A stretch of 64,000 nt of DNA from Arenicola marina (taxonomy: Eukaryota > Annelida > Polychaeta > Arenicolidae). The translations under genes and the position numbers were made by a program. Below the pieces are notes generated by a model. It worked only from the letters and a program-made list of their open reading frames with translations, was not told where the DNA came from and did not search any database. Positions 1 to 64,000 of this stretch are shown piece after piece. Within the stretch, counting starts at the first letter, position 1. Every line of letters begins with the position of its first letter. Where the stretch lies: assembly GCA_964019135.1 (NCBI GenBank), contig OZ025257.1, forward strand, positions 40,875,798 through 40,939,797. Direction: 5' to 3'.

Positions 1-1738
1 CTTTTGAGGGCATGCTGTTAATATCCCCAAAAACGGCTGTACATTTGGGTAATTTCGTCAACTCTACTAAAGACGATGGAGGTGTCCATAATACTCTCAA
101 CGCATTCTATCGCAAAGTCTTTATAGCTCAGTTTAGTTTCAGGAGCCAATTATGAGATTTCTCGTCCACTGCATGTCAATCATGTTATGTAGCCTGGCGG
201 AAGGTGATACGCAGACTATTTGATTTACCTTATCGAACTCACTCTAGATTTCTTCCAATTATGTGTAATGACCTGGCTGTTGAAGTGCAACTTCACAACA
301 TATTTATTGTTTTCGTAACAAGTAAGCTGCTAAGTAAGAACCCTTGCACGAGTTTCTGAGCACGCCATAAAATAATTGTTGCAACTAAGGGCACAAAATA
401 CCGGTTCTAACGACCATGATAGCATAACGGATATCATCGAGTATTTAAGCATTGAGTAGCACAGCCCTAGACCGATTTTTTTTCCATTATGTTGGTGTGT
501 TGCGGTTTCTGTTGTTACCGTTGTTACGTACCCCCCCCCCCCCCCCCAACCCGCCTCCCCTTCTCTCCTCTACCCCCGCGTCTTCTTCTTGCTTCATATC
601 CCTCTGTAAATCAGCGGCAGTATATTGCTGTAGACCCCACATAAGACTGGATTTCACACCGCGGGGACCCCTGACACTGAGATTTACAATCCCATCCTAA
701 ATCTATAGATTAATGTTTATGACGGTGCGCTTAAAGCGGGTGGCCAACATAATTTAATCGCGATCTGCACCGAAAGTTTACATCTTAAAATTAAATTGGC
801 GAGTGTTGACGCTTCGTTTCGGCCGACTGGTAAGGAGAAAAAATTAAGGCAACCCGCCCCCATCAATGTCGAGCAGCGCGCCATTTTGCCGGAGCAAGTG
901 ACGCATATTGTGACTATTCATATGGCGCCGCCTTACGTTACAGCTCGCGGAGAGAAAGATCAGGGCCGTGATTTATAGATGAACAGCGGCAGTTCCAAGC
1001 CGTGCAGTAGCGCAAGATCTTGGCCTTTCACGGAAAAGTACCGTTCACACAAATTGATATACGTCTTGCGACGATTGAATCCGCAACATTGCCATGATTG
1101 GAGTTAGAATCGCAGCTATTTATACTAGCGATTATCATGCGCTCTTGTTTTGCTCACACAACAGGCGCAATTTCCGGTTTGAATAAATTAGAGTATCGCC
1201 TCCTGATTGGTCAATCGCGGACACGCCTCCAAAAAGGGCTGCCGCCTGGGTAGGCGACGAAATCATGCCTGGCGGTCATTTCTAAATGCTATGGTGAGCT
1301 ACAGATAGAACGAAAAATTCTGTAATTTGGAGGATAGGCAATTGAGTATTATATGAATCGGTAAGGCAGCGTTAGAGGCCAGGCTGGCGGTTCCCTTTAA
1401 CACTAGACTCTAAGAGTTCTCAGTGTTTTGCCTCTCCGATTGATCGATTCTACAAGTTACTATTCCTCTCGGTTCAAAGTGTAAAACAATCTCGAACTCG
1501 ATATAAGTATAATAACAAGAGTATTAAAGAAAATTAGATATATAGTGACGTCGTTTGTTTTCAGATAACATTCCTCAATGTAAATTTTTTTTTATTAAAT
1601 TTATCTCGATTTTACAGGATAGTGTTCCTTAATATTAAGGAAACATATTTAAGAAATGACGAAGTCGACCTTTCGGGTGAGTAGAAAAACTATGAAATCT
1701 CACCGTGACAAATACCTCGCGCGTGCTGGTCAGGATAT
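1..1738. other. No recognised gene
   Basis: I see no exon that continues the ANO10 gene and no other recognisable protein. There is a pure C run at about 531-547. Short open frames here show no family signature. Confidence 0.4.
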
Positions 1739-1802
1739 ATGACGTCACTGGGCCCATTACCGCCTTACATTGTATCGACGAGAGTAATTACAAGGTGTCC
1801 AT

Positions 1803-1925
1803 TGAGTAATGACCAAGATGAAATGACGGGTCATCGATGCGGTAAGATCTGTCGGTCTCAGATAGGCTTACTTAGTCATAAGCGTACTTGCCACCAATCG
1901 TATTACTTCAACCACAACAAAAGCT
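1803..1925 (+). mobile_element. Likely LINE ORF2 C-terminal remnant
   Basis: The frame contains GHRCGKICRSQIGLLSHKR followed by TCH. This Cys/His pattern (CGxxCxSxIGLxSHxRxC) resembles the short zinc-finger-like tail found after reverse transcriptase in many invertebrate non-LTR retrotransposons. No reverse transcriptase or endonuclease part is visible upstream, so only the 3' end is present, as expected for a 5'-truncated LINE. The assignment rests on this one motif from memory. Confidence 0.4.
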
Positions 1926-1942
1926 TCAAATCCATCGTCTAA

Positions 1943-3567
1943 CACACACGGACGGGTGCCAATCAGGTAACGAGTACGTAAACAAACAGGTCTTCCTTTT
2001 TTATATATAAGTATATATATATATATATTAGTGTTTTTCACCACTGCGTCATAGATATATTGGTTACCCTCGCCCAAAAAAAGTATAACAAGGCATAAAA
2101 ACGCGAAGACCAAACAAAGCTACCCACAGAAACGACACATAAACACCAGAAACGCAGGCATTTTGCATTCTACAATGCGTAAAACGGTCTACAAGCAACT
2201 GATATAACAACTGAAGGGGCCACCGAACCACATGCTGTAACAGCCGACACCCAGAGTCCAGGGCTGCCGACGACCACCTACCGTGAACTGCATCTTGCTA
2301 CTCTCCAAGGCAATGTCCACCTTTATACAAAGCAATTCACCAAAACGGTTTCCAAATAGAGAGTTGTGTAAAGTGCGAAGATCAGACCCTTTAACTTGCA
2401 AAACAACAACAGATAATATCAGTTGAGGTTTCGACCCGCAAGCAATTTACAAGGTTGAAGGGCCAAGTATACGGGAAAGATCCCGTGCAATGAAAAATAC
2501 AAGGCAAGTCAATGGCATGAAGATCGGGTGATACATACACGGTTCTCTATGTCTAAATAGTCAATTTAGTTCATTATACCCCATGGTGATACAGGAATCG
2601 TATACGGTACAACCAAACCTGCCAACCAAAGCTACAATATTGTTTTACAAGGAATCCTTGATTCAATTTTGGTTGGAAAATATTATTTACGTGTTATATG
2701 TTACTTTTGTGCACATGAAGGTCAAACAGAGCCCAGAATCCTCTCGGCAAAATGACACCAATAACATGTAGTTGAATGGTGAATGCGCCAGGGCTCGAAC
2801 TCCTTAATATGAATCATACATTTAACTTTTATCACATGGCCGTCTTATAACTGAGACGTTGCCCTGACAACCAAGAATCCCAGATCTCCCAGTTAAAAAT
2901 CAAGGGTTTATGGCTCTGAAGCTCTATCAAAGCCAGAGTCAAGCGAGTAGAACAGGGGGCCAATGATCCACGTCTGGATAAAGCGCGGATTTTAATTGAA
3001 ATTGGCTAATGATAGAACATAGATTTGCACAATGGTTGATTTTACGAAGGGGTTCTGATTGAACTACCGGGCAGTAAGATTTGGATATCCTTTAGATCAC
3101 CGTTGCGTTATAATGCGGTTTGCACGCCCTGAGAGCCAGGTGGTCTGAGTGCCGCAGAACCGCAAGTGAGTGATATAGTAATAGCCAAACGGCCGGGCCT
3201 CCATATAAACACGCAACGGCGATTCTACGGTAGTCTTCGGCTGGCGGTTTAAAGGCTACGGGATCTTAACATATCGGTACCGGAGAATGTGACTTGAGGG
3301 TCTGAAATTATGCCATCGACGACTGGGGCACGATCGCGTCGAACACTGCTTTCAGTGAGAAGCTGTGACACCACTGTGAAACTACGCCGGGTGATTGATT
3401 GTAATTGAATCTGTAAGCGACCAAATTAAAAAGCAAGATTTTCTATACAAATATCAGGGTAAGAAAATCTCAGCTAAAATAATTTTCCCGCAAACGAACG
3501 AGATTTCAAAGCTAAAAATAAGATTGAAAAAGTCTTTCGTTTTCTGGATAGATTGAGCGTCGCTTAC
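1943..3567. other. No gene seen; AT microsatellite and possible tRNA-like relic
   Basis: A (TA)n stretch lies near 2003-2030. On the minus strand at about 2770-2880 a box B-like GAGTTCGAGCCC suggests an old tRNA-derived SINE, weakly supported. I looked on the minus strand for the missing ANO10 C-terminal exons (family motif around QFGYV) and did not find them. Confidence 0.3.
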
Positions 3568-6500
3568 CAAATAATTGTCTTTGGAGCCTTCGATCTCGGC
3601 CGCTAGGCGGCTGTCATCGTCCACGGCTGTCTGTTCATCTTCTTCCGTCGAGTTCTGATGTCGGTTCTTGATGGAGATCTTGCGTCGCTTGTACAGCAGG
3701 TATGGGACGACCGTCTCCATGATCTGCCCCAGGATCTGCTGCGTGATCAGCAACGCCGCCAGATGCTGTAACCATGACAACGATACGGTGGTCAGGGAAA
3801 TCACACCACGAACGTACTTATTTTTTTGATAAATTTTATTTCTACAAAAGGAATAAGAATAGACGTATATACACACATAACACGCCACGCACGTACTATT
3901 CTTTCAGCAGATTCGCTGTAGCTAGCCACATAATGCGTCTAAACACAACCTTAAGGCAGTTGGACAGCCATCCCTTCAGTCCAACTGTGGGCTGTGTTTA
4001 CTCCCATTCTGTGGCTACGCTGTAGCGTGCTCCAATGCAGACACACCGGTAGCGGGTTCAAAGGTGTGTCTGCAGCGCTACAGCGTTTGAACTTCAAACC
4101 CCCACGGTGTCTGGCGTCGCCTCATCCCCCGTCATGGGTTCATTGGCCCCTTTCGCCCATTTGTACACAAAAATGGCCTGTAAATAACATCTTCCCGTCA
4201 GACCAGTTATTACCCAGCGATATTTCAATCACCATATTAATCATTGAATGTTAATCTCTATATTCGAATAAATTAGATCTGACGTCGCGAGCCTCTGGAC
4301 TCCGCTTCAGTCACCAGGCATCGATATCGTACATCACACCAGCGATTCTGATTGGCTCGCGCAATTTCAAATGTCGCATTTCATTGAGCTGTGAGGGGAC
4401 ATGGTGACGCATTGTAAATAGATAGTGAGCAGACCATGCAATAATTCATCTAATTAACGTTTAATGTCCCATTATTTTTGGGATTTCCCATTATTTTTCG
4501 GTTGTCCCATAACTTTGAGGAGCTCTGGGACACTGGGACCCACCTACTGGCGTACCTATCAGAGTCACCATTACACATCACATGTTCATATCCTCACCCG
4601 TCGCAGCAGCTGTATGTCCTGCATGTAGAACGCAACGTAGAACAGGGACATGAAGCAATTCACGAAGTCGAACTGGGGACCAAAAGAAGACATAATCAGG
4701 TCGGTATGCATGTACCACCATGGCCTGGTGACAATATGTACGAGAGGAAGACCAAAATGAAACATAACCAGGTTAGCAAGATTGCTGAATTACGCACCAC
4801 GGCCTTGGTCTGCTACGCGGGAAACCACAACTAAAACTACAAATTCATTCCCAATGGAAAAATCCCAATTCAGGATAATGACATTATTTAGACATTAGGC
4901 GTGAGACGAGGAAACGTATTGGTGACGCATATACACCAGAATACAGCTTATAATGGGTACCGTATCGCTTATGAATTGTTGCTATATGTTGTGCCTATGT
5001 AGACCCCGTGGTGGGGGCAGATGTTCTCCCATTGTTGTGTGAAAGATGAAGCGTGCCCGCAAGTAAAGAACATATGGAAACATATATACATGTATACTCG
5101 GTCAAGAGTTTGACAAGAAGCAAGGGCTGTCCCAATGAGGCTACCAAAGGTAATGTATAATTCTGGAGGAGAGGGTGGAGAGGGGGAGGGGCATCGGAAC
5201 CCACTTACCAGAACCAGCTTTGTTATTAGATGATTTTCATACGCGGATTGAAGTCGGTGGTTCTCTGTGAAAGTAAGTAGACGAAGGTTCAGGGTTGTAG
5301 CCGACACACCAGACAGTAACTAGTGCAGGTAAACTACCCAATAGGACAGTATATGGGAGGGTGTTATCCCTCAGCCGGTTATATACATAGGGCACACAAC
5401 AGCCATTCCTGAAAGTGTCTCTCTACACAGTGCCATTGACGAACGAAATTATTTTCATAGTGGTTCTAAATCCGGATAATATATGTGCTCGGATCTATGA
5501 TAATGTCTCTTGGGTTAAACTAGATATAAGGTCTATACAGATTAATTGGCAGTTGGTACGGTGTCATAAGGAAATAGTCAAATGCATAAAAGACGGGTTC
5601 ATCTCGCTAGCAGAAACAAGTATTCATCGCAAGAGGTATGGAAACTCGTTTATACACAATCATCGCCTCATTTTTTCACGTCGAACAAGATAATAGATAT
5701 GTCTAAAAAGAACAAATATTACTAAAAAGGACTAAAAATGTCTAAAACGGACTAACTATGACTAAAACAGACTAAATATGACAAAAAGGGACCAAATATG
5801 TTTTAATATATATGTAAGTTACCGATATCTTTTGGTGATATGATACCCGTACCATATAAACACAGCATCTCGAAATATCGACCCGTGCGCGGCGGTTACC
5901 GTGCGCGGCGGTTACCGTGACCATGCAGGTAAGCCAATACCCCTCCCATCATCCCATCTCCCTTCCCGCACCCCTGTCCACGCCCCCCCCCCCCCCCCTC
6001 TTTCCCCGCACCCTCCACAATCCCCTCGGCGCCCCCCACCCCCGCCTCCACCCCTTCGCGCACTCTTCACCACCCCCCCCCCCTTTACCCCTTCCCGCAC
6101 CCTCAACACACCCCCCGCCCCCTCCACGCCCCCCCCCCCCGCAGAGCCCACACCTACCCCAGTCGTTGAGTGCCGTGGCCAGCCTCCTGTAGACGGCGTT
6201 CATGCCGCTGATGACGACGGCGTAGGCCACGGTGGGCATGAACCGCAACAAGTACGTAAGCGCGTTGCCGTAGTACTCATCATACTCCAGGGCCACGTGC
6301 TCCAGCCAGAAGTACCCCAGCATGACAAAGAAGGCGCCGGCCAGGCAGGCCAGGACGACGGGCAGCGAGACGCAGTAGAACTTGGCGGCGCGCTTCCACT
6401 TGGGGTACTTGGGCTCGAGGCGGCCCGTCACGGCGTTCACCCCGAGCGTGCCGTGGTACGCGGCGCGCGCCTCCTCGAACGGCTCGCTGTGGATGGTGCC

Positions 6501-9195
6501 CCACTTGTAGGCCTGCGAGGCGCAGGAGCGCTTCCACGACTCGAGAAACAGGGAGGCCCACACCAGGTTGAAGACCGAAAAGAAGACGACGAGGTCGAGC
6601 TGCAGGGCGGGGGGCCCTGACACGCTGAAGGCCGAGAGGATGCCGATGATGGCCGGGGGGATGAGGGACATCGTGTAGAAGCCCAGGAAAGCGAAGTACA
6701 TGGCCACCGTCTCGCCGAAATACTCGTGGATGCGTTCTACGCGCCGGGGGAGATACGGACAGGAATTAGTTATGCATGCAATGGATAACGGCACAGATTT
6801 CGGGCAGATAAATACCGGAATTAGTCACCAATAACCGCACTGGTTTTGAGCAGATTAATACCGGAATTACTCACAGATAACCGCAAAGGCTTCGGCCAGA
6901 TAAATACCCGAAAATATGTTTTTAAATGGATACATATGCGCAGGGGTTTCGAGTAGATAAATACCGAAATTCGTTACAAATAACCGAACAGGTTTCGGGC
7001 AGATAAATAGAGCATTAATTACAGATAACCGCACAGGTTTCGAGCAGAAAAATACTCGAATGGACTAAATAACTGCACGGGTTTTGGGGCAAACTCAAAT
7101 CCCGCATAATCTGTCGTAAACAGGGACACCAATGTAACAAGAGTTTTTGGTACCAGTCATGACCGAGCGAGTGCTCACCCAGAGGCTGCACCCCCATAAG
7201 CTTCTGGTACCAGTCACGACCGAGCGCCTTCAGTTTTTCCTTCTCATGGAGCGGAAAAACTTGCTTGATGACGTCGCCATGCTGTAGAGCAGGAACTAAA
7301 CAACAAACGGAAACACCGAAATGAAATTTCAACCACGAAACCGTTTACCATTTCAGGATCCCATTGAATATTCATAATAGCAAACTGCATTCGCTACCCG
7401 GCAATTGCTGTCACTAAATTACGTCCCACTAAGCAAAAAGTAGCACTCACAGTATCATAAATGTTCACATTGCAGAAGGCGGCCATGAATAATATCGCAA
7501 AAATACTAAACCTTTCGATCGACGTTTATATTCACGTTGTGCATTGAACTATACAGTGGACAGAGCCACAGTCCTACTAATGATACTAATACTAACAATA
7601 GCGCTTTAACATGCAAATTTGACCACAATTCCTTTTTTTTTCTTAATGAAGACATAACTGAAATTATACACAAGGTAAATGAAACCCCAACCACGCCACC
7701 AGAATAGTTCAGGTGAACAGACCCCCTCTTATAACAAGGCTGGATGGAAAGGCCAGGAGGCGGTAGAAACGGTTAAGGCTGTAAGAATCTCACTTAATGC
7801 TTGTCCTTGGTACAGCTTCAGTGCAGGCAGTCCCGTGATGCTCGCCTCCCCCTCCAGTGCCCGGATGCTCTCCAGCTCGTGCACAATAATTCTCTGCTTC
7901 TCGCTCGTTTGCAGAAATGAGTCCAGGTCATCTGCAAAAATGGAACAGTTTGTCTTCACCGTCGCTACATAGACGCCGTGCGTCAAGACTGGTTTCAATT
8001 AAGGTACAAGTTCATTGGATAATGAATTTGTTACATTAACGATTTACATCTCAGCAGCAGATTATTCATTCGCCGTTTAAAATGGTCCATCAAGCAATTC
8101 CTGCGCTTCGTTTAATGAGAAAATGTGATTCATGTTGCAAGGATCTACTCAAGACACACATCTCTGCAATTATCGTTATACTGGAAGCAAGTACTCAAGT
8201 TGCATATTAGTCGAACTGTTTCTGATATCTTTGACGTTTTCGTGAGAACAGCATTGGTAGATTTTTGGTGTATAATCCGGGTACCTGAGCCCTGGAAGAA
8301 TTCGATGTCGGCCATGGAGATCTCTCTGAGGCTTCCGTCCTTGTAAGGTTTCTTGATCTCCATCAGTTCAGCGGCCAGCAACAGGCGTTCTGTCCGCCCA
8401 CTCACAAACAACATGGTACGCTGCAAGCCACAAACACCAGTAACATCATTAACCTCACTACAACCTTATACAGATAGTCTTTATAGGTCGCAGCGCATAC
8501 GGCTTCTCGTCTAACAAGTGAGAGGGATATGGTTTCGTCTTTAATAACAACAAGACATTATGCAGACACGAACCCGTTCCGATTCTTGAACATTACTGGT
8601 TGTCAAAGATGTGCTTAAAGGTCTAATGACTACTTTTGATTCAAGATAATATCAAATAACATTTCATATAATGTTGATGGATATTCCTTCATTTTTGTTA
8701 TGTATAAGTATATTTGATAAAAAGAACAATAAATATTAAAATTAATATATATACAAAATAAATATTAAAATAAATATATATAAAGTAAAAATATTAAAAT
8801 TAATATATATATAAAATAAATATTAAAATTAATATATATACAAAATAATATTAAAATAAATATATATGAAAAATAAGCATAACAAGTATAATATTAAATA
8901 ATATGTAACATAAATGTGATGATTGTTCCCGCGGGTCTGCTCTCACCCCTCCGTTGTTGTCCTTGACGACGTGTGCCAGGAGCTCCCCACCTCCCTGGAT
9001 CCTGGGGGCCGCGACTCGACGCTGAAGCCACTCCACGGCCTCGTGGGGCGTGGCCTTGTAGAACTCCACCACGACCAGGGCCTGGAAGGGCGTGCCGTCG
9101 GCGGACATCTCCCGGGTCGGCGCACTCCTGGCCAGGTCCTCCACACCTTGGGGGGTGTCCGCCCCGCTCCCGCGCCCGCCGCCGCGCCGGTGCAT
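3568..9195 (-). CDS. ANO10: Anoctamin-10-like (TMEM16K) gene, 5' eight coding exons, partial
   Basis: Coding exons in order: 9195-8947, 8420-8285, 7931-7794, 7295-7179, 6736-6158, 5264-5209, 4672-4598, 3765-3568. All have GT/AG introns and agreeing phases (0,1,1,1,1,0,0, then 0 out). The joined protein is 516 residues, then runs off the window. It tracks ANO10 closely: VVVEFYKATPHEAVEWLQRR near the N-terminus, KQRIIVHELESIRALE, IKQVFPLHEKEKLK, YFGETVAMYFAFLGFYTMSL (first membrane helix), ENHRLQSAYENHL, VNCFMSLFYVAFYMQDIQLL and LAALLITQQILGQIMETVVP. ANO10/TMEM16K is a calcium-regulated ER lipid scramblase; the later helices and calcium site lie in the missing exons. The start is uncertain: the ATG at 9195 gives a Gly/Arg-rich leader, while an in-frame ATG at 9108 (MSADGTPFQALVVVEF) gives an N-terminus closer to the family length. 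Identity is secure; exact start is not. Confidence 0.92.
4017..4086. repeat. Imperfect 70-nt hairpin in ANO10 intron
   Basis: Arm ACGCTGTAGCG (4017-4027) pairs with CGCTACAGCGT (4076-4086), and TGCAGACACACC (4036-4047) pairs with GGTGTGTCTGCA (4063-4074). The loop is 15 nt (4048-4062), with an 8-nt bulge on one side. It may be a small foldback repeat or a hairpin RNA precursor. The loop also holds GGGTTCAAA, which resembles a box B. Confidence 0.45.
5700..5800. repeat. Degenerate short tandem repeat (GACTAAATATG-like)
   Basis: Several imperfect copies of a 16-20 bp unit built on 'ggactaaaaatgtctaaaa' lie in the ANO10 intron between the 579-bp and 56-bp exons. Confidence 0.6.
6776..7085. repeat. 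Degenerate ~60-bp tandem repeat beside ANO10 exon
   Basis: About five or six diverged copies of a unit containing 'gcagataaataccgg' and 'aataaccgcacaggttt' fill the intron just upstream (on the minus strand) of the acceptor at 6737. A further decayed copy (ggaattag...ggataacggcac, 6750-6793) runs up to the acceptor region, but exon sequence is not clearly included. Confidence 0.65.
7145..7226 (-). repeat. 57-bp duplication spanning an ANO10 exon 3' end
   Basis: The exon segment encoding LGRDWYQKL (about 7226-7200) reappears in the intron directly past the donor (about 7170-7145) as a diverged copy encoding LGHDWYQKL. Start-to-start spacing is 57 bp (taccagtcacgaccgagcg at 7208, taccagtcatgaccgagcg at 7151). 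The donor GTGAGC at 7178 lies inside the repeated unit; the second copy lacks a clear donor. Confidence 0.75.
8700..8880. repeat. AT-rich tandem repeat, ~30-bp unit
   Basis: Repeated copies of a unit like 'aaaataaatattaaa' plus 'attaatatatata' sit in the first coding intron of ANO10. Confidence 0.8.
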
Positions 9196-9260
9196 TCTGG
9201 TGACGTCACACCGAGACACCGGAACAGAGATTGGATGGCGGAAGTGACGTCACTCACTCA
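9196..9260 (-). promoter_or_regulatory. Compact ANO10 promoter with two CREs
   Basis: Two perfect palindromic CRE sites, TGACGTCA, lie at 9201-9208 and 9245-9252, 44 bp apart. Between them, read on the minus strand, are an ETS-like ACTTCCG, a YY1-like CGCCAT and a CCAAT box. No TATA box is present. This is the usual make-up of a housekeeping promoter. Its position directly before the ANO10 start supports a role for CREB/ATF-type factors, by inference. Confidence 0.6.
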
Positions 9261-10020
9261 GCGAGCGGGATTGGGCATGGAGTGCAGACCAAAAATGTCG
9301 TCACTGCATGGGGAACCCTCCAGGCTGTCAAAGGCCTGTCAGCAAAACAAAACAAGATGTAGGCCTACATTTCTGCGCATGTATTTTCCACAAACATGCT
9401 CACCACATGTAAAAGTATATTTCAATATATCTGCTGACCTATAAGTACTTGTACTAAGAGGTTATATGGAAGTGAAGTTTAATTGGTCCATCTTCCATGT
9501 TAAGGGGCCATGACATTTAGAGAGTTTTGTGAGCTATCCTGAACTAAAACAATGGGAGGGGGCTCTGACAATGTATGTTCATAGCGTGGTTTGCGTTTGC
9601 CGCGAAAAAATACCCCTTCTGAGCAGATTTCGGCGGTAAAACGCCCCGACCGAGCTGATTTTGGCGGTGAAAAAGGACCCACCACCCAAAACAACCCAGC
9701 AATACATTAAGTACCCCGCCCCCCCCCCCCACCCCACGCACACACACACACGCTCCCCACCCCTCCCGCCTAAATAATGGTCGGATTCGACATTCTTTTC
9801 GTGTTTATTGAATGGAAATGCGAAAAAGAGCCACGATCAAGTGAACGATGAAACGGGAAATACCAAGAAAACATCTGTATTCGTTTGGAATGTCATGCGA
9901 TGAGAACAGTGCTGTGAGAACACTTTGCAATTATGCGCATTTCGCAGCGTTCGTAGACAGTTCGTAGTCACCTTTCTTGCTGGCGCAGCTCCAGTGACTG
10001 TTCGGTTTTCGATCAGATCA
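9261..10020. other. Intergenic, nothing recognised
   Basis: There is a C run and a (CA)n microsatellite at about 9718-9752. Two diverged short repeats around 'tttcggcggtaaaa' and 'ttttggcggtgaaa' lie at 9628-9675. No coding exon is supported. Confidence 0.4.
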
Positions 10021-10130
10021 GGGTCCGTATAAGTTCGAAACGGCCGGGGCCAAATATTTCGCCCCAGAATAGGACATTAGCATGGAGCGGGGCGAAATAT
10101 TTTGCCCCCGCCGTTCGAACTTACGGGCCC
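10021..10130. mobile_element. 110-bp foldback/MITE-like inverted repeat
   Basis: The left arm (10021-10065) and right arm (10087-10130) are near-perfect reverse complements of about 44 bp, including AAATATTTCGCCCC opposite GGGGCGAAATATTT, around a loop of about 21 bp. No target duplication was identified. Confidence 0.7.
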
Positions 10131-11540
10131 AGCTAGCACCATGAATCCAACCAACCTCTTTCAGCAATACCCACTCCACCGGTCACCCCTGACTCACCCC
10201 CCCCCCCCCCCACACCCCCCTTCTCTGCCCCTCCCGCCCATCTTATGCACACATCACCTTCCCGTAGCCTCATTTATTGGGCCTGCATCGTTTGGATAAC
10301 AAGGAAATTTGCCAGCCCCTATAAACGAGAGTACTAATTGTAATCCACTTAAATTTCGGCACTTGCCGCCCATGCAGCCAGCCAAGCCGCGGCCAGGTGA
10401 AATAAACAATCAGCGCAAGCCTTTGAACTAATGAGAATAATTAACAAATATAATCCCATACTTTTTTCGCTTGTTCACTCTGTGTGTTTTTATGCCTCGT
10501 TTATATCCATATGACAGCTTAAGTAAGACAATTGGTAACTGCATAGAGTGGTCTACACAGGCCAGCTAGGAGCTGGCAATAACCACCCACATCTGACACC
10601 GATGTTAGGCCGCTAACTCCGCCTGTTCAACATCTCCCCACACACCTGTCAAAACATCCAAAGGGGCCCTAGCTGCACGGCTAACCCGCAAAGGCACTCT
10701 GTGTGTACAGTGGATTGGGGGTTGGGGGTGGGGGAGGTGTGAGTGGGCGAAGGGGTAGATAGATCGCAACCACACCAGCCGGTATATAACACCTGGGTAC
10801 CCCCTGTGACCCCACACCGCCTCGCGCAGTCACAACTAGCAGACGACCGTGAGCGGCAAGGCGGGAAAGACGACTGAGAGCTTTCGCGAGACTCGCGTAT
10901 GACATGCCGTCGTATAACCGTAACGGTAGGGTCATCACGGCGTACTGGCTACGAATCTCTACCTATTCTAGTCACATATCTACCTGTAATACAGCTAGCT
11001 GACTTCAGTTGAGGCGGGCAACGCATACGCTGGAACCATGATGCCCAAATCCGCAGGTCGGGATGGTAATATTCACCGTTATATTCGAACTTGAAGTGCA
11101 TAAAGCTGTTGCACTTTACCCTGGCCTTGTGTTGATGCCTATGGCTATGTCAGTGGCTGGTACACAGAATACACTGTACAGCCGTTGAATATATATAAAC
11201 CACCGCCCGGCGATTTGAAGCTCACCTTACGCCCATGACAGCACTAAGTCGTGGCTTCAACACAGGTAATGCAAATAGCCATAAAAAATACAGTTTGCCT
11301 TGTAAAGAGCGAGTATCGGGCTGTAGGTTGAGGATATTAAGTAGACGGTAAACTGGTAAATATCTATAAAATATTGACGTTGCGTCATCGGTAACCGAGG
11401 TCTGTAGTAGATCGAAGTGTACATTGTGTGTATTACATACACTGTCCTTGTGAATCCACACAGATTGATAACCAATCAGGTTCGATCCCGAGGTATGATC
11501 GCCCAGTGCATGATAAAGATATACGTATCTATATATCGGG
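10131..11540. other. Intergenic, nothing recognised
   Basis: A C run at 10198-10211 and a GT-rich segment near 10716-10745 are the only notable features. A TATA-like ggtatataaca at 10782-10792 has no supported transcript next to it. Confidence 0.35.
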
Positions 11541-11544
11541 AAAC

Positions 11545-11735
11545 CCTCCCTAGCTCAGTTGGTAGGCAGATTGAGCTGTAGTCCTATATGTGAGACAGTT
11601 GTTGCTCCGTACAACCAGCAATGTCACGTGGGTCTAGTTGAGTTGCAGATCAACTAGTCGTGAGTTCGCGCCCTGGTATGAGCTTCTGGCGCAAGTTTCA
11701 GCAAATCCCATTTCATATGGGTTCCTTATTCCAGG
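11545..11735 (+). mobile_element. Possible tRNA-derived SINE
   Basis: A box A-like TAGCTCAGTTGGTAGGC (from about 11552) is followed near 11660 by GTGAGTTCGCGCCC, which resembles a box B. The spacing is longer than in a tRNA, so this is a SINE relic or a composite, not a tRNA gene. Confidence 0.4.
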
Positions 11736-11738
11736 AAT

Positions 11739-11995
11739 TGGTTGGTTGTATATTCAGGACGCTCAACCACTTTTGGTCATATCGCGTCAATGGGAGAAGG
11801 AAGGGTGAGTGGAGCCATGTTCCCGGGGGTTAACCCTCTACTCTTTGCGAAGAAGGACATGGGAGCTTTATCCTGCGACCACACAGACATGGCCAGAGCG
11901 GGGCTCGAAGCATCGATCCACGTGCCGTTTGGCTCTCAGGTGACCAGGGCACTCAATGCGAGCGCTCTAGCCCACTGAGCTATCGGCGCGGCCCC
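11739..11995 (-). mobile_element. SINE family A, minus-strand copy
   Basis: Read on the minus strand it starts with a tRNA-like head (GATAGCTCAGTGGGCTAGAG, box A) and a box B-like TTCGAGCCCCGC. It continues through a conserved body (catgtccttcttcgcaaagag, then acatggctcc) and ends in a CCAACCAACC tail. The same body occurs at 13937-14345 and 35567-35829. Confidence 0.85.
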
Positions 11996-12860
11996 CCTTC
12001 TTTCAGGAGAGTCCCAAACATAAATATCACCTGCACCGATGTTAATACTGGTACAGGCCCCGACTTGCAACGGAACCCCATCGAGTCATCAGCAGGTCTC
12101 CATGGGGAAAGGATAGGCCTACAGCATTTCAAAAGAGTTGGGGGGTGGGGGGGGGTTCACGTTGAGTAAGTTCGAAAACCTTACAACAGGCGGCGGCCGG
12201 TTGGGGGGGGGGGCGGTTCGAAATCCGCCACTCGACACTACAGTCCTTGATATCCGCGTTTACCGAATGTGAGAACACCTAGCTATACCACGGAAGATAA
12301 TGCACCCCAGACACTTCAGCGCTGTCTGGCTATATAGCCCACTTCTTTTCTTTCGACGTTCTTGTGTAAAACACAGACCCCCGAGCACAGACCCCATGCC
12401 CGGACCACATGTCATGAGTTAGAGGGGAAACTAGCACCTGGCCCGTTAATTAACATGGGAAACCTATCTCATGGTAAAGGAACTGGCACGTGGACCCTAG
12501 AAAGTCGAACACAAAGACAACAATGGTAATAGAGCTATAGCTCCAAAGACATACTCACCCGGCTTTACTAGTGGTCACTATCAGCAAGACCAGCCTTGTC
12601 ACTACGGGTGTCGGCAGCTGCTGTAGCGATACTGTCACCCCTGTATGACTCGCACGGCCGCATATAGTTACACTAAAGAGGTTTGTAGCCGTCCTTGTGT
12701 GGGCGTGCCATAAAGTTAGTATCTATAGTCACAGGCCTGTGACGAACGAGTGTATACATGCCACGCTGCGAGACATGGCTGGGGGGGGAAACAAAACACA
12801 GCCAACACCCCCCCCCCCGCCCTACCTCCTCCACTTCTACCCTACCAGATATGGCTGTGT
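11996..12860. other. Intergenic, G-rich tracts, nothing recognised
   Basis: Pure G runs lie at about 12145-12155 and 12204-12213. No supported exon. Confidence 0.35.
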
Positions 12861-13028
12861 AGTATTTCTGGTCCCAGGCCCGAATGGACGAGGACCGAGG
12901 CGGGTTTCGAACCGGCGACCTTCCGCATCCCGAGCGAACACCTTACACGTTAGGCCAAAGGGAAATTCCCGTTTGGCCCGAGGCGCTTGGTGTCTTTCAT
13001 CCACCGGGCCTGGGCCGAGATATCACAC
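12861..13028 (-). mobile_element. SINE family B with inverted-repeat ends
   Basis: On the minus strand a tRNA-like core is seen: box A-like GGCCTAACGTGTAAGGTG and box B-like CCGGTTCGAAACCC. It is flanked by inverted ends, GTCCCAGGCCCGAATGG on one side and CCACCGGGCCTGGGCC on the other. Related copies are at 13186-13300 and 17003-17187. Confidence 0.8.
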
Positions 13029-13185
13029 TCCACCCTTTCCCCAATGGACTGCGACCTCGCAGTAACCGCCACCATGCGCCACGCCGTAACCCGGAGCCGT
13101 AACCCGCCGTAACCGTAACCCGGCCTTATCATGTGGCTCCGGGTGGCTCCGACAACCCAGGCTCGTCTCCATCGGCACCAAATGT

Positions 13186-13300
13186 AGTATTTCTGATCCC
13201 AGGCCCGAATGGACGCCGAAAGTTCTACCTAGGGAAATTCCCATTTGGCCCGAGGCGCTTGGTGTCTTTCATCCACCGGGCCTGGGCCGAGATATCACAG
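13186..13300 (-). mobile_element. SINE family B, copy lacking the tRNA-like core
   Basis: It has the same two ends as the copy at 12861-13028, but the stretch that holds box B and much of the tRNA-like part is missing. What remains joins the left end to 'gggaaattcccatttggccc'. An internal deletion is the simplest reading. Confidence 0.75.
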
Positions 13301-13679
13301 CTGGAAAGATGGATGCGAAGAGTGGGAAGTGGTTTCACTGAGGCAATGGGGATAACAAACTATGGTCAATAACGTAGTAGCGTAGAAAGCTCTCTTTTTT
13401 TTGGGGGGGGGGGGGTGGGGCGGGAGTGGTAGGTGGGCCAGGGACTCCTACGCCTATGATCACATGCACCTCTTTTGATGGCCCTGGCTCACCGCGTGTT
13501 CTGCCAATGATGTATGATATCAACTTTTCTCGACAACGGCAAAATACTTTTGTCCCAGGTATCGATTGTCAACATGGACGCTACCAACATTGTAACGGAA
13601 AGATAATGCCCAAGACCTCATAACATGGCAAATCGCGCTTGACCAGAATATGGTCGCATGTTCAAGAAGGTGCATCAAA

Positions 13680-13875
13680 CCGCGATTGTATTGACGGATG
13701 GATGGATAGCTTAAGGCCACACGGGCTGAAACTGGGCCAAGGAACACACTCTGGGATACGAGGAGAGATGATGATTGGATGGCGCGGTGCCAGACACAGG
13801 TGGGGTTCGAACGCCCAGCTGATTGGTCGCCAGTCGAGCACATTGCCTCTCGACCACGGCGGCTCCTTCTCCATC
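13680..13875 (-). mobile_element. tRNA-derived SINE with family C tail
   Basis: On the minus strand the head reads GCCGTGGTCGAGAGGCAATG, then GGGCGTTCGAACCCCACC (box B). The 3' part (GTTCCTTGGCCCAGTTTCAG) matches the tail of the family C SINE at 18747-18932. The head looks more like a long-arm (Leu/Ser type) tRNA than the family C head does. Confidence 0.65.
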
Positions 13876-13936
13876 AATGATGGAACTTGATTGGTGGTTA
13901 TTCCCAGACCCGTGAAACTATTCCCAGATTCAGGGC

Positions 13937-14100
13937 CACCCCGCTAGCTCAGCGGGTTAGAACGCTCGCAGTGATTGCTCTGGCCACTGCTGTGGTCATG
14001 TCTGTGGTCGCAAGATGAAGACCCCATGTCCTTCTCCGCCAAGAGTAGGGGGTTACCCCGGTGGCATGGCTCCGCCCTTCCCTTCGTCCTCCCATTGGGG
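13937..14100 (+). mobile_element. SINE family A copy, diverged
   Basis: It has the GCTAGCTCAGCGGGTTAGAA head and the body with 'ccatgtccttctccgcca' and 'gtggcatggctccgccc'. Part of the region between box A and the body is missing compared with the next copy, which abuts it directly. Confidence 0.8.
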
Positions 14101-14345
14101 CCAGCGCGACAACTCAGTGGGCTAGAGCGCTCGCATTGAGTGCTCTGGTCATCTGAGAGCCTAACGGCACGTGGGTCGGTTGTTCGAGCCCCGCTGTGGC
14201 CATGTCTGTGTGGTCGCAGGATAAAGATCCCATGTCTTTCTTCGTATAGAGTAGGGGGTTACCCCCGGGGACATGGCTCCACTCTCCCTTCCTTCTCCCA
14301 TTGACGCGATATGTCCAAAAGTGGTTAAAGCCTCCTGAATAACCA
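14101..14345 (+). mobile_element. SINE family A copy, near full length
   Basis: It has the head CAACTCAGTGGGCTAGAGCG, box B-like GTTCGAGCCCCGC, the conserved body and the CCAACCAACCAACC tail. A second partial tail (cttctcccattgacgatatg, about 14356-14407) follows, suggesting tail duplication or nested insertion. Confidence 0.85.
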
Positions 14346-14409
14346 ACCAACCAACCTTCTCCCATTGACGATATGTGAACAGAATTGGTTCCTGAAGATA
14401 CAACCAACG

Positions 14410-15027
14410 TATTCAGATTCAGATAGAATCCGGGCCTGTTGGTCTGATGTTTAGTGCCATACCAAATCAGCCACAGCGGCTGCCCACTTCGGAAATAACT
14501 GCATCATTGTTATATGCATAGAGTGATAATATATATAGATATATCTAATGCAATATCATGCTAACTGCGTATTTTACTTTTATCAGGTGTCCAATGACGG
14601 TTGAAATCATTCTCCGCTACTCCGAAGCGCCCTCAACCGGAGACGACGCGAGAGACGAGAACCTCTTCCCACCGTCCAGGACACTATGACCTTGACCTCT
14701 GACTAGCTGCGTGCGTAGCCACGTGACTGTCGGAAAGTTCGGCGGGCATTCTGAGCACCCGGCGAAGGCATCCTGAATCTCATAATTGGAGTAGGCTGCA
14801 TCGGATCCATTGCGACCGGTTCATTACCAGCCCAGAGCGGCATACAGTGAAATATTCGCAATCACTGAAGCCGAGTATATCAAATGAACTTTTACTTAAC
14901 ATGGTTAGACTCATCGTCGCCAGCTGAGGCTATTGTCGCGCGGACGTCGAGGTAATCCCGGCTCCCGGTGGTCGGTCTACTAAGTGCCACGCCGGCTCTG
15001 TCGCCACCCGGACACCAATCAAATAAC
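14410..15027 (+). other. 5' flank of the orphan membrane-protein gene
   Basis: This is GC-rich from about 14580 and carries no clear TATA box next to the gene. The coding frame of the downstream gene stays open upstream to at least 14968, so an upstream exon or a longer N-terminus cannot be excluded. Confidence 0.3.
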
Positions 15028-15729
15028 ATGGGGCCGGAGACGGGCACCCCGCCTCACGACGCCGCGCTGGCCGTCACCCTGGTGACCATCTTCCTGGTCT
15101 TCGGCCTGGTCCTCGTGCTGGCCATGTGCCAAGGCTGCTGGCCGTCCAGTCGCCGGAAGCGGAAGGACGGTGTCCCCGACCCGCACCGCCTGGACGTCCA
15201 CACGATCTCCAACCCGCACGCCGGCGCCCGGGAGCTGGCCGCCGCCATGGGCAAGATCAACCCGGTTTTCCTGAAGGACTTCGACCAGGACACGGATACG
15301 GGGTTTGTCATTTACAACCCTGCGGCCATAACGGAGTCGGCCCCCGTGCACGCACCGCCGCCAACGGCCCGCCAACACCAACACCAAGGGCCGCCGGATG
15401 CCATAGCATATCAGGCCAATCATCGCCAAGGTCAAGGCCAAAGACAGACAAGCGTCAAATCACACCGGACAGGTCAACGCCAGGCACTGCCAGGCCAAGA
15501 CCAAACGCAGATGAACGCTAGAGCATACCAGGCCAGTCAGGGCCAACGACCACCATCAGGTCAAGGCCAAAGACCACCGCCAGGTCAAAGTCAAGGCCAA
15601 AGACCACCGCCAGGTCAAAGTCAAGGCCAAAGACCACCGTCAGGTCAAGGTCAGAGCTATGTCAGACAGTACAATGACAAGCAACTCGAGGACTTCGTTT
15701 TTATGAACAATAACGCCCAGCGATATTGA
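15028..15729 (+). CDS. Orphan single-pass membrane protein with Gly-Gln-Pro repeat tail
   Basis: I do not recognise this 233-residue protein. The start is the first ATG in frame (AACATGGGG context). A 15-residue polar N-terminus without a signal peptide leads into one hydrophobic helix at about residues 12-33 (AALAVTLVTIFLVFGLVLVL). Cys-34 and Cys-37 follow, which could be palmitoylated, then a strongly basic stop-transfer run (SSRRKRK, 40-46). This predicts a short outside N-terminus and a cytosolic tail. Residues 71-97 (KINPVFLKDFDQDTDTGFV and on) look folded or conserved. The rest is low-complexity, with tandem GQRPPPGQSQ units at about residues 172-211, and the C-terminus is VRQYNDKQLEDFVFMNNN followed by AQRY. 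Coding bias (GC-rich third positions in the first half), a lone long ORF and a downstream AATAAA support a real gene. It may be intronless or a last exon. Confidence 0.72.
   Translation: MGPETGTPPHDAALAVTLVTIFLVFGLVLVLAMCQGCWPSSRRKRKDGVPDPHRLDVHTISNPHAGARELAAAMGKINPVFLKDFDQDTDTGFVIYNPAAITESAPVHAPPPTARQHQHQGPPDAIAYQANHRQGQGQRQTSVKSHRTGQRQALPGQDQTQMNARAYQASQGQRPPSGQGQRPPPGQSQGQRPPPGQSQGQRPPSGQGQSYVRQYNDKQLEDFVFMNNNAQRY
15549..15650 (+). repeat. In-gene 30-bp coding repeat
   Basis: Units of 'ggtcaaagtcaaggccaaag' plus 'accaccgcca' are repeated about three times, nearly identical. They encode GQRPPPGQSQ. The period is a multiple of three, so copy-number change would keep the frame. Confidence 0.85.
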
Positions 15730-16141
15730 GTTTTTAGTCAAGCTTGTGTCGATGTCGCCATTGCCAACGCTGATCATCTGCCTATCAATCATTTCCCGCC
15801 AAATCAGATCTTTGGCGATTACCCCGAAAGTGAGGGCTTTCATCCTCAACACATTTTATGTATTATTTTCAATTTGTAGCAATTTTATGGTCACTCTTCC
15901 ATGTTAGGGCGAACCATGGGTTCATCATAGCTAACATATTACCCATGCCTACCATTTACTACAATAATATATATTGTGGGCTCCAACATGGATGATAGAC
16001 CAATTTTATATTCGCCAATCTATATATTGAACATCTTTAACTGTATGCATGACAATGTTAATCAATGAAAGTATTTGCGTATGGTTAGGTGCATGTTTTT
16101 GTTGCTTCCAATTGTTTTGATACAATGCTACTTTCACTTGT

Positions 16142-16147
16142 AATAAA
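16142..16147 (+). promoter_or_regulatory. Poly(A) signal for the orphan membrane-protein gene
   Basis: AATAAA lies 413 bp past the stop codon, with T/GT-rich sequence just downstream (cgacatttgtttcatttg). Confidence 0.6.
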
Positions 16148-16670
16148 ATTGACTTGTCGACATTTGTTTCATTTGTATTATTTCATGTTTCATTAATGAC
16201 TAAACACTAAACTTCCCTGTCAGTTAGCTCGGGGATAGTTTAGTTAGTATTTGTATATCAGGGTTAACACTTGTCTGCTCACCAAGGATACGCATGAACT
16301 CAAAAAACACATGAACATAACCTCAATGGGTGGGGGGGAGGAGGGGGTTAAGCAAATCCCAGTATGATAGCTGGCCTGGCCAAGTTCACTCAACAAATCT
16401 AAGTATGCTAACCACCAGGCCTTTTGTTGGTTGGTAACCATGAATGACTGATAGGATTATGCATATTGTAAAGTTCTTTCGCCGGGCCGCACAGTAAATT
16501 CCAACACATGTCGTTCCTTTTCTGAGCTTTATTTCACAATAATATTCCATGCATCAATCTTCTCTCTGGTTTTTTAGTTCTAGTCCTAGCTCTAGTTCTC
16601 GCTTCTTCCTTCCTCTCTTCTACTCGCTATCCCCCTCTATTTATACATCCTTACATCAGGTCCTCTCCCC
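16148..16670. other. Intergenic, nothing recognised
   Basis: There is a G-rich run at about 16328-16347 and a CT-rich run at 16600-16640. No supported exon. Confidence 0.35.
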
Positions 16671-16671
16671 T

Positions 16672-16918
16672 CCCTCAAGTTGGGGGTACCACCCCAACTT
16701 GGGGCCTCTCCCCTCCACTAAGTTGGGGGTACCACCCCAACCCGGAGACTTGCCCCTCCCCTAAGTTGGGGGTACCACCCCAACCCAGGATTCACCCCCT
16801 TGCTAAGTTGGGGGTACCACCCCAACCCGGGATTCACCCCCTCGCTAAGTTGGGGGTACCACCCCAACCCGGGATTCACCCCCTCGCTAAGTTGGGGGTA
16901 CCACCCCAACCTTGGGGC
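16672..16918. repeat. 42-bp minisatellite with near-palindromic core
   Basis: About six copies of a unit centred on GTTGGGGGTACCACCCCAAC, spaced by C-rich linkers (cccgggattcaccccctcg). The core is nearly self-complementary about GGTACC. The three central copies are almost identical. Confidence 0.9.
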
Positions 16919-17002
16919 CTGCCACCACCCTCTCCCGAGAGCATCCGCCTGTCCCTGCCACTCACTCCCGGTGACCCCCCGGTTGACCCCGACCTACTTG
17001 TG

Positions 17003-17187
17003 TAGTATTTCTGGTCCCAGGCCCGAATGGACGCCGGTTCTACCCTAGAACGTTCTAGGCGGGTTTCGAACCGGCGACCCTTCGCATCCCGAGCGAACAC
17101 CTTACGCGTTAGGCCAAAGGGAAATTCCTATTTGGCCCGAGGCGCTTGGTGTGTTTTATCCACCGGGCCTGGGCCGAGATATCACAC
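17003..17187 (-). mobile_element. SINE family B, full copy
   Basis: It has the same inverted ends and tRNA-like core as at 12861-13028 (minus strand: GGCCTAACGCGTAAGGTG and CCGGTTCGAAACCC). It also has a 'ctagaacgttctag' palindrome between box B and the right end that the first copy lacks. Confidence 0.82.
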
Positions 17188-17844
17188 ATGTCGACCCCCC
17201 ACCCACTGCTCGACCCCGCCGTCCATCACCACTCTACGTGCTGCTGCTATTCCCATTAACACTGAAACCTACGTCTAGCCCTACCAGATCTCTCTACAAT
17301 ATCTCCCTAAGACCATACCTGGCTAGAAGTGATGATCCAGTGAATGAGATCAATGTATATCTCGAAAACACCATTAACATATTACCATAAAACCACCATG
17401 AAAGTAAATGAGGCTGTTTTATTAGCAGTATAGCAGTAACATTCTCTCATTTGGCCTTTATCAAGTCACATATTTTATATGCTGACCAGATAAGTTACTT
17501 ATTAAAACCAGATTTTAGCATCTTCTGCTTATGAGCAAGAATGTTCAAGTTCCAAAATATTCTTTACAGTGTGCATAAGTAAACTAGATAAATGCATACT
17601 TAGCTTTCTATTTGACAACAACAGCATGCAATTAACTGTCTGGAAATCACAATCTGTTTGGTATCGGTAAGTGCCTCAGGCATGGGTGGAAAATAAAAAA
17701 TTCTGCTACCGTTCACTAATCATCTCTGTAATTGTGCTTTCGTTGGTGAAAAAGTTGATTTAGGCAGCTATCTTGGTTAAAAGTGTGCTGATATTATCTC
17801 AAGCTTTATATTAAGAAAGAAAAAAACTGTTATTTCATAATATA
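17188..17844. other. Intergenic, nothing recognised
   Basis: AT-rich single-copy-looking sequence without an exon or repeat that I can identify. Confidence 0.35.
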
Positions 17845-17852
17845 GCTAACAA

Positions 17853-18510
17853 TTGGTGCAAGTGCCCCCAGGCAAGCCTGCTTCTCTAGGGGTGCAATGG
17901 TGTCCATGCTAAACTAGATGGCAGTCAGGAATCAACTGTAGCTTTGATCATAATATTTATATGTACAATCATAGTATTTATGTATGCTCGCGAAAAACTG
18001 TTGGAGCATATATCTTTTCCCGACCAACTGCCATGTGTATGCAGCGCCACCTGGCAAGTCCTGCCACCATTTGTAGCCTGGGTCCCAAACTTTGTAACCA
18101 TGAATTACCGGTGAAGGAGGGTGCTGCTGTTGTCCTTAAGTTCAAACTGAGCGTCTGACAATGCCCTCTAGCAGAGAGTCATATGCTAACCATGCTAACA
18201 GAGCAGAGGAACCAAGTTGCATTCACACATACCAGTATGCGCCAAAAACAAATATGGCGGATGGTTGGCTGAGGAAAAGTTATTTACTCCAACATTTCTT
18301 AGCGAAAAAATAACTGAAACAACCTAGTGTTGACATACTTTCTTGATGTCAAAAAATAGAACAAGGTAGATAGAATATGTAAACACTATAATTGTATACG
18401 CATGCATTATAATAAAAGCTACAGTCAATTCCCGGCTGGCGTCAAGAGTTTAGCATGGACACTGTTATGCCCCTAGAGATTCGGACTTGCCTGGGGGCAC
18501 TTGCACCAAG
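17853..18510. mobile_element. 658-bp non-autonomous hAT-like DNA transposon
   Basis: Long terminal inverted repeats of roughly 95 bp start TTGGTGCAAGTGCCCCCAGG at the left and end CCTGGGGGCACTTGCACCAA(G) at the right. They continue inward through GTCCATGCTAAACT and its complement. An 8-bp direct repeat, GCTAACAA, flanks it at 17845-17852 and 18511-18518. Eight-base duplications are typical of hAT elements. No transposase frame is present, so it would need to be mobilised in trans. Confidence 0.82.
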
Positions 18511-18649
18511 GCTAACAAGTGAGTGGTTTAGTTAAGAATTGAAAATAGGTTTCTTGAACAGCGACCAACTGTGAATTTATCAGACATTACATATAATTCC
18601 TTTTAGAACTTACAACAGCCTGACAACAGTAACATCTTATTTTCAGTCC

Positions 18650-19290
18650 AGATAAGTGACAAAGCCAAGCATATCACAGATTCCAGCATAATCCAGGTCA
18701 GGACAAGACGTCTAACACTCTGTGCCGGAGGTCAAGACCACAAGAATGAAATGTTGGTGTTTTAGGCCACTTTTGTGCACATACAGGCTAAATTGGGCCA
18801 AGGAACCTCCCGGGACGATGAAGGATGAAGGAATGAAACATGCCCCAGATTAGGTGCCCGGCCCCGGATTCGAACCCAGGACCTATTGATCTGCGGTCTA
18901 GTGCGCTAACCACTACACCAGGGAGGCCCCCCTCAAGACCACAAGAAAGTCAGTGCAGGCCACACAGCTATCAGCCTGTCTGAATCAGTCAGTCCTTGAG
19001 TGATATAGCCAATTGTTTCACTGATTCCAGCATAATGCAGGTCAAATAAACAGTATGACAGTAAGCCTCAGACTCAGCTGCTCAGAGGCATGCAAGATCG
19101 CAAGAAAGCCAGTGTGTGCCAGTCTGACAGCTGTCAGTGTCACTGTCAGCCTGTCTGAATCAGTCATTACCACAGCCAAGCATATCACCTGATCACTGAC
19201 ACTGATTCCATCAAATTCAAGGTCAGGGCAAAACATCTGAAGTGGCAAAAAGGCCAGTGCATGCCAATCTGAGTGACACATTGAGTGACA
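18650..19290. repeat. Diverged ~200-bp tandem repeat
   Basis: Three imperfect copies share 'gccaagcatatcac', 'gattccagcataatccagg', 'caagaaagtcagtgcaggcc' and 'cagcctgtctgaatcagtca'. A SINE has inserted into the first copy. Confidence 0.6.
18747..18932 (-). mobile_element. SINE family C with 15-bp target duplication
   Basis: On the minus strand it starts GGGGGCCTCCCTGGTGTAGT with box A TGGTTAGCGCAC, then box B GGGTTCGAATCC, then a body ending in GGCCTAAAACACCAACATTT. A perfect 15-bp direct repeat, TCAAGACCACAAGAA, flanks it (18732-18746 and 18933-18947), so both ends of the insertion are defined. Confidence 0.88.
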
Positions 19291-19999
19291 CAGGCTCACA
19301 GTCACACACTTCACACAATCACAGATTTACTCAATTCACAATCACACAGTCACAGCGTCAGTGTCACAACTTGGCAAACCAGTTCAAGACAAACAAAATC
19401 TGTCATTGCCTCTTAATATATTTACAAAAATTGCATCATCTGCATAGTCCTCAGAAGACAATAAACTGTACCTGTACATCTTGTATAACTGCAAGACGAG
19501 CTTTACTAAACAACAAGATATATATCTTACCTTCACTTTTTCTCCTCCCCACTTCACAACTTCCGGTGGAATCTCACAATCTCCCAGCAGAGGTCGCCAA
19601 CAGACGAACGTGTTGCATCTGCACCGCACCGCAAGAGCCTAGATCAGTCGCTTAATTAGGCCGAAATATATGCCGAATGTAATTATCACTGTATATATAC
19701 CAATATGGAACATTCTAATGTATTTGGACAAAACGACGAGGGATGCTGCGATGTTACGAATTTCAATGGTACAATTAAAACTAGGCCTGTAGCTAGAACA
19801 GTTGTTTCCCGCCAAAATCACGCAAGATCTAAACCTGTCACATTTTAAAGTTTTGATTAGTGCAAGAATTATCCACAATTAAATTAATTAAAATGATCAC
19901 ACAAAAAGTCGAGCCTGGAGCCTCCTCGGCGTCACCAAAATAGTGCAACAAACGTGAACCAATCTGTGAGTAGTCCAAATAGCTTGGGGGAGTGGGGTG
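19291..19999. other. Intergenic, nothing recognised
   Basis: CA/TCACA-rich sequence near 19270-19380, otherwise nothing I can name. Confidence 0.35.
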
Positions 20000-20275
20000 G
20001 GGGGGGTGTCGTGTTCCCAGATCACGACGCCCAAGTCAAGATGAATTAAAAAGGATAACTCCCGGCATACAAAGAAAGGGCGGATTCATGATACTAAATT
20101 TATGATTTCCCGATTCACTGCTATTTAATATTAAAATTCCCAGTTCACGATTAATGCAAATCCTTGATCACGGCGGTCGGCTACCCAATTCCCAGTTCAT
20201 GAAGAATTATTTTCCTCATTCCCAGTTCACGTGGAAATGAAAAGCCCTTTCCCGAGGAACGGAAATAGCCCTTTA
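20000..20275 (+). mobile_element. Interspersed 'CCCAGTTCACGA' element, copy 1
   Basis: It starts after a G run and holds several internal copies of ATTCCCAGTTCA(C/T)GA. It ends near 'cccgaggaacggaaatagcc'. The same order of blocks occurs at 46650-46880 and, in part, inverted at 50309-50402. No coding capacity. Confidence 0.75.
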
Positions 20276-20689
20276 AATCTTAAGATCTTTAAAATCGTTG
20301 CGAAACACGTCGTCAAGATAAGTTACAAGGCGGCCTTGGTAGAATTATTTAACCAGGTACATAAGGCCGTGCTAAATATCTAACCCTCATGCTGTGACAG
20401 CTTCGGGCTTGCTAGCTCGGGGAATCAATTTAAGTAATACTGGCGAACCCCGGGTGGCAAACGCATACTATTGTAAGGCCATACTAATTTTTATTGGAAT
20501 TTATGTAATCTAAGAAAATATCATTTACACCCGCAATGTTGTGCTTTTTCTATGAAAGAAATGACAGGCTTGCCATTTACGTCACGGAAGGTCGAATAAT
20601 CGTGTCTGACAATGTCTTGAAAAAAGGCGAAATGGATCCACGCCTGGGTAGTACATCTGCAGCACCCCCCCCCCCCCCCACCCTGGATA

Positions 20690-20813
20690 GTACATCCCCA
20701 GCACACCCCTGGTCTCAAGTTTTTGACTGGATTGGCGCCTGCATAGTACTTAAATCAATGGTGCCCCTCCCCCCACCCCCACCCCCTTTCGTAAATTCCT
20801 GGATCAGCCACTG
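20690..20813 (-). mobile_element. Fragment of hAT-type (CAGTGGC-ended) element
   Basis: On the minus strand it starts CAGTGGCTGATCCAGGAATT and continues with GGGGCACCATTGATTTAAGT, matching the left part of the element at 58453-58701. Only one end is found here. Confidence 0.6.
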
Positions 20814-21903
20814 TTAATATATACGTCTATGGCACTATACACAGACAGTTATACACATAAGCCGCCTCAATGACACAATTTTTTGGCCTTTTTCTCTTAA
20901 TCCCCGAAGAAGAAATCTGCAAATTTCTATATCTAATTTTTTTTCGTCAAAATTGCAGCTCTTGTCTATATTCCTGCACTTGATATCGAAAGTCTAAATA
21001 ATTAACCTCCATATACTGTGCCATGAATGTCAGTGTCCATTTTGGATGCCTTTTCTTAACCAAAAATATTCTCTCATGACCACACAATCACAACTCTCAT
21101 TATTTGCCCATACTAGCCGCCCGAACGTCTAGCGTTCGTACTAATTAATAAGCGACAGAAATAACAGTATGACAGTATTTTGTTTGTACAGAATACTCAA
21201 ATTGCGGCTAAAGCACGCTAATAAACGAATATCAGTCCAGTAAAAATATGGCCCAAGGTCATACATTGATTGAGTAAAAAAAAGGGGCTGTTTCCCGCTC
21301 GTTGTTCGTCATTTAACATGACTTCAGTGGACAAAATTTGCTACTGATGGGAAGTTGTGGACGCGAGACAGTACGGGATTTGTTTGTTTTGTTGACGGTT
21401 CGGGCGATAAAGCGTTGGGAGAAATATTATAAATACTGTTGGCACCAAGCCAGGTAGCCCGCCGTAGACATGGTCACCATGGGGGATAACCACCCGAAAG
21501 CGATATTATGCGCGGGATAAGGTGTGTTGACACATGCGATAGCGTTGACACATTTAAGAGCGACAATGTTGATACATCCAATGCCGCTGCTGAAGCCAAT
21601 GTGCTCTTGCATGCAGCGGCATAGTGGGACAGACAGCTTCATTTTATTAGTATAGAATGTCATGGGCGGCTATCCACCACTGCCCCCAGGATAAACCGAG
21701 CCGGTATGCATGGAACTGTGACATAAGAGTGGGTGAACAAAGCACACCAAGTTATGCCCTCATTGGTCTGCCATACCTTATGCATATGTATGAGGTACGT
21801 TTGCGGCTTCCGGTCTAGTTTTGGCACTTGTAAACACCACACACTGCGTTTGACAGGCCAGGCTTTGCACGAAGCTTACCACAACGTATTTGTCAGAATT
21901 CGT
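20814..21903 (+). other. 5' flank of DCAF11
   Basis: No other gene seen. An ETS-like CTTCCGG lies at 21808-21814, about 90 bp before the DCAF11 ATG, and no TATA box sits near it. Any untranslated first exon or start site here would be a guess. Confidence 0.35.
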
Positions 21904-24900
21904 ATGGGATCCGGCAATTCTTCCAGACGGCAAAGCATGGCAGAACGCAGTAGTGGTCGCGAGTCCAACGAAGGAGTAGATGAGGGCAGGAGCCAAGTGC
22001 CCGAAGGGGGTGCGGGCCGAGGCACCGACCCAGATTTGGCAACCATTCTGTCATATCTCGTTCGAAGGTTGAGAAAGTGTCTCTGTTGCCCGCGTTGGTA
22101 CAGAACCTCTATATGATGTTATCTTCATCTTGCATCCTCCACTACACGTTGACTTCACTTATCTTGCAACTTACCTGGCATCGAATGTGATGTGGTGCTT
22201 TAATTTTTATCAGGGCCTACTTTGTTCAACAGTTCAATTGCATAACAGCAAACAACAACACAAGCGTAAAATCATAATACATGCATGGACATTTAAACTG
22301 CAGAGTCATCATCATAAAACTATTTTCCCCTGTTCTATTTTTAGTGGCAGGGTGTAGGGTAGCAGGCTATGGTTGAGGAATATCAGCCCAGCACAGGGTT
22401 CTGGCCAGTAATACCTGGTGTCGACTATCAAATTAATGCCTTCTACAGCCCCCTCCTTCCTTCCCCAGCCCCTAACCCTGAACGGTAGGGCTAGGCTGTG
22501 TATGGGATAAGATTCTTTATAGCCATGGCTACCCCCCTCCCTACCCAACACATGCACACACCCTATATATTTTTATTTATATATATTAGTATCTTGCTAT
22601 ATTTTGTTTTGCCAATTCCCTAACAGATATGACTATATATTATATAACTGATTTGATATATCTATGCCACTCAGATATACCAAGTATTAATACCATCCCT
22701 ACCACCTTATACAATATCAGTATATGTTATATATACTGTTATTAAAAATTATATCATCGTAATCATATTGTCTGCTTATATTAACTATTGTGACTTCATA
22801 AATGTGTGATAATTCATTGAATATCTTTATAAAATCAAGGTTATCACTTCATTCTTATTCAGTTTTTAATTTAGAATTTAAAAGATTTAGGTATTTAAGC
22901 ATTACCTAAAGATTTGAAACTCTCTTATTAATGAAACATACTTAAATTAATTTACATGCAAAACTTAATTTAATCTTAAGTTGAAAAATGGTATGAATGA
23001 TATAGATCAATCTAGATCAGGAATAGACTATATGCAATATCCAGATATCATGAATACGGTATATTTATGGATAGAAAATGAAAAATGTTTTGTAATGGTA
23101 TAATGCTAAACGTAATATATCAAAGCTGCCCATGCAATAATTTTTTACCAGGGGAAATAGTTCAAATCTTTTAGAGGAAAATTATGCATTTAGGCCTTGA
23201 TTGCAGAATTTTTTTCATATGCAATAAAGACAGGAGCATGATGTTAAAGACACTTTATCATCAAAATTATAATAATGTGGCAGTTTTTTCCCTTGTAGCA
23301 TGAGGATAAAGATGAATGAGCATACACATGATAAAGTTAAAACTAACTTAACACTAATCATGATTGAAAATAAGATTAAATAATTTTGTATCTAGTAATT
23401 TTATAAATTAATAAAAACTGGGTGAAAAGGATGTTTCTTTTGTGAAGAAAAACAGCATATTAGATAATATTAATCATAATCATTCAGTTAAATGCTGCAA
23501 GCTAGCAAACTAATAGTTTATAACTCATATCCTTTTATATGGTTGTAATTTGGTCACATATAAAATCTTTATTACCAATCATATATAAAAAAAAGAAGAT
23601 AATAATCCATTCAGGAAATTGATATCCTAGCTTCCATTCATTCCTTTTACATTCTTCTCCTATAAAATTGCTACTGTTACAACTTGAATTACAACCTGCC
23701 TTTATGTCTTGTTGAGCTGGATTTGGAATTGATCTTTCCCTTTTTATGATGCAGTGGCCAAGTGAGAATTCTGGGTTCTGGAGGTCTTTATGATGATGAT
23801 GATGAGGAGTACTATAACGACTATGAAGATGAAGAGGAAGGTGTTCGACCATCCTCACCACCCCCTGGTAATAATATGTTATTACTGATGGAACAAACCT
23901 TTATCCCCCCGGAAGTGACATGTTGCCATTACTGGACTTAAGCTATGGTCATATCATTTTGCTTTTCATTGCACCTCATATGCTCTAGCAAAAAGTTGTT
24001 GGTACTGCATGTGGTGTTTTTAAAAGCGAATTTACTTGTTTCTGTTTTTTGCATGATATAATTGATAGTACCTCACCCTTTCTGGTATAATGCCATGATA
24101 TAGTTTATAGTAACTTATTCCTCCCCTGGTAGTGCAATGATGTAATGAATAGTACTCTATCCAGGTATTCCATGTACCAGTACTTATATTGCCTCATTCC
24201 ATCTGGTAATTCCAAGTAAATTAGATTGTACCCCTTTGTTCAGTTGTACTGGTAGTACTCCAAATAACTTACACGTTATTTCTGTAGAGCCTTTAACAGT
24301 TTTCTTTGTCCACTTTTCAGTTGATCCCGACCCTGACACAAGTAATATAAAGGTCAGCAACTTGTAATTTTAAGTTCAAAGAAAGTCATACAATTATGAT
24401 ATACATCTATTTGTTATAGCATAGCATGTTTAATGATTTGTGCATCATCATGACTTGCACTTCTATACACGCAACTATTTTTCTGTAACAAAATTCTAAA
24501 AATAAGATGTTTCATTGATTCGTTTTAGTACAATGTGTTTTCTTCAGTGGGCCTATTTTGTTGTTTATTCCAGAAGAGTGAATTGTGGCAGGAAATTCAG
24601 TTACAATCGGGTGGATCTCGCTTGGTATCTCAAAATGGAGCCGTGCCCTCCGTCTCTAACTTACTTCAGAAGGTTGGTGTTCATTGAACAACAGAAAACT
24701 AGCGCGTGTCAAAATATGTTTAAAAGACTTACCGGTAGTATTATTATGGAAATAAATATAAATAAAGGAATAAAAGGTGTTAAATATAGAAAGCGGCCTC
24801 CGGTACATACATGTACGATATTATATAGTCAACTTGTATTTGACATACACAAGTGCAGACAAATAAATAGTTTGTTGCTGAGGATGTTTAATATATACTG

Positions 24901-27900
24901 GAGGAGTTTATGCATTAATTGTATTTATATTGCGCAATTGAGTTTGGCTGAGTTCGCCGTTTTCAATGTACCGGTAGTTAGTTCTGACGTCGCGCTAACT
25001 CAGTCGGTGAGGTCTGTTTGCCGATTTTGCCTTCATGGCCACACAATTTGGTCTTTCTAAACAGCGGGAGGTCGGCTTATGCGGTCCGTGCAGCTTCACT
25101 CTTGGAGACTGTTGCTTTCTTACCTCATGGTAAGCACGTGTCCTCATGCCGTAGACGATTAGAATAATATAAATCATTGTAATTGATTTACATAATAACT
25201 ACCGAATGTATTTTAAAAGACCTCTTTCTCTTGTTGACTTATTTTGTGGGGTTCCCAACAACGAATACATAAGTGTGAATGATCACCTCAAAAATCACAC
25301 TTGTTGGGGTAGTTGATGTATTATCACTTCATACCGATATAACTGTGGGATATATTTTTTCGTATGTGTTCCCGAGCTTACTCGAAATATAATTACGGTC
25401 GTCATGTGCGCAAACTTATGGGATAGGACAGGACATATGGTTAGGATAGGACAGAAATAGTAAAGTGGGGGGAGGGAGCCTTTCTCCCAGTCACCCAGAC
25501 TTTGTGTCTGTATAGTTCGATCTCATGTCGGTCATGTTTCTGTATTTCTTCTGCAGCTTCTTGCCCAATAAGATGAAGGAAGTGGCACGCTATCGCCACA
25601 AAGCTTTCTGCGGGACTTACTCCAAGGATGGAAGCATCTTCCTGTCCGCATGCCAAGGTGAGACCGCGAGGACAAGGGACTCCCGTTGGTATGGAGTAGT
25701 TGAGACGCGATCTGGGTGATGGTTGTGTCCTTGTCGTATAACCCGGCTTCAAACTTGTGGCCCTGGGGCATCATGTGGTTTCCATTATTCGAGCCCTTCG
25801 CAAAGAGCAGGGGATTACCCCGGGTACATGGCTCCGCTCTTCCCTTCCATGGACGCATTAGACACGCATTATACAACCAACCAACCAACTTTTTACTAGC
25901 TAGAATAAACTATTACCATGGGTAAGCTTGTAAAATTGATACGTTTGTATCTATGAGCCCTGTGATGTAACATGATTGTTATTAGAAGATAAGAATATTA
26001 AAAGAAATTGTCGGTATTTACCATCTACATTGAAACGATGCTCTATATATGTGTGCAAATGGCCTAGGATGCATTCTTCGGTTATTGAATCCATACATTA
26101 TTCGTACGCTGGAAGTGTTGACTGATTTTATCATGGAGCGAGTCAAAGTTATGTCGAATATTGGGATCGTTTTGCTGCCAGAATTGAGGTGAACTGTTTG
26201 TAGACCTGTCACGTTAGTCTCGACTGCTAAACGTTGGGTTAAAGTCTTCTCTTTTTTGTTGTTACTATAGATCGTCAGATTAGGGTTTATGACTCGGCTC
26301 TTGGAAAGTTCAACTTGATGAAGACAATTCAAGCCAAAGACGTAGGCTGGTCGATATTGGACACAGCCTTTAGGTCAGTATAAACCGCCCGAAGAGCATG
26401 TGCTTTTCCTCAAGTATTACATGAATATAAAACCATTTAGTTTTTCGAAGGCTCTGGCCCGAACCATATCGGTATTACTTTACATTGGTACGATTAATAC
26501 TGTTCGAATTATCTGATGTTATCTGGCAATTTGAGAAGCCATCCTACTAAATCTTGCATTTTTGAGATATGTATCAAATGTATTGAATGACAATTTGGTT
26601 CCTCACCGCCCATTTCTCTTCTGCAGTCCTGATGGCAACTTCTTGATCTACTCAAGCTGGTCTGACTGCAGTCAGTATTTCTTGACCTTGACCTGTTTGC
26701 AAATACAGTTTTAAATTTTAAGATATTCTCAACGTGTCTGTGACGACAATTTGCAAAATCCAGTTTACCCTCATAATAAAGTTCTCTATTTTAAGGCAAA
26801 ACAGTCATTGTTAATAATGTATAGATTGTACGCTTATTTTGACGTTGTTTGTTAATACATATAACATCTTTGCAGTATGTTTTTAAGACTATAAACTTAC
26901 GTTTTGTCTTTCAGTTCACATCTGTAGTATCCATGGTGACTACGACACCCACAATGCATTGCATCTCTTCCCTACCACGGACCACAGTTTCTGTATATTT
27001 TCCGTATGCTTCTCTGAAGACAACAAAGAGATTCTTGGAGGGTAAGGCTGTGTTGTACTCCACGATTATGGAATTCATGCTAGGGTAAATGCTGCGTTAA
27101 CTATAGATTAGGGACTAAGGGAGGTTAAGGCTCTGTTATACTCCAGGATAAGGCAGCTTATGATCTATATATATATGTATATATCGCTCAGGCAGTCCGT
27201 TAACGAATATTCACCATACTGCTTGATAGCAGTACTTTCTTGTGTTCCTAATCATGTGTATGACGATGTTTACTTCATGATTATATGTCAGTAGCTATAC
27301 ATTTGTAAAAGTGACGTTTCGGTTAAAACTACAGCGCTATTGTGACTGTTCTTAACACGACTCTCATTTATTCTCGATTTTGACCCTCAGGGCTAACGAC
27401 GGGTGCCTGTATGTATATGACCGAGAACGAGGAGAGAGAACTCTGAAGGTAGTTGGCAGTATGTCTTTTAGAGAATTTCAAGGTGACAGATGATAAAATT
27501 TTAGCCTTGTATGTGTTTTCGGTGGTTGGATCGATTGTCAGTAAGACGACATCCATATATGTGTTTCTTCGCGGTGTTTAGATCGAGTGTCACGCGGATG
27601 ACATCAATATCTATTTCTTTTCGGTGTTCAGAGCCAGTATCACGAAGATGACATAAATATCTATTTCTCTTCGGTATTTAGAGCTAGTTTCTCGACGATG
27701 GCGTCAATATTTATTTCTTTTCGGTGTTTAGATCGAGTGTCACGAAGATGACGTCAATGCTGTTGCTTTCGCCGATGCTTCGTCGCATATAGTGTTCAGC
27801 GGCGGGGACGACGGCCTCTGTAAGGTGAGCACTCTGTGCCAAGGCAAGGGGGGGTGATGTCTGTCAGGGGGTGCTCTCACCAAGCGGCGGGGACGACGGC

Positions 27901-30900
27901 CTCTGTAAAGTGAGTACTCTGTGCAAAGTGGGGGGGGGGGGGTGTCTGTCAGGGGGTGCTCTCTCCAAGCGGCGGGGACGACGGCCTCTGTAAAGTGAGT
28001 ACTCTGCACAGGCGGGGGGGGGTGGATGTCTGTCAGGGAGTGCTGTCTCCAAGCGGCGGGGACGACGGCCTCTGTAAAATGAGTACTCTGTGCAAAGGGG
28101 GGGGGGGGTGTCTGTCAGGGAGTGCTCTCTCCAAGCAGCGGGGACGACGGCCTCTGTAAAGTGAGTACTCTGTGCAATAGGGGGGGGGGTGTCTGTCAGG
28201 GAGTGCTCTCTCCAAGCAGCGGGGACGACGGCCTCTGTAAAGTGAGTACTTTGTGCAAAGGGGGGGGTGTCTTGTCAGGGAGTGCTCTCTCCAAGTAGGA
28301 TGGCGTCTTGTGAAAGTCACCGGTCTGTAAGTAAACAAATTGTAAGGTGAGGAGGCACTTTGAAATTCATCTTTTTAGGCGCTTAATTTACTCTGGTCAG
28401 CGACATTTCTCCACGTCATTCACAGGTCTGGGACCGGCGGATGTTGCGCGAGAACAACAACGCTCCTGTTGGTGTCCTGGCCGGCCACTCGGACGGCATC
28501 ACGTACATCGATTCCAAGGTCAGTTAAACGCGCATCTCAAGGTCACGATCGAGCCTTCCCACCTCAATTGATGTGCGCGTTTAGCTGCGGACCAATAAGT
28601 GAAAAGCTGAAATTGGTGGGTTGTTTTTCTTTGAGATCCCGTTTTGTCAAACGGGGACTAGTTAGTATGCTGGAACCAACAGGTCGTGGGTTCGAACCCT
28701 GGCGTTTGCATCTGGATCATGCTCCATCCATCTCCGTGTCATTATCCCGGGAGCTTCCCAGGATGACCTTCATCTACACAAAGTTGGCCCCAGACCCTTA
28801 GTTTTCTAAGTCACGATAATATCATCTGTGTTTAGTAATTTACTATGACTATAATAGTGCGCTTAATGAAAGCATATCATTGTACCATAACATATTATTA
28901 TGGGCGTTGAGCAATTAAGGAATGGTAATATTAATTTGAATGGTATATCCGTTAACAGGGGACGGAATATCGTAGTATTACTGCATACCACGTACATACG
29001 TGTTTCTGCTCTATTTAATCATTGTTGTTGATCGGCCAAAATCTCTGCTCCGACTTGGTTCAGTGTGAACATACCGCACCGAAATATCCACATTATAAGC
29101 TATGCTTCTGAAGATGTTATCGTAAACGTTAATGAGCGATGTGTAGCTGTCGAAATACTCACTACTAGAAATAATTTGTACATGATCAATTAGATGTGGA
29201 ACCGGCTCAGCTTTGGCATAAACGCCATTTTAATTTATATATCTGCATATCTGTTGTATTATGAAATCAGCAGCGGATGCTTTTATGCTTTCATATTACC
29301 AAGCAGAATCCAGCTCACCGCAGTACATCAAGAAGCAGCTTTTAAGTCATTCTTCACCCCCTGCTACTCCTGAGTGATCAGTTTTTCGTACTTTAGGCGC
29401 CCTTACCTCCCGCCCCTCCTCCCCGCCTCCGTTTACTAACATCATGTGTTCTTCACTGTATTAGGTTCACTGCTACAGTTAATGTATAAAAATCCAGACT
29501 TATTGATGATATCCGTTGTCAGGGAGATACGCGGTACCTGGTGTCCAACTGCAAAGACCAGACAATCAAACTGTGGGACATGCGGAAGTTCTCGTCTCAA
29601 GCTGCTCAAGACGTGAGTCCTCACTTCTATTAATGGAACGACTTGTATAATACAAACATATAAACTGTTTGTGCACCTCAGTTGATTCTTGAAAAATTAA
29701 ATTCATACCCCAAATATCGATGTATATAACACACTTGTGTACGTAATGCATGTAAAAATCCATTATTCTCAGAAGAAAGGCCTAAACAAATAGAATGAAA
29801 ACCCGGCTCAAACTTGTTTACACGAAATCATCTCGGTGGGTATATTTAATGCGCCTTAACACGATTACGAACTTATAAGATTTGGTGCTCTTACCGCGCG
29901 TCTATATAACTAAGTAGCTTATCGTTAGGGGTAAATGAGTTTGTTTACCGAGTACATTCTTCGTGAACCGTTAGGGCACTCGCCGAGAGGTGGCGCGCCA
30001 GACGTGGGACTACCGCTGGCAACAAGTGCCGCGGAAAGGTACGAATAATCATTGTTCTAATTATAAATCATCAGTGCGGAGTACAAAATACTACTACTAC
30101 TACTAGGCTTAATAAGAAAAATAATATTACATAAATATATTCCGGAATCTTCATTTGTGACGTCGATAATAACGGACTGCTTTGTCTATGACGTCAAGCG
30201 TCCCGTAATTTAAGTTACCTTTATTTGTTGCATACGCGATAAGAATACATACTGCGTATGGGGTATACCTTGCTGTTCTAGAAGGGTAGGTGGAGCTTTT
30301 ATCGTATATTTGTGTCAGGTACAACAGGATAGTTTGATGCAATCATATTGGACTATCCATGTGAAATTATACATGTGAAGATATACATGTGAAGCTATAC
30401 AGCAGGATAGTTTAGTTTCGAGTCCATGTCATTCTTTACGTAGTCAGATGGCGTCAAATGTATGTAGACACCAAGTATAAAATTCCCTCGCTCAATATCG
30501 CCTTGTTCCTTGCGCGGCTGGTTCCCTGTTCCGCCAGTGGTGCGGAAGACTGTCACGATCCCTGGCGACAGCTCCCTGATGACCTACAAAGGTCACAGTG
30601 TCCTGAACACCTTGATCCGGGCGCGGTTCTCGCCCCTGTTCTCCACGGGACAGAGATACATCTACTCCGGCTGCGCCTCCGGGGCCGTCATCAGTAAGTA
30701 CATGCGTGAAGGTAGTAAATATATGTATTATACAAATACTGTGTACAACAGTAATATACGAGAGATAACTAGGCCCAGCGTCACTTTGAAGAAAAACTAA
30801 TTATAAACAGTTAGATCTGATCTAGCTGTTTATTTCAGTACAAAGTACATTAAAAACGTATGTGCAAACTGAGTATATGATTCTGAAACTTAAGAATAAT

Positions 30901-31322
30901 GCTGTCGAAAACCGTTGGAGGATGTTGGACGAGTCTCTCTCAATGTACCAACAGCAAATTGAAGTACATGCATTACCAGTTTATATCATCTCTCCCAAGA
31001 TTAACAAAATATTACTATCAAATCGAAAAACATATAGTAGACCATAACGAACATTTTAGTAAAACCTTATTTGTAAACAAATGGAATTGTATAATTTCAG
31101 CTTTTTGAACTACCTCTGTTTATACACCTTTGGCATTTTGAATGCTTTCAAAACTACCAGCTCTTGCTTTTTGTATTGTACTTTTCTAGTATTGGATCGT
31201 TTTGTAGGGTATCTTTCTTGTATTGTATTCTTCTTGTGTTTGATGATCAGATGTATGAAAATGACATTATATCCTTGTATTTTATGTAATGTGACACGAA
31301 ACTGCTATTTTTGGAAATAAAT

Positions 31323-31353
<31 letters not shown>

Positions 31354-32855
31354 GAAGTTTATATCATCTCTCATTCCTTTATATATAGCTGTAACAACGA
31401 TGGGTGGTTCCATGTGACTCGTCCTTGCCTGTACTGCCCGTATCCGCATTGAAAAGCAATAAATAAACAAAAAGAGACACGTATTTTGCGACTACTATGT
31501 ACTACGACAACTAATATGTATAACAGTAGTATACAAGAGGTAACTGGGCCCAGTGTCACGTTGAAGAGAACATTGCAAGCGGTTAGAGCCAGTCTGATGT
31601 GGAACAGTATTTTTAAAACCGTCACATGGGTTCTGATGCACCCATTATATTATTCAGTAAATGAAAGAGTGATATGTGTTACCAGTTGTGTTGATGTTAA
31701 TAATATGATGAGTTCTTAATAGTGATGTTCACGAACGCGTTATGTCTTTATGCAAAACAAAAATAGGTGGAGGAGAAATCTTGCCGTAATATCACTAGTA
31801 AGCAGCGCACGATCCATCGCGTTAAACGTATTATAACTCATGGCACATAATCCATGCAACATAATAACATATTTATGTTTAACATTGTCTTCTATGGTTT
31901 TCCGATTGATATGTTAATAGGATTTTGGTATATCCCGGAGACAGTTTACGTGAGCACAATTTTGATTTTGGTCAAAACCCATTTTCGGTATTTTCACATT
32001 TTCAGTATATGATGTCTTAACTGGACGTATCGTGAAGAAGCTAGAAGGCCATCGCGCATGCGTGAGAGATGTTTCATGGCATCCATATGAAAACCAGCTG
32101 CTAAGCACATCGGTAGGTTGTCTTCAGATTCAGATGTGTCTATTCACAATCACCATATATGTGCCATCCCTCCAACCCTGTGACCCTTGCTCTTTATACG
32201 GCCCCTCACCAATATTTTCTGTCCGCCAAACAATGTTAATAAATCTTCACTAGATTTCTAACGAGAACGGTTTTGTTTGCTTATATATATTAGTTATGCA
32301 TTTTCAACATTTATTTAAACCTTTCTTCTTATATCATTGGATATTGACTTGCGATATATGTTTAATGCTCGGTTTATTTGAATTATTTCGTCATATTAGG
32401 AAGGAAACCTGAAGCAGACTGACATAGGTCGCGCTGGCTATATAATGACAATGATCGACCTACTGTTCACCAAAATTCCAGTCGTTGTACCTGCGGGGTG
32501 CGGCGGGTTGTTGTGTAATATTGAATTAATTTTCTCTACGTATGGACAAGTGAACTTTAGCGTCCGAATAAGTACGTGAACTATTGTGGATAAAGCCCAT
32601 GCCCTTTAAGTCGTTGTAACCGCGGGGTGCGTCTGTGGTTGTTTGCAGTGGGACAGCACGGTGGGCCTGTGGAGCTGCCAGCCGCGCCCTCTGACGGACA
32701 CCGAGGGGGAGTCGGACATGGACCTGGATGACGACGACAGCGACGTCGACGCCGACGGGGAAAGCTGCCCGCGGCGGAGTCGGCGTCTGAAGATCCGGCG
32801 ACAGCGACTCGGGAGGCGCGAGGGCCAGCAGCGCGCGCGACAGACAGCCCGGTAG
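21904..32855 (+). CDS. DCAF11: DCAF11 (WDR23), complete 17-exon gene
   Basis: Coding exons: 21904-22067, 23755-23867, 24321-24352, 24574-24672, 25065-25129, 25557-25657, 26271-26373, 26627-26670, 26915-27041, 27391-27448, 27732-27824, 28426-28518, 29523-29612, 29975-30038, 30538-30693, 32006-32112, 32649-32855. All are GT/AG and every phase agrees; the sum is 1716 bp, 571 residues (human is about 546). DCAF11 is a WD40 substrate receptor of the CUL4-DDB1 ubiquitin ligase; its worm orthologue WDR-23 restrains SKN-1/Nrf. Matches include LSYLVRSGQVRILGSGG, an acidic stretch (DDDDEEYYNDYEDEEE), KAFCGTYSKDGSIFLSACQ, AKDVGWSILDTAF, GGDDGLCKVWDRR, DQTIKLWDMRKF, TWDYRWQQVP, IPGDSSLMTYKGHSVLNTL and EGHRACVRDVSWHPYE. 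VWDRR and LWDMR are WDxR motifs of the kind that contact DDB1. MGSGNSS at the N-terminus fits an N-myristoylation signal. The C-terminus is odd: an acidic run (DMDLDDDDSDVDADGE) and then a very basic tail. Confidence 0.97.
25795..25888 (+). mobile_element. SINE family A 3' fragment in DCAF11 intron 6
   Basis: It holds 'ttcgcaaagagcagggga', 'gtacatggctccgctcttcc' and the tail CCAACCAACCAAC, matching the 3' half of family A. The tRNA-like head is not recognisable. Confidence 0.7.
27530..27760 (+). repeat. 50-bp array of the DCAF11 exon 11 splice acceptor
   Basis: Copies of 'ttcggtgtttag' plus the first bases of exon 11 (ATCGAGTGTCACGAAGATGA) begin at exactly 50-bp spacing: exon-start positions 27582, 27632, 27682 and the true 27732. 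A decayed copy without AG begins near 27530. Each of the three upstream copies keeps a T-rich tract and AG. Splicing at 27582 meets a stop after about 24 codons. Confidence 0.9.
27797..28320 (+). repeat. ~84-bp array of the DCAF11 exon 11 splice donor
   Basis: The last 27 bp of exon 11 (encoding SGGDDGLCK) and its donor recur downstream. The true donor is at 27825; GTGAGT copies are at 27910, 27995, 28161 and 28242. One copy at 28079 has AT in place of GT, and a decayed copy lies near 28300. Spacing is 85, 85, 84, 82 and 81 bp, varying with the G-run length in each unit. Confidence 0.92.
28640..28790 (+). mobile_element. tRNA-derived SINE in DCAF11 intron 12
   Basis: A box B-like GTGGGTTCGAACCC follows a degraded box A (ACTAGTTAGTATGCTGG). 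The body 'ccgggagcttcccaggatga' resembles the middle of family C SINEs. Confidence 0.6.
30995..31355 (+). mobile_element. Retroposed 361-bp sequence with poly(A) and 17-bp target duplication
   Basis: A perfect 17-bp direct repeat AGTTTATATCATCTCTC flanks it (30978-30994 and 31356-31372). The insert ends with AATAAA (ggaaataaataattat) and 25 A residues (31329-31353). These are the marks of LINE-driven target-primed insertion. The body matches nothing I know: it could be the 3' UTR of a host mRNA (processed pseudogene fragment) or a LINE 3' end. It lies in DCAF11 intron 15 in sense orientation. Confidence 0.85.
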
Positions 32856-33074
32856 AGACGCCGCCCTGGGAGGTGGGAGGGGGGGGGGGAGGAGGGCTTT
32901 GGGGTGAGCTGTTTTTGTAACACCTCCATCGACCGGTGTGACGTCATCCGGTGTCGGGAGTTATTTGCTGCGGGACAGCGCATTAATTAATTGTGGTCAA
33001 CCAAGTTGGATCAACTTGGATTAAATTAAGTTTAAGGAGATCTCCTGTTGTCGCTAAGGCCCTTATAGTAATCA

Positions 33075-33293
33075 GACCAGCAATTGCGCAGGTACCAGTG
33101 ATTGCGCACCGAGCCAACAGATGATAAACATAATATGCAGATATCTTGGAATGTTACAAAATAGATTTCAAGGTAGCTGTGACATATGAAGGCATCTGTC
33201 TGGTAGAATTTTGGACACAAATTCACATGAATAAAATAACTAAAGTGCATTTCTGCAAGTGCGCAGTCACTGGTACCTGCGCAATCACTGGTC
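33075..33293. mobile_element. 219-bp MITE-like inverted repeat in DCAF11 3' region
   Basis: Arms of 35 bp (33075-33109 and 33259-33293) are reverse complements with about three mismatches. Each arm holds GCGCAGGTACCAGTGA flanked by two diverged copies of ACCAGTGATTGCGCA. No target duplication was identified with confidence. Confidence 0.8.
33230..33235 (+). promoter_or_regulatory. Candidate DCAF11 poly(A) signal
   Basis: AATAAA lies 375 bp past the DCAF11 stop and is the first clear signal I see downstream. It sits inside the MITE-like element at 33075-33293. Confidence 0.45.
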
Positions 33294-33439
33294 CACCTTC
33301 TATATGCCTAATCCTGTGCGGTCTTTTTCTGTTTCTCGAATTTATAATGCACAATTCAAATTGTGCCAACACTTAAGTTATCAGGACGTTGGGTTTACGA
33401 ATACGACGGCCCACAATCGAGGTGGGTGGGTGGGGGGGG

Positions 33440-33600
33440 GGGGCTCCCGGGTGTGGTGGTAGCGCTCTAGACAGCATATCGACATATAGGTCCTGGGTTC
33501 GAATCCGGGCCTGGGAACCCAATCCGGGCCATGTTTCATTCATTCATCTATCCCGCATCGTCGCGGGATGTTCGTTGGCCCAGCTTAGCCCTTGCGTTTC
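33440..33600 (+). mobile_element. SINE family C copy
   Basis: The head GGTGTGGTGGTAGCGCTCTA and box B CTGGGTTCGAATCCGGGCC match family C, as do CATGTTTCATTCATTCATCT and GTTGGCCCAGCTTAGCCCTT in the body. A G run precedes it. Confidence 0.82.
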
Positions 33601-35557
33601 CAAAAGCAGCCAATTCGTTTCATGTCGTACCTACATGATGGTAGGCTTAGGAATGTGGACCCTGGCTTGTGCGTTGTAAAACGGTTTGTAAGCGAATGCC
33701 TGGCCCGTGTGTGCCTCTAAGTTAGGATCTTAAATTCCCTCTGCTTGGAGATACAATGCATGGCGGTAGTAATGGGGCATTGATACGATTAAATATCATT
33801 TCCGGTGCAGTTGCAAATCCCACTGAAAGATAATAACTTGTTGTGGTGAACGTCTTAGGCCGTAGAGGTAACCGGCCTCTGGCAGGGAGGGGGGGGGGTG
33901 AGGGGATGGGGGGAGGGGGGTCTAGAGAGCGCCTTGATTACCAGATTAGCCTACCTCCCACCAGCATAGAACCGTATAGATCGCGACTAGAATTGTGCGC
34001 GTTGGTCGCAGAGTCCTGTATTTATATCTATAGTCGAATATAGGCGTCGTTGGGATCCACACCCGTGACACTTCAAGACATCGTCAGAGCTGTGAACGCT
34101 GTGGCTCCCATTACATTTCACATCAAAGTCACGCATGCATCCCGATTTTGTCATCATCGCGGTAACACATTTATTATTGAGTGTGGTTACCTGGGCAACG
34201 GGATAATTGGTACAGGCGTCACGTGGTCGTGCCGTCGCTCCTCACCCCCCGCCCCCACCCCCCACCTCGCCACCCCACCCCCCACCGCCACCTACCGTCT
34301 CTTAGTCCCGTTAGTAAAACTAATCGCTATTGAATATCCAAGGCTCGTGTTTAACCCAATCTCACCTCAGGGTAATCGTAAGACAGAATGCCGTCATGTT
34401 TTGGGGCCGGCTTTTAATCTCGTTTTGTGTGTGTGTCATAAAGAAAGTGCTTTCATATATGCATCGTGGTTAACGCCAACACATCGATTGTGTCCACATT
34501 AGGATCGTTTTTGTATTTGTACTTGAATTACCCCGAATCTGTACTCAGGCGCGTAACGATCTATGCATTATGATTATCGCCATGAACTGAATGCTTACTT
34601 CGCTACTTCTGGTGGGAAGGCAAAAGTTTTTAGTTTTTTTTTTGTTAGGCTGCGCGATGGTTTGTTTGACAATGGTTCCCGGTATCCATAGATAGGCGTA
34701 TTATTGTGAACATCAGCATATTATTATATTGTGACATTATTGCGCTAATCAAGTCGGTGGGTGTCAGGTGTTGTCGTGACCATGGCAGGCACGGATGGCA
34801 TCGGAGTATTAGAGAAACATTATGGCATTTCTGGGCGAAGCGACATATTTATGATGAAAATGTTGTCACAATGGACCCTTTCGAATCCTGAAGCCGCCGC
34901 TGTGTTATGTTAAACCAAGCTTAATCATCGACTCTTCGTGATATTGATTCATGGATGTACTAACATATATTACTTATGTTGAGTGCGTTGCTTCATGTCA
35001 AACCCTCTCATACCACTGTTACTGTTCTCCACGTGAACATGCATTTCAGCAGTTTCACATAATGTAAATCCTGATTTGTCAATAACTGCCTTATTATGTA
35101 TTCTAAGATTATGAATATATTAACAGAAGGAGTTAACAACGGCTTGGCTCCAGATATGTTATACCAAACCCTGTATCCCTGCACGGCATTCTAGTGTATT
35201 TTTTATGACTGTATGTATTGGTTGTGTACACGAGAGTATTGTTACATTAATTTCTAATGCGTTTTGCCATCATGGCCTTAATTTCCTACACGTAAACTCA
35301 TAAACAACAAGTTGTTGTGTTTTATAAACAGAGCGTTGATCGTTTGTTTTTTTACATAGTACGTTGGTGGGGGGGGGTTTCGACTAATTGGTTAGTCATT
35401 CCAATCTAAAATCCGCCATCGATGAAACTCGCTTTCCCGGCAGGTGGCGGTCTGATTTTCATGAAATGTGACTTTTGATATCAGTTAGAAACGCAAGATC
35501 TGTGCCGTAGAAGGACTGATATAAGGTAGATCGATGAAACTGGTCTCGGAGATTTTT
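33601..35557. other. Intergenic, nothing recognised
   Basis: G runs at about 33889-33921 and 35369-35377 and a C-rich stretch at 34246-34290. No exon supported. Confidence 0.35.
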
Positions 35558-35566
35558 GAAGCAATG

Positions 35567-35829
35567 GGGGCCGCCTCGATAGCTCAGTGGGCTAGAGCGC
35601 TCGCATTGAGTGCTCCGGCCACCTGAGAGCCTAACGGCACGTGGATCGGTTGTTCGCGCCCCGCTGTGGTCATGTCGGTGTGGTCGCAGGATAAAGATCC
35701 CATGTCTTTCTTCGTAAAGAGTAGGTGGTTACCCCCGGGAACATGGCTTCACTTTCCCTTCCTTCTCCCATTGACGCGATATGACCAAAAGTGGTTCGAG
35801 CGTCCTGAATAAAAACCAACCTACCAATG
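35567..35829 (+). mobile_element. SINE family A, full copy with 9-bp target duplication
   Basis: The head CGATAGCTCAGTGGGCTAGA, box B-like GTTGTTCGCGCCCCGC, the conserved body, and the tail AATAAAAACCAACCTACC are all present. GAAGCAATG flanks it (35558-35566 and 35830-35838). Confidence 0.85.
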
Positions 35830-35838
35830 GAAGCAATG

Positions 35839-36475
35839 CGATTCCCGACGAGATCCTCTATGAACCCGGTAATATAAGTATATATAGAATATGGGATGTG
35901 TCGCGACTGTATACACCCGATAAGTGCTTCAAATGGTGCTGACAGTAAGTTAACACGTAATTAACCGTCTGCAATTCAGTCTAATAAAGCACCTGATTCG
36001 CTTGTCTATGAATATAATGTCTTGTCATTTTGTTTCGTCGCTTGTATCCAGTGCTGGGGACCACTTTTTCTCCGCTGACCGGGTCGCAATTAGGCCAAGA
36101 AACCCAAACACACGCTTTCTTCCAATGGTAGATATATTTACCAGTACCAGTTGGTGCGTTGTACATTATGATACAAACCATGCCGTAACGTTTGGCAGTC
36201 ACACATGTATATACATATATGCTTTTTACATGGTTGGCATTTTATCGATGTATCAGAAAACACATAACAAAATTGTTTCTATGTGTTCGCTGGATCGATC
36301 GTTTGTGATAAGTATAAGGCGTGGGACGTACATCGGAACACGTATTATAACAGGCGAAAATAGTTACACAGTAAGATTTCGTGGCCATCCTTGTGCGCAG
36401 TGAATGGCAAGCACTGAATTATACGAATCCGACTATATACGAATCCGAGTTCTTATATAATTGTAGAAAGTATAT
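35839..36475. other. Intergenic, nothing recognised
   Basis: The open frame at 36002-36403 has no recognisable domain, and no splice or promoter context supports it. Confidence 0.35.
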
Positions 36476-38052
36476 TGTGTGGATGGGTCTACCGTGTGAG
36501 ATAAGGCTCAGAGTATTGTCTGGATGGGTCTACCGTGTAATATAAAGGCTCCTTATGTTGTATGGATGGGTCTACCGTGTGATATAAGGCTCAGGGTATT
36601 GTATAGATGGGTCTACCGTGTGATATAAGGCTCAGGGTATTGTATAGATGGGTCTACCGTGGGACAAAAGTCTTTGGGTATTGTATAGATGGGTCTACCG
36701 TGTGATATAAGGCTCGAGGTATTGCATGGATGGGTCTACCGTGTGATATAAATGTTCTTTATGTTGTATGGTTGGGTCTACCGTGTGATATAAGGCTCGG
36801 GGTATTGTCTGGATGGGTCTACCGTGTGATATAAGGCTCGAGGTATTGCATGGATGGGTCTACCGTGTGATATAAGGTTCGGGGTATTGTATGGATGGGT
36901 CTACCGTGTGATACAAGGCTCGGGGTATTGTCTGGATGGGTCTACCGTCTGATATAAATGTTCTTTATGTTGTATGGATGGGTCTACCGTGTGATATAAG
37001 GCTCGGGGTATTGTCTGGATGGGTCTACCGTGTGATATAAGGCTCGGGGTATTGTATGGACTGGTCTACCGTGTGATACAAGGCTCGGGGTATTGTCTGG
37101 ATGGGTCTACCGTGTGATATAAATGTTCTTATGTTGTATGGATGGGTCTACCGTGTGATATAAATGTTCTTTATGTTGTATGGATGGGTCTACCGTGTGA
37201 TATAAGGCTCGGGGTATTGTCTGGATGGGTCTACCGTGTGATATAAGGCTCGGGGTATTGTCTGGATGGGTCTACCGTGTGATATAAGGCTCGGGGTATT
37301 GTATAGATGGGTCTACCGTGTGACATAAGTCTTGGGGTATTGTGTGGATGGGTCTACCGTGTAATATATTTCTCGGGGTATTGCATGGATGGGTCTACCG
37401 TGTGATATAAGGCTCGGGGTATTGTCTGGATGGGTCTACCGTGTGATATAAGGCTCGGGGTATTGTATAGATGGGTCTACCGTGTGACATAAGTCTTGGG
37501 GTATTGTGTGGATGGGTCTACCGTGTAATATAATTCTCGGGGTATTGCATGAATGGGACTACCGTGTGATATAAGGCTCGGGGTATTGTATAGATGGGTC
37601 TACCGTGTGACATAAGTCTTGGGGTATTGTGTGGATGGGTCTACCGTGTAATATCATTCTCGGGGTATTGCATGGATGGGACTACCGTGTGATATAAGGC
37701 TCGGGGTATTGTATAGATGGGTCTACCGTGTGACATAAGTCTTGGGGTATTGTGTGGATGGGTCTACCGTGTAATATCATTCTCGGGGTATTGCATGGAT
37801 GGGACTACCGTGTGATATAATTCTCGGGGTACTGCATGCATGGGACTACCGTGTGATATAATTCTCGGGGTATTGCATGGATGGGACTACCGTGTGATAT
37901 AATTCTCGGGGTATTGCATGGATGGGACTACCGTGTGATATAATTCTCGGGGTATTGCATGGATGGGACTACCGTGTGATATAATTCTCAGGGTATTGCA
38001 TGAATGGGTCTACCGTGTGATATAAGTCTCTGGGTATTGTGTGGATGGGACC
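36476..38052. repeat. 41-bp minisatellite, ~38 copies, with higher-order structure
   Basis: The unit is TGGATGGGTCTACCGTGTGA followed by TATAAGGCTCGGGGTATTGT and one base. Variants are not random: between about 37280 and 37800 three monomer types (ggctcgg/tatagat, cataagtcttgg/gtgtgg, aatat.attctcgg/gcatgg) recur in fixed order as a ~123-bp trimer, about four times. From about 37790 the GGGACTACC variant with 'aattctcgg' takes over. Confidence 0.95.
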
Positions 38053-40948
38053 TTGGAGGCCTCGGTCATTGTACCGGTATATGGAATTCGGCAATGATAT
38101 GAAAAGAAGCGAACATTCTCCCATTAGAAAAGCTGGATGGCATTATATTAAAACCCAGCACATGTACCTAAAATTGCGCATTAGTGTGTTCATTTTCTTC
38201 GCCTAGTATATTAAGTGTTGTTATCTTTATGTCACGTATATGTCAAAACACCACCCCGTTAGAGGTCATTGTAATATAAATGGATATCAGTTTATGCTTC
38301 TCAAATGGTGTCTATATATATACTTTCGACAGAACTGCATCAACCACTGCCTTACAACTCTTTCGACATGGCAAGGTTAACATTTTCCGTAAAATCCAGT
38401 TCTTAGGCAATGGATAATTACAAAAATGTAATCCAATAATCACAAATTGACGTAAACGGCACAAGCATGGCACCTTGATCACTCCCTCCGCCTCCATATA
38501 AACCTACGGAATATATCACCAACACATTGGCACACTCATCAGTTTAAACCAGCAACCAGTAGGTGAAGGATATGACTTGGGCAGTGGCTGGCTGTAAGGC
38601 ACCAACATAGATGTTGCTAGACAACCGAGCTACTGACATTGAAAATCATATTAAGAGGTCAAATGTATTGTACGAAACTAGCGCGGAGCAGCACGGCCAG
38701 CTCTGTTTAAATAAGCGGCGCTTTATACTGTCCTTATCGATACTAAGTCACGGAATTCCGTTTCCAAACCGATTTTTTTTTGCTCGCCTGCAACTTGCGA
38801 ATTGTAAATGATACACATAGCCTGAAATTGCGATAGAACGAACTAATGCGTCAAGAAGACCTTCAACAATTGGCAGCGTTCAGATTTATAGTCTACCCAC
38901 GGCGATATCTGACCCAGACTAGTTACAGGCCTACATCGGGCTTCACTACGTTAGGACCAATCTGACATGGTCTTCGGCTCAGACTTACTAATGCTAGCTC
39001 TCACTATTGGCGATAGATCAACTTATACACAACGAATCTACACACTGCAATTATATATCCGTTACAACAAAATCAGTATCACATGTCTGAATTAATTTGC
39101 ATCGATCATCAATTATTTGTATAATATGCTCGTCTTTGGTCACGAAATGGTTCATTCATCACAACTGATTTGATGGAACTTTGATTGATAATACTGAACA
39201 CATTGCATCGCATTTGAACTATGACATTAACTATGACATTTAATACACTCCAATACTTTGGCAAAATTTGGCAATAGCTCAATATTCAGTTCCTCTCAAA
39301 TTTCACGGCAATGTATATATGTACAGGATGATATGTTAAATATAAGGCATCACGTACTTGTATGTACAAAATTCCTTCCATGCATTCGTGTATCTTGCAA
39401 AATATCCACTGAAATGCACTTCTTATGTACGTTTTGTAATCATTACTTAGGGCCAATTACCATGGCACGTGTTTAAAGTCCCTACTGCTTTTATAACAGC
39501 CTTTTAACTCTTTACACGTTTCTAGGTTTAATATATATATATAGAACAATGTAGGCCACTAAAAGTGATGTGTGCAACCAATACTATACACCTGCTGGTT
39601 CAACTCGTACCATTGTCCTTTGGAATTGTCGTCTAAACAAGTTGTATTCGGTGTTTAGTTCGGAGAGAATGATCCGACACTTGGCAAGTACTTTGGCATG
39701 CATAGAAACAAAGAAGAAAATGTTTACTCAGCTAATAATATCGATTTAACAAGAACACCACAGATGAAACTCTTTAGTCAAACATTTACGGCGATTTTAC
39801 TGCTCTCATTTCATAATAAATCCATTGTAACAACGACTTTCCTGGTTGGCGTATGGGTGATGGTGTGTTCTTGTTTACAAACCAGTTTCTCACGATAGGG
39901 ACATATATATATATGCTTCCTAAGACGGTTTGCCCAGATTAAGAAAAAAAAACATAAACTTTACAAACACAGGAAGTCGGACCGACGGCTTCGCAAATCG
40001 TAGGTTTTTGCACAGCATTAAGACGACAAACGACAGGAAAACTAATTACTTACATAATTCAAATAATTGCTTAACATGAACATATCAGATAGACGCCATA
40101 TATAAAATATTATTCATGTTATACCTTCAATAAAATTTCTTTTGGAAAAGTGATCATTATATTTGTAGAGAAAAAGAATAACCCAAATATTTCTAGAATA
40201 TTTCTAAAGATGTTGAAAATGTGCGAAGTCGTCTATAACGCGCTTTTGGTCACCAATAGCGTGTCAACGAACGAGTTGCGAGTCTCTCACAAAGCCCATG
40301 TGAGGTGAAGGTCATTGTCTGATGATGAAGCCACGCGAATCGCCATGGAGACGACCATTTCCGCCCCCATGCCCATGCGCGCTGCACTCCTCTCTAGTCA
40401 CGCGATCGTTGACTTCAAATGCCCCGATAAATGTAACCTGGACTTTCGCTCGAGCTATGTTGGAAGCTGCCTTTTGATTTGCTGTCATTTGCAAGCTCCG
40501 AGTCCCCTTAGAGTCACGTAACGAATGGGAATACCCAAACACTAGTTATATGTACAGTAGATTTGTACAAAGATAATGGAAAGTGCACGTACGCGTGTAC
40601 TTGGTACACACCGGATATAATGCGTACACGATGGAGGCATACGTTTTATACATATGATACAAATACATTGGACCAAGAGGGCCATCCCAAATCGTCCCAG
40701 ATTGGATTTATAGTTACTGAAAGAAGAAGGATGTACAGCAGGCCCTGGTTTCAAAATACATAGATATAAAGTTCAATTGCACGATTGGTATGTGTAAGCA
40801 TGGTGTGAGCCACGGGCGTAGGTTGTGGCTTTGGTTCCTCTAACCGCTGGTCCCAAATGTTATGTCTCCGCTAGACGTTATATTATGTCTGTTTCGCGTT
40901 ATGTTCCGGGTGCGGAAAAATACAGTTGCGCGCATTATCAAGCACCGG
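38053..40948. other. No gene seen; 3' side of HNF4
   Basis: AT-rich sequence with no recognised exon. The part next to 40948 must hold the HNF4 3' UTR, but I could not place its poly(A) site with confidence. Confidence 0.35.
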
Positions 40949-43900
40949 TCACATGACTTCCGTTTTGAAGTGCTGAGGTACGGCTTGCAAGTTGTACGGT
41001 TCAGATGCGCCTATAGAGGCCACCGGAGACGTGTCAGGGGTGGAGTTGTCCTGGTGACCGCTGACGGCGCCTGATGGAACCTGGTGGTGGTGGTGCTGGG
41101 TGTCGTGGGGGGTGAGGTGGCCGGCGGGGGGCAGGCACGGGGAGGGTGCGTGCGAGTGTCCCCCCGCCGCCATGGGGTCTGTACCCCCGACGAGCCCGCC
41201 GTTCGCGAGCAAGGCGTTTTGATCTCTCGGGGAAGCGGCCGACGGCGTGGAGCCCCCTAGCGGTGAAGATCCCGCCGGGGTGGTGTGGCCCGAATGGGGG
41301 GCCATGCCCAACGCCTGGGGTGACGGCTGCGTGCTGTGGCCCGAGGCCAGGGAGGCCGAGATGGAGGACTCTATGCTGTGACTAGACGGGGCCGACGTTA
41401 CGGCGGCCAGATGGCTGCCGGGGTCGCTCACGGAAGACAGGGTCGCCATGGGAGCGGCATGGTGGCCGTTGGGGAGGTGCTCCTGAAGCAGGGTTCCGCC
41501 GGCGGCGCCGCCGCCGCCGCCCCCTGACACCGGCTGCTGCTGCTGCTGGGGACCCCCCGCGAGAGGTCCCAGGTTGGGCGGGGCCGCCTGACCCCCGAAG
41601 TGCGGGTGCATCATACCTGGGTGCATGTCGTTAGAGACGCCTGTAACGCAAGGAATACATAGATGGTAACCAATACAAATCACTATCGACCTAGACGCAG
41701 AGACGTTCCAACCAGGGAACACATCAGGGACAAATCCCAGGGATGTTCGCTTATTTCTTCATATAAATGAATTCCGTATACATTATAGAACAATGGTGTC
41801 ATCTAATGGCATTGTACTTGTTGGTCATGGGTGATTCCTGCACAGGATCGCATCATTGATCCTGGTGCTTTCTACGGCATTGAGAACCGAAATAAAAATG
41901 CTCATGACATCCAATAATCATAATTATAAATCATAATTCTAACATTCAATTCTTTTACCCGTCAAGATTATGTCAGTATCTAACTTGGGTATATATATCA
42001 TGGCCTGATTAGAACCAGAACAATCAAACGTTAGCATCATAATTCATTAGATCAATTCCCCGCAGTTCCATTTTCAATCATTGGCCAGACAACTTAACGT
42101 CTCACATGAGTAACTGGGTCACACCATGCCGTCGGTCTGTCCGTCGGTCTGTGTGTCGGTCTGTCTTAACTTGCCTCCGAGCAGCATCTCCTGCAGGAGG
42201 TTGTCGATCTTGGCCATCCCGAAGAGCTTGGCCACCTGGATCTGCTCAATCATCTGCCACGTGATACTCTGCAGGTTGGGCAAGATCAGTAGAATCTCGC
42301 CGAAGCGCCCTCTGGAGTCGTACTGCCGGTCGTTGATGTAGTCCTCGAGATTGATCTGCACCTGGTAGCGCATGGCCTTGATCTTCAGCGGGTCGCTCAG
42401 CCCGCGAGCGTCTATCAAGGTCAAGGACGAAACATTGATCACAATGAATGATATAGCATTTTCTTAGCACAATACGTGCCAATTCCGTCCGTATGCATTT
42501 ATATTACATTATTAACTTTGAACAAGTGGCAACAAAAAGTTATTAACCTCCAGTTAATCTCAAATGTTTATTTTCCCAGTTTCCGATGAAAGCCATCTGA
42601 AATTACGCTTCAACGGTGGATCCTTAGGCCACGCCCACCCACCATCTTGCCTATTCTACAATCTATGGATCCACAATCTATGGATCCTGAATCGACGGAT
42701 CGTGAATCTACGGATCCTGAATCTATGGATGCAGAATATATGGATCCCAAAACTACGGATGCCGAATCTACGGACGAAAAAATATAAGGATCCTAAAGAT
42801 CTTCCTCTATTTAGACCCGCAGGACGTCATCGACAGACACCTCCGTGATTTGGGTGCACGTGTACCTGGATCGAAGAAGACGATGGCCTTGATGCAGGCG
42901 AACTCGGAGTCGTCAATCTGGACCTCCCGGAGCGGTCGGACCAGCTCCTCCAGGATCCGGGTCGCGATGCGCGCCACGTCCGGCTCTTGGCAGTGGCGCG
43001 GGATGATGTGGTCGTTGCCTAGCAACAGGACATCTTTGAGGGGCAGCGAGCGCCTGGAGAGTCCCAGCAGAAGATGTTCACCGGCGTGGCCACGCAGCAG
43101 CGCCACCTAGTGAATAGGGGATAGGCGAAATGGTATATGATAAATACGACATGAAGGACTGCATGATCGGCTGATTGTCAGTTAGGGTCTGTTGGAAAGC
43201 AAATACTCAAACTTCATTGTACTACCACAATTATAATTAAATATGTCACAATTATATGTAAATATATCACAATTATATTTAAATATGTCACAATTATATT
43301 TAAATATGTCACAATTGTATTTAAATATGTCACAATTATATTTAAATATGTCACAATGTTATTTAAATATGTCACAATTATATTTAAATATATCACAAAC
43401 TGGTAAACTAGGATTAAGCCCTACTTATAGATCTGCAGTTTACCCCAGATCGAGGCCCTAGATATGCAACCTTACTAACATATATCCCAATTATAAAGCT
43501 ATAGCATTTTGTATCTGACTTACAGTAGACTGCAGTATATTCCACATACTAAACTTCACCCCATCATAGCATATTATACCTTAATTATGGAACCCTGTAT
43601 ATAGCTCAGCTGGGGCCGTATTTATAAACCACACGTGGCTTGCGCACGACAAGTGTATTTTCGTCGTAGCCTCATCAACTCGCTGTGGTTATGCTCATGC
43701 TCAAAAAAATGCTCTTCAATATAATTTTTGCCCCTTCTTAATCAAAGTTATTTAAGTCGAGTTACGACAAAAATGCACCTTTCCTGCGTTTACAAGCTGC
43801 GTGCGGTTTATGAATAGCGCGCCAGGGACGCTTTAACAGCGGCCAGTCGTACCTGGTCGTCGAGGTTGAGCTCGCAGAAACTAGGGATGTACTTGGCCCA

Positions 43901-46900
43901 CTCCACCAGAATCAGCAGCTGTTGCTTCATCGACTCGCATACATCGTTCAAGGTGGCCACCTTCTTCTGAGCGATGTCCGTTGTGCTGATCGGAGCTGAG
44001 ATCTGAACCAATAAGGGAGAAGAAACCACCAGAGATATATTAAAACAGCCAATGAGAAAAGTCCGTTGTGCTAATCGGGGCTGAGATTTGGACCAATGAG
44101 GGACCAGAAACCACCAGAGATATATTAAAACAGCCAATGAGAAATGTCCGTTGTGCTGATCGGGGCTGAGATCTGGACCATTGAGGGACCAGAAACCACC
44201 AGAGATATATTGAAACAGCCAAGGAGAAGTGTCCGTTGTGCTGATCGGGGCTGAGATCTGAACCAATGAGGGACCAAAAACCAGAAACAGTAATACAGCA
44301 AATGAGTTAAGGTGTAGTTAAGTATAATGAGATATACTCCCTCTTTAAATTACTAGATACATCTAGTTTCTGCCCCCTCTAAACCGACTAGCCCCCCCCC
44401 CCCAGTCAGTTTTTCAATACCTTCGCGACGCCTCCCTACCTAAACCCTGGATACACACCAGGCTAGAGCCAGGCCCCGGGCGTACCTCCATTCATCAGGT
44501 GCCCATTGTTTAAACATGTCTGTACCTGTGTATACTGTGTGGCAGCTGCACAAGTCGGCGTGATGCGCAGCCCATCACGCATATTCCAAGCCAACTTAGC
44601 GTTCAACTGGGGGCTTATCAAGGTGCTCAGTTAGTAACTAATAAAAGAGGTGGTGATAATTCACGAGGGCGTATTTTTAAAGGGCATTCGAGTACATCGG
44701 CGAGTCAGAGCACTATTAGGGTCGGAATATCAGCTCCACCCCCCACCCCCACGTCTATCTTTATTGAGGCAAACACAGCATTAGGGATTTGGTTGGGGTG
44801 GGTGGTGCCAATCCGCTGGGTTTTTTTTCTAAAATAAATCCAGTCCTTTTAAAGTTGCATATCGAGCTCTTTCCCGCCAAAACTAAAGAGGTTAAAATAC
44901 ATATAAGAATCAGTCCTTGAATCATCCAACATTTCTTTTGTCTATACTCAACACGAGCCAGATTGCCAAATGGAGTCTCTTAACCTAGCCCGTGATATCA
45001 ACTTAGTGGTAAACGTCATCAGTTTTTGTGCTTCGCGATGCTTTGTTGTACGTAGCAGAGCCGCGACATACACGTTTGCCATATCACAGCCAATACGGCG
45101 ATGTTGATTAGGTTTCTGGATTTCTGGAATGAAACAGTTTTCTGCAAATCGTGATATATATATATGTCGCCTGGGCTTAAATTTGGCGGGAACAGCTCGA
45201 CAAGTAGCTTTAACTGTTTGAGAGGGGTTGTCCCTCAATTTAACGTGGCATAACATTTTCTGTAGGTTTGCGAGCGTAACCCTGCCACACGTTTTAGTAC
45301 CCGTCTCTGTTTGTATGATGCTTTGACGAGTCAATTCCTAGTTCTAAAAAGCCATAGCCTTCGTGACCACAATTCTACACCTAAAGACGCAAAGCTACAT
45401 TAGACACTTGTCTGCAAGTCTTTCCCAAACAAGCATCTCCATGAAATCTTATGGATGGGTGAGCTGAGGGTAAATAGTGCAAAGATGCAGTGAACCTGAT
45501 CCCAGTGAACCAAAACGCCCTCTGAGAATGTGAAGGTCATTTGTGAGCCATTCATTTATGTCTCATATCGCTGGGGGTGTGAGCCTGGATCGCGTGGCAC
45601 CGGAACTGTTCAATGGAGCCCCTCCCCCCACCCCCCGCTAAGCCAACGCACACAAACCTCCCCCGCCGTCAGCAAAAACAGCCCCCACCCCACATCGCTA
45701 CCCCCACCACACGCATCACCACACCTTGTCCACCCATGCCATCAAACATCCCGTTGCACCGCTATCGTCATTGGACGAGCCATTGGGCAACAAAAGCATT
45801 GACCCGTTACTGCCTGAGTCTGGTCGCCCCCCCATCCCCCATAATCCCCCCCCCCTACCCCCCGCCCCACGAAAGTTAAATACATGAAATCAGTCACAGG
45901 CGCAAAGCCAGAGCCCACCCACCCACCTACCACCACAGAAATGTCCCGAACCGCCATGTTTTTCACACCTTGCTTGTCACTCCAGCGGAGAACGATGGTG
46001 TACTTGTATATTTGCCAACACCTGCCGTCTCAAGGGTGGGCGCGGTGGGAGGGGAAGGGGTGGGGCGTAATCCTTGCTACCCCCCCCCCCCCCTCCACAT
46101 ACCCCAACCCCGGAATATTGAGTAGAGGGACAGGGGGGCGGGTAGGTACGCCACGCTAGCCATCCGGCCGGCCGAACAAACAATACTCAACACGCCTAAA
46201 TATTTGATCATCTTTTAAGTCGGGTTTGTTCCGAAAGTTGATCCGCACTGAAGTGAAGAGGGAGCAAAGAGACGTCGACCGACAAACTTCCACGCGTTTG
46301 AGGAATTGCTTCACACGGATTTTTCGTTTGTCGCCGCGCAGGAACTGCTGTAAGAGGTGGAGGGTAATGACAGGGGGGAGGGGGAGAGGTGGTCGTGTAC
46401 CAATCCCGGTGTTTGTCGCCATCCATATTACAAGCGTTCTGGGTATGGAGTTGATTTTTTTCCCGTTCAATCACATTGACAACCCACCTGGGGTGCTATT
46501 TGTGCGCTGCCAGACAAAGACTGGTTCACACGTGTGTCCAGGACTGTCAATGAAGGATTATTTCCTCACTAATGCGGCCACTTTCATCTCGGTCACATTC
46601 GTCAACGCATAGCTATGACCACTACATTATTATGGGGGGGGGGGGGGGTAAGGGGAGGTTGTGTTCCCAGTGTTCCCAAAGAAAGGGCCGATTGCATGAT
46701 ATAAATTCCAATTCACGGTTATTTAATATTGGAAGTCCCAGTTCATGATTAATGAAAATCCTTGATCACCACAGTCCGCGAATACCTGATTCTCAGTTCA
46801 CGAAGAATTATTTTCCCCATTCCCAGTTCACGATAAAATGAAAAGCTTATTCCCGAGAAACGGAAATACCCCTTGCGCCCCCTTTTACTCGAAAATGCGG

Positions 46901-49900
46901 TATTTTTATTTGCACAAATTATTCTCTCACGCAGATCACACTCATGACTTCATAATGTAATTGCCCAGTCAAATACCTTGTCTAGGAAGATGGTTGGGCT
47001 GTTCCTAAACTAATGACAGAGGGTAGGGATAGAAGTTTTACACACAGTTTTATTTTAAGAAAAAGAATGATGTCGCTTATTCATACCAAGTCCAGATATA
47101 CTTATAAAGGTACTTATCAACCTTTATTGAGGTTGGAGTCAATAAATATAAAAACATACATACTTCACGCATGTCAGAACAAGCAAGGTTATGTGACCAA
47201 ACATAATACTACGGCACCATTTTCAACCACTGGCATATTATTTTTACCCATCACGCACACGTAAAAGGAAGGCTCCATTCGATAATACACGACGCTTCAA
47301 GTCACAACATTTCTCAGAAATCAACGTTTGCTGACTCAGCACTAATGTGGCGTCGCTACATATCCGACCAACGTGATTCCCTACCCCACCCGATCAGACA
47401 GACACACATGTTAGAGCAGAGATTGGTGACAATAGGGCTATACGGTTCGCGCGATCGGGCCGCGAGACTTCAGTTTTGGGGACCAACAAACGCACGTGCT
47501 CCATGTTAAAGTATAGGCAGCTACAAGTCAATTTCTTTCCAGGTTTATTTTAAAGCCTATGAGTACCATTCACTAAATATGGCTATGGAAGATATACGTT
47601 AAAATATTTAGAGGCGATTAAGCGCAACACTTCAGGAATATACAAAGAAAAATCCGTCTTCAAAACACTCGAAAGCTAAAAATAGCGTTCTATATTTAGC
47701 CCTAGCCTTTCGCGAGTTCCCCAAACAGCTCGTGACGTCACAGTTTCACGTTCCTCCGCGGTCACAAAAATGGCGAGAGCAAGTGATCGACTTCACCATT
47801 CCGCTGTCAAGATGTGCAGTGCATGGAGTAACAACACACTGATGCGTCATTAAACCACATGGTAAAGGTAAAATAAGACCAGTTGGATGTTTTTGTATCA
47901 CTTTTAGATCACGAAAAGACAAAGTTTCTTCGTTCTTTGTCCCGTCGTAAAAATATTCGTCCTTGTGAACGCGCAAATTACTGAAAAATATGTCGCCTAT
48001 CCGTTCTGTGCAGCTATATTTCTTAAATATTTTTAATCATATCGCTAGTGCTTCTGCAATGGACCCACCCTCGGCGCTTGGCTCTTGTGCAGGTAGTCTG
48101 GTTCCCTGTTCCCTGATTGATAGTCAGGATACCAGTCTGCGCTTCTATTCTAAACGCGTTCCGAACACGTGCTTCGTTTGTTTGTCCCCAAAATAAGTAA
48201 GTCTTGGCGAACGAGACTTTATAGCCCTATAGACCGATCCAGGCTGTCAATCATTCACTGACGTCACTGTGGCCTTTATTCAATCATGTTGCGAAAAAAG
48301 GTCTTGCACGTGCATTATGTCCGAGAAACAAGTCCGACAGACAAAGCAACATGTCACTTTCTTTTCAGTTTCAGACAAGACCATCAGCTATGAGTGTCAA
48401 TTTCATACTCACGATGAACGAAAAAAAGACTCACACGTGGGCGGAGCTTAGCTCGGAGTGTGGAACGGTGTATAAGATAGGTGGAGCTTACCTGTCGAGA
48501 CAATATTTCGGCGTTTAGTAGCGTGCTGACTGAGAGAGCTCCGGTCTGGCCCATGTCCTCGTAGGAGGTTCGTCGTATACTGATCCGATCGCGTTCATTC
48601 TGAACAGCTGAAGGCAGATTTCAAATACCAATGTGTCAGTTATATTTGACTAAATCATGGATTAAAATATATTGTACACATTTGAAAGGAAATCGAATGA
48701 AATGGTGGTGTTTTATGCCGATTGGGATGGACGTCCCAAACAGGCTAAACTGGGCAACAAAACTTCCCGCAATGTACGCAACTGAATAATTACAAATGAC
48801 ATCGATTATAACTTTTCAATACTTCTTTATGAAATATAATTGAATGCGTTCCAATAATAAGTTATACCGATTGATTCGAATCACGTGGTAACTATATTAA
48901 ACTAAAATGTATGATGACATGATATTGCACTAAATCAAATAATATTGCTTGAAAAAGTAAATCATCCGACAATAATTATATTGCTAAACGCAAATTTTCA
49001 TTCATATCTGGACAATTTTTTTTCGGATCTGTGAAGATGTGCAGATAACTATATGCTTTTGCCCAACCTGTAACACGTTACTGCCCACCGACCCACCCCG
49101 GCCGTACCCCGTGACACCCAAGACATGCATGGTTCTTCACCTCTATGGAATCTGACCTCTATCTGAAGGGGAATTCTTGCTTACATCTGATTGGCAACGG
49201 CCGGAGCCTTTGTCAGACACCGACGCTACCACTTTTCGTGCTATTAAAACGACATTGGGTGGTGATCTCTAGCAAACTACCTACGTCATAGCTAACCCCG
49301 AGGTGACGTAAGGGAGTGGAGGGGGAGCCGGGCAGTGTGTGTGTGGGGGGGGGGGGAGTCCTCGTGGAATGCGCGGTGGGTGATGGTTGGGGGATGAGTA
49401 GAGGTCATTGTAACGGCGATAGCGATAAAAACGCATGAGTAGCGGTGAGGGGAGGGGGGTTTGGGGGGGGGGCGGCGGAGGGGAAGGGAGCCGGGTGTAC
49501 CCCCAATCAATGGAAATCCACTCCCCCACCCCCATCCTTCCCTGTCTCCCTTCCACACCAACCCCACACCCTCCCTGCCACGTCAGTTCACCCCTGCTCA
49601 TCCGAAGGCAAAACTCGAGCACATCTCAGTATAGAGCTCTTCGATACTTTTTCACTTCTTTGAGTGGCAAAAGACATTGCGAGCTTATCTGTGAGTCGCG
49701 ACAATATATAATATACATATATATATATATCGTATATATCATATATATTATACATATATCTTTATCAGTGAAGACACGACCTTAGTCGGGGCACTCATTT
49801 ATCCCTGCATGTGTCACTTCACTATGTTTCCGACCCCCCCACCCCCTCCCCTCTTACTTTTTCTCTAGTCTAAAATGGAGAGGGCTTCACAGACGGAGGG

Positions 49901-52900
49901 CAGCTGATACAGCATATCTTGAAGCAAACAATACGATTTGACAAGTGACGTCTGTATATATTATACACCACGTTGGTTCGCCGTGCTTGGTGTTCACCCT
50001 GGGTATATATATCATATATTACCTCTTAAGTCCATAGTCATCAAGACCTAGTTCCATTAGTACTTGTCAACGAAGACCTTATACATTGTCATATCATGAG
50101 CTCTATATCACTGACCTTGTCGTCGATAACGTTAGGCAGAACATGCACTAGTGGTTTAATAATAGTATTATTCATCGAAAGGAGGCGTTATTCAAGTTAC
50201 ATATTGCTAACTCATTTACGACAATAAGTACGCGTCATCCATTATTCATTAAAAGGAGACGTTACTCCAGTTATTTATTGCTAATTCATTTACGGCCATG
50301 AGTACGTGTCACGGGCTTTTCATTTCACCCTGAACTGGGAATGAGGAAAATAATCCTTCGGGAACTGGGAATGAGATATTAGCCGACCGTCGTGATCAAT
50401 GCGATTAGGATAGGAAATAAACCAATTTCGCACAAGAAGCCGTTTTATATGCATTTTCTCGCAGAAACCGTAGTAACATTTCACCCTGGGAGGTAACCAA
50501 CAAAGTTTTTTTTCTTCAAAAATGCCCAGTCGTAGGGTGCGGGATGAATTTATTCCGGACCTGGTGTCAAAATGGGTCGCAGCCAAGTGAGTGCAAGAAG
50601 GTTAAAAACGGCCGAAATGGACCTTTATTTTTTTTTTGCATGTTAATTCCACTGGTGTGTATTTCCATATTGAAAGCATTTTCGTTATGGACCAATTATA
50701 CGGTTAACTATATTAAGCATTATACGATAATTTTTATTGCGCAGTCATCTTAATACAATTGTTCCTGGGCAACGTTATTCAAATCCTGATGATCTTCATG
50801 ATAACAGCAACAGCGTTCATCCTTAACATGCAACATTTTGGTAAAACGACCCCCACGAGATGTAATTTAATTTTGTAAATATAATTTTAAAAGCTAATAG
50901 ATCTAACAAAAATATGGTAAATCATCTTAAAGCTATTTGAACAGATGTGTCCAACCAGATTTTAAAAAATCTGCATTTGATCCTGAAGCTCGTCATTCAC
51001 ATTTAACACAATTGTAACATTTGCTTACAATTCTCGCGGCGAACCTGCCGGAAAAGGTATGACAGCTTACAGTAAGTTGTAAGCTACATGCACTACGTCA
51101 CAGATTTGTCTGTAGTACGTCTTTCACTCCATACTAGGGATGTTAAGCAGGCTCCAGGTAATGAATTTCAGTAATAACTAAATGAAACTAATAGATAATT
51201 ATTGCACTGATCAGGCCGTAACATGTAACAAATTTAGATCCTGACATGGTTTCGGCGGGAAGCAACTGTTTGAACAGCTTTAATAATCTCCATCCTAGGA
51301 GGAAAAAGCGAAAAGCTTGAAGCGAAACTTGGAGGTGGCGTTACCTTCTTTGCGCATGCCCGCCCGGAAGCACTTCTTGAGCCGGCAGTAGCGGCACTGG
51401 TTGCGCTTGTCCTTGTCCACGATGCAGTTCCGGTTGAAGCGACAGGTGTACACGTGGTTCTTGCGCACGCTGCGCCGGAAGAAGCCCTTGCAGCCGTCAC
51501 AGCTGGCCGCGCCGTAGTGCTTGCCCGTGGCGCGGTCGCCGCATATGGCGCAGAACTGGCTGATGCCCTGCGTGCCGGGGAGGCCTCCCTGCTGGGAGCC
51601 CGGTCCCGCCATCTGAGTCGGGGAGCCCTGGATCGCCTGGATGGCGGCCAGGCTCATGTCCCCGCTCTCTGCAAACAGGATTAAAGAAATATAGGGAAAT
51701 GTTCAATATTATTGGGGAATACTACGAGTGGGAAATTGGAAATGGGAAAGAGGCACATTTGAAGGTTAAAGTGATTATGGATATCAAAAATCTGCATATT
51801 GCTGCTTTTAGTTCGCGAGGTAAATAGCCGTCAGTACCCGTGTGGTACCACATAAGATATAGAGATACACACAAGGCTACAGACGTGAGGATACATACAG
51901 AGGTGGGAATACACACAGATATACAGAGGTGGGAAAACATTCAGAGATACAAAGGTGAGAATACACACAGAGATACAGAGGTAGGAATACACACAGATAT
52001 ACCTCGGTGTGAGTACACACAGAGATACAGAGGTGGGAATACACACAGAGATACAGAGGTGGGAATACACACAGAGATACAGAGTGGGAATACACACAGA
52101 GATACAGAGGAGGAACACATTCAGAGATACAGAGGTAGGAATACACACAGAGATACAGGGGTGGGAATACACACAGAGATACAGAGGTGGGAATACACAC
52201 AGAGATACAGAGGAGGAATACATTCAGAGATACAGAGGTAGGAATACACACAGAGATACAGGGGTGGGAATACACACAGAGATACAGAGGTGGGAATACA
52301 CACAGAGATACAGAGGAGGAATACATTCAGAGATACAGAGGTAGGAATACACACAGAGATACAGGGGTGGGAATACACACAGAGATACAGAGGTGGAAAT
52401 GCACACAGAGATACAGAGGAGGAATACATTCAGAGATACCAAGGTGAGAATTCCCACAGAGATACCGGGGTGAGAATACACAGAGATACAGAGGTGGGAA
52501 TACACACAGAGATAAAGAGGTGGGAATACACACAAAGATACAGAGGTGGGAATACACACAGAGATACAGAGGTGGGAATACACACAGGGATACAGCGATT
52601 TGAATACACATAGAGATACAGAGGTGGGAATACATACAGAGATACAGAGGTGGGAATACACACAGAGATACAGAGGTGGGAATACACACAGAGATACAGA
52701 GGTGGGAATACACACAGAGATAAAGAGGTGGGAATACACACAGAGATACAGAGGTGGGAATACACACAGAGATAAAGAGGTGGGAATACACACAGAGATA
52801 CAGAGATGTGAATACATGCAGAGATACAGAGGTGAGAATACCCACATAGATACAGAGGTGGGAATACATACAGAGATACAGAGGTGGGAATACACACAGA

Positions 52901-54541
52901 GATACAGAGGTGGGAATACACACAGAGATACAGAGGTGGGAATACACACAGAGATACAGAGGTGGGAATACACACAGAGATACAGAGGTGGGAATACACA
53001 GAGATACAAAGGTGGAAATACAGAGTAGCAGATATAGGAGACGACGATAGCAATATTATCATTGAGGTAGGGGGTAGAGGCAGACTTGTAAGATAGAGGC
53101 AGAAAACTTGACGTGTGGTTTGAGGCGAGAGAGAGATTGCGATCCATTGGATAACACGAGCATGCTCTAGTATCAAGTCAGGCAGACATGTCCAAACTTC
53201 AATCAGGCAGACAACCAACCAGACACTTCGGTTCTGACGTTAGTCAACCACTGTCAAAACTTGTGATAAGACGCAAGCTACCTAGATATCATTAAGAGTC
53301 AATTTCGAGACATCACAAATCGAATCTCTATCTAGAGATGAGGAATCGATTTATAGCTATCACGAATCGATTTATAGCTATCACGAATCGATTTATAGAT
53401 ATCACGAATCGATTTATAGATATGACGAATCGATTTCTAGATATCATACATCAACATCTAATGTATACATAGATATTATGAATTGCTGTCATACATATTG
53501 ACCAGGGACGTTATTGTCAATGCCTTCAAAAATGAGCACTTCTCATTAGTCATTATTAGAATATTAAATATTGAATACATGTAATATACTATTGGAAACA
53601 TATTCGGTACAAGATCTAGACTTGCAGTATATTTCACTTAATGGGGTCCCAGGAGTTACCATGGTAATGCCAATGCGAGTATCGGTCTTCATTGTATACT
53701 CCCCACAGGTTTGACCTTTGACCCACGTAGTTGCGCTGACAATTAACGTGGATGCTTCAGGACGTCTATAATACACACTCACAAGGACGTCCTTTTGGTG
53801 GCACATTTAGTTGTAATGAATAACTTTGCGGATATATCACACAAGGCACGTCTGTAACGTTCTAACCCAATCGATCCACAGGCGGTATACATATAAACAA
53901 AAACTGTGTCAGAAGAAACACCTTTTTGGTGTTCTCATTGAGCATAAACGAGGAAAGACCTCTCATATTGGCACCGAATGACCCATACACTTAGAAAAAA
54001 CCCTTACTAGCACCCAGTAAACCATAAACTTGGAACATACGATCCCACTGGCACACAGTATGAGTATACATGTCTTAGATTTAGCATACATTTGTAAAGC
54101 ATTCAGCACTGGCTTCAACAAGACCAGCTCATTTAAAATGTTCGACGAGCTATTAAATTCTGTGGCTTTCTGCTTATGGATTATATTACACTGTTAAGCC
54201 TGTTATTTATGCATTATGACATTAAATGCAATGAATTAGTGTTTTGTGCCTGTACTGTGTACACAAGGACTAAACTGGGCCAAAAACAATATGCAATATA
54301 TATATCCGCCATAATAAAGCGAAGAAATCATATCCTGCATTCAAATTGGGCTCCTGGCGTCGGAAGGAAAGAGTAAATAGACCATCAGAGTTCCCCTGGA
54401 TCAGCTGGAATCCTGGATAAGGGGGTGGGTGGTGAGGGGGAGTGGGAGAGGGAGGGGGTGTAAAGTCCCGTTACCTGTCAGCAGGTAGTCTGAATGCATA
54501 TCGACGAGGTCCGGGAATTCCGTGGGCATCCTGCTGGACAT
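40949..54541 (-). CDS. HNF4: HNF4 nuclear receptor, complete 7-coding-exon gene
   Basis: Coding exons: 54541-54475, 51668-51345, 48607-48492, 44002-43853, 43106-42866, 42411-42175, 41640-40949. Phases (1,1,0,0,1,1) agree; the sum is 1827 bp, 608 residues. HNF4 binds DR1 sites as a homodimer and holds a fatty acid in its ligand pocket. Exon 1 encodes [14 protein letters not shown], like the vertebrate P1 A-domain (LVDMDMADY). The DNA-binding domain is about residues 62-128, with [20 protein letters not shown]-box [15 protein letters not shown] and [14 protein letters not shown]. The hinge has [19 protein letters not shown]. The ligand-binding domain ends at residue 378 with [13 protein letters not shown], the AF-2 helix; it includes [20 protein letters not shown] and [20 protein letters not shown]. 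The F domain is 230 residues, rich in Gly, His, Gln, Ser and Pro, ending [18 protein letters not shown]; vertebrate F domains have SEPYKL and KQEVI. The first in-frame ATG used is at 54541; the frame is open further upstream, so the N-terminus may be longer. Confidence 0.97.
42173..42174 (-). other. GC splice donor of the last HNF4 intron
   Basis: The exon ends GGAG at 42175 and the intron starts GCAAGT (42174 downward). Phase 1 is required by the next exon (41640: GC GTC TCT AAC), and only this cut gives LLGG followed by VSND in frame. AG|GCAAGT is the strong consensus of natural GC-AG introns. Confidence 0.85.
42655..42790. repeat. 15-bp tandem repeat (GAATCTACGGATCCT)
   Basis: About nine imperfect copies lie in the HNF4 intron between the two ligand-binding-domain exons. 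Confidence 0.85.
43235..43400. repeat. 21-bp tandem repeat (TATGTCACAATTATATTTAAA)
   Basis: Eight near-identical copies in an HNF4 intron. The period is a multiple of three, which creates false open frames on both strands. Confidence 0.92.
43973..44290 (-). repeat. 85-bp array of an HNF4 splice acceptor
   Basis: The start of the exon at 44002 (encoding ISAPISTTD) and its acceptor are repeated three more times upstream at exactly 85-bp spacing; equivalent exon-start positions are 44087, 44172 and 44257. The copies at 44172 and 44257 keep AG before ATCTCAGC; the one at 44087 has AA. The 44257 copy has the same TTGGTTCAG as the true site. The frame is open from 44257 to 44002, 255 bp. Confidence 0.92.
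46650..46880 (+). mobile_element. Interspersed 'CCCAGTTCACGA' element, copy 2
   Basis: The same blocks in the same order as 20000-20275: 'aaagaaagggc', 'atttaatattgg', 'aatccttgatcacc', 'cgaagaattattttcc' and 'cccgagaaacggaaat'. It also starts after a long G run. It lies in an HNF4 intron. Confidence 0.75.
48706..48785 (-). mobile_element. SINE family C 3' fragment
   Basis: 'ggtgttttatgcc', 'caggctaaactgggc' and 'aacttcccgcaatg' match the 3' half of the 18747-18932 SINE. The head is absent. Confidence 0.6.
49680..49770. repeat. TA-rich microsatellite
   Basis: Interrupted (AT)n with 'catatatatatatatat' and near-palindromic stretches, in an HNF4 intron. Confidence 0.8.
50309..50402 (-). mobile_element. 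Interspersed 'CCCAGTTCACGA' element, inverted fragment
   Basis: On the minus strand it reads TTGATCACGACGGTCGGCTA, then two ATTCCCAGTTC blocks, then GTGAAATGAAAAGCCC, matching the 3' part of the copy at 20000-20275. Confidence 0.7.
51879..53030. repeat. 26-bp minisatellite, ~43 copies, in HNF4 intron 1
   Basis: The unit is GAGGTGGGAATACACACAGAGATACA. Most copies are the exact length, so frames of up to about 300 codons stay open on both strands (minus repeats a [17 protein letters not shown] motif). These frames are products of the repeat, not genes. A sub-array at about 52090-52440 carries an inserted 'gaggaggaatacattcag' variant in a higher-order pattern. Confidence 0.95.
53335..53455. repeat. 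21-bp tandem repeat (CACGAATCGATTTATAGATAT)
   Basis: About five copies in HNF4 intron 1, decaying at both ends. Confidence 0.88.
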
Positions 54542-57500
54542 CCAAGGCCCGTGGGCCGTGTGGGTAGGGGTCCCCGTGGTGGACACCGCGTCCGGCTCCC
54601 ACCCGCCGGGGGGGGAGGAGGCGGGGTGCCCGAGAGGGGGGCGGGTGGGCGGGGGGGGGATTGGGCGGTGGGGGCGTGGGTTCGCGCCCCTGTCCTCCCT
54701 CCTCGCTAACCAGCTAGCTAGCTACCAGCTATAGAGAGCCACCGGTTGTTAATATAATACGGAATCCGCGCTGAGATGATCCGGGACGGAATAACGCATT
54801 GATGAGGAAGGAGACAGCTGTATATGTGTCCTGGGCCAGATTGAGACGCCCAGGGGCGGGGTGCGACGTAAGCTGGGGCGTTCGCCAGGGATGCGCGTTC
54901 TACAGCGATCTGTCGCAGTACACACACAGCTGACACGTTGTGTACACCGAGGCCGCTGCTGGCTTATAGGTTGCAGCAGCTCCTATAGCTCGGCCGCCCC
55001 AAAGTCAGTTTTAAAACAGAATTTCCACTGTCTGTCTGCCCGTCTGTCGTCAGTGTGGCTCCACGGACGTTAGTCCCCGGGAGCTGCGTGACAAGTATAT
55101 GTCCGCGCGGAATGCAAATCACGATAGACCTCGTGCGGCGGAGACTAGAAATACTGTTACAACAGCGGCTAGATCCAGGTCGAGCTTATCCGCCCCCCGC
55201 CCCCCCACCGCCGCTCCCCAATGTCCCCGGCGGCCTCCCCTTGTCCTCCGCCCGCTCCGGCCATTCTCCAGTGTGTACCCCCAGTCCCTCCCGCACCGCA
55301 CCGCACCGCAACCCACCCCCTAACACTTTTCTGAACACCTCGACATCTTCACTGTCATTACGGATTCACAGACCACTCAACTTAGTGATAGTTAATCCTC
55401 AACATACATCCAACCTCCACCACTCCCCTCCCCCCCCCCCCCCCCCGCCCCACTTTTCACTATCCGCACTGTCTTTCACGTCCCCGCACCATGCCCACCC
55501 CCTCCCCTGAATCCTCAATATCTCCGTCCTTAAACCTCCTCTCCTCCCGCCCCCCCCCCCTCCCCGTGCCCCACTGTTCACTATCCGCACCGTCATTCAC
55601 GCCCCCCCCCCCACCCCCTCCCTCCTGGCTCCCTGGCCTGGATGAAGTAGCATTGAGCTACCTGAGGATTATCGCCACGGCTCTTGGTCTTGGTCTACCC
55701 TCCTCTTTAGAGTATCTTTAGAGGATGTAGGTATGTGTGTGGTTATGAGGGGTGGGTGGGGGGGGGGGGAGGTAGGGGGGCAGGTAATCTAGATTGCGGC
55801 GGCAGCTCGGCTTTGGCAAAAAGCGGGCATTTTGGCCGCCGGAGATCTGCCCCCATGCAGTCGAGCCTCAGTCACGCAGACCTTTAAACTACAAAGACAG
55901 ATATTTGTACAAATGTTCAAGAGATCAGCGCTATCTTAATCCGACTTAAACAGAATCCGTGTCAGGGTTTGGCAGTGCTCCCTGGGAGACCAGGACCAGA
56001 AAAAAACCTCACGGTAATCACAGGGGTGTATTTTGTGTATAAAGTGACCTCCCCCCCCCCCCCACCGCTCCCAAAAAAAGCCGGGGTATCTGAATAAAAA
56101 AACCTAAAATAATAGTCCCAATTGCGCCATATTGATCTGACCAATTTATATGTGTCTGCACCGTGCGGCACTTTGTCGTGAGGCTGCTGTGATATCGCAG
56201 TCAAATCCACCATGGCGTGGTTGAATCATACAACTACATAATCGTTCGCCAGGTGGAAGCACTGCTCACTCGGATTTGTTATATTCGGTGAGTGAGGTCA
56301 CGTTGAGACACGTTACACGGGGATGGAGTGGCGTCCAGAAGACCGGACTCACCCCCCCCCCATTGCACCCCCCCCCCACACACACACACTCAACCCCTAC
56401 AGCACCCCCACCCCCTCTATCCCCCCTCCCCATGCATTTTGAGTTGAGGCCCAAGTTTGACACAAATTGACGTAAATTTCTGGTTTGCTTGCCCCGCCCA
56501 CTTCTCACATCATCAGTTGTCCAACATGGAGATCCCCCTCCCGCCCAACACCAACAGTCTAGATGCTGCCCTCATATGATCTGATGTAGCAAGGCTGGCA
56601 TAGGCTGACGGCAGGTGATGAGTTGATATCCGATCAGGGCATGTAGTGGTGGGAAGGCCACATAAACTGTTTCTAATCAGGGGACGCATCGAAATTAAAT
56701 GACGCATAATTCGTTCTTAAGGTGGAAAAATGATATAAAGTAGGGGTCTAGAAGGGTAAATGTCGACACGCGACACATGCATATTTGAATAATTGACATT
56801 CGACATTGACCCCCAAATTCCGACACCGATGATCTGAAAAAGCGACATCGACACAGATAGTGGCATTTTACAAAAAAAAAGACACTGAACTTCAGCCAGA
56901 AAACGATAACACAAAACGTTGTGAAAAGTCGACATTCGACAAGGAGAATTCTGAAATATCGACACTGGACACTTGAATCCCCCTTTCAGGCCCCTTAAAG
57001 GGGACAAAACTGAACTTTAGAACCGTGTTATAAAACCGAATACCGCAGCCACAAAAGGAAGCCTCAGTGAATGGCAGGTAAGCATACTAGTTAAGCAAAA
57101 AAGTCCTTTTCGGTAACGAGTCATATTAAAACTTGAGGGCGATATTACCAGAAGCAAAGAACTTTCTGTTTGCGGCCTAGCTGCCATGACACTGTGCGTC
57201 CTAACCTCTTGATAGATAAATAGAGTACACCACTTGGGGGTGTAGAGTGTGCATATCTGGGGCTAGCTGGGAGGACCTGAAGCCATAACTACCCCCAGCA
57301 CACACCCACCCACCCACCCAGAGCAGCCAATTCAACCCGTCGTCCGCTACCGCTGACTACGCACATGGCACTGTGGTGACAACCATTAGCCCGATTTTCA
57401 AACTAAACAATGGCCAAAAAACTCCTGGATTATTTAAATACTGCCGCATAATGCGTGTATATGTACATAATGCGTACTCTAGATTCAACATATCCATGGT

Positions 57501-58452
57501 GGAAGAGTCACTTGACAGTGGGGGGTAAGCTCTACTGAGGGCTAAGGATTATGTTTTGCAGTGTTTATTTACATCTGAAACACGAACGCTATTCATGAAG
57601 TCGCAATTTCGTGCCCGCAAGACCAAATGCCACCATTCATCGCTAACGCTCCTTTGATAACGCTACGTTGTACGGGGAACGAAGATTGTTGACTGTACAC
57701 ATGCTTGAGAAAGCTGTATTCAGCATCTGTATTACCTACAAGATGCTACATACAAGTGCACTGTAAATTCATTGACACATTTGTAGTATGTATTACATAT
57801 ATTGCTTAAAGATGATCCTTACATGAAATACCTGCAGGTCTGTCACCTTAAATATAAATATAACTATAAATTTGATGCCCCAAATATATCATGTGAATTG
57901 TAAATTACATGTATTCTCAGAAATCAAACATGTTTATGGTCAGGAATCGTGTGTACTCGAAGAATATACATAAATACTTGACCCTAATATATTAAACACG
58001 TTAGTGGTTTATGCAAACCTTTAGTCGATCTACCACTTTCCGTTTTGGTTTTAACGAGAAGGTTTATTCGAGAGCAGCTGACACAAAACATTGACATTAA
58101 GCTTTAGACAAACTTTAGAAAACTACCAATGTCGCAATAGATAGGCTGCATCCGTTCAAAGTTAAAGGCTCAAACTTTAATTTCTTCACACTACTTATTG
58201 TTGTTCGTAATAATATAGTTATTGTTTTATTTAGTTTTAATATACTGCGCATACTGGTAGTAGTCTAGAGTTGTTATTATTGTTAGGAGCGTACACCGTT
58301 TGATTGTGCATGCTTATTTTTGTACTTTTGTACTTTTTATTCGATGCATATTGTCATTAACTTTGATCCATATATCTGCCCTCTTTAGTCAATTGCAAGA
58401 TACTATACAGAAACTAAAATTGTAGGTACCCAATGGATATCCCACACTATAA
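54542..58452. other. HNF4 upstream region, no firm gene
   Basis: Many C and G runs (for example 55428-55446, 55550-55560 and 56049-56063) create long pyrimidine-rich false frames at 55050-55720. The small frame at 55620-55700 (PGLDEVALSYLRIIATALG) is not recognised and lacks clear splice sites. No other exon supported. Confidence 0.35.
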
Positions 58453-58701
58453 CAGTGGTTGAGGCAGGAATTAACGAACGGGGGGCACCATTTATTTAAG
58501 CACTATCCAGGCACCGATCCAGTTAGAAACTTGTAACCGATGGGGCGGGGCGGGGGAGGGGGTGGCACTGGTGAAGTTGTGCAGTAAGAATAGTGAATGT
58601 GCCCCCTTCTTCAGAGAAAGGTGCCTTTTTTCGCCTATTTTCCAACGAAAGGTGGGAACGTGCCTCCTATGCCCCCCCCCCACCCCCTGGATTCGCCACT
58701 G
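58453..58701 (+). mobile_element. 249-bp hAT-type MITE (CAGTGG...CCACTG)
   Basis: It starts CAGTGGTTGAGGCAGGAATT and ends CCCTGGATTCGCCACTG. Ends reading CAGTGGC-GATCCAG are common in hAT elements. A related fragment lies at 20690-20813. I could not confirm an 8-bp target duplication. Confidence 0.6.
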
Positions 58702-59275
58702 CTGTAATTACATACAAAAGTAAATACCCTGTTGGTCAAATTTGGAAACCCCTATCTGTCCCTCAAAGATAAATCTACGATAAGGGTAGGCGCCCAATTA
58801 TGGCGAAAAAAATTGCCAAATATGTAATTATTGCAGAACAAAGTAGTCTTCCAAAGAGCAGAATTATCACTAGGCCCAAGCTCATTTAACTGGAAATTTG
58901 TCATGCTACAGTCTTAATAATCTCCATTTACTATTGCGACCCTTGCCTACATGTATTATGATGATTAGGGTATCATGGTATTATGTTCTGGCACTTCTAA
59001 CTTCTAAGCTGCTAATAGGAAAGTTGGGGAATGAACATTTTGGTTTAGGGTCGGGAGGAAAGGGCCTCAAGCCCATAGGTAAGGATAATAAACACAGACA
59101 CATTCAATCTCTTCAGTTCTTTGCGGCAGTGTTCCTAAACTCAATATTTACTTTAATGTGTCACTTCATTCATTTAACGTTAGAGCCTACACATATGAAA
59201 CTATTGGAACAGATCGGAATAGACATAAAATACAGATATTTAAACCATTGTAGGATAAGTATGACATAATAAAAA
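58702..59275. other. Intergenic, nothing recognised
   Basis: An open frame at 58898-59269 shows no family signature and sits in AT-rich sequence. Confidence 0.35.
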
Positions 59276-59277
59276 CA

Positions 59278-59485
59278 TGTTAAGATAAGTATGGCACTTT
59301 GACAATGATGTTAGCTTAAGTATGAAATGGTACAAACATATCACAAAGATAAGTATGCCACTATGGCAACATATTAAGGATAAGTATGCTACTATGGCAA
59401 CATATTAAGGATAAGTATGCTACTATGGCACCATATGAAGGATAAGTATGCCACTATGGCAACATATCAAGGATAAGCATGCATT
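59278..59485. repeat. ~32-bp tandem repeat (GGATAAGTATGCTACTATGG)
   Basis: About six copies of 'aaggataagtatgctactat' plus 'ggcaacatatt', most alike in the middle. Confidence 0.85.
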
Positions 59486-60915
59486 ATGCATTGGGATTAA
59501 CACAATCCCATTGTATTAAGTACTAAGTATGTGGGCCACGCTCTTATACCCGAGGAGCCAGGTTCCGTCACCGACACTCAGCCCTTGTTACAGATAGCAT
59601 GGACGGCGGTTTTTGCATGAGCCATCTGTGGAGAGGTATCTCGTGAAACACTCATCGGCATTAAGAGAGCTATGCGAAGTCTTACGTAAAAAATAGGAGA
59701 TTGAAGCTGGCCTTAGGGTACTGAATTCGCAGTGATCTCACGATGACCGTGCCTGGACGATGGGGCTGTGGCTGGAGCATGGCTCGGGGCCTGGGGCACC
59801 CCACCGGTGGGGGGGGGGGGGGTGTAACACGGAGGGTGCAGAGAGGGGGTGGTGGCGATGGCGGTGGGAATGAGGTTGGGGGGGGGGATCAAAGAGTGAC
59901 GGGAGTGAGAACAATATGCCTTACCAACAAACCAAAAAAAGACAACAAAAAAACTCTTCAGAGAAAGGTAAGTATGAAAATCTGAGTCGTGCGAAGAACC
60001 ACTTATCACTGAATGGGGAATCCTTGGTGTTATCATCAATCAAAATTCATCATAGATCATCCACATGGCCCATGTCAGTCAAACGCAAAATCAAAGCATA
60101 CCCCCCCCCCACCCACACACACACACACACCACAGCAACGTAGGCCTACCACAAGTCAGCACAATTAGACACCAACCCTCATTAATTAGAAATAATCCTA
60201 TGTCATGACTATAATAAGGAATCGGACAGAACAGTCGGACCGGCTAGGCCACCATAGAAAGGATGACTTTCACATTACCAATGATCAAACACGTCTACAT
60301 TTTCTAATATAAATAAAGATGACAAGTCAAGAACAAAGGATGGTTCCATTAATTAAGAGCACTAATGTTTTTAGTCTAAGATTAGTTCATCAGATATTAC
60401 CTGTCAAGGGTAGAGGTATCCATGGTGTTTTGGTGTGGTGTGATAAGACGGGTGATGTTTGTGTGTGTCAGATGGGGGGCTGTTTCTCCGGCGGTCACCG
60501 GCAGTGTTATCAGGTGACAGGGCGTCCCCGCGGCCTTACCCACCCACCAGCCTCATGGACTCGCCACTCGATTATATGGCAGGGCAAAGGTGTATAGGTT
60601 GGAAATAAAATCTGGAAAATCTGACCAAATTCCAATGATCATCAACCATTATCAGATGGTCTGCACGGGTACAGTAGTAGGGACGGGGAGGGTGGGTGGG
60701 GGTGGGGGGCCTTGGGGGGCTCACTGGGGGGGGGGGGCGTTAAATGGTCGGAATCGGCCTGTCGGTAAGGAAGGTGGGGGAGGTCGTGAGGTAGTGGGGG
60801 TGGGGGGGTGGTTGAGGCGTAGGAGTCCCCCAAGGCTTTAGTTACGTGTAGCGCCAGTGGAGTTAGTAGTAGAAACCTTTACCCATCTCAAAGTACGACT
60901 CCGCAAAGGGGGGAC
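59486..60915. other. Intergenic, G-rich, nothing recognised
   Basis: Long G runs at 59809-59822, 59878-59888 and 60690-60738 and a (CA)n stretch at 60112-60131. No exon supported. Confidence 0.35.
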
Positions 60916-60919
60916 CTCC

Positions 60920-60955
60920 GCTATAAAGCCAGCCAGCTGACGGCAGTTCAGATCG
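60920..60955 (+). promoter_or_regulatory. Candidate TATA + initiator core promoter
   Basis: TATAAA at 60922-60927 stands 28 bp before the A of an initiator-like TTCAGAT (60947-60953). The spacing fits a TATA/Inr promoter, but no plus-strand gene is recognised downstream, so this may be chance. Confidence 0.25.
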
Positions 60956-61225
60956 GACGTTTAAAAGCTAAACAGGCCAGCCTACCTACCTACCTACCCA
61001 GCCTGCTCCCTGTACCTTTATTTTAGGTGACTGAGATACGTTCGCCACCATGGACACCACGACGTAACCTACACTGACATGGGGCGACAGCAACGCTATA
61101 TTTACGCCGGAAGGGAGTCCGTTGCCTGAAAATACGCCGTACACAGTAACCCAACGTTTAAATCTCCGTCCATTGGTAGCGTTATTAATAGGCGACACGG
61201 AGGCGTCGTTGTAGCCAGTCCTTAC

Positions 61226-61232
61226 CTGACAT
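61226..61232 (-). CDS. Candidate alternative first coding exon of HNF4 (ATG TCA G)
   Basis: On the minus strand, ATGTCAG is followed by a strong donor GTAAGGAC. The phase-1 end joins exactly to the HNF4 exon at 51668, giving M-S-E then [10 protein letters not shown]. Vertebrate HNF4A has a distal P2 promoter with its own short first coding exon, so an alternative start here is plausible. Evidence is only the ATG, the donor and the phase. Confidence 0.3.
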
Positions 61233-63080
61233 CGTGGCAGCAACGAACGACGCCGTTGGGGCTGCAGGATGATGACGGACTCGCCGGTACGTTAAGCTGG
61301 CACGGAATCCCCTTAGGACGTCGCTTTTAAAACGCGCTGATGTCGTGTAGTCATTTCATTTCATGGTCATTTCATTTCATTTCGCGAGGCGTCCGGTACC
61401 GCCCGAGAGAGCTAGCTAGCTATACACACGGCTCGAGATTACAGCGCTGACTTTTCGGCTGTGGGAGGATAGTGGTGTCAGAGTGTATAGGATGAAATAC
61501 AACCAGAGGCCGGTTGCCAGGTCTTGTCCACCCTCCTATCTCTGTGGTGGCCGCGCCAGCCCGCCAGGTAAGTGGCTGGTGTGTCGTCCATACCCATTAG
61601 CCCTACACTGCTTGGCTTGGCCGTCCGTCCAACTCGAGAGCCTTCGCGCGATGGATGACAACGTGTACGGCGGCACACTGGCAATGTTGGCCAGTTAAAC
61701 TCCGTTCAACAAAGAGGCCAGCGTCAGAAACTCACCAAAACCCGCACGAGGATCTCAGTTCAACAGAACCAACAGGCGAGCGTCAGAATCTCACATCGAG
61801 GATGATCTGAGATCAATTAATTACAATTATTAACCAAGACGAACACACGCGGCAAGCGATAAATGCCGCCAAGGATTATATGGCCGTGATTTTTATTATC
61901 TCAAGTAGATATATAATCACCACAAGTATTGGCCAACGAGGGACAACAAATTGTAACCAAGCTATTTGTATTATTGGTAGTAGTGGTAGTATTTCGAGCG
62001 GCCTGCGTACGTTTTTGGCCTAATGTTAAATAAATAAGAAATCAATTTAAACAATATATAATGCATTATTTATTATTCAGACCAAACGGGACAAATATGG
62101 AATAATACATGAAACAAAACTTGGGAAAGGTTGTCCTGGTAAGCGACCCACAGCACCCACACGACTGCTGCGTAGCTTGGAGTTGAGCGGCCATGGCAAA
62201 CAGTGACCCCCCCCCCCCCCACCTTCCCCCGCCCCTACTCCCAGTCTGAGTTGACGGTCCTTTTAGGGGAAAAAACTACGAGGGGGGGGGGGGCGGAGGC
62301 ACAGCCTGCCGTGGCTGTACACCACGGACGTGCGCGGCGGGCCGCCCGCCGTTGATAACGATGAGGATTATCAAGATAGTCGAATCCCTGGGACTGGTCC
62401 GGGTGGTGGGGGTGGGCGGGAGGCGCATGGGCAGGTAGGCAGGCGGTCGGCAGGCAGGCAGGCTCAGGTAGGGTGCCTTCTCACGGTCGCCGCTCCCACT
62501 ACCCTGCTTACCCCCCTCAGTCCACCTCCGCCCTCCACCCACCCCCTCGCACCCCCACCCCACCCCCTCCACCTCTGTTATCACCACACTCACTCGATGA
62601 GACATCGCCAGCCCGGCTCCCGTCCCCTCCCCTCCCTCCCCCAGCTCTTCATGCGCTTTACTCCCAACAGGACAGGTGAGCGAGGTGGGGGTGGAGGTTT
62701 GGGGGGGGGGGGGTAGATGGAGGGATTGTGAAGAGGCCCTCTTGACGTTACCCCCAGGATAGAGCCCCATGAACACCCACACCCCCCCCCCCCACAATCC
62801 CTATTCCTCTCGACCACCCCCACCCCCACCCCCACCGCGGCCTCGATCGTCACCCCGGGACAAATCAATGCTCAGCTGGAGAGGAGGTTGGCCGATAAAT
62901 CCTGAGGTGTTCTGTTGACACTGCGCCGAGCGCCGACTGGTACCCGAGAGAGCAAAAAATGTCAAAATGTTACCGCCGTAGAGCAAGCAAACCCCCCCCC
63001 CCCCCCCAACCCACTCATTCACCACCCCCTCCCCCTGAACATCCCACCTCCTCCGCGCGTTATCAGGGCGGCGGCTCGCG
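61233..63080. other. GC-rich region, no firm gene
   Basis: Many C/G runs and CAGG repeats (62440-62470). No exon with a credible acceptor was found. Confidence 0.3.
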
Positions 63081-63086
63081 CCTTAC

Positions 63087-63213
63087 CTGGCTGTGACCGC
63101 CAGGGGGTGCGCGGAGAGCCAGCGAGCGGACTGCCACCCAGTTTGCCGGCCTCTCTACGCCAGGCAGCGACCAGCGGCGGCGTCTCTCGTGGGGTTGGTC
63201 TTCTTGGGATCAT
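63087..63213 (-). CDS. Second candidate alternative first coding exon (minus)
   Basis: The minus-strand frame MIPRRPTPRETPPLVAAW and on ends in CCAG followed by the donor GTAAGG. It gives 42 codons plus one base, so phase 1 again matches the HNF4 exon at 51668. The region is CpG-rich and promoter-like. It overlaps a plus-strand alternative at 63212-63235, so at most one is likely real. Confidence 0.22.
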
Positions 63214-63235
63214 GGCGACGGCAGCGGTTCGGGAG
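63212..63235 (+). CDS. Candidate first coding exon of a plus-strand gene (MATAAVRE)
   Basis: ATGGCGACGGCAGCGGTTCG GGAG is followed by GTGAGG. Alanine-rich starts next to a CpG-rich leader are common in first exons. No downstream exon is recognised before the window ends. Confidence 0.22.
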
Positions 63236-64000
63236 GTGAGGGAGGGGTGTGGGGGGGGCGGTGCAGCGGGCGGGGGGCATTCAGCGCATTCAGAGTCACG
63301 GGGCGGGACGGGGCGGCCCCCCAGCCTGCACCCCCACAACATCACCCCTACGCCCATCCCTCTTCCCCTCTTTATGAGTTCATGCCTACCTTCTTTTCCC
63401 TGCCGACACTCACCCCCCCCCCCATGCATGCACCCTCCCCACCCCCATCCACCTCTCCCCCACCTCCGCACCCCTTCTCCAACCCGCCTATGGCAGGATC
63501 TAGGACCTACCTGAGGGTCGTGGGCGTGTCGCAGACCGCTGTTTAGACAGCGCCGCACCCTCACCGCCCCCCTCCCACCCCCCTGGCCGCCCCGTCGCCG
63601 CTGACAGACGGCAGTGCAGAGCAAACACTGACCCTTGATGGATGCCAGAAAAAACGTCTTTCCCCACTACCCAAGACTTCTTTCTTTCCCCACCCTCCTC
63701 GGCGACATAACAGTCAGTGTCACCGCCACTAATGACACGTCACTTCAAGGTGTGGCGGCAGTTAGCCGTCTTAATTCCCTAGTCCCCCACGGCCCCAACG
63801 AGGCCTGCAATTCACAGCCAAGCGCGCGTTCTAGTCATGCAAAAAAAAGGCAAAACAAAACTGAAAAGTGAAGACGCCATAATATCAGATACACGCCGGA
63901 CGACCCGGGAACGCCACAGTTCGGGTTGATTAAAAAATAAACGTTTATGATCCACTCCAGCCGTTTGCATGTTATTTTGGAGTTCTGCATTTGCACGACG
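63236..64000. other. Right edge, nothing firm
   Basis: C-rich low-complexity to about 63500, then ordinary sequence. An AATAAA at about 63937 has no supported gene in front of it. Confidence 0.3.

Follow-up and report, generated by a model that had tools for sequence, protein, structure and literature searches.

The window analysed here, a stretch of 64,000 nucleotides of the Arenicola marina genome, holds exons of a DCAF11 gene, one of which is bordered on both sides by tandem repeats of its own splice junctions (Table 1). When this exon is joined with its neighbours the reading is continuous with the solved DCAF11 9ptu_A, and the arrays adjoin existing introns. The upstream intron measures 283 nt, the first intact decoy acceptor being reached after 133 nt. 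A second copy of the locus was not found in the genome, where match counts are lower bounds, and a genome search for a spliced retrocopy that could serve as a natural cDNA matched only three separate exons. Rfam and tRNA scans of the whole window found nothing.

Table 1. Exons and junction repeats of the DCAF11 and HNF4 loci (positions in the window)
Feature	Position	Strand	Details	Basis
DCAF11 upstream exon	27391..27448	+	ANDGCLYVYDRERGERTLK; donor GT at 27449	
Acceptor-junction array	27516-27758	+	period 50, 4.8 copies	TRF
DCAF11 exon between the arrays	27732..27824	+	IECHEDDVNAVAFADASSHIVFSGGDDGLCK; 93 nt, phase 0	aligns with solved DCAF11 9ptu_A
Donor-junction array	27798-28295	+	6 copies, spacing 81-85 bp	TRF
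Solitary perfect copy of an 11-mer from the real junction	28341-28351	+	TGTAAGGTGAG; AAG/GTGAGG, GT at 28347	recurrence of DCAF11 donor junction
DCAF11 downstream exon	28426..28518	+	VWDRRMLRENNNAPVGVLAGHSDGITYIDSK	homology to 9ptu_A
HNF4 acceptor-junction array	43974..44283	-	period 85, about 29 exon nt per unit	TRF

Each unit of the upstream DCAF11 array comprises about 23 intron nt and 27 exon nt. The real acceptor AG ends at 27731 and those of the decoys at 27681, 27631 and 27581, while GG stands in place of AG in the outermost copy, located near 27529; the AG is thus intact in three of the four extra copies and lost in one. The downstream units comprise 27 exon nt and about 57 intron nt with a G run of variable length, and GT is found at 27825 (the real donor) and in decoys at 27910, 27995, 28161 and 28242, with AT at 28079, so that four of the five extra copies keep it. 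TRF and the copy positions bear out the initial annotation in its description of both arrays, in its count of four usable acceptors and five usable donors, and in the difference between the two periods (50 versus 81-85). Its statement that the donor copies carry the codons for SGGDDGLCK is correct except for the last two, which encode SSGDDGLCK. The further decayed donor copy that it listed is doubtful, as the last array unit matches the tail poorly (47 of 500 shuffles as good), yet the 11-mer is equalled by only 1 of 500 shuffles and may possibly represent an old decayed donor copy, or chance. On either side of the exon, splicing at the closest false site would shift the frame and lead to a stop, in agreement with the claim that the copies checked there read into stops. 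The two arrays score 265 and 742 in TRF, and no array with a period of at least 20 appeared in 200 dinucleotide shuffles of 26900-28900; the splice-junction arrays flanking this exon are real.

At a distance of 16 kb from the DCAF11 exon, an exon of HNF4 has an acceptor array of its own, in which the real AG lies at 44004-44003 and two of the three decoys keep AG (CAG with A at 44259 and 44174; CAA near 44089). The genome was then represented by a sample of 90 exon matches, the 30 best-scoring for each of the dynein, CCT and myosin families, with exon ends that are approximate and flanks that contain other exons; L046 and L083, whose matched stretches contain at least two stops and which have no array, were retained. 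Of the 90 exon matches, 20 contain one of the two edges of a tandem array, on the acceptor side in 6 and on the donor side in 14. Hand inspection removed L088, whose array probably lies past the exon end, and L053, with a complex unit, leaving 18 clean junction arrays (5 acceptor and 13 donor) that carry as many as some 40 extra copies; the TRF periods of 164, 166, 203 and 229 are multiples, which visual reading resolved into 2 or 4 units. Two intronless CCT-like genes with long open frames (L036 and L054), considered as natural cDNAs of those CCT exons that bear arrays, are at best diverged relatives and useless for this purpose.

Repeats of this kind have been described in amphioxus as mirages. 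According to two reports (PMC3087553, PMC3902484), they occur in Adh3, in the globins BflGb6 and BflGb9 and in TnC, with PGBD5 likened to them, they retain AG/GT in many but not all copies, and splicing is not disturbed. The Arenicola marina arrays share the structural traits of mirages: their units span the exon-intron boundary (DCAF11, HNF4 and the survey), both 5' and 3' exon boundaries are affected (on both sides of the DCAF11 exon, and in the survey), and the splice dinucleotide persists in many but not all copies, with 304 of 317 decoys keeping it at 19 of 21 junctions; the DCAF11 and HNF4 fractions are given above. The amphioxus reports proceed gene by gene, and the BflGb6 mirage has 6 and 3 units in two haplotypes (PMC3087553), whereas in Arenicola marina arrays occur in 18-20 of 90 sampled exons and at both ends of a single exon, and reach the much higher copy number noted above. 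Neither a genome-wide survey of mirages nor a report of mirages in annelids was found in the literature searched, which covered few subscription papers. The phenomenon is of a kind already known from lancelets that appears to be common in the Arenicola marina genome. In that genome the annelid-typical erythrocruorin-linker family has 4 matches (best E 1.6e-20); searches with GFP, a lancelet-typical family, and with molluscan haemocyanin matched nothing, nor did their controls give a signal. It is fair to see the DCAF11 exon as a natural test of how splice sites are chosen, except that this exon is not singular.

Other known cases involve a splice signal copied by a repeat. One concerns a human interferon-induced gene, 6-16/IFI6. 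Its transcript is reported to contain a minisatellite with multiple splice donors (Turri et al. 1995), repeated as in the donor arrays here, and the title of that paper suggests that splicing can make use of the extra donors. In human duplicated genes, internal tandem repeats at exon-intron boundaries, with 27 intron modifications reported, are likewise minisatellites at these boundaries, but there (PMC2812944) they are tied to alternative splicing and the appearance of new introns in recently arisen paralogues, whereas here the genes are conserved and the reading is kept. A tandem duplication copying splice signals is also described for potato RdRp (PMC4974935); unlike that case, no new intron is evident here, and the duplicates appear to lengthen an existing one.

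The arrays are probably mirages, that is, junction-straddling tandem duplications that have grown and that are tolerated because splice sites are paired with their nearest partner across the exon. They would have originated when a short stretch that by chance straddled an exon-intron boundary was duplicated in tandem, and may have grown by unequal exchange or slippage. In support of this reading, decoy GT/AG is lost no more than neighbouring bases are, and arrays spanning a sampled exon match are absent, as detailed below. Such a duplication would leave the exon intact beside one complete splice site and place the extra copies in the intron, at little cost as long as the splicing machinery pairs, across the exon, whichever acceptor and donor lie closest to one another. 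The reading is preserved by the exon-adjacent site, which is transcribed first in donor arrays and last in acceptor arrays, and for this reason neither a first-come-first-served rule nor pairing of the nearest sites across the intron explains both array types; nearest-across-exon pairing would account for the two alike. Judging from protein homology and from RT-PCR in another animal, the exon-adjacent site is probably the one used. Where introns are large, splicing has been reported to favour the sites that lie closest across the exon (PMC9225289); since the upstream DCAF11 intron is short, the same source would predict pairing across the intron and hence some use of decoys.

It could be argued that position is irrelevant and that the decoys are ignored simply owing to a greater intrinsic strength of the exon-adjacent site, which is improbable as a general account. 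In DCAF11 the real donor scores higher than all five donor decoys (AAG/GTGAGC versus AAA/GTGAGT, the decoys having A instead of G at -1), and site strength may suffice there; in the survey, weaker decoys account for 5 of 10 in L078 and 12 of 40 in L056. Against this, with donors scored by a generic matrix (acceptors were compared by pyrimidine content only), 10 of 14 donor arrays (L015, L022, L023, L028, L038, L047, L056, L071, L091 and L092) have a majority of decoys whose scores lie within 0.5 bit of the real site's, and by the same matrix the decoys that outscore the real donor number 23 of 28 in L020 and 15 of 32 in L037.

There is an equally small chance that some decoys are in fact used, whether to regulate the gene through alternative or nonsense transcripts or to yield in-frame repeat proteins. 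At the 19 junctions scored for retention (L027 and L092, with 1 and 2 extra copies, being omitted, and the decoys' own consensus serving as reference), decoy GT/AG is retained at 0.959 versus 0.897 for neighbouring dinucleotides, and the slight advantage persists in array means with CpG contexts excluded (0.942 versus 0.892, P = 0.016). However, a percentile test of this retention was not significant (mean 0.57, P = 0.11), nor were exon-derived columns significantly better retained than intron-derived ones (0.950 versus 0.925, P = 0.12). Of the 21 arrays, 20 have kept their nearest decoy intact; use of the nearest decoy would cause a frame shift or a stop in 18 of 21, and the other three (L012, L019 and L022) would gain an in-frame unit without a stop. 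In-frame inserts number 4 of 21, below the 7 expected by chance, and in amphioxus splicing was reported to be normal by RT-PCR (PMC3087553). Two further proposals were rejected: that decoys are purged by mutation, as GT/AG retention is not below that of the neighbours, and that the arrays are maintained in frame to encode repeats, given the few in-frame inserts.

Chance duplication across a junction, as the mirage reading supposes, is to be weighed against a process targeted to junctions, such as breakage linked to transcription or splicing, which is quite unlikely. In a random-shift null the 20 crossing arrays compare with 15.3 +/- 3.6 expected (12.4% of shifts as many) and the 20 loci carrying one with 14.1 (4.65% of shifts as many), an excess in the direction that targeting would give. 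But when overlapping loci were merged (120 arrays in 230,793 bases, coverage 23.9%), exon matches contained 21 of 201 array edges, a density of 1.07 per kb that is not significantly higher than the 0.85 outside (P = 0.31), and the junction's position in the repeat unit does not depart significantly from uniform (KS P = 0.22, n = 21). Array edges do not avoid exon edges in this sample. No array among the 90 matches spans an exon, against 12.8 +/- 2.8 expected under the same null, and none lies wholly inside one; the latter absence carries little weight, since only 2.2 were expected and 11.7% of shifts gave none. The copy number of tandem arrays is prone to mis-assembly, but false expansion of repeats by the assembly, a worry raised by the initial annotation, is highly improbable, as copies differ by several percent in most arrays, each array has its own unit, and the arrays lie on many contigs.

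Taken at its broadest, the mirage reading would mean that about one in five conserved exons carries a mirage, that about a quarter of the sampled genic DNA is minisatellite, that junctions are crossed at a neutral rate and that splicing is blind to the decoys, a generalization advanced here tentatively, the odds being somewhat against all of it holding. Many exon edges have been multiplied into the adjoining non-coding DNA, and production of the normal protein requires that up to dozens of intact false signals be ignored. How a real splice site is told from its look-alikes is an old question, mostly studied with engineered constructs; in these natural arrays real site and look-alikes are nearly the same in sequence and differ chiefly in position. 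A model based on order of transcription makes opposite predictions for donor and acceptor arrays, proximity across the intron should fail for both types, and under exon definition the exon-adjacent site should be chosen in either; DCAF11 is especially telling, as its upstream intron is so short that across-intron pairing would predict decoy use. If the broad reading above is correct, the genome would constitute a natural genome-wide experiment in which nearest-across-exon pairing overrides site strength, transcription order and across-intron proximity, with splicing blind to hundreds of intact, near-identical and often equally strong sites, and the arrays would form a reservoir for new introns. 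Gene finders may also be misled: two of the arrays are traversed by open frames, of 1037 codons in L012 and 2487 in L019, which could be annotated as protein repeats.

The initial annotation had drawn attention to a DCAF11 exon flanked by copies of its own splice junctions. The exon (27732-27824) comprises 31 codons alignable to the solved DCAF11 structure 9ptu_A, which a three-exon DCAF11 stretch of 81 residues matches with E = 4.9e-40. The positions claimed for both arrays agree with the sequence and with the tandem-repeat coordinates. Three acceptor copies keep AG (27581, 27631 and 27681) and one has lost it (near 27529), and among the donor copies GT is intact at 27910, 27995, 28161 and 28242 and gone at 28079. 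The donor unit joins 27 exon nt to about 57 intron nt, including a G run of variable length. The assertion that these extra copies, or decoys, read into stops holds for all three intact alternative acceptors and all five alternative donor positions, when each is paired with the real partner site. Dinucleotide shuffling of the region (n = 200) gave zero arrays of period 20 or more. The observation is confirmed and is explained as a mirage, a minisatellite whose tandem units span an exon-intron boundary. In the same window, the real acceptor of an HNF4 exon (44004-44003) is preceded upstream by three self-copies in 85-bp steps, reading CAG, CAG and CAA.

Junction arrays in the window
Feature	Coordinates	Location	Unit or period
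DCAF11 acceptor array	27516-27758	upstream of exon	50-bp unit, about 23 intron + 27 exon nt
DCAF11 donor array	27798-28295	downstream of exon	units 81-85 bp apart
HNF4 ligand-binding-domain exon acceptor array	43974-44283	minus strand	period 85

In an interferon-induced human transcript, a minisatellite reportedly supplies several splice donors. The Adh and TnC mirages are named in PMC3902484, where lancelet PGBD5 repeats are likened to them, and human exon-boundary repeats are described in PMC2812944. Given these earlier accounts, the DCAF11 arrays belong with boundary repeats of an already known type; within the literature searched, the novelty would seem to be one of scale, and perhaps of host. 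As a large natural experiment in splice choice, the genome holds more interest than the single DCAF11 exon. The erythrocruorin-linker (annelid haemoglobin) family, a putative annelid mark, has four matches in this genome (G000:C14:21342291-21353966, best E 1.6e-20), a hint at the phylum. The GFP family gave no match, a result that falls short of demonstrating its absence.

The 867-Mb Arenicola marina genome was surveyed with three protein families, taking the best 30 matches of each (30 of 94 for dynein AAA_6, 30 of 49 for Cpn60_TCP1 and 30 of 77 for myosin head) with 1500 bases on each side, and counting arrays of period at least 20 and TRF score at least 80. An array with one edge inside the exon match was found at 20 of these 90 best matches (6 acceptor and 14 donor; 10 dynein, 5 CCT and 5 myosin), a count from well-matched exons whose ends are approximate and whose flanks hold other exons. 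One dinucleotide shuffle per locus yielded no such array at the 90 loci. By inspection 18 of the 20 are clean splice-junction copies, the others being L053, which is complex, and L088, which probably lies beyond the exon. Extra copies number at least 19 in the dynein acceptor L019 (75 bp apart), at least 24 in the myosin donor L071 (62 bp apart) and at least 40 in the CCT donor L056 (about 29 bp apart), these counts being minima as several arrays extend past the edge of the sequence analysed. Exon-edge mirages are common in the sampled part of this genome.

Of the 157 arrays counted at the 90 loci, not one is contained within an exon match or extends across a whole one. When arrays were shifted at random inside each locus, 12.8 +/- 2.8 exon-spanning arrays were expected, and 2.2 +/- 1.5 wholly inside exons, the latter being also zero in 11.7% of shifts. 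The 20 junction-crossing arrays compare with 15.3 +/- 3.6 expected (at least 20 in 12.4% of shifts), and the 20 loci with a crossing array with 14.1 +/- 3.2 (at least 20 in 4.65%). Overlapping loci were merged into 60 stretches totalling 230,793 bases, of which 120 arrays cover 23.9%. Exon matches then hold 21 of the 201 array edges, a density of 1.07 per kb; outside them it is 0.85 per kb (binomial P = 0.31). Since these densities are similar and no array spans an exon, array edges enter exons about as freely as other sequence, and no sampled exon has been swallowed.

Selection of the right site by strength alone would suit DCAF11, where all five donor copies score below the real donor on a generic donor matrix. 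By the same matrix, more than half of the decoys lie within 0.5 bit of the real donor in 10 of 14 donor arrays, and decoys are stronger than it in 23 of 28 cases in L020 and 15 of 32 in L037, and weaker in 5 of 10 in L078. A rule based only on strength is improbable. In donor arrays the reading is preserved by the site transcribed first, in acceptor arrays by the one transcribed last; in both, this site lies at the greatest distance across the intron and at the smallest across the exon. Splicing that pairs the nearest sites across the exon would fit both, and from the sequence we infer that such pairing may be the rule in these arrays. Carranza et al. (PMC9225289) describe nearest-across-exon pairing for alternative sites in large introns and the opposite in short ones; the short DCAF11 upstream intron (27449-27731, 283 nt) is thus a place where the inferred rule could fail.

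Retention was assessed at the 19 of 21 junctions with at least three extra copies, the three window junctions included. GT or AG is intact in 304 of 317 decoys, and with the decoys' own consensus as reference the junction dinucleotide is kept at 0.959 against 0.897 for its neighbours, a per-array difference in favour of the junction (P = 0.014). The junction's percentile rank (0.57, P = 0.11) does not depart significantly from one half, nor do exon-derived and intron-derived columns differ significantly (0.950 vs 0.925 kept, P = 0.12). There is no sign of decoy purging. In every array except HNF4 (20 of 21) the nearest decoy is intact; its use would bring a frame shift or a stop in 18 of 21, and an open in-frame unit in L012, L019 and L022.

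The acceptor units of L019 (G000:C3:8356450-8356638 plus flanks) sit within a 2487-codon open frame, which a gene finder could annotate as a protein repeat. In the search table, six rows with identical family positions at G000:C1:13759095-13760358 look like a further array. At G000:C1:2035309-2037048 (minus strand), 18 mitochondrial-carrier rows match the same roughly 35 family positions at a spacing of 91 bases, with one step lacking a row; judged from these rows, this is probably another junction array. A G run of variable length shortly follows each donor copy at 27825-28295 in the window and in the surveyed donor arrays L015, L047 and L091, where G-quadruplex-driven instability is possible, as it is in DCAF11. 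The genome is very minisatellite-rich, and the large window arrays at 36473-38049 (41 bp x 38) and 51895-53022 (26 bp x 44) are part of that. An open frame at 14956-15729 (plus strand) encodes a putative membrane segment and, at 15560-15653, carries a PPSGQGQRPP-like repeat of 30 bp in frame.
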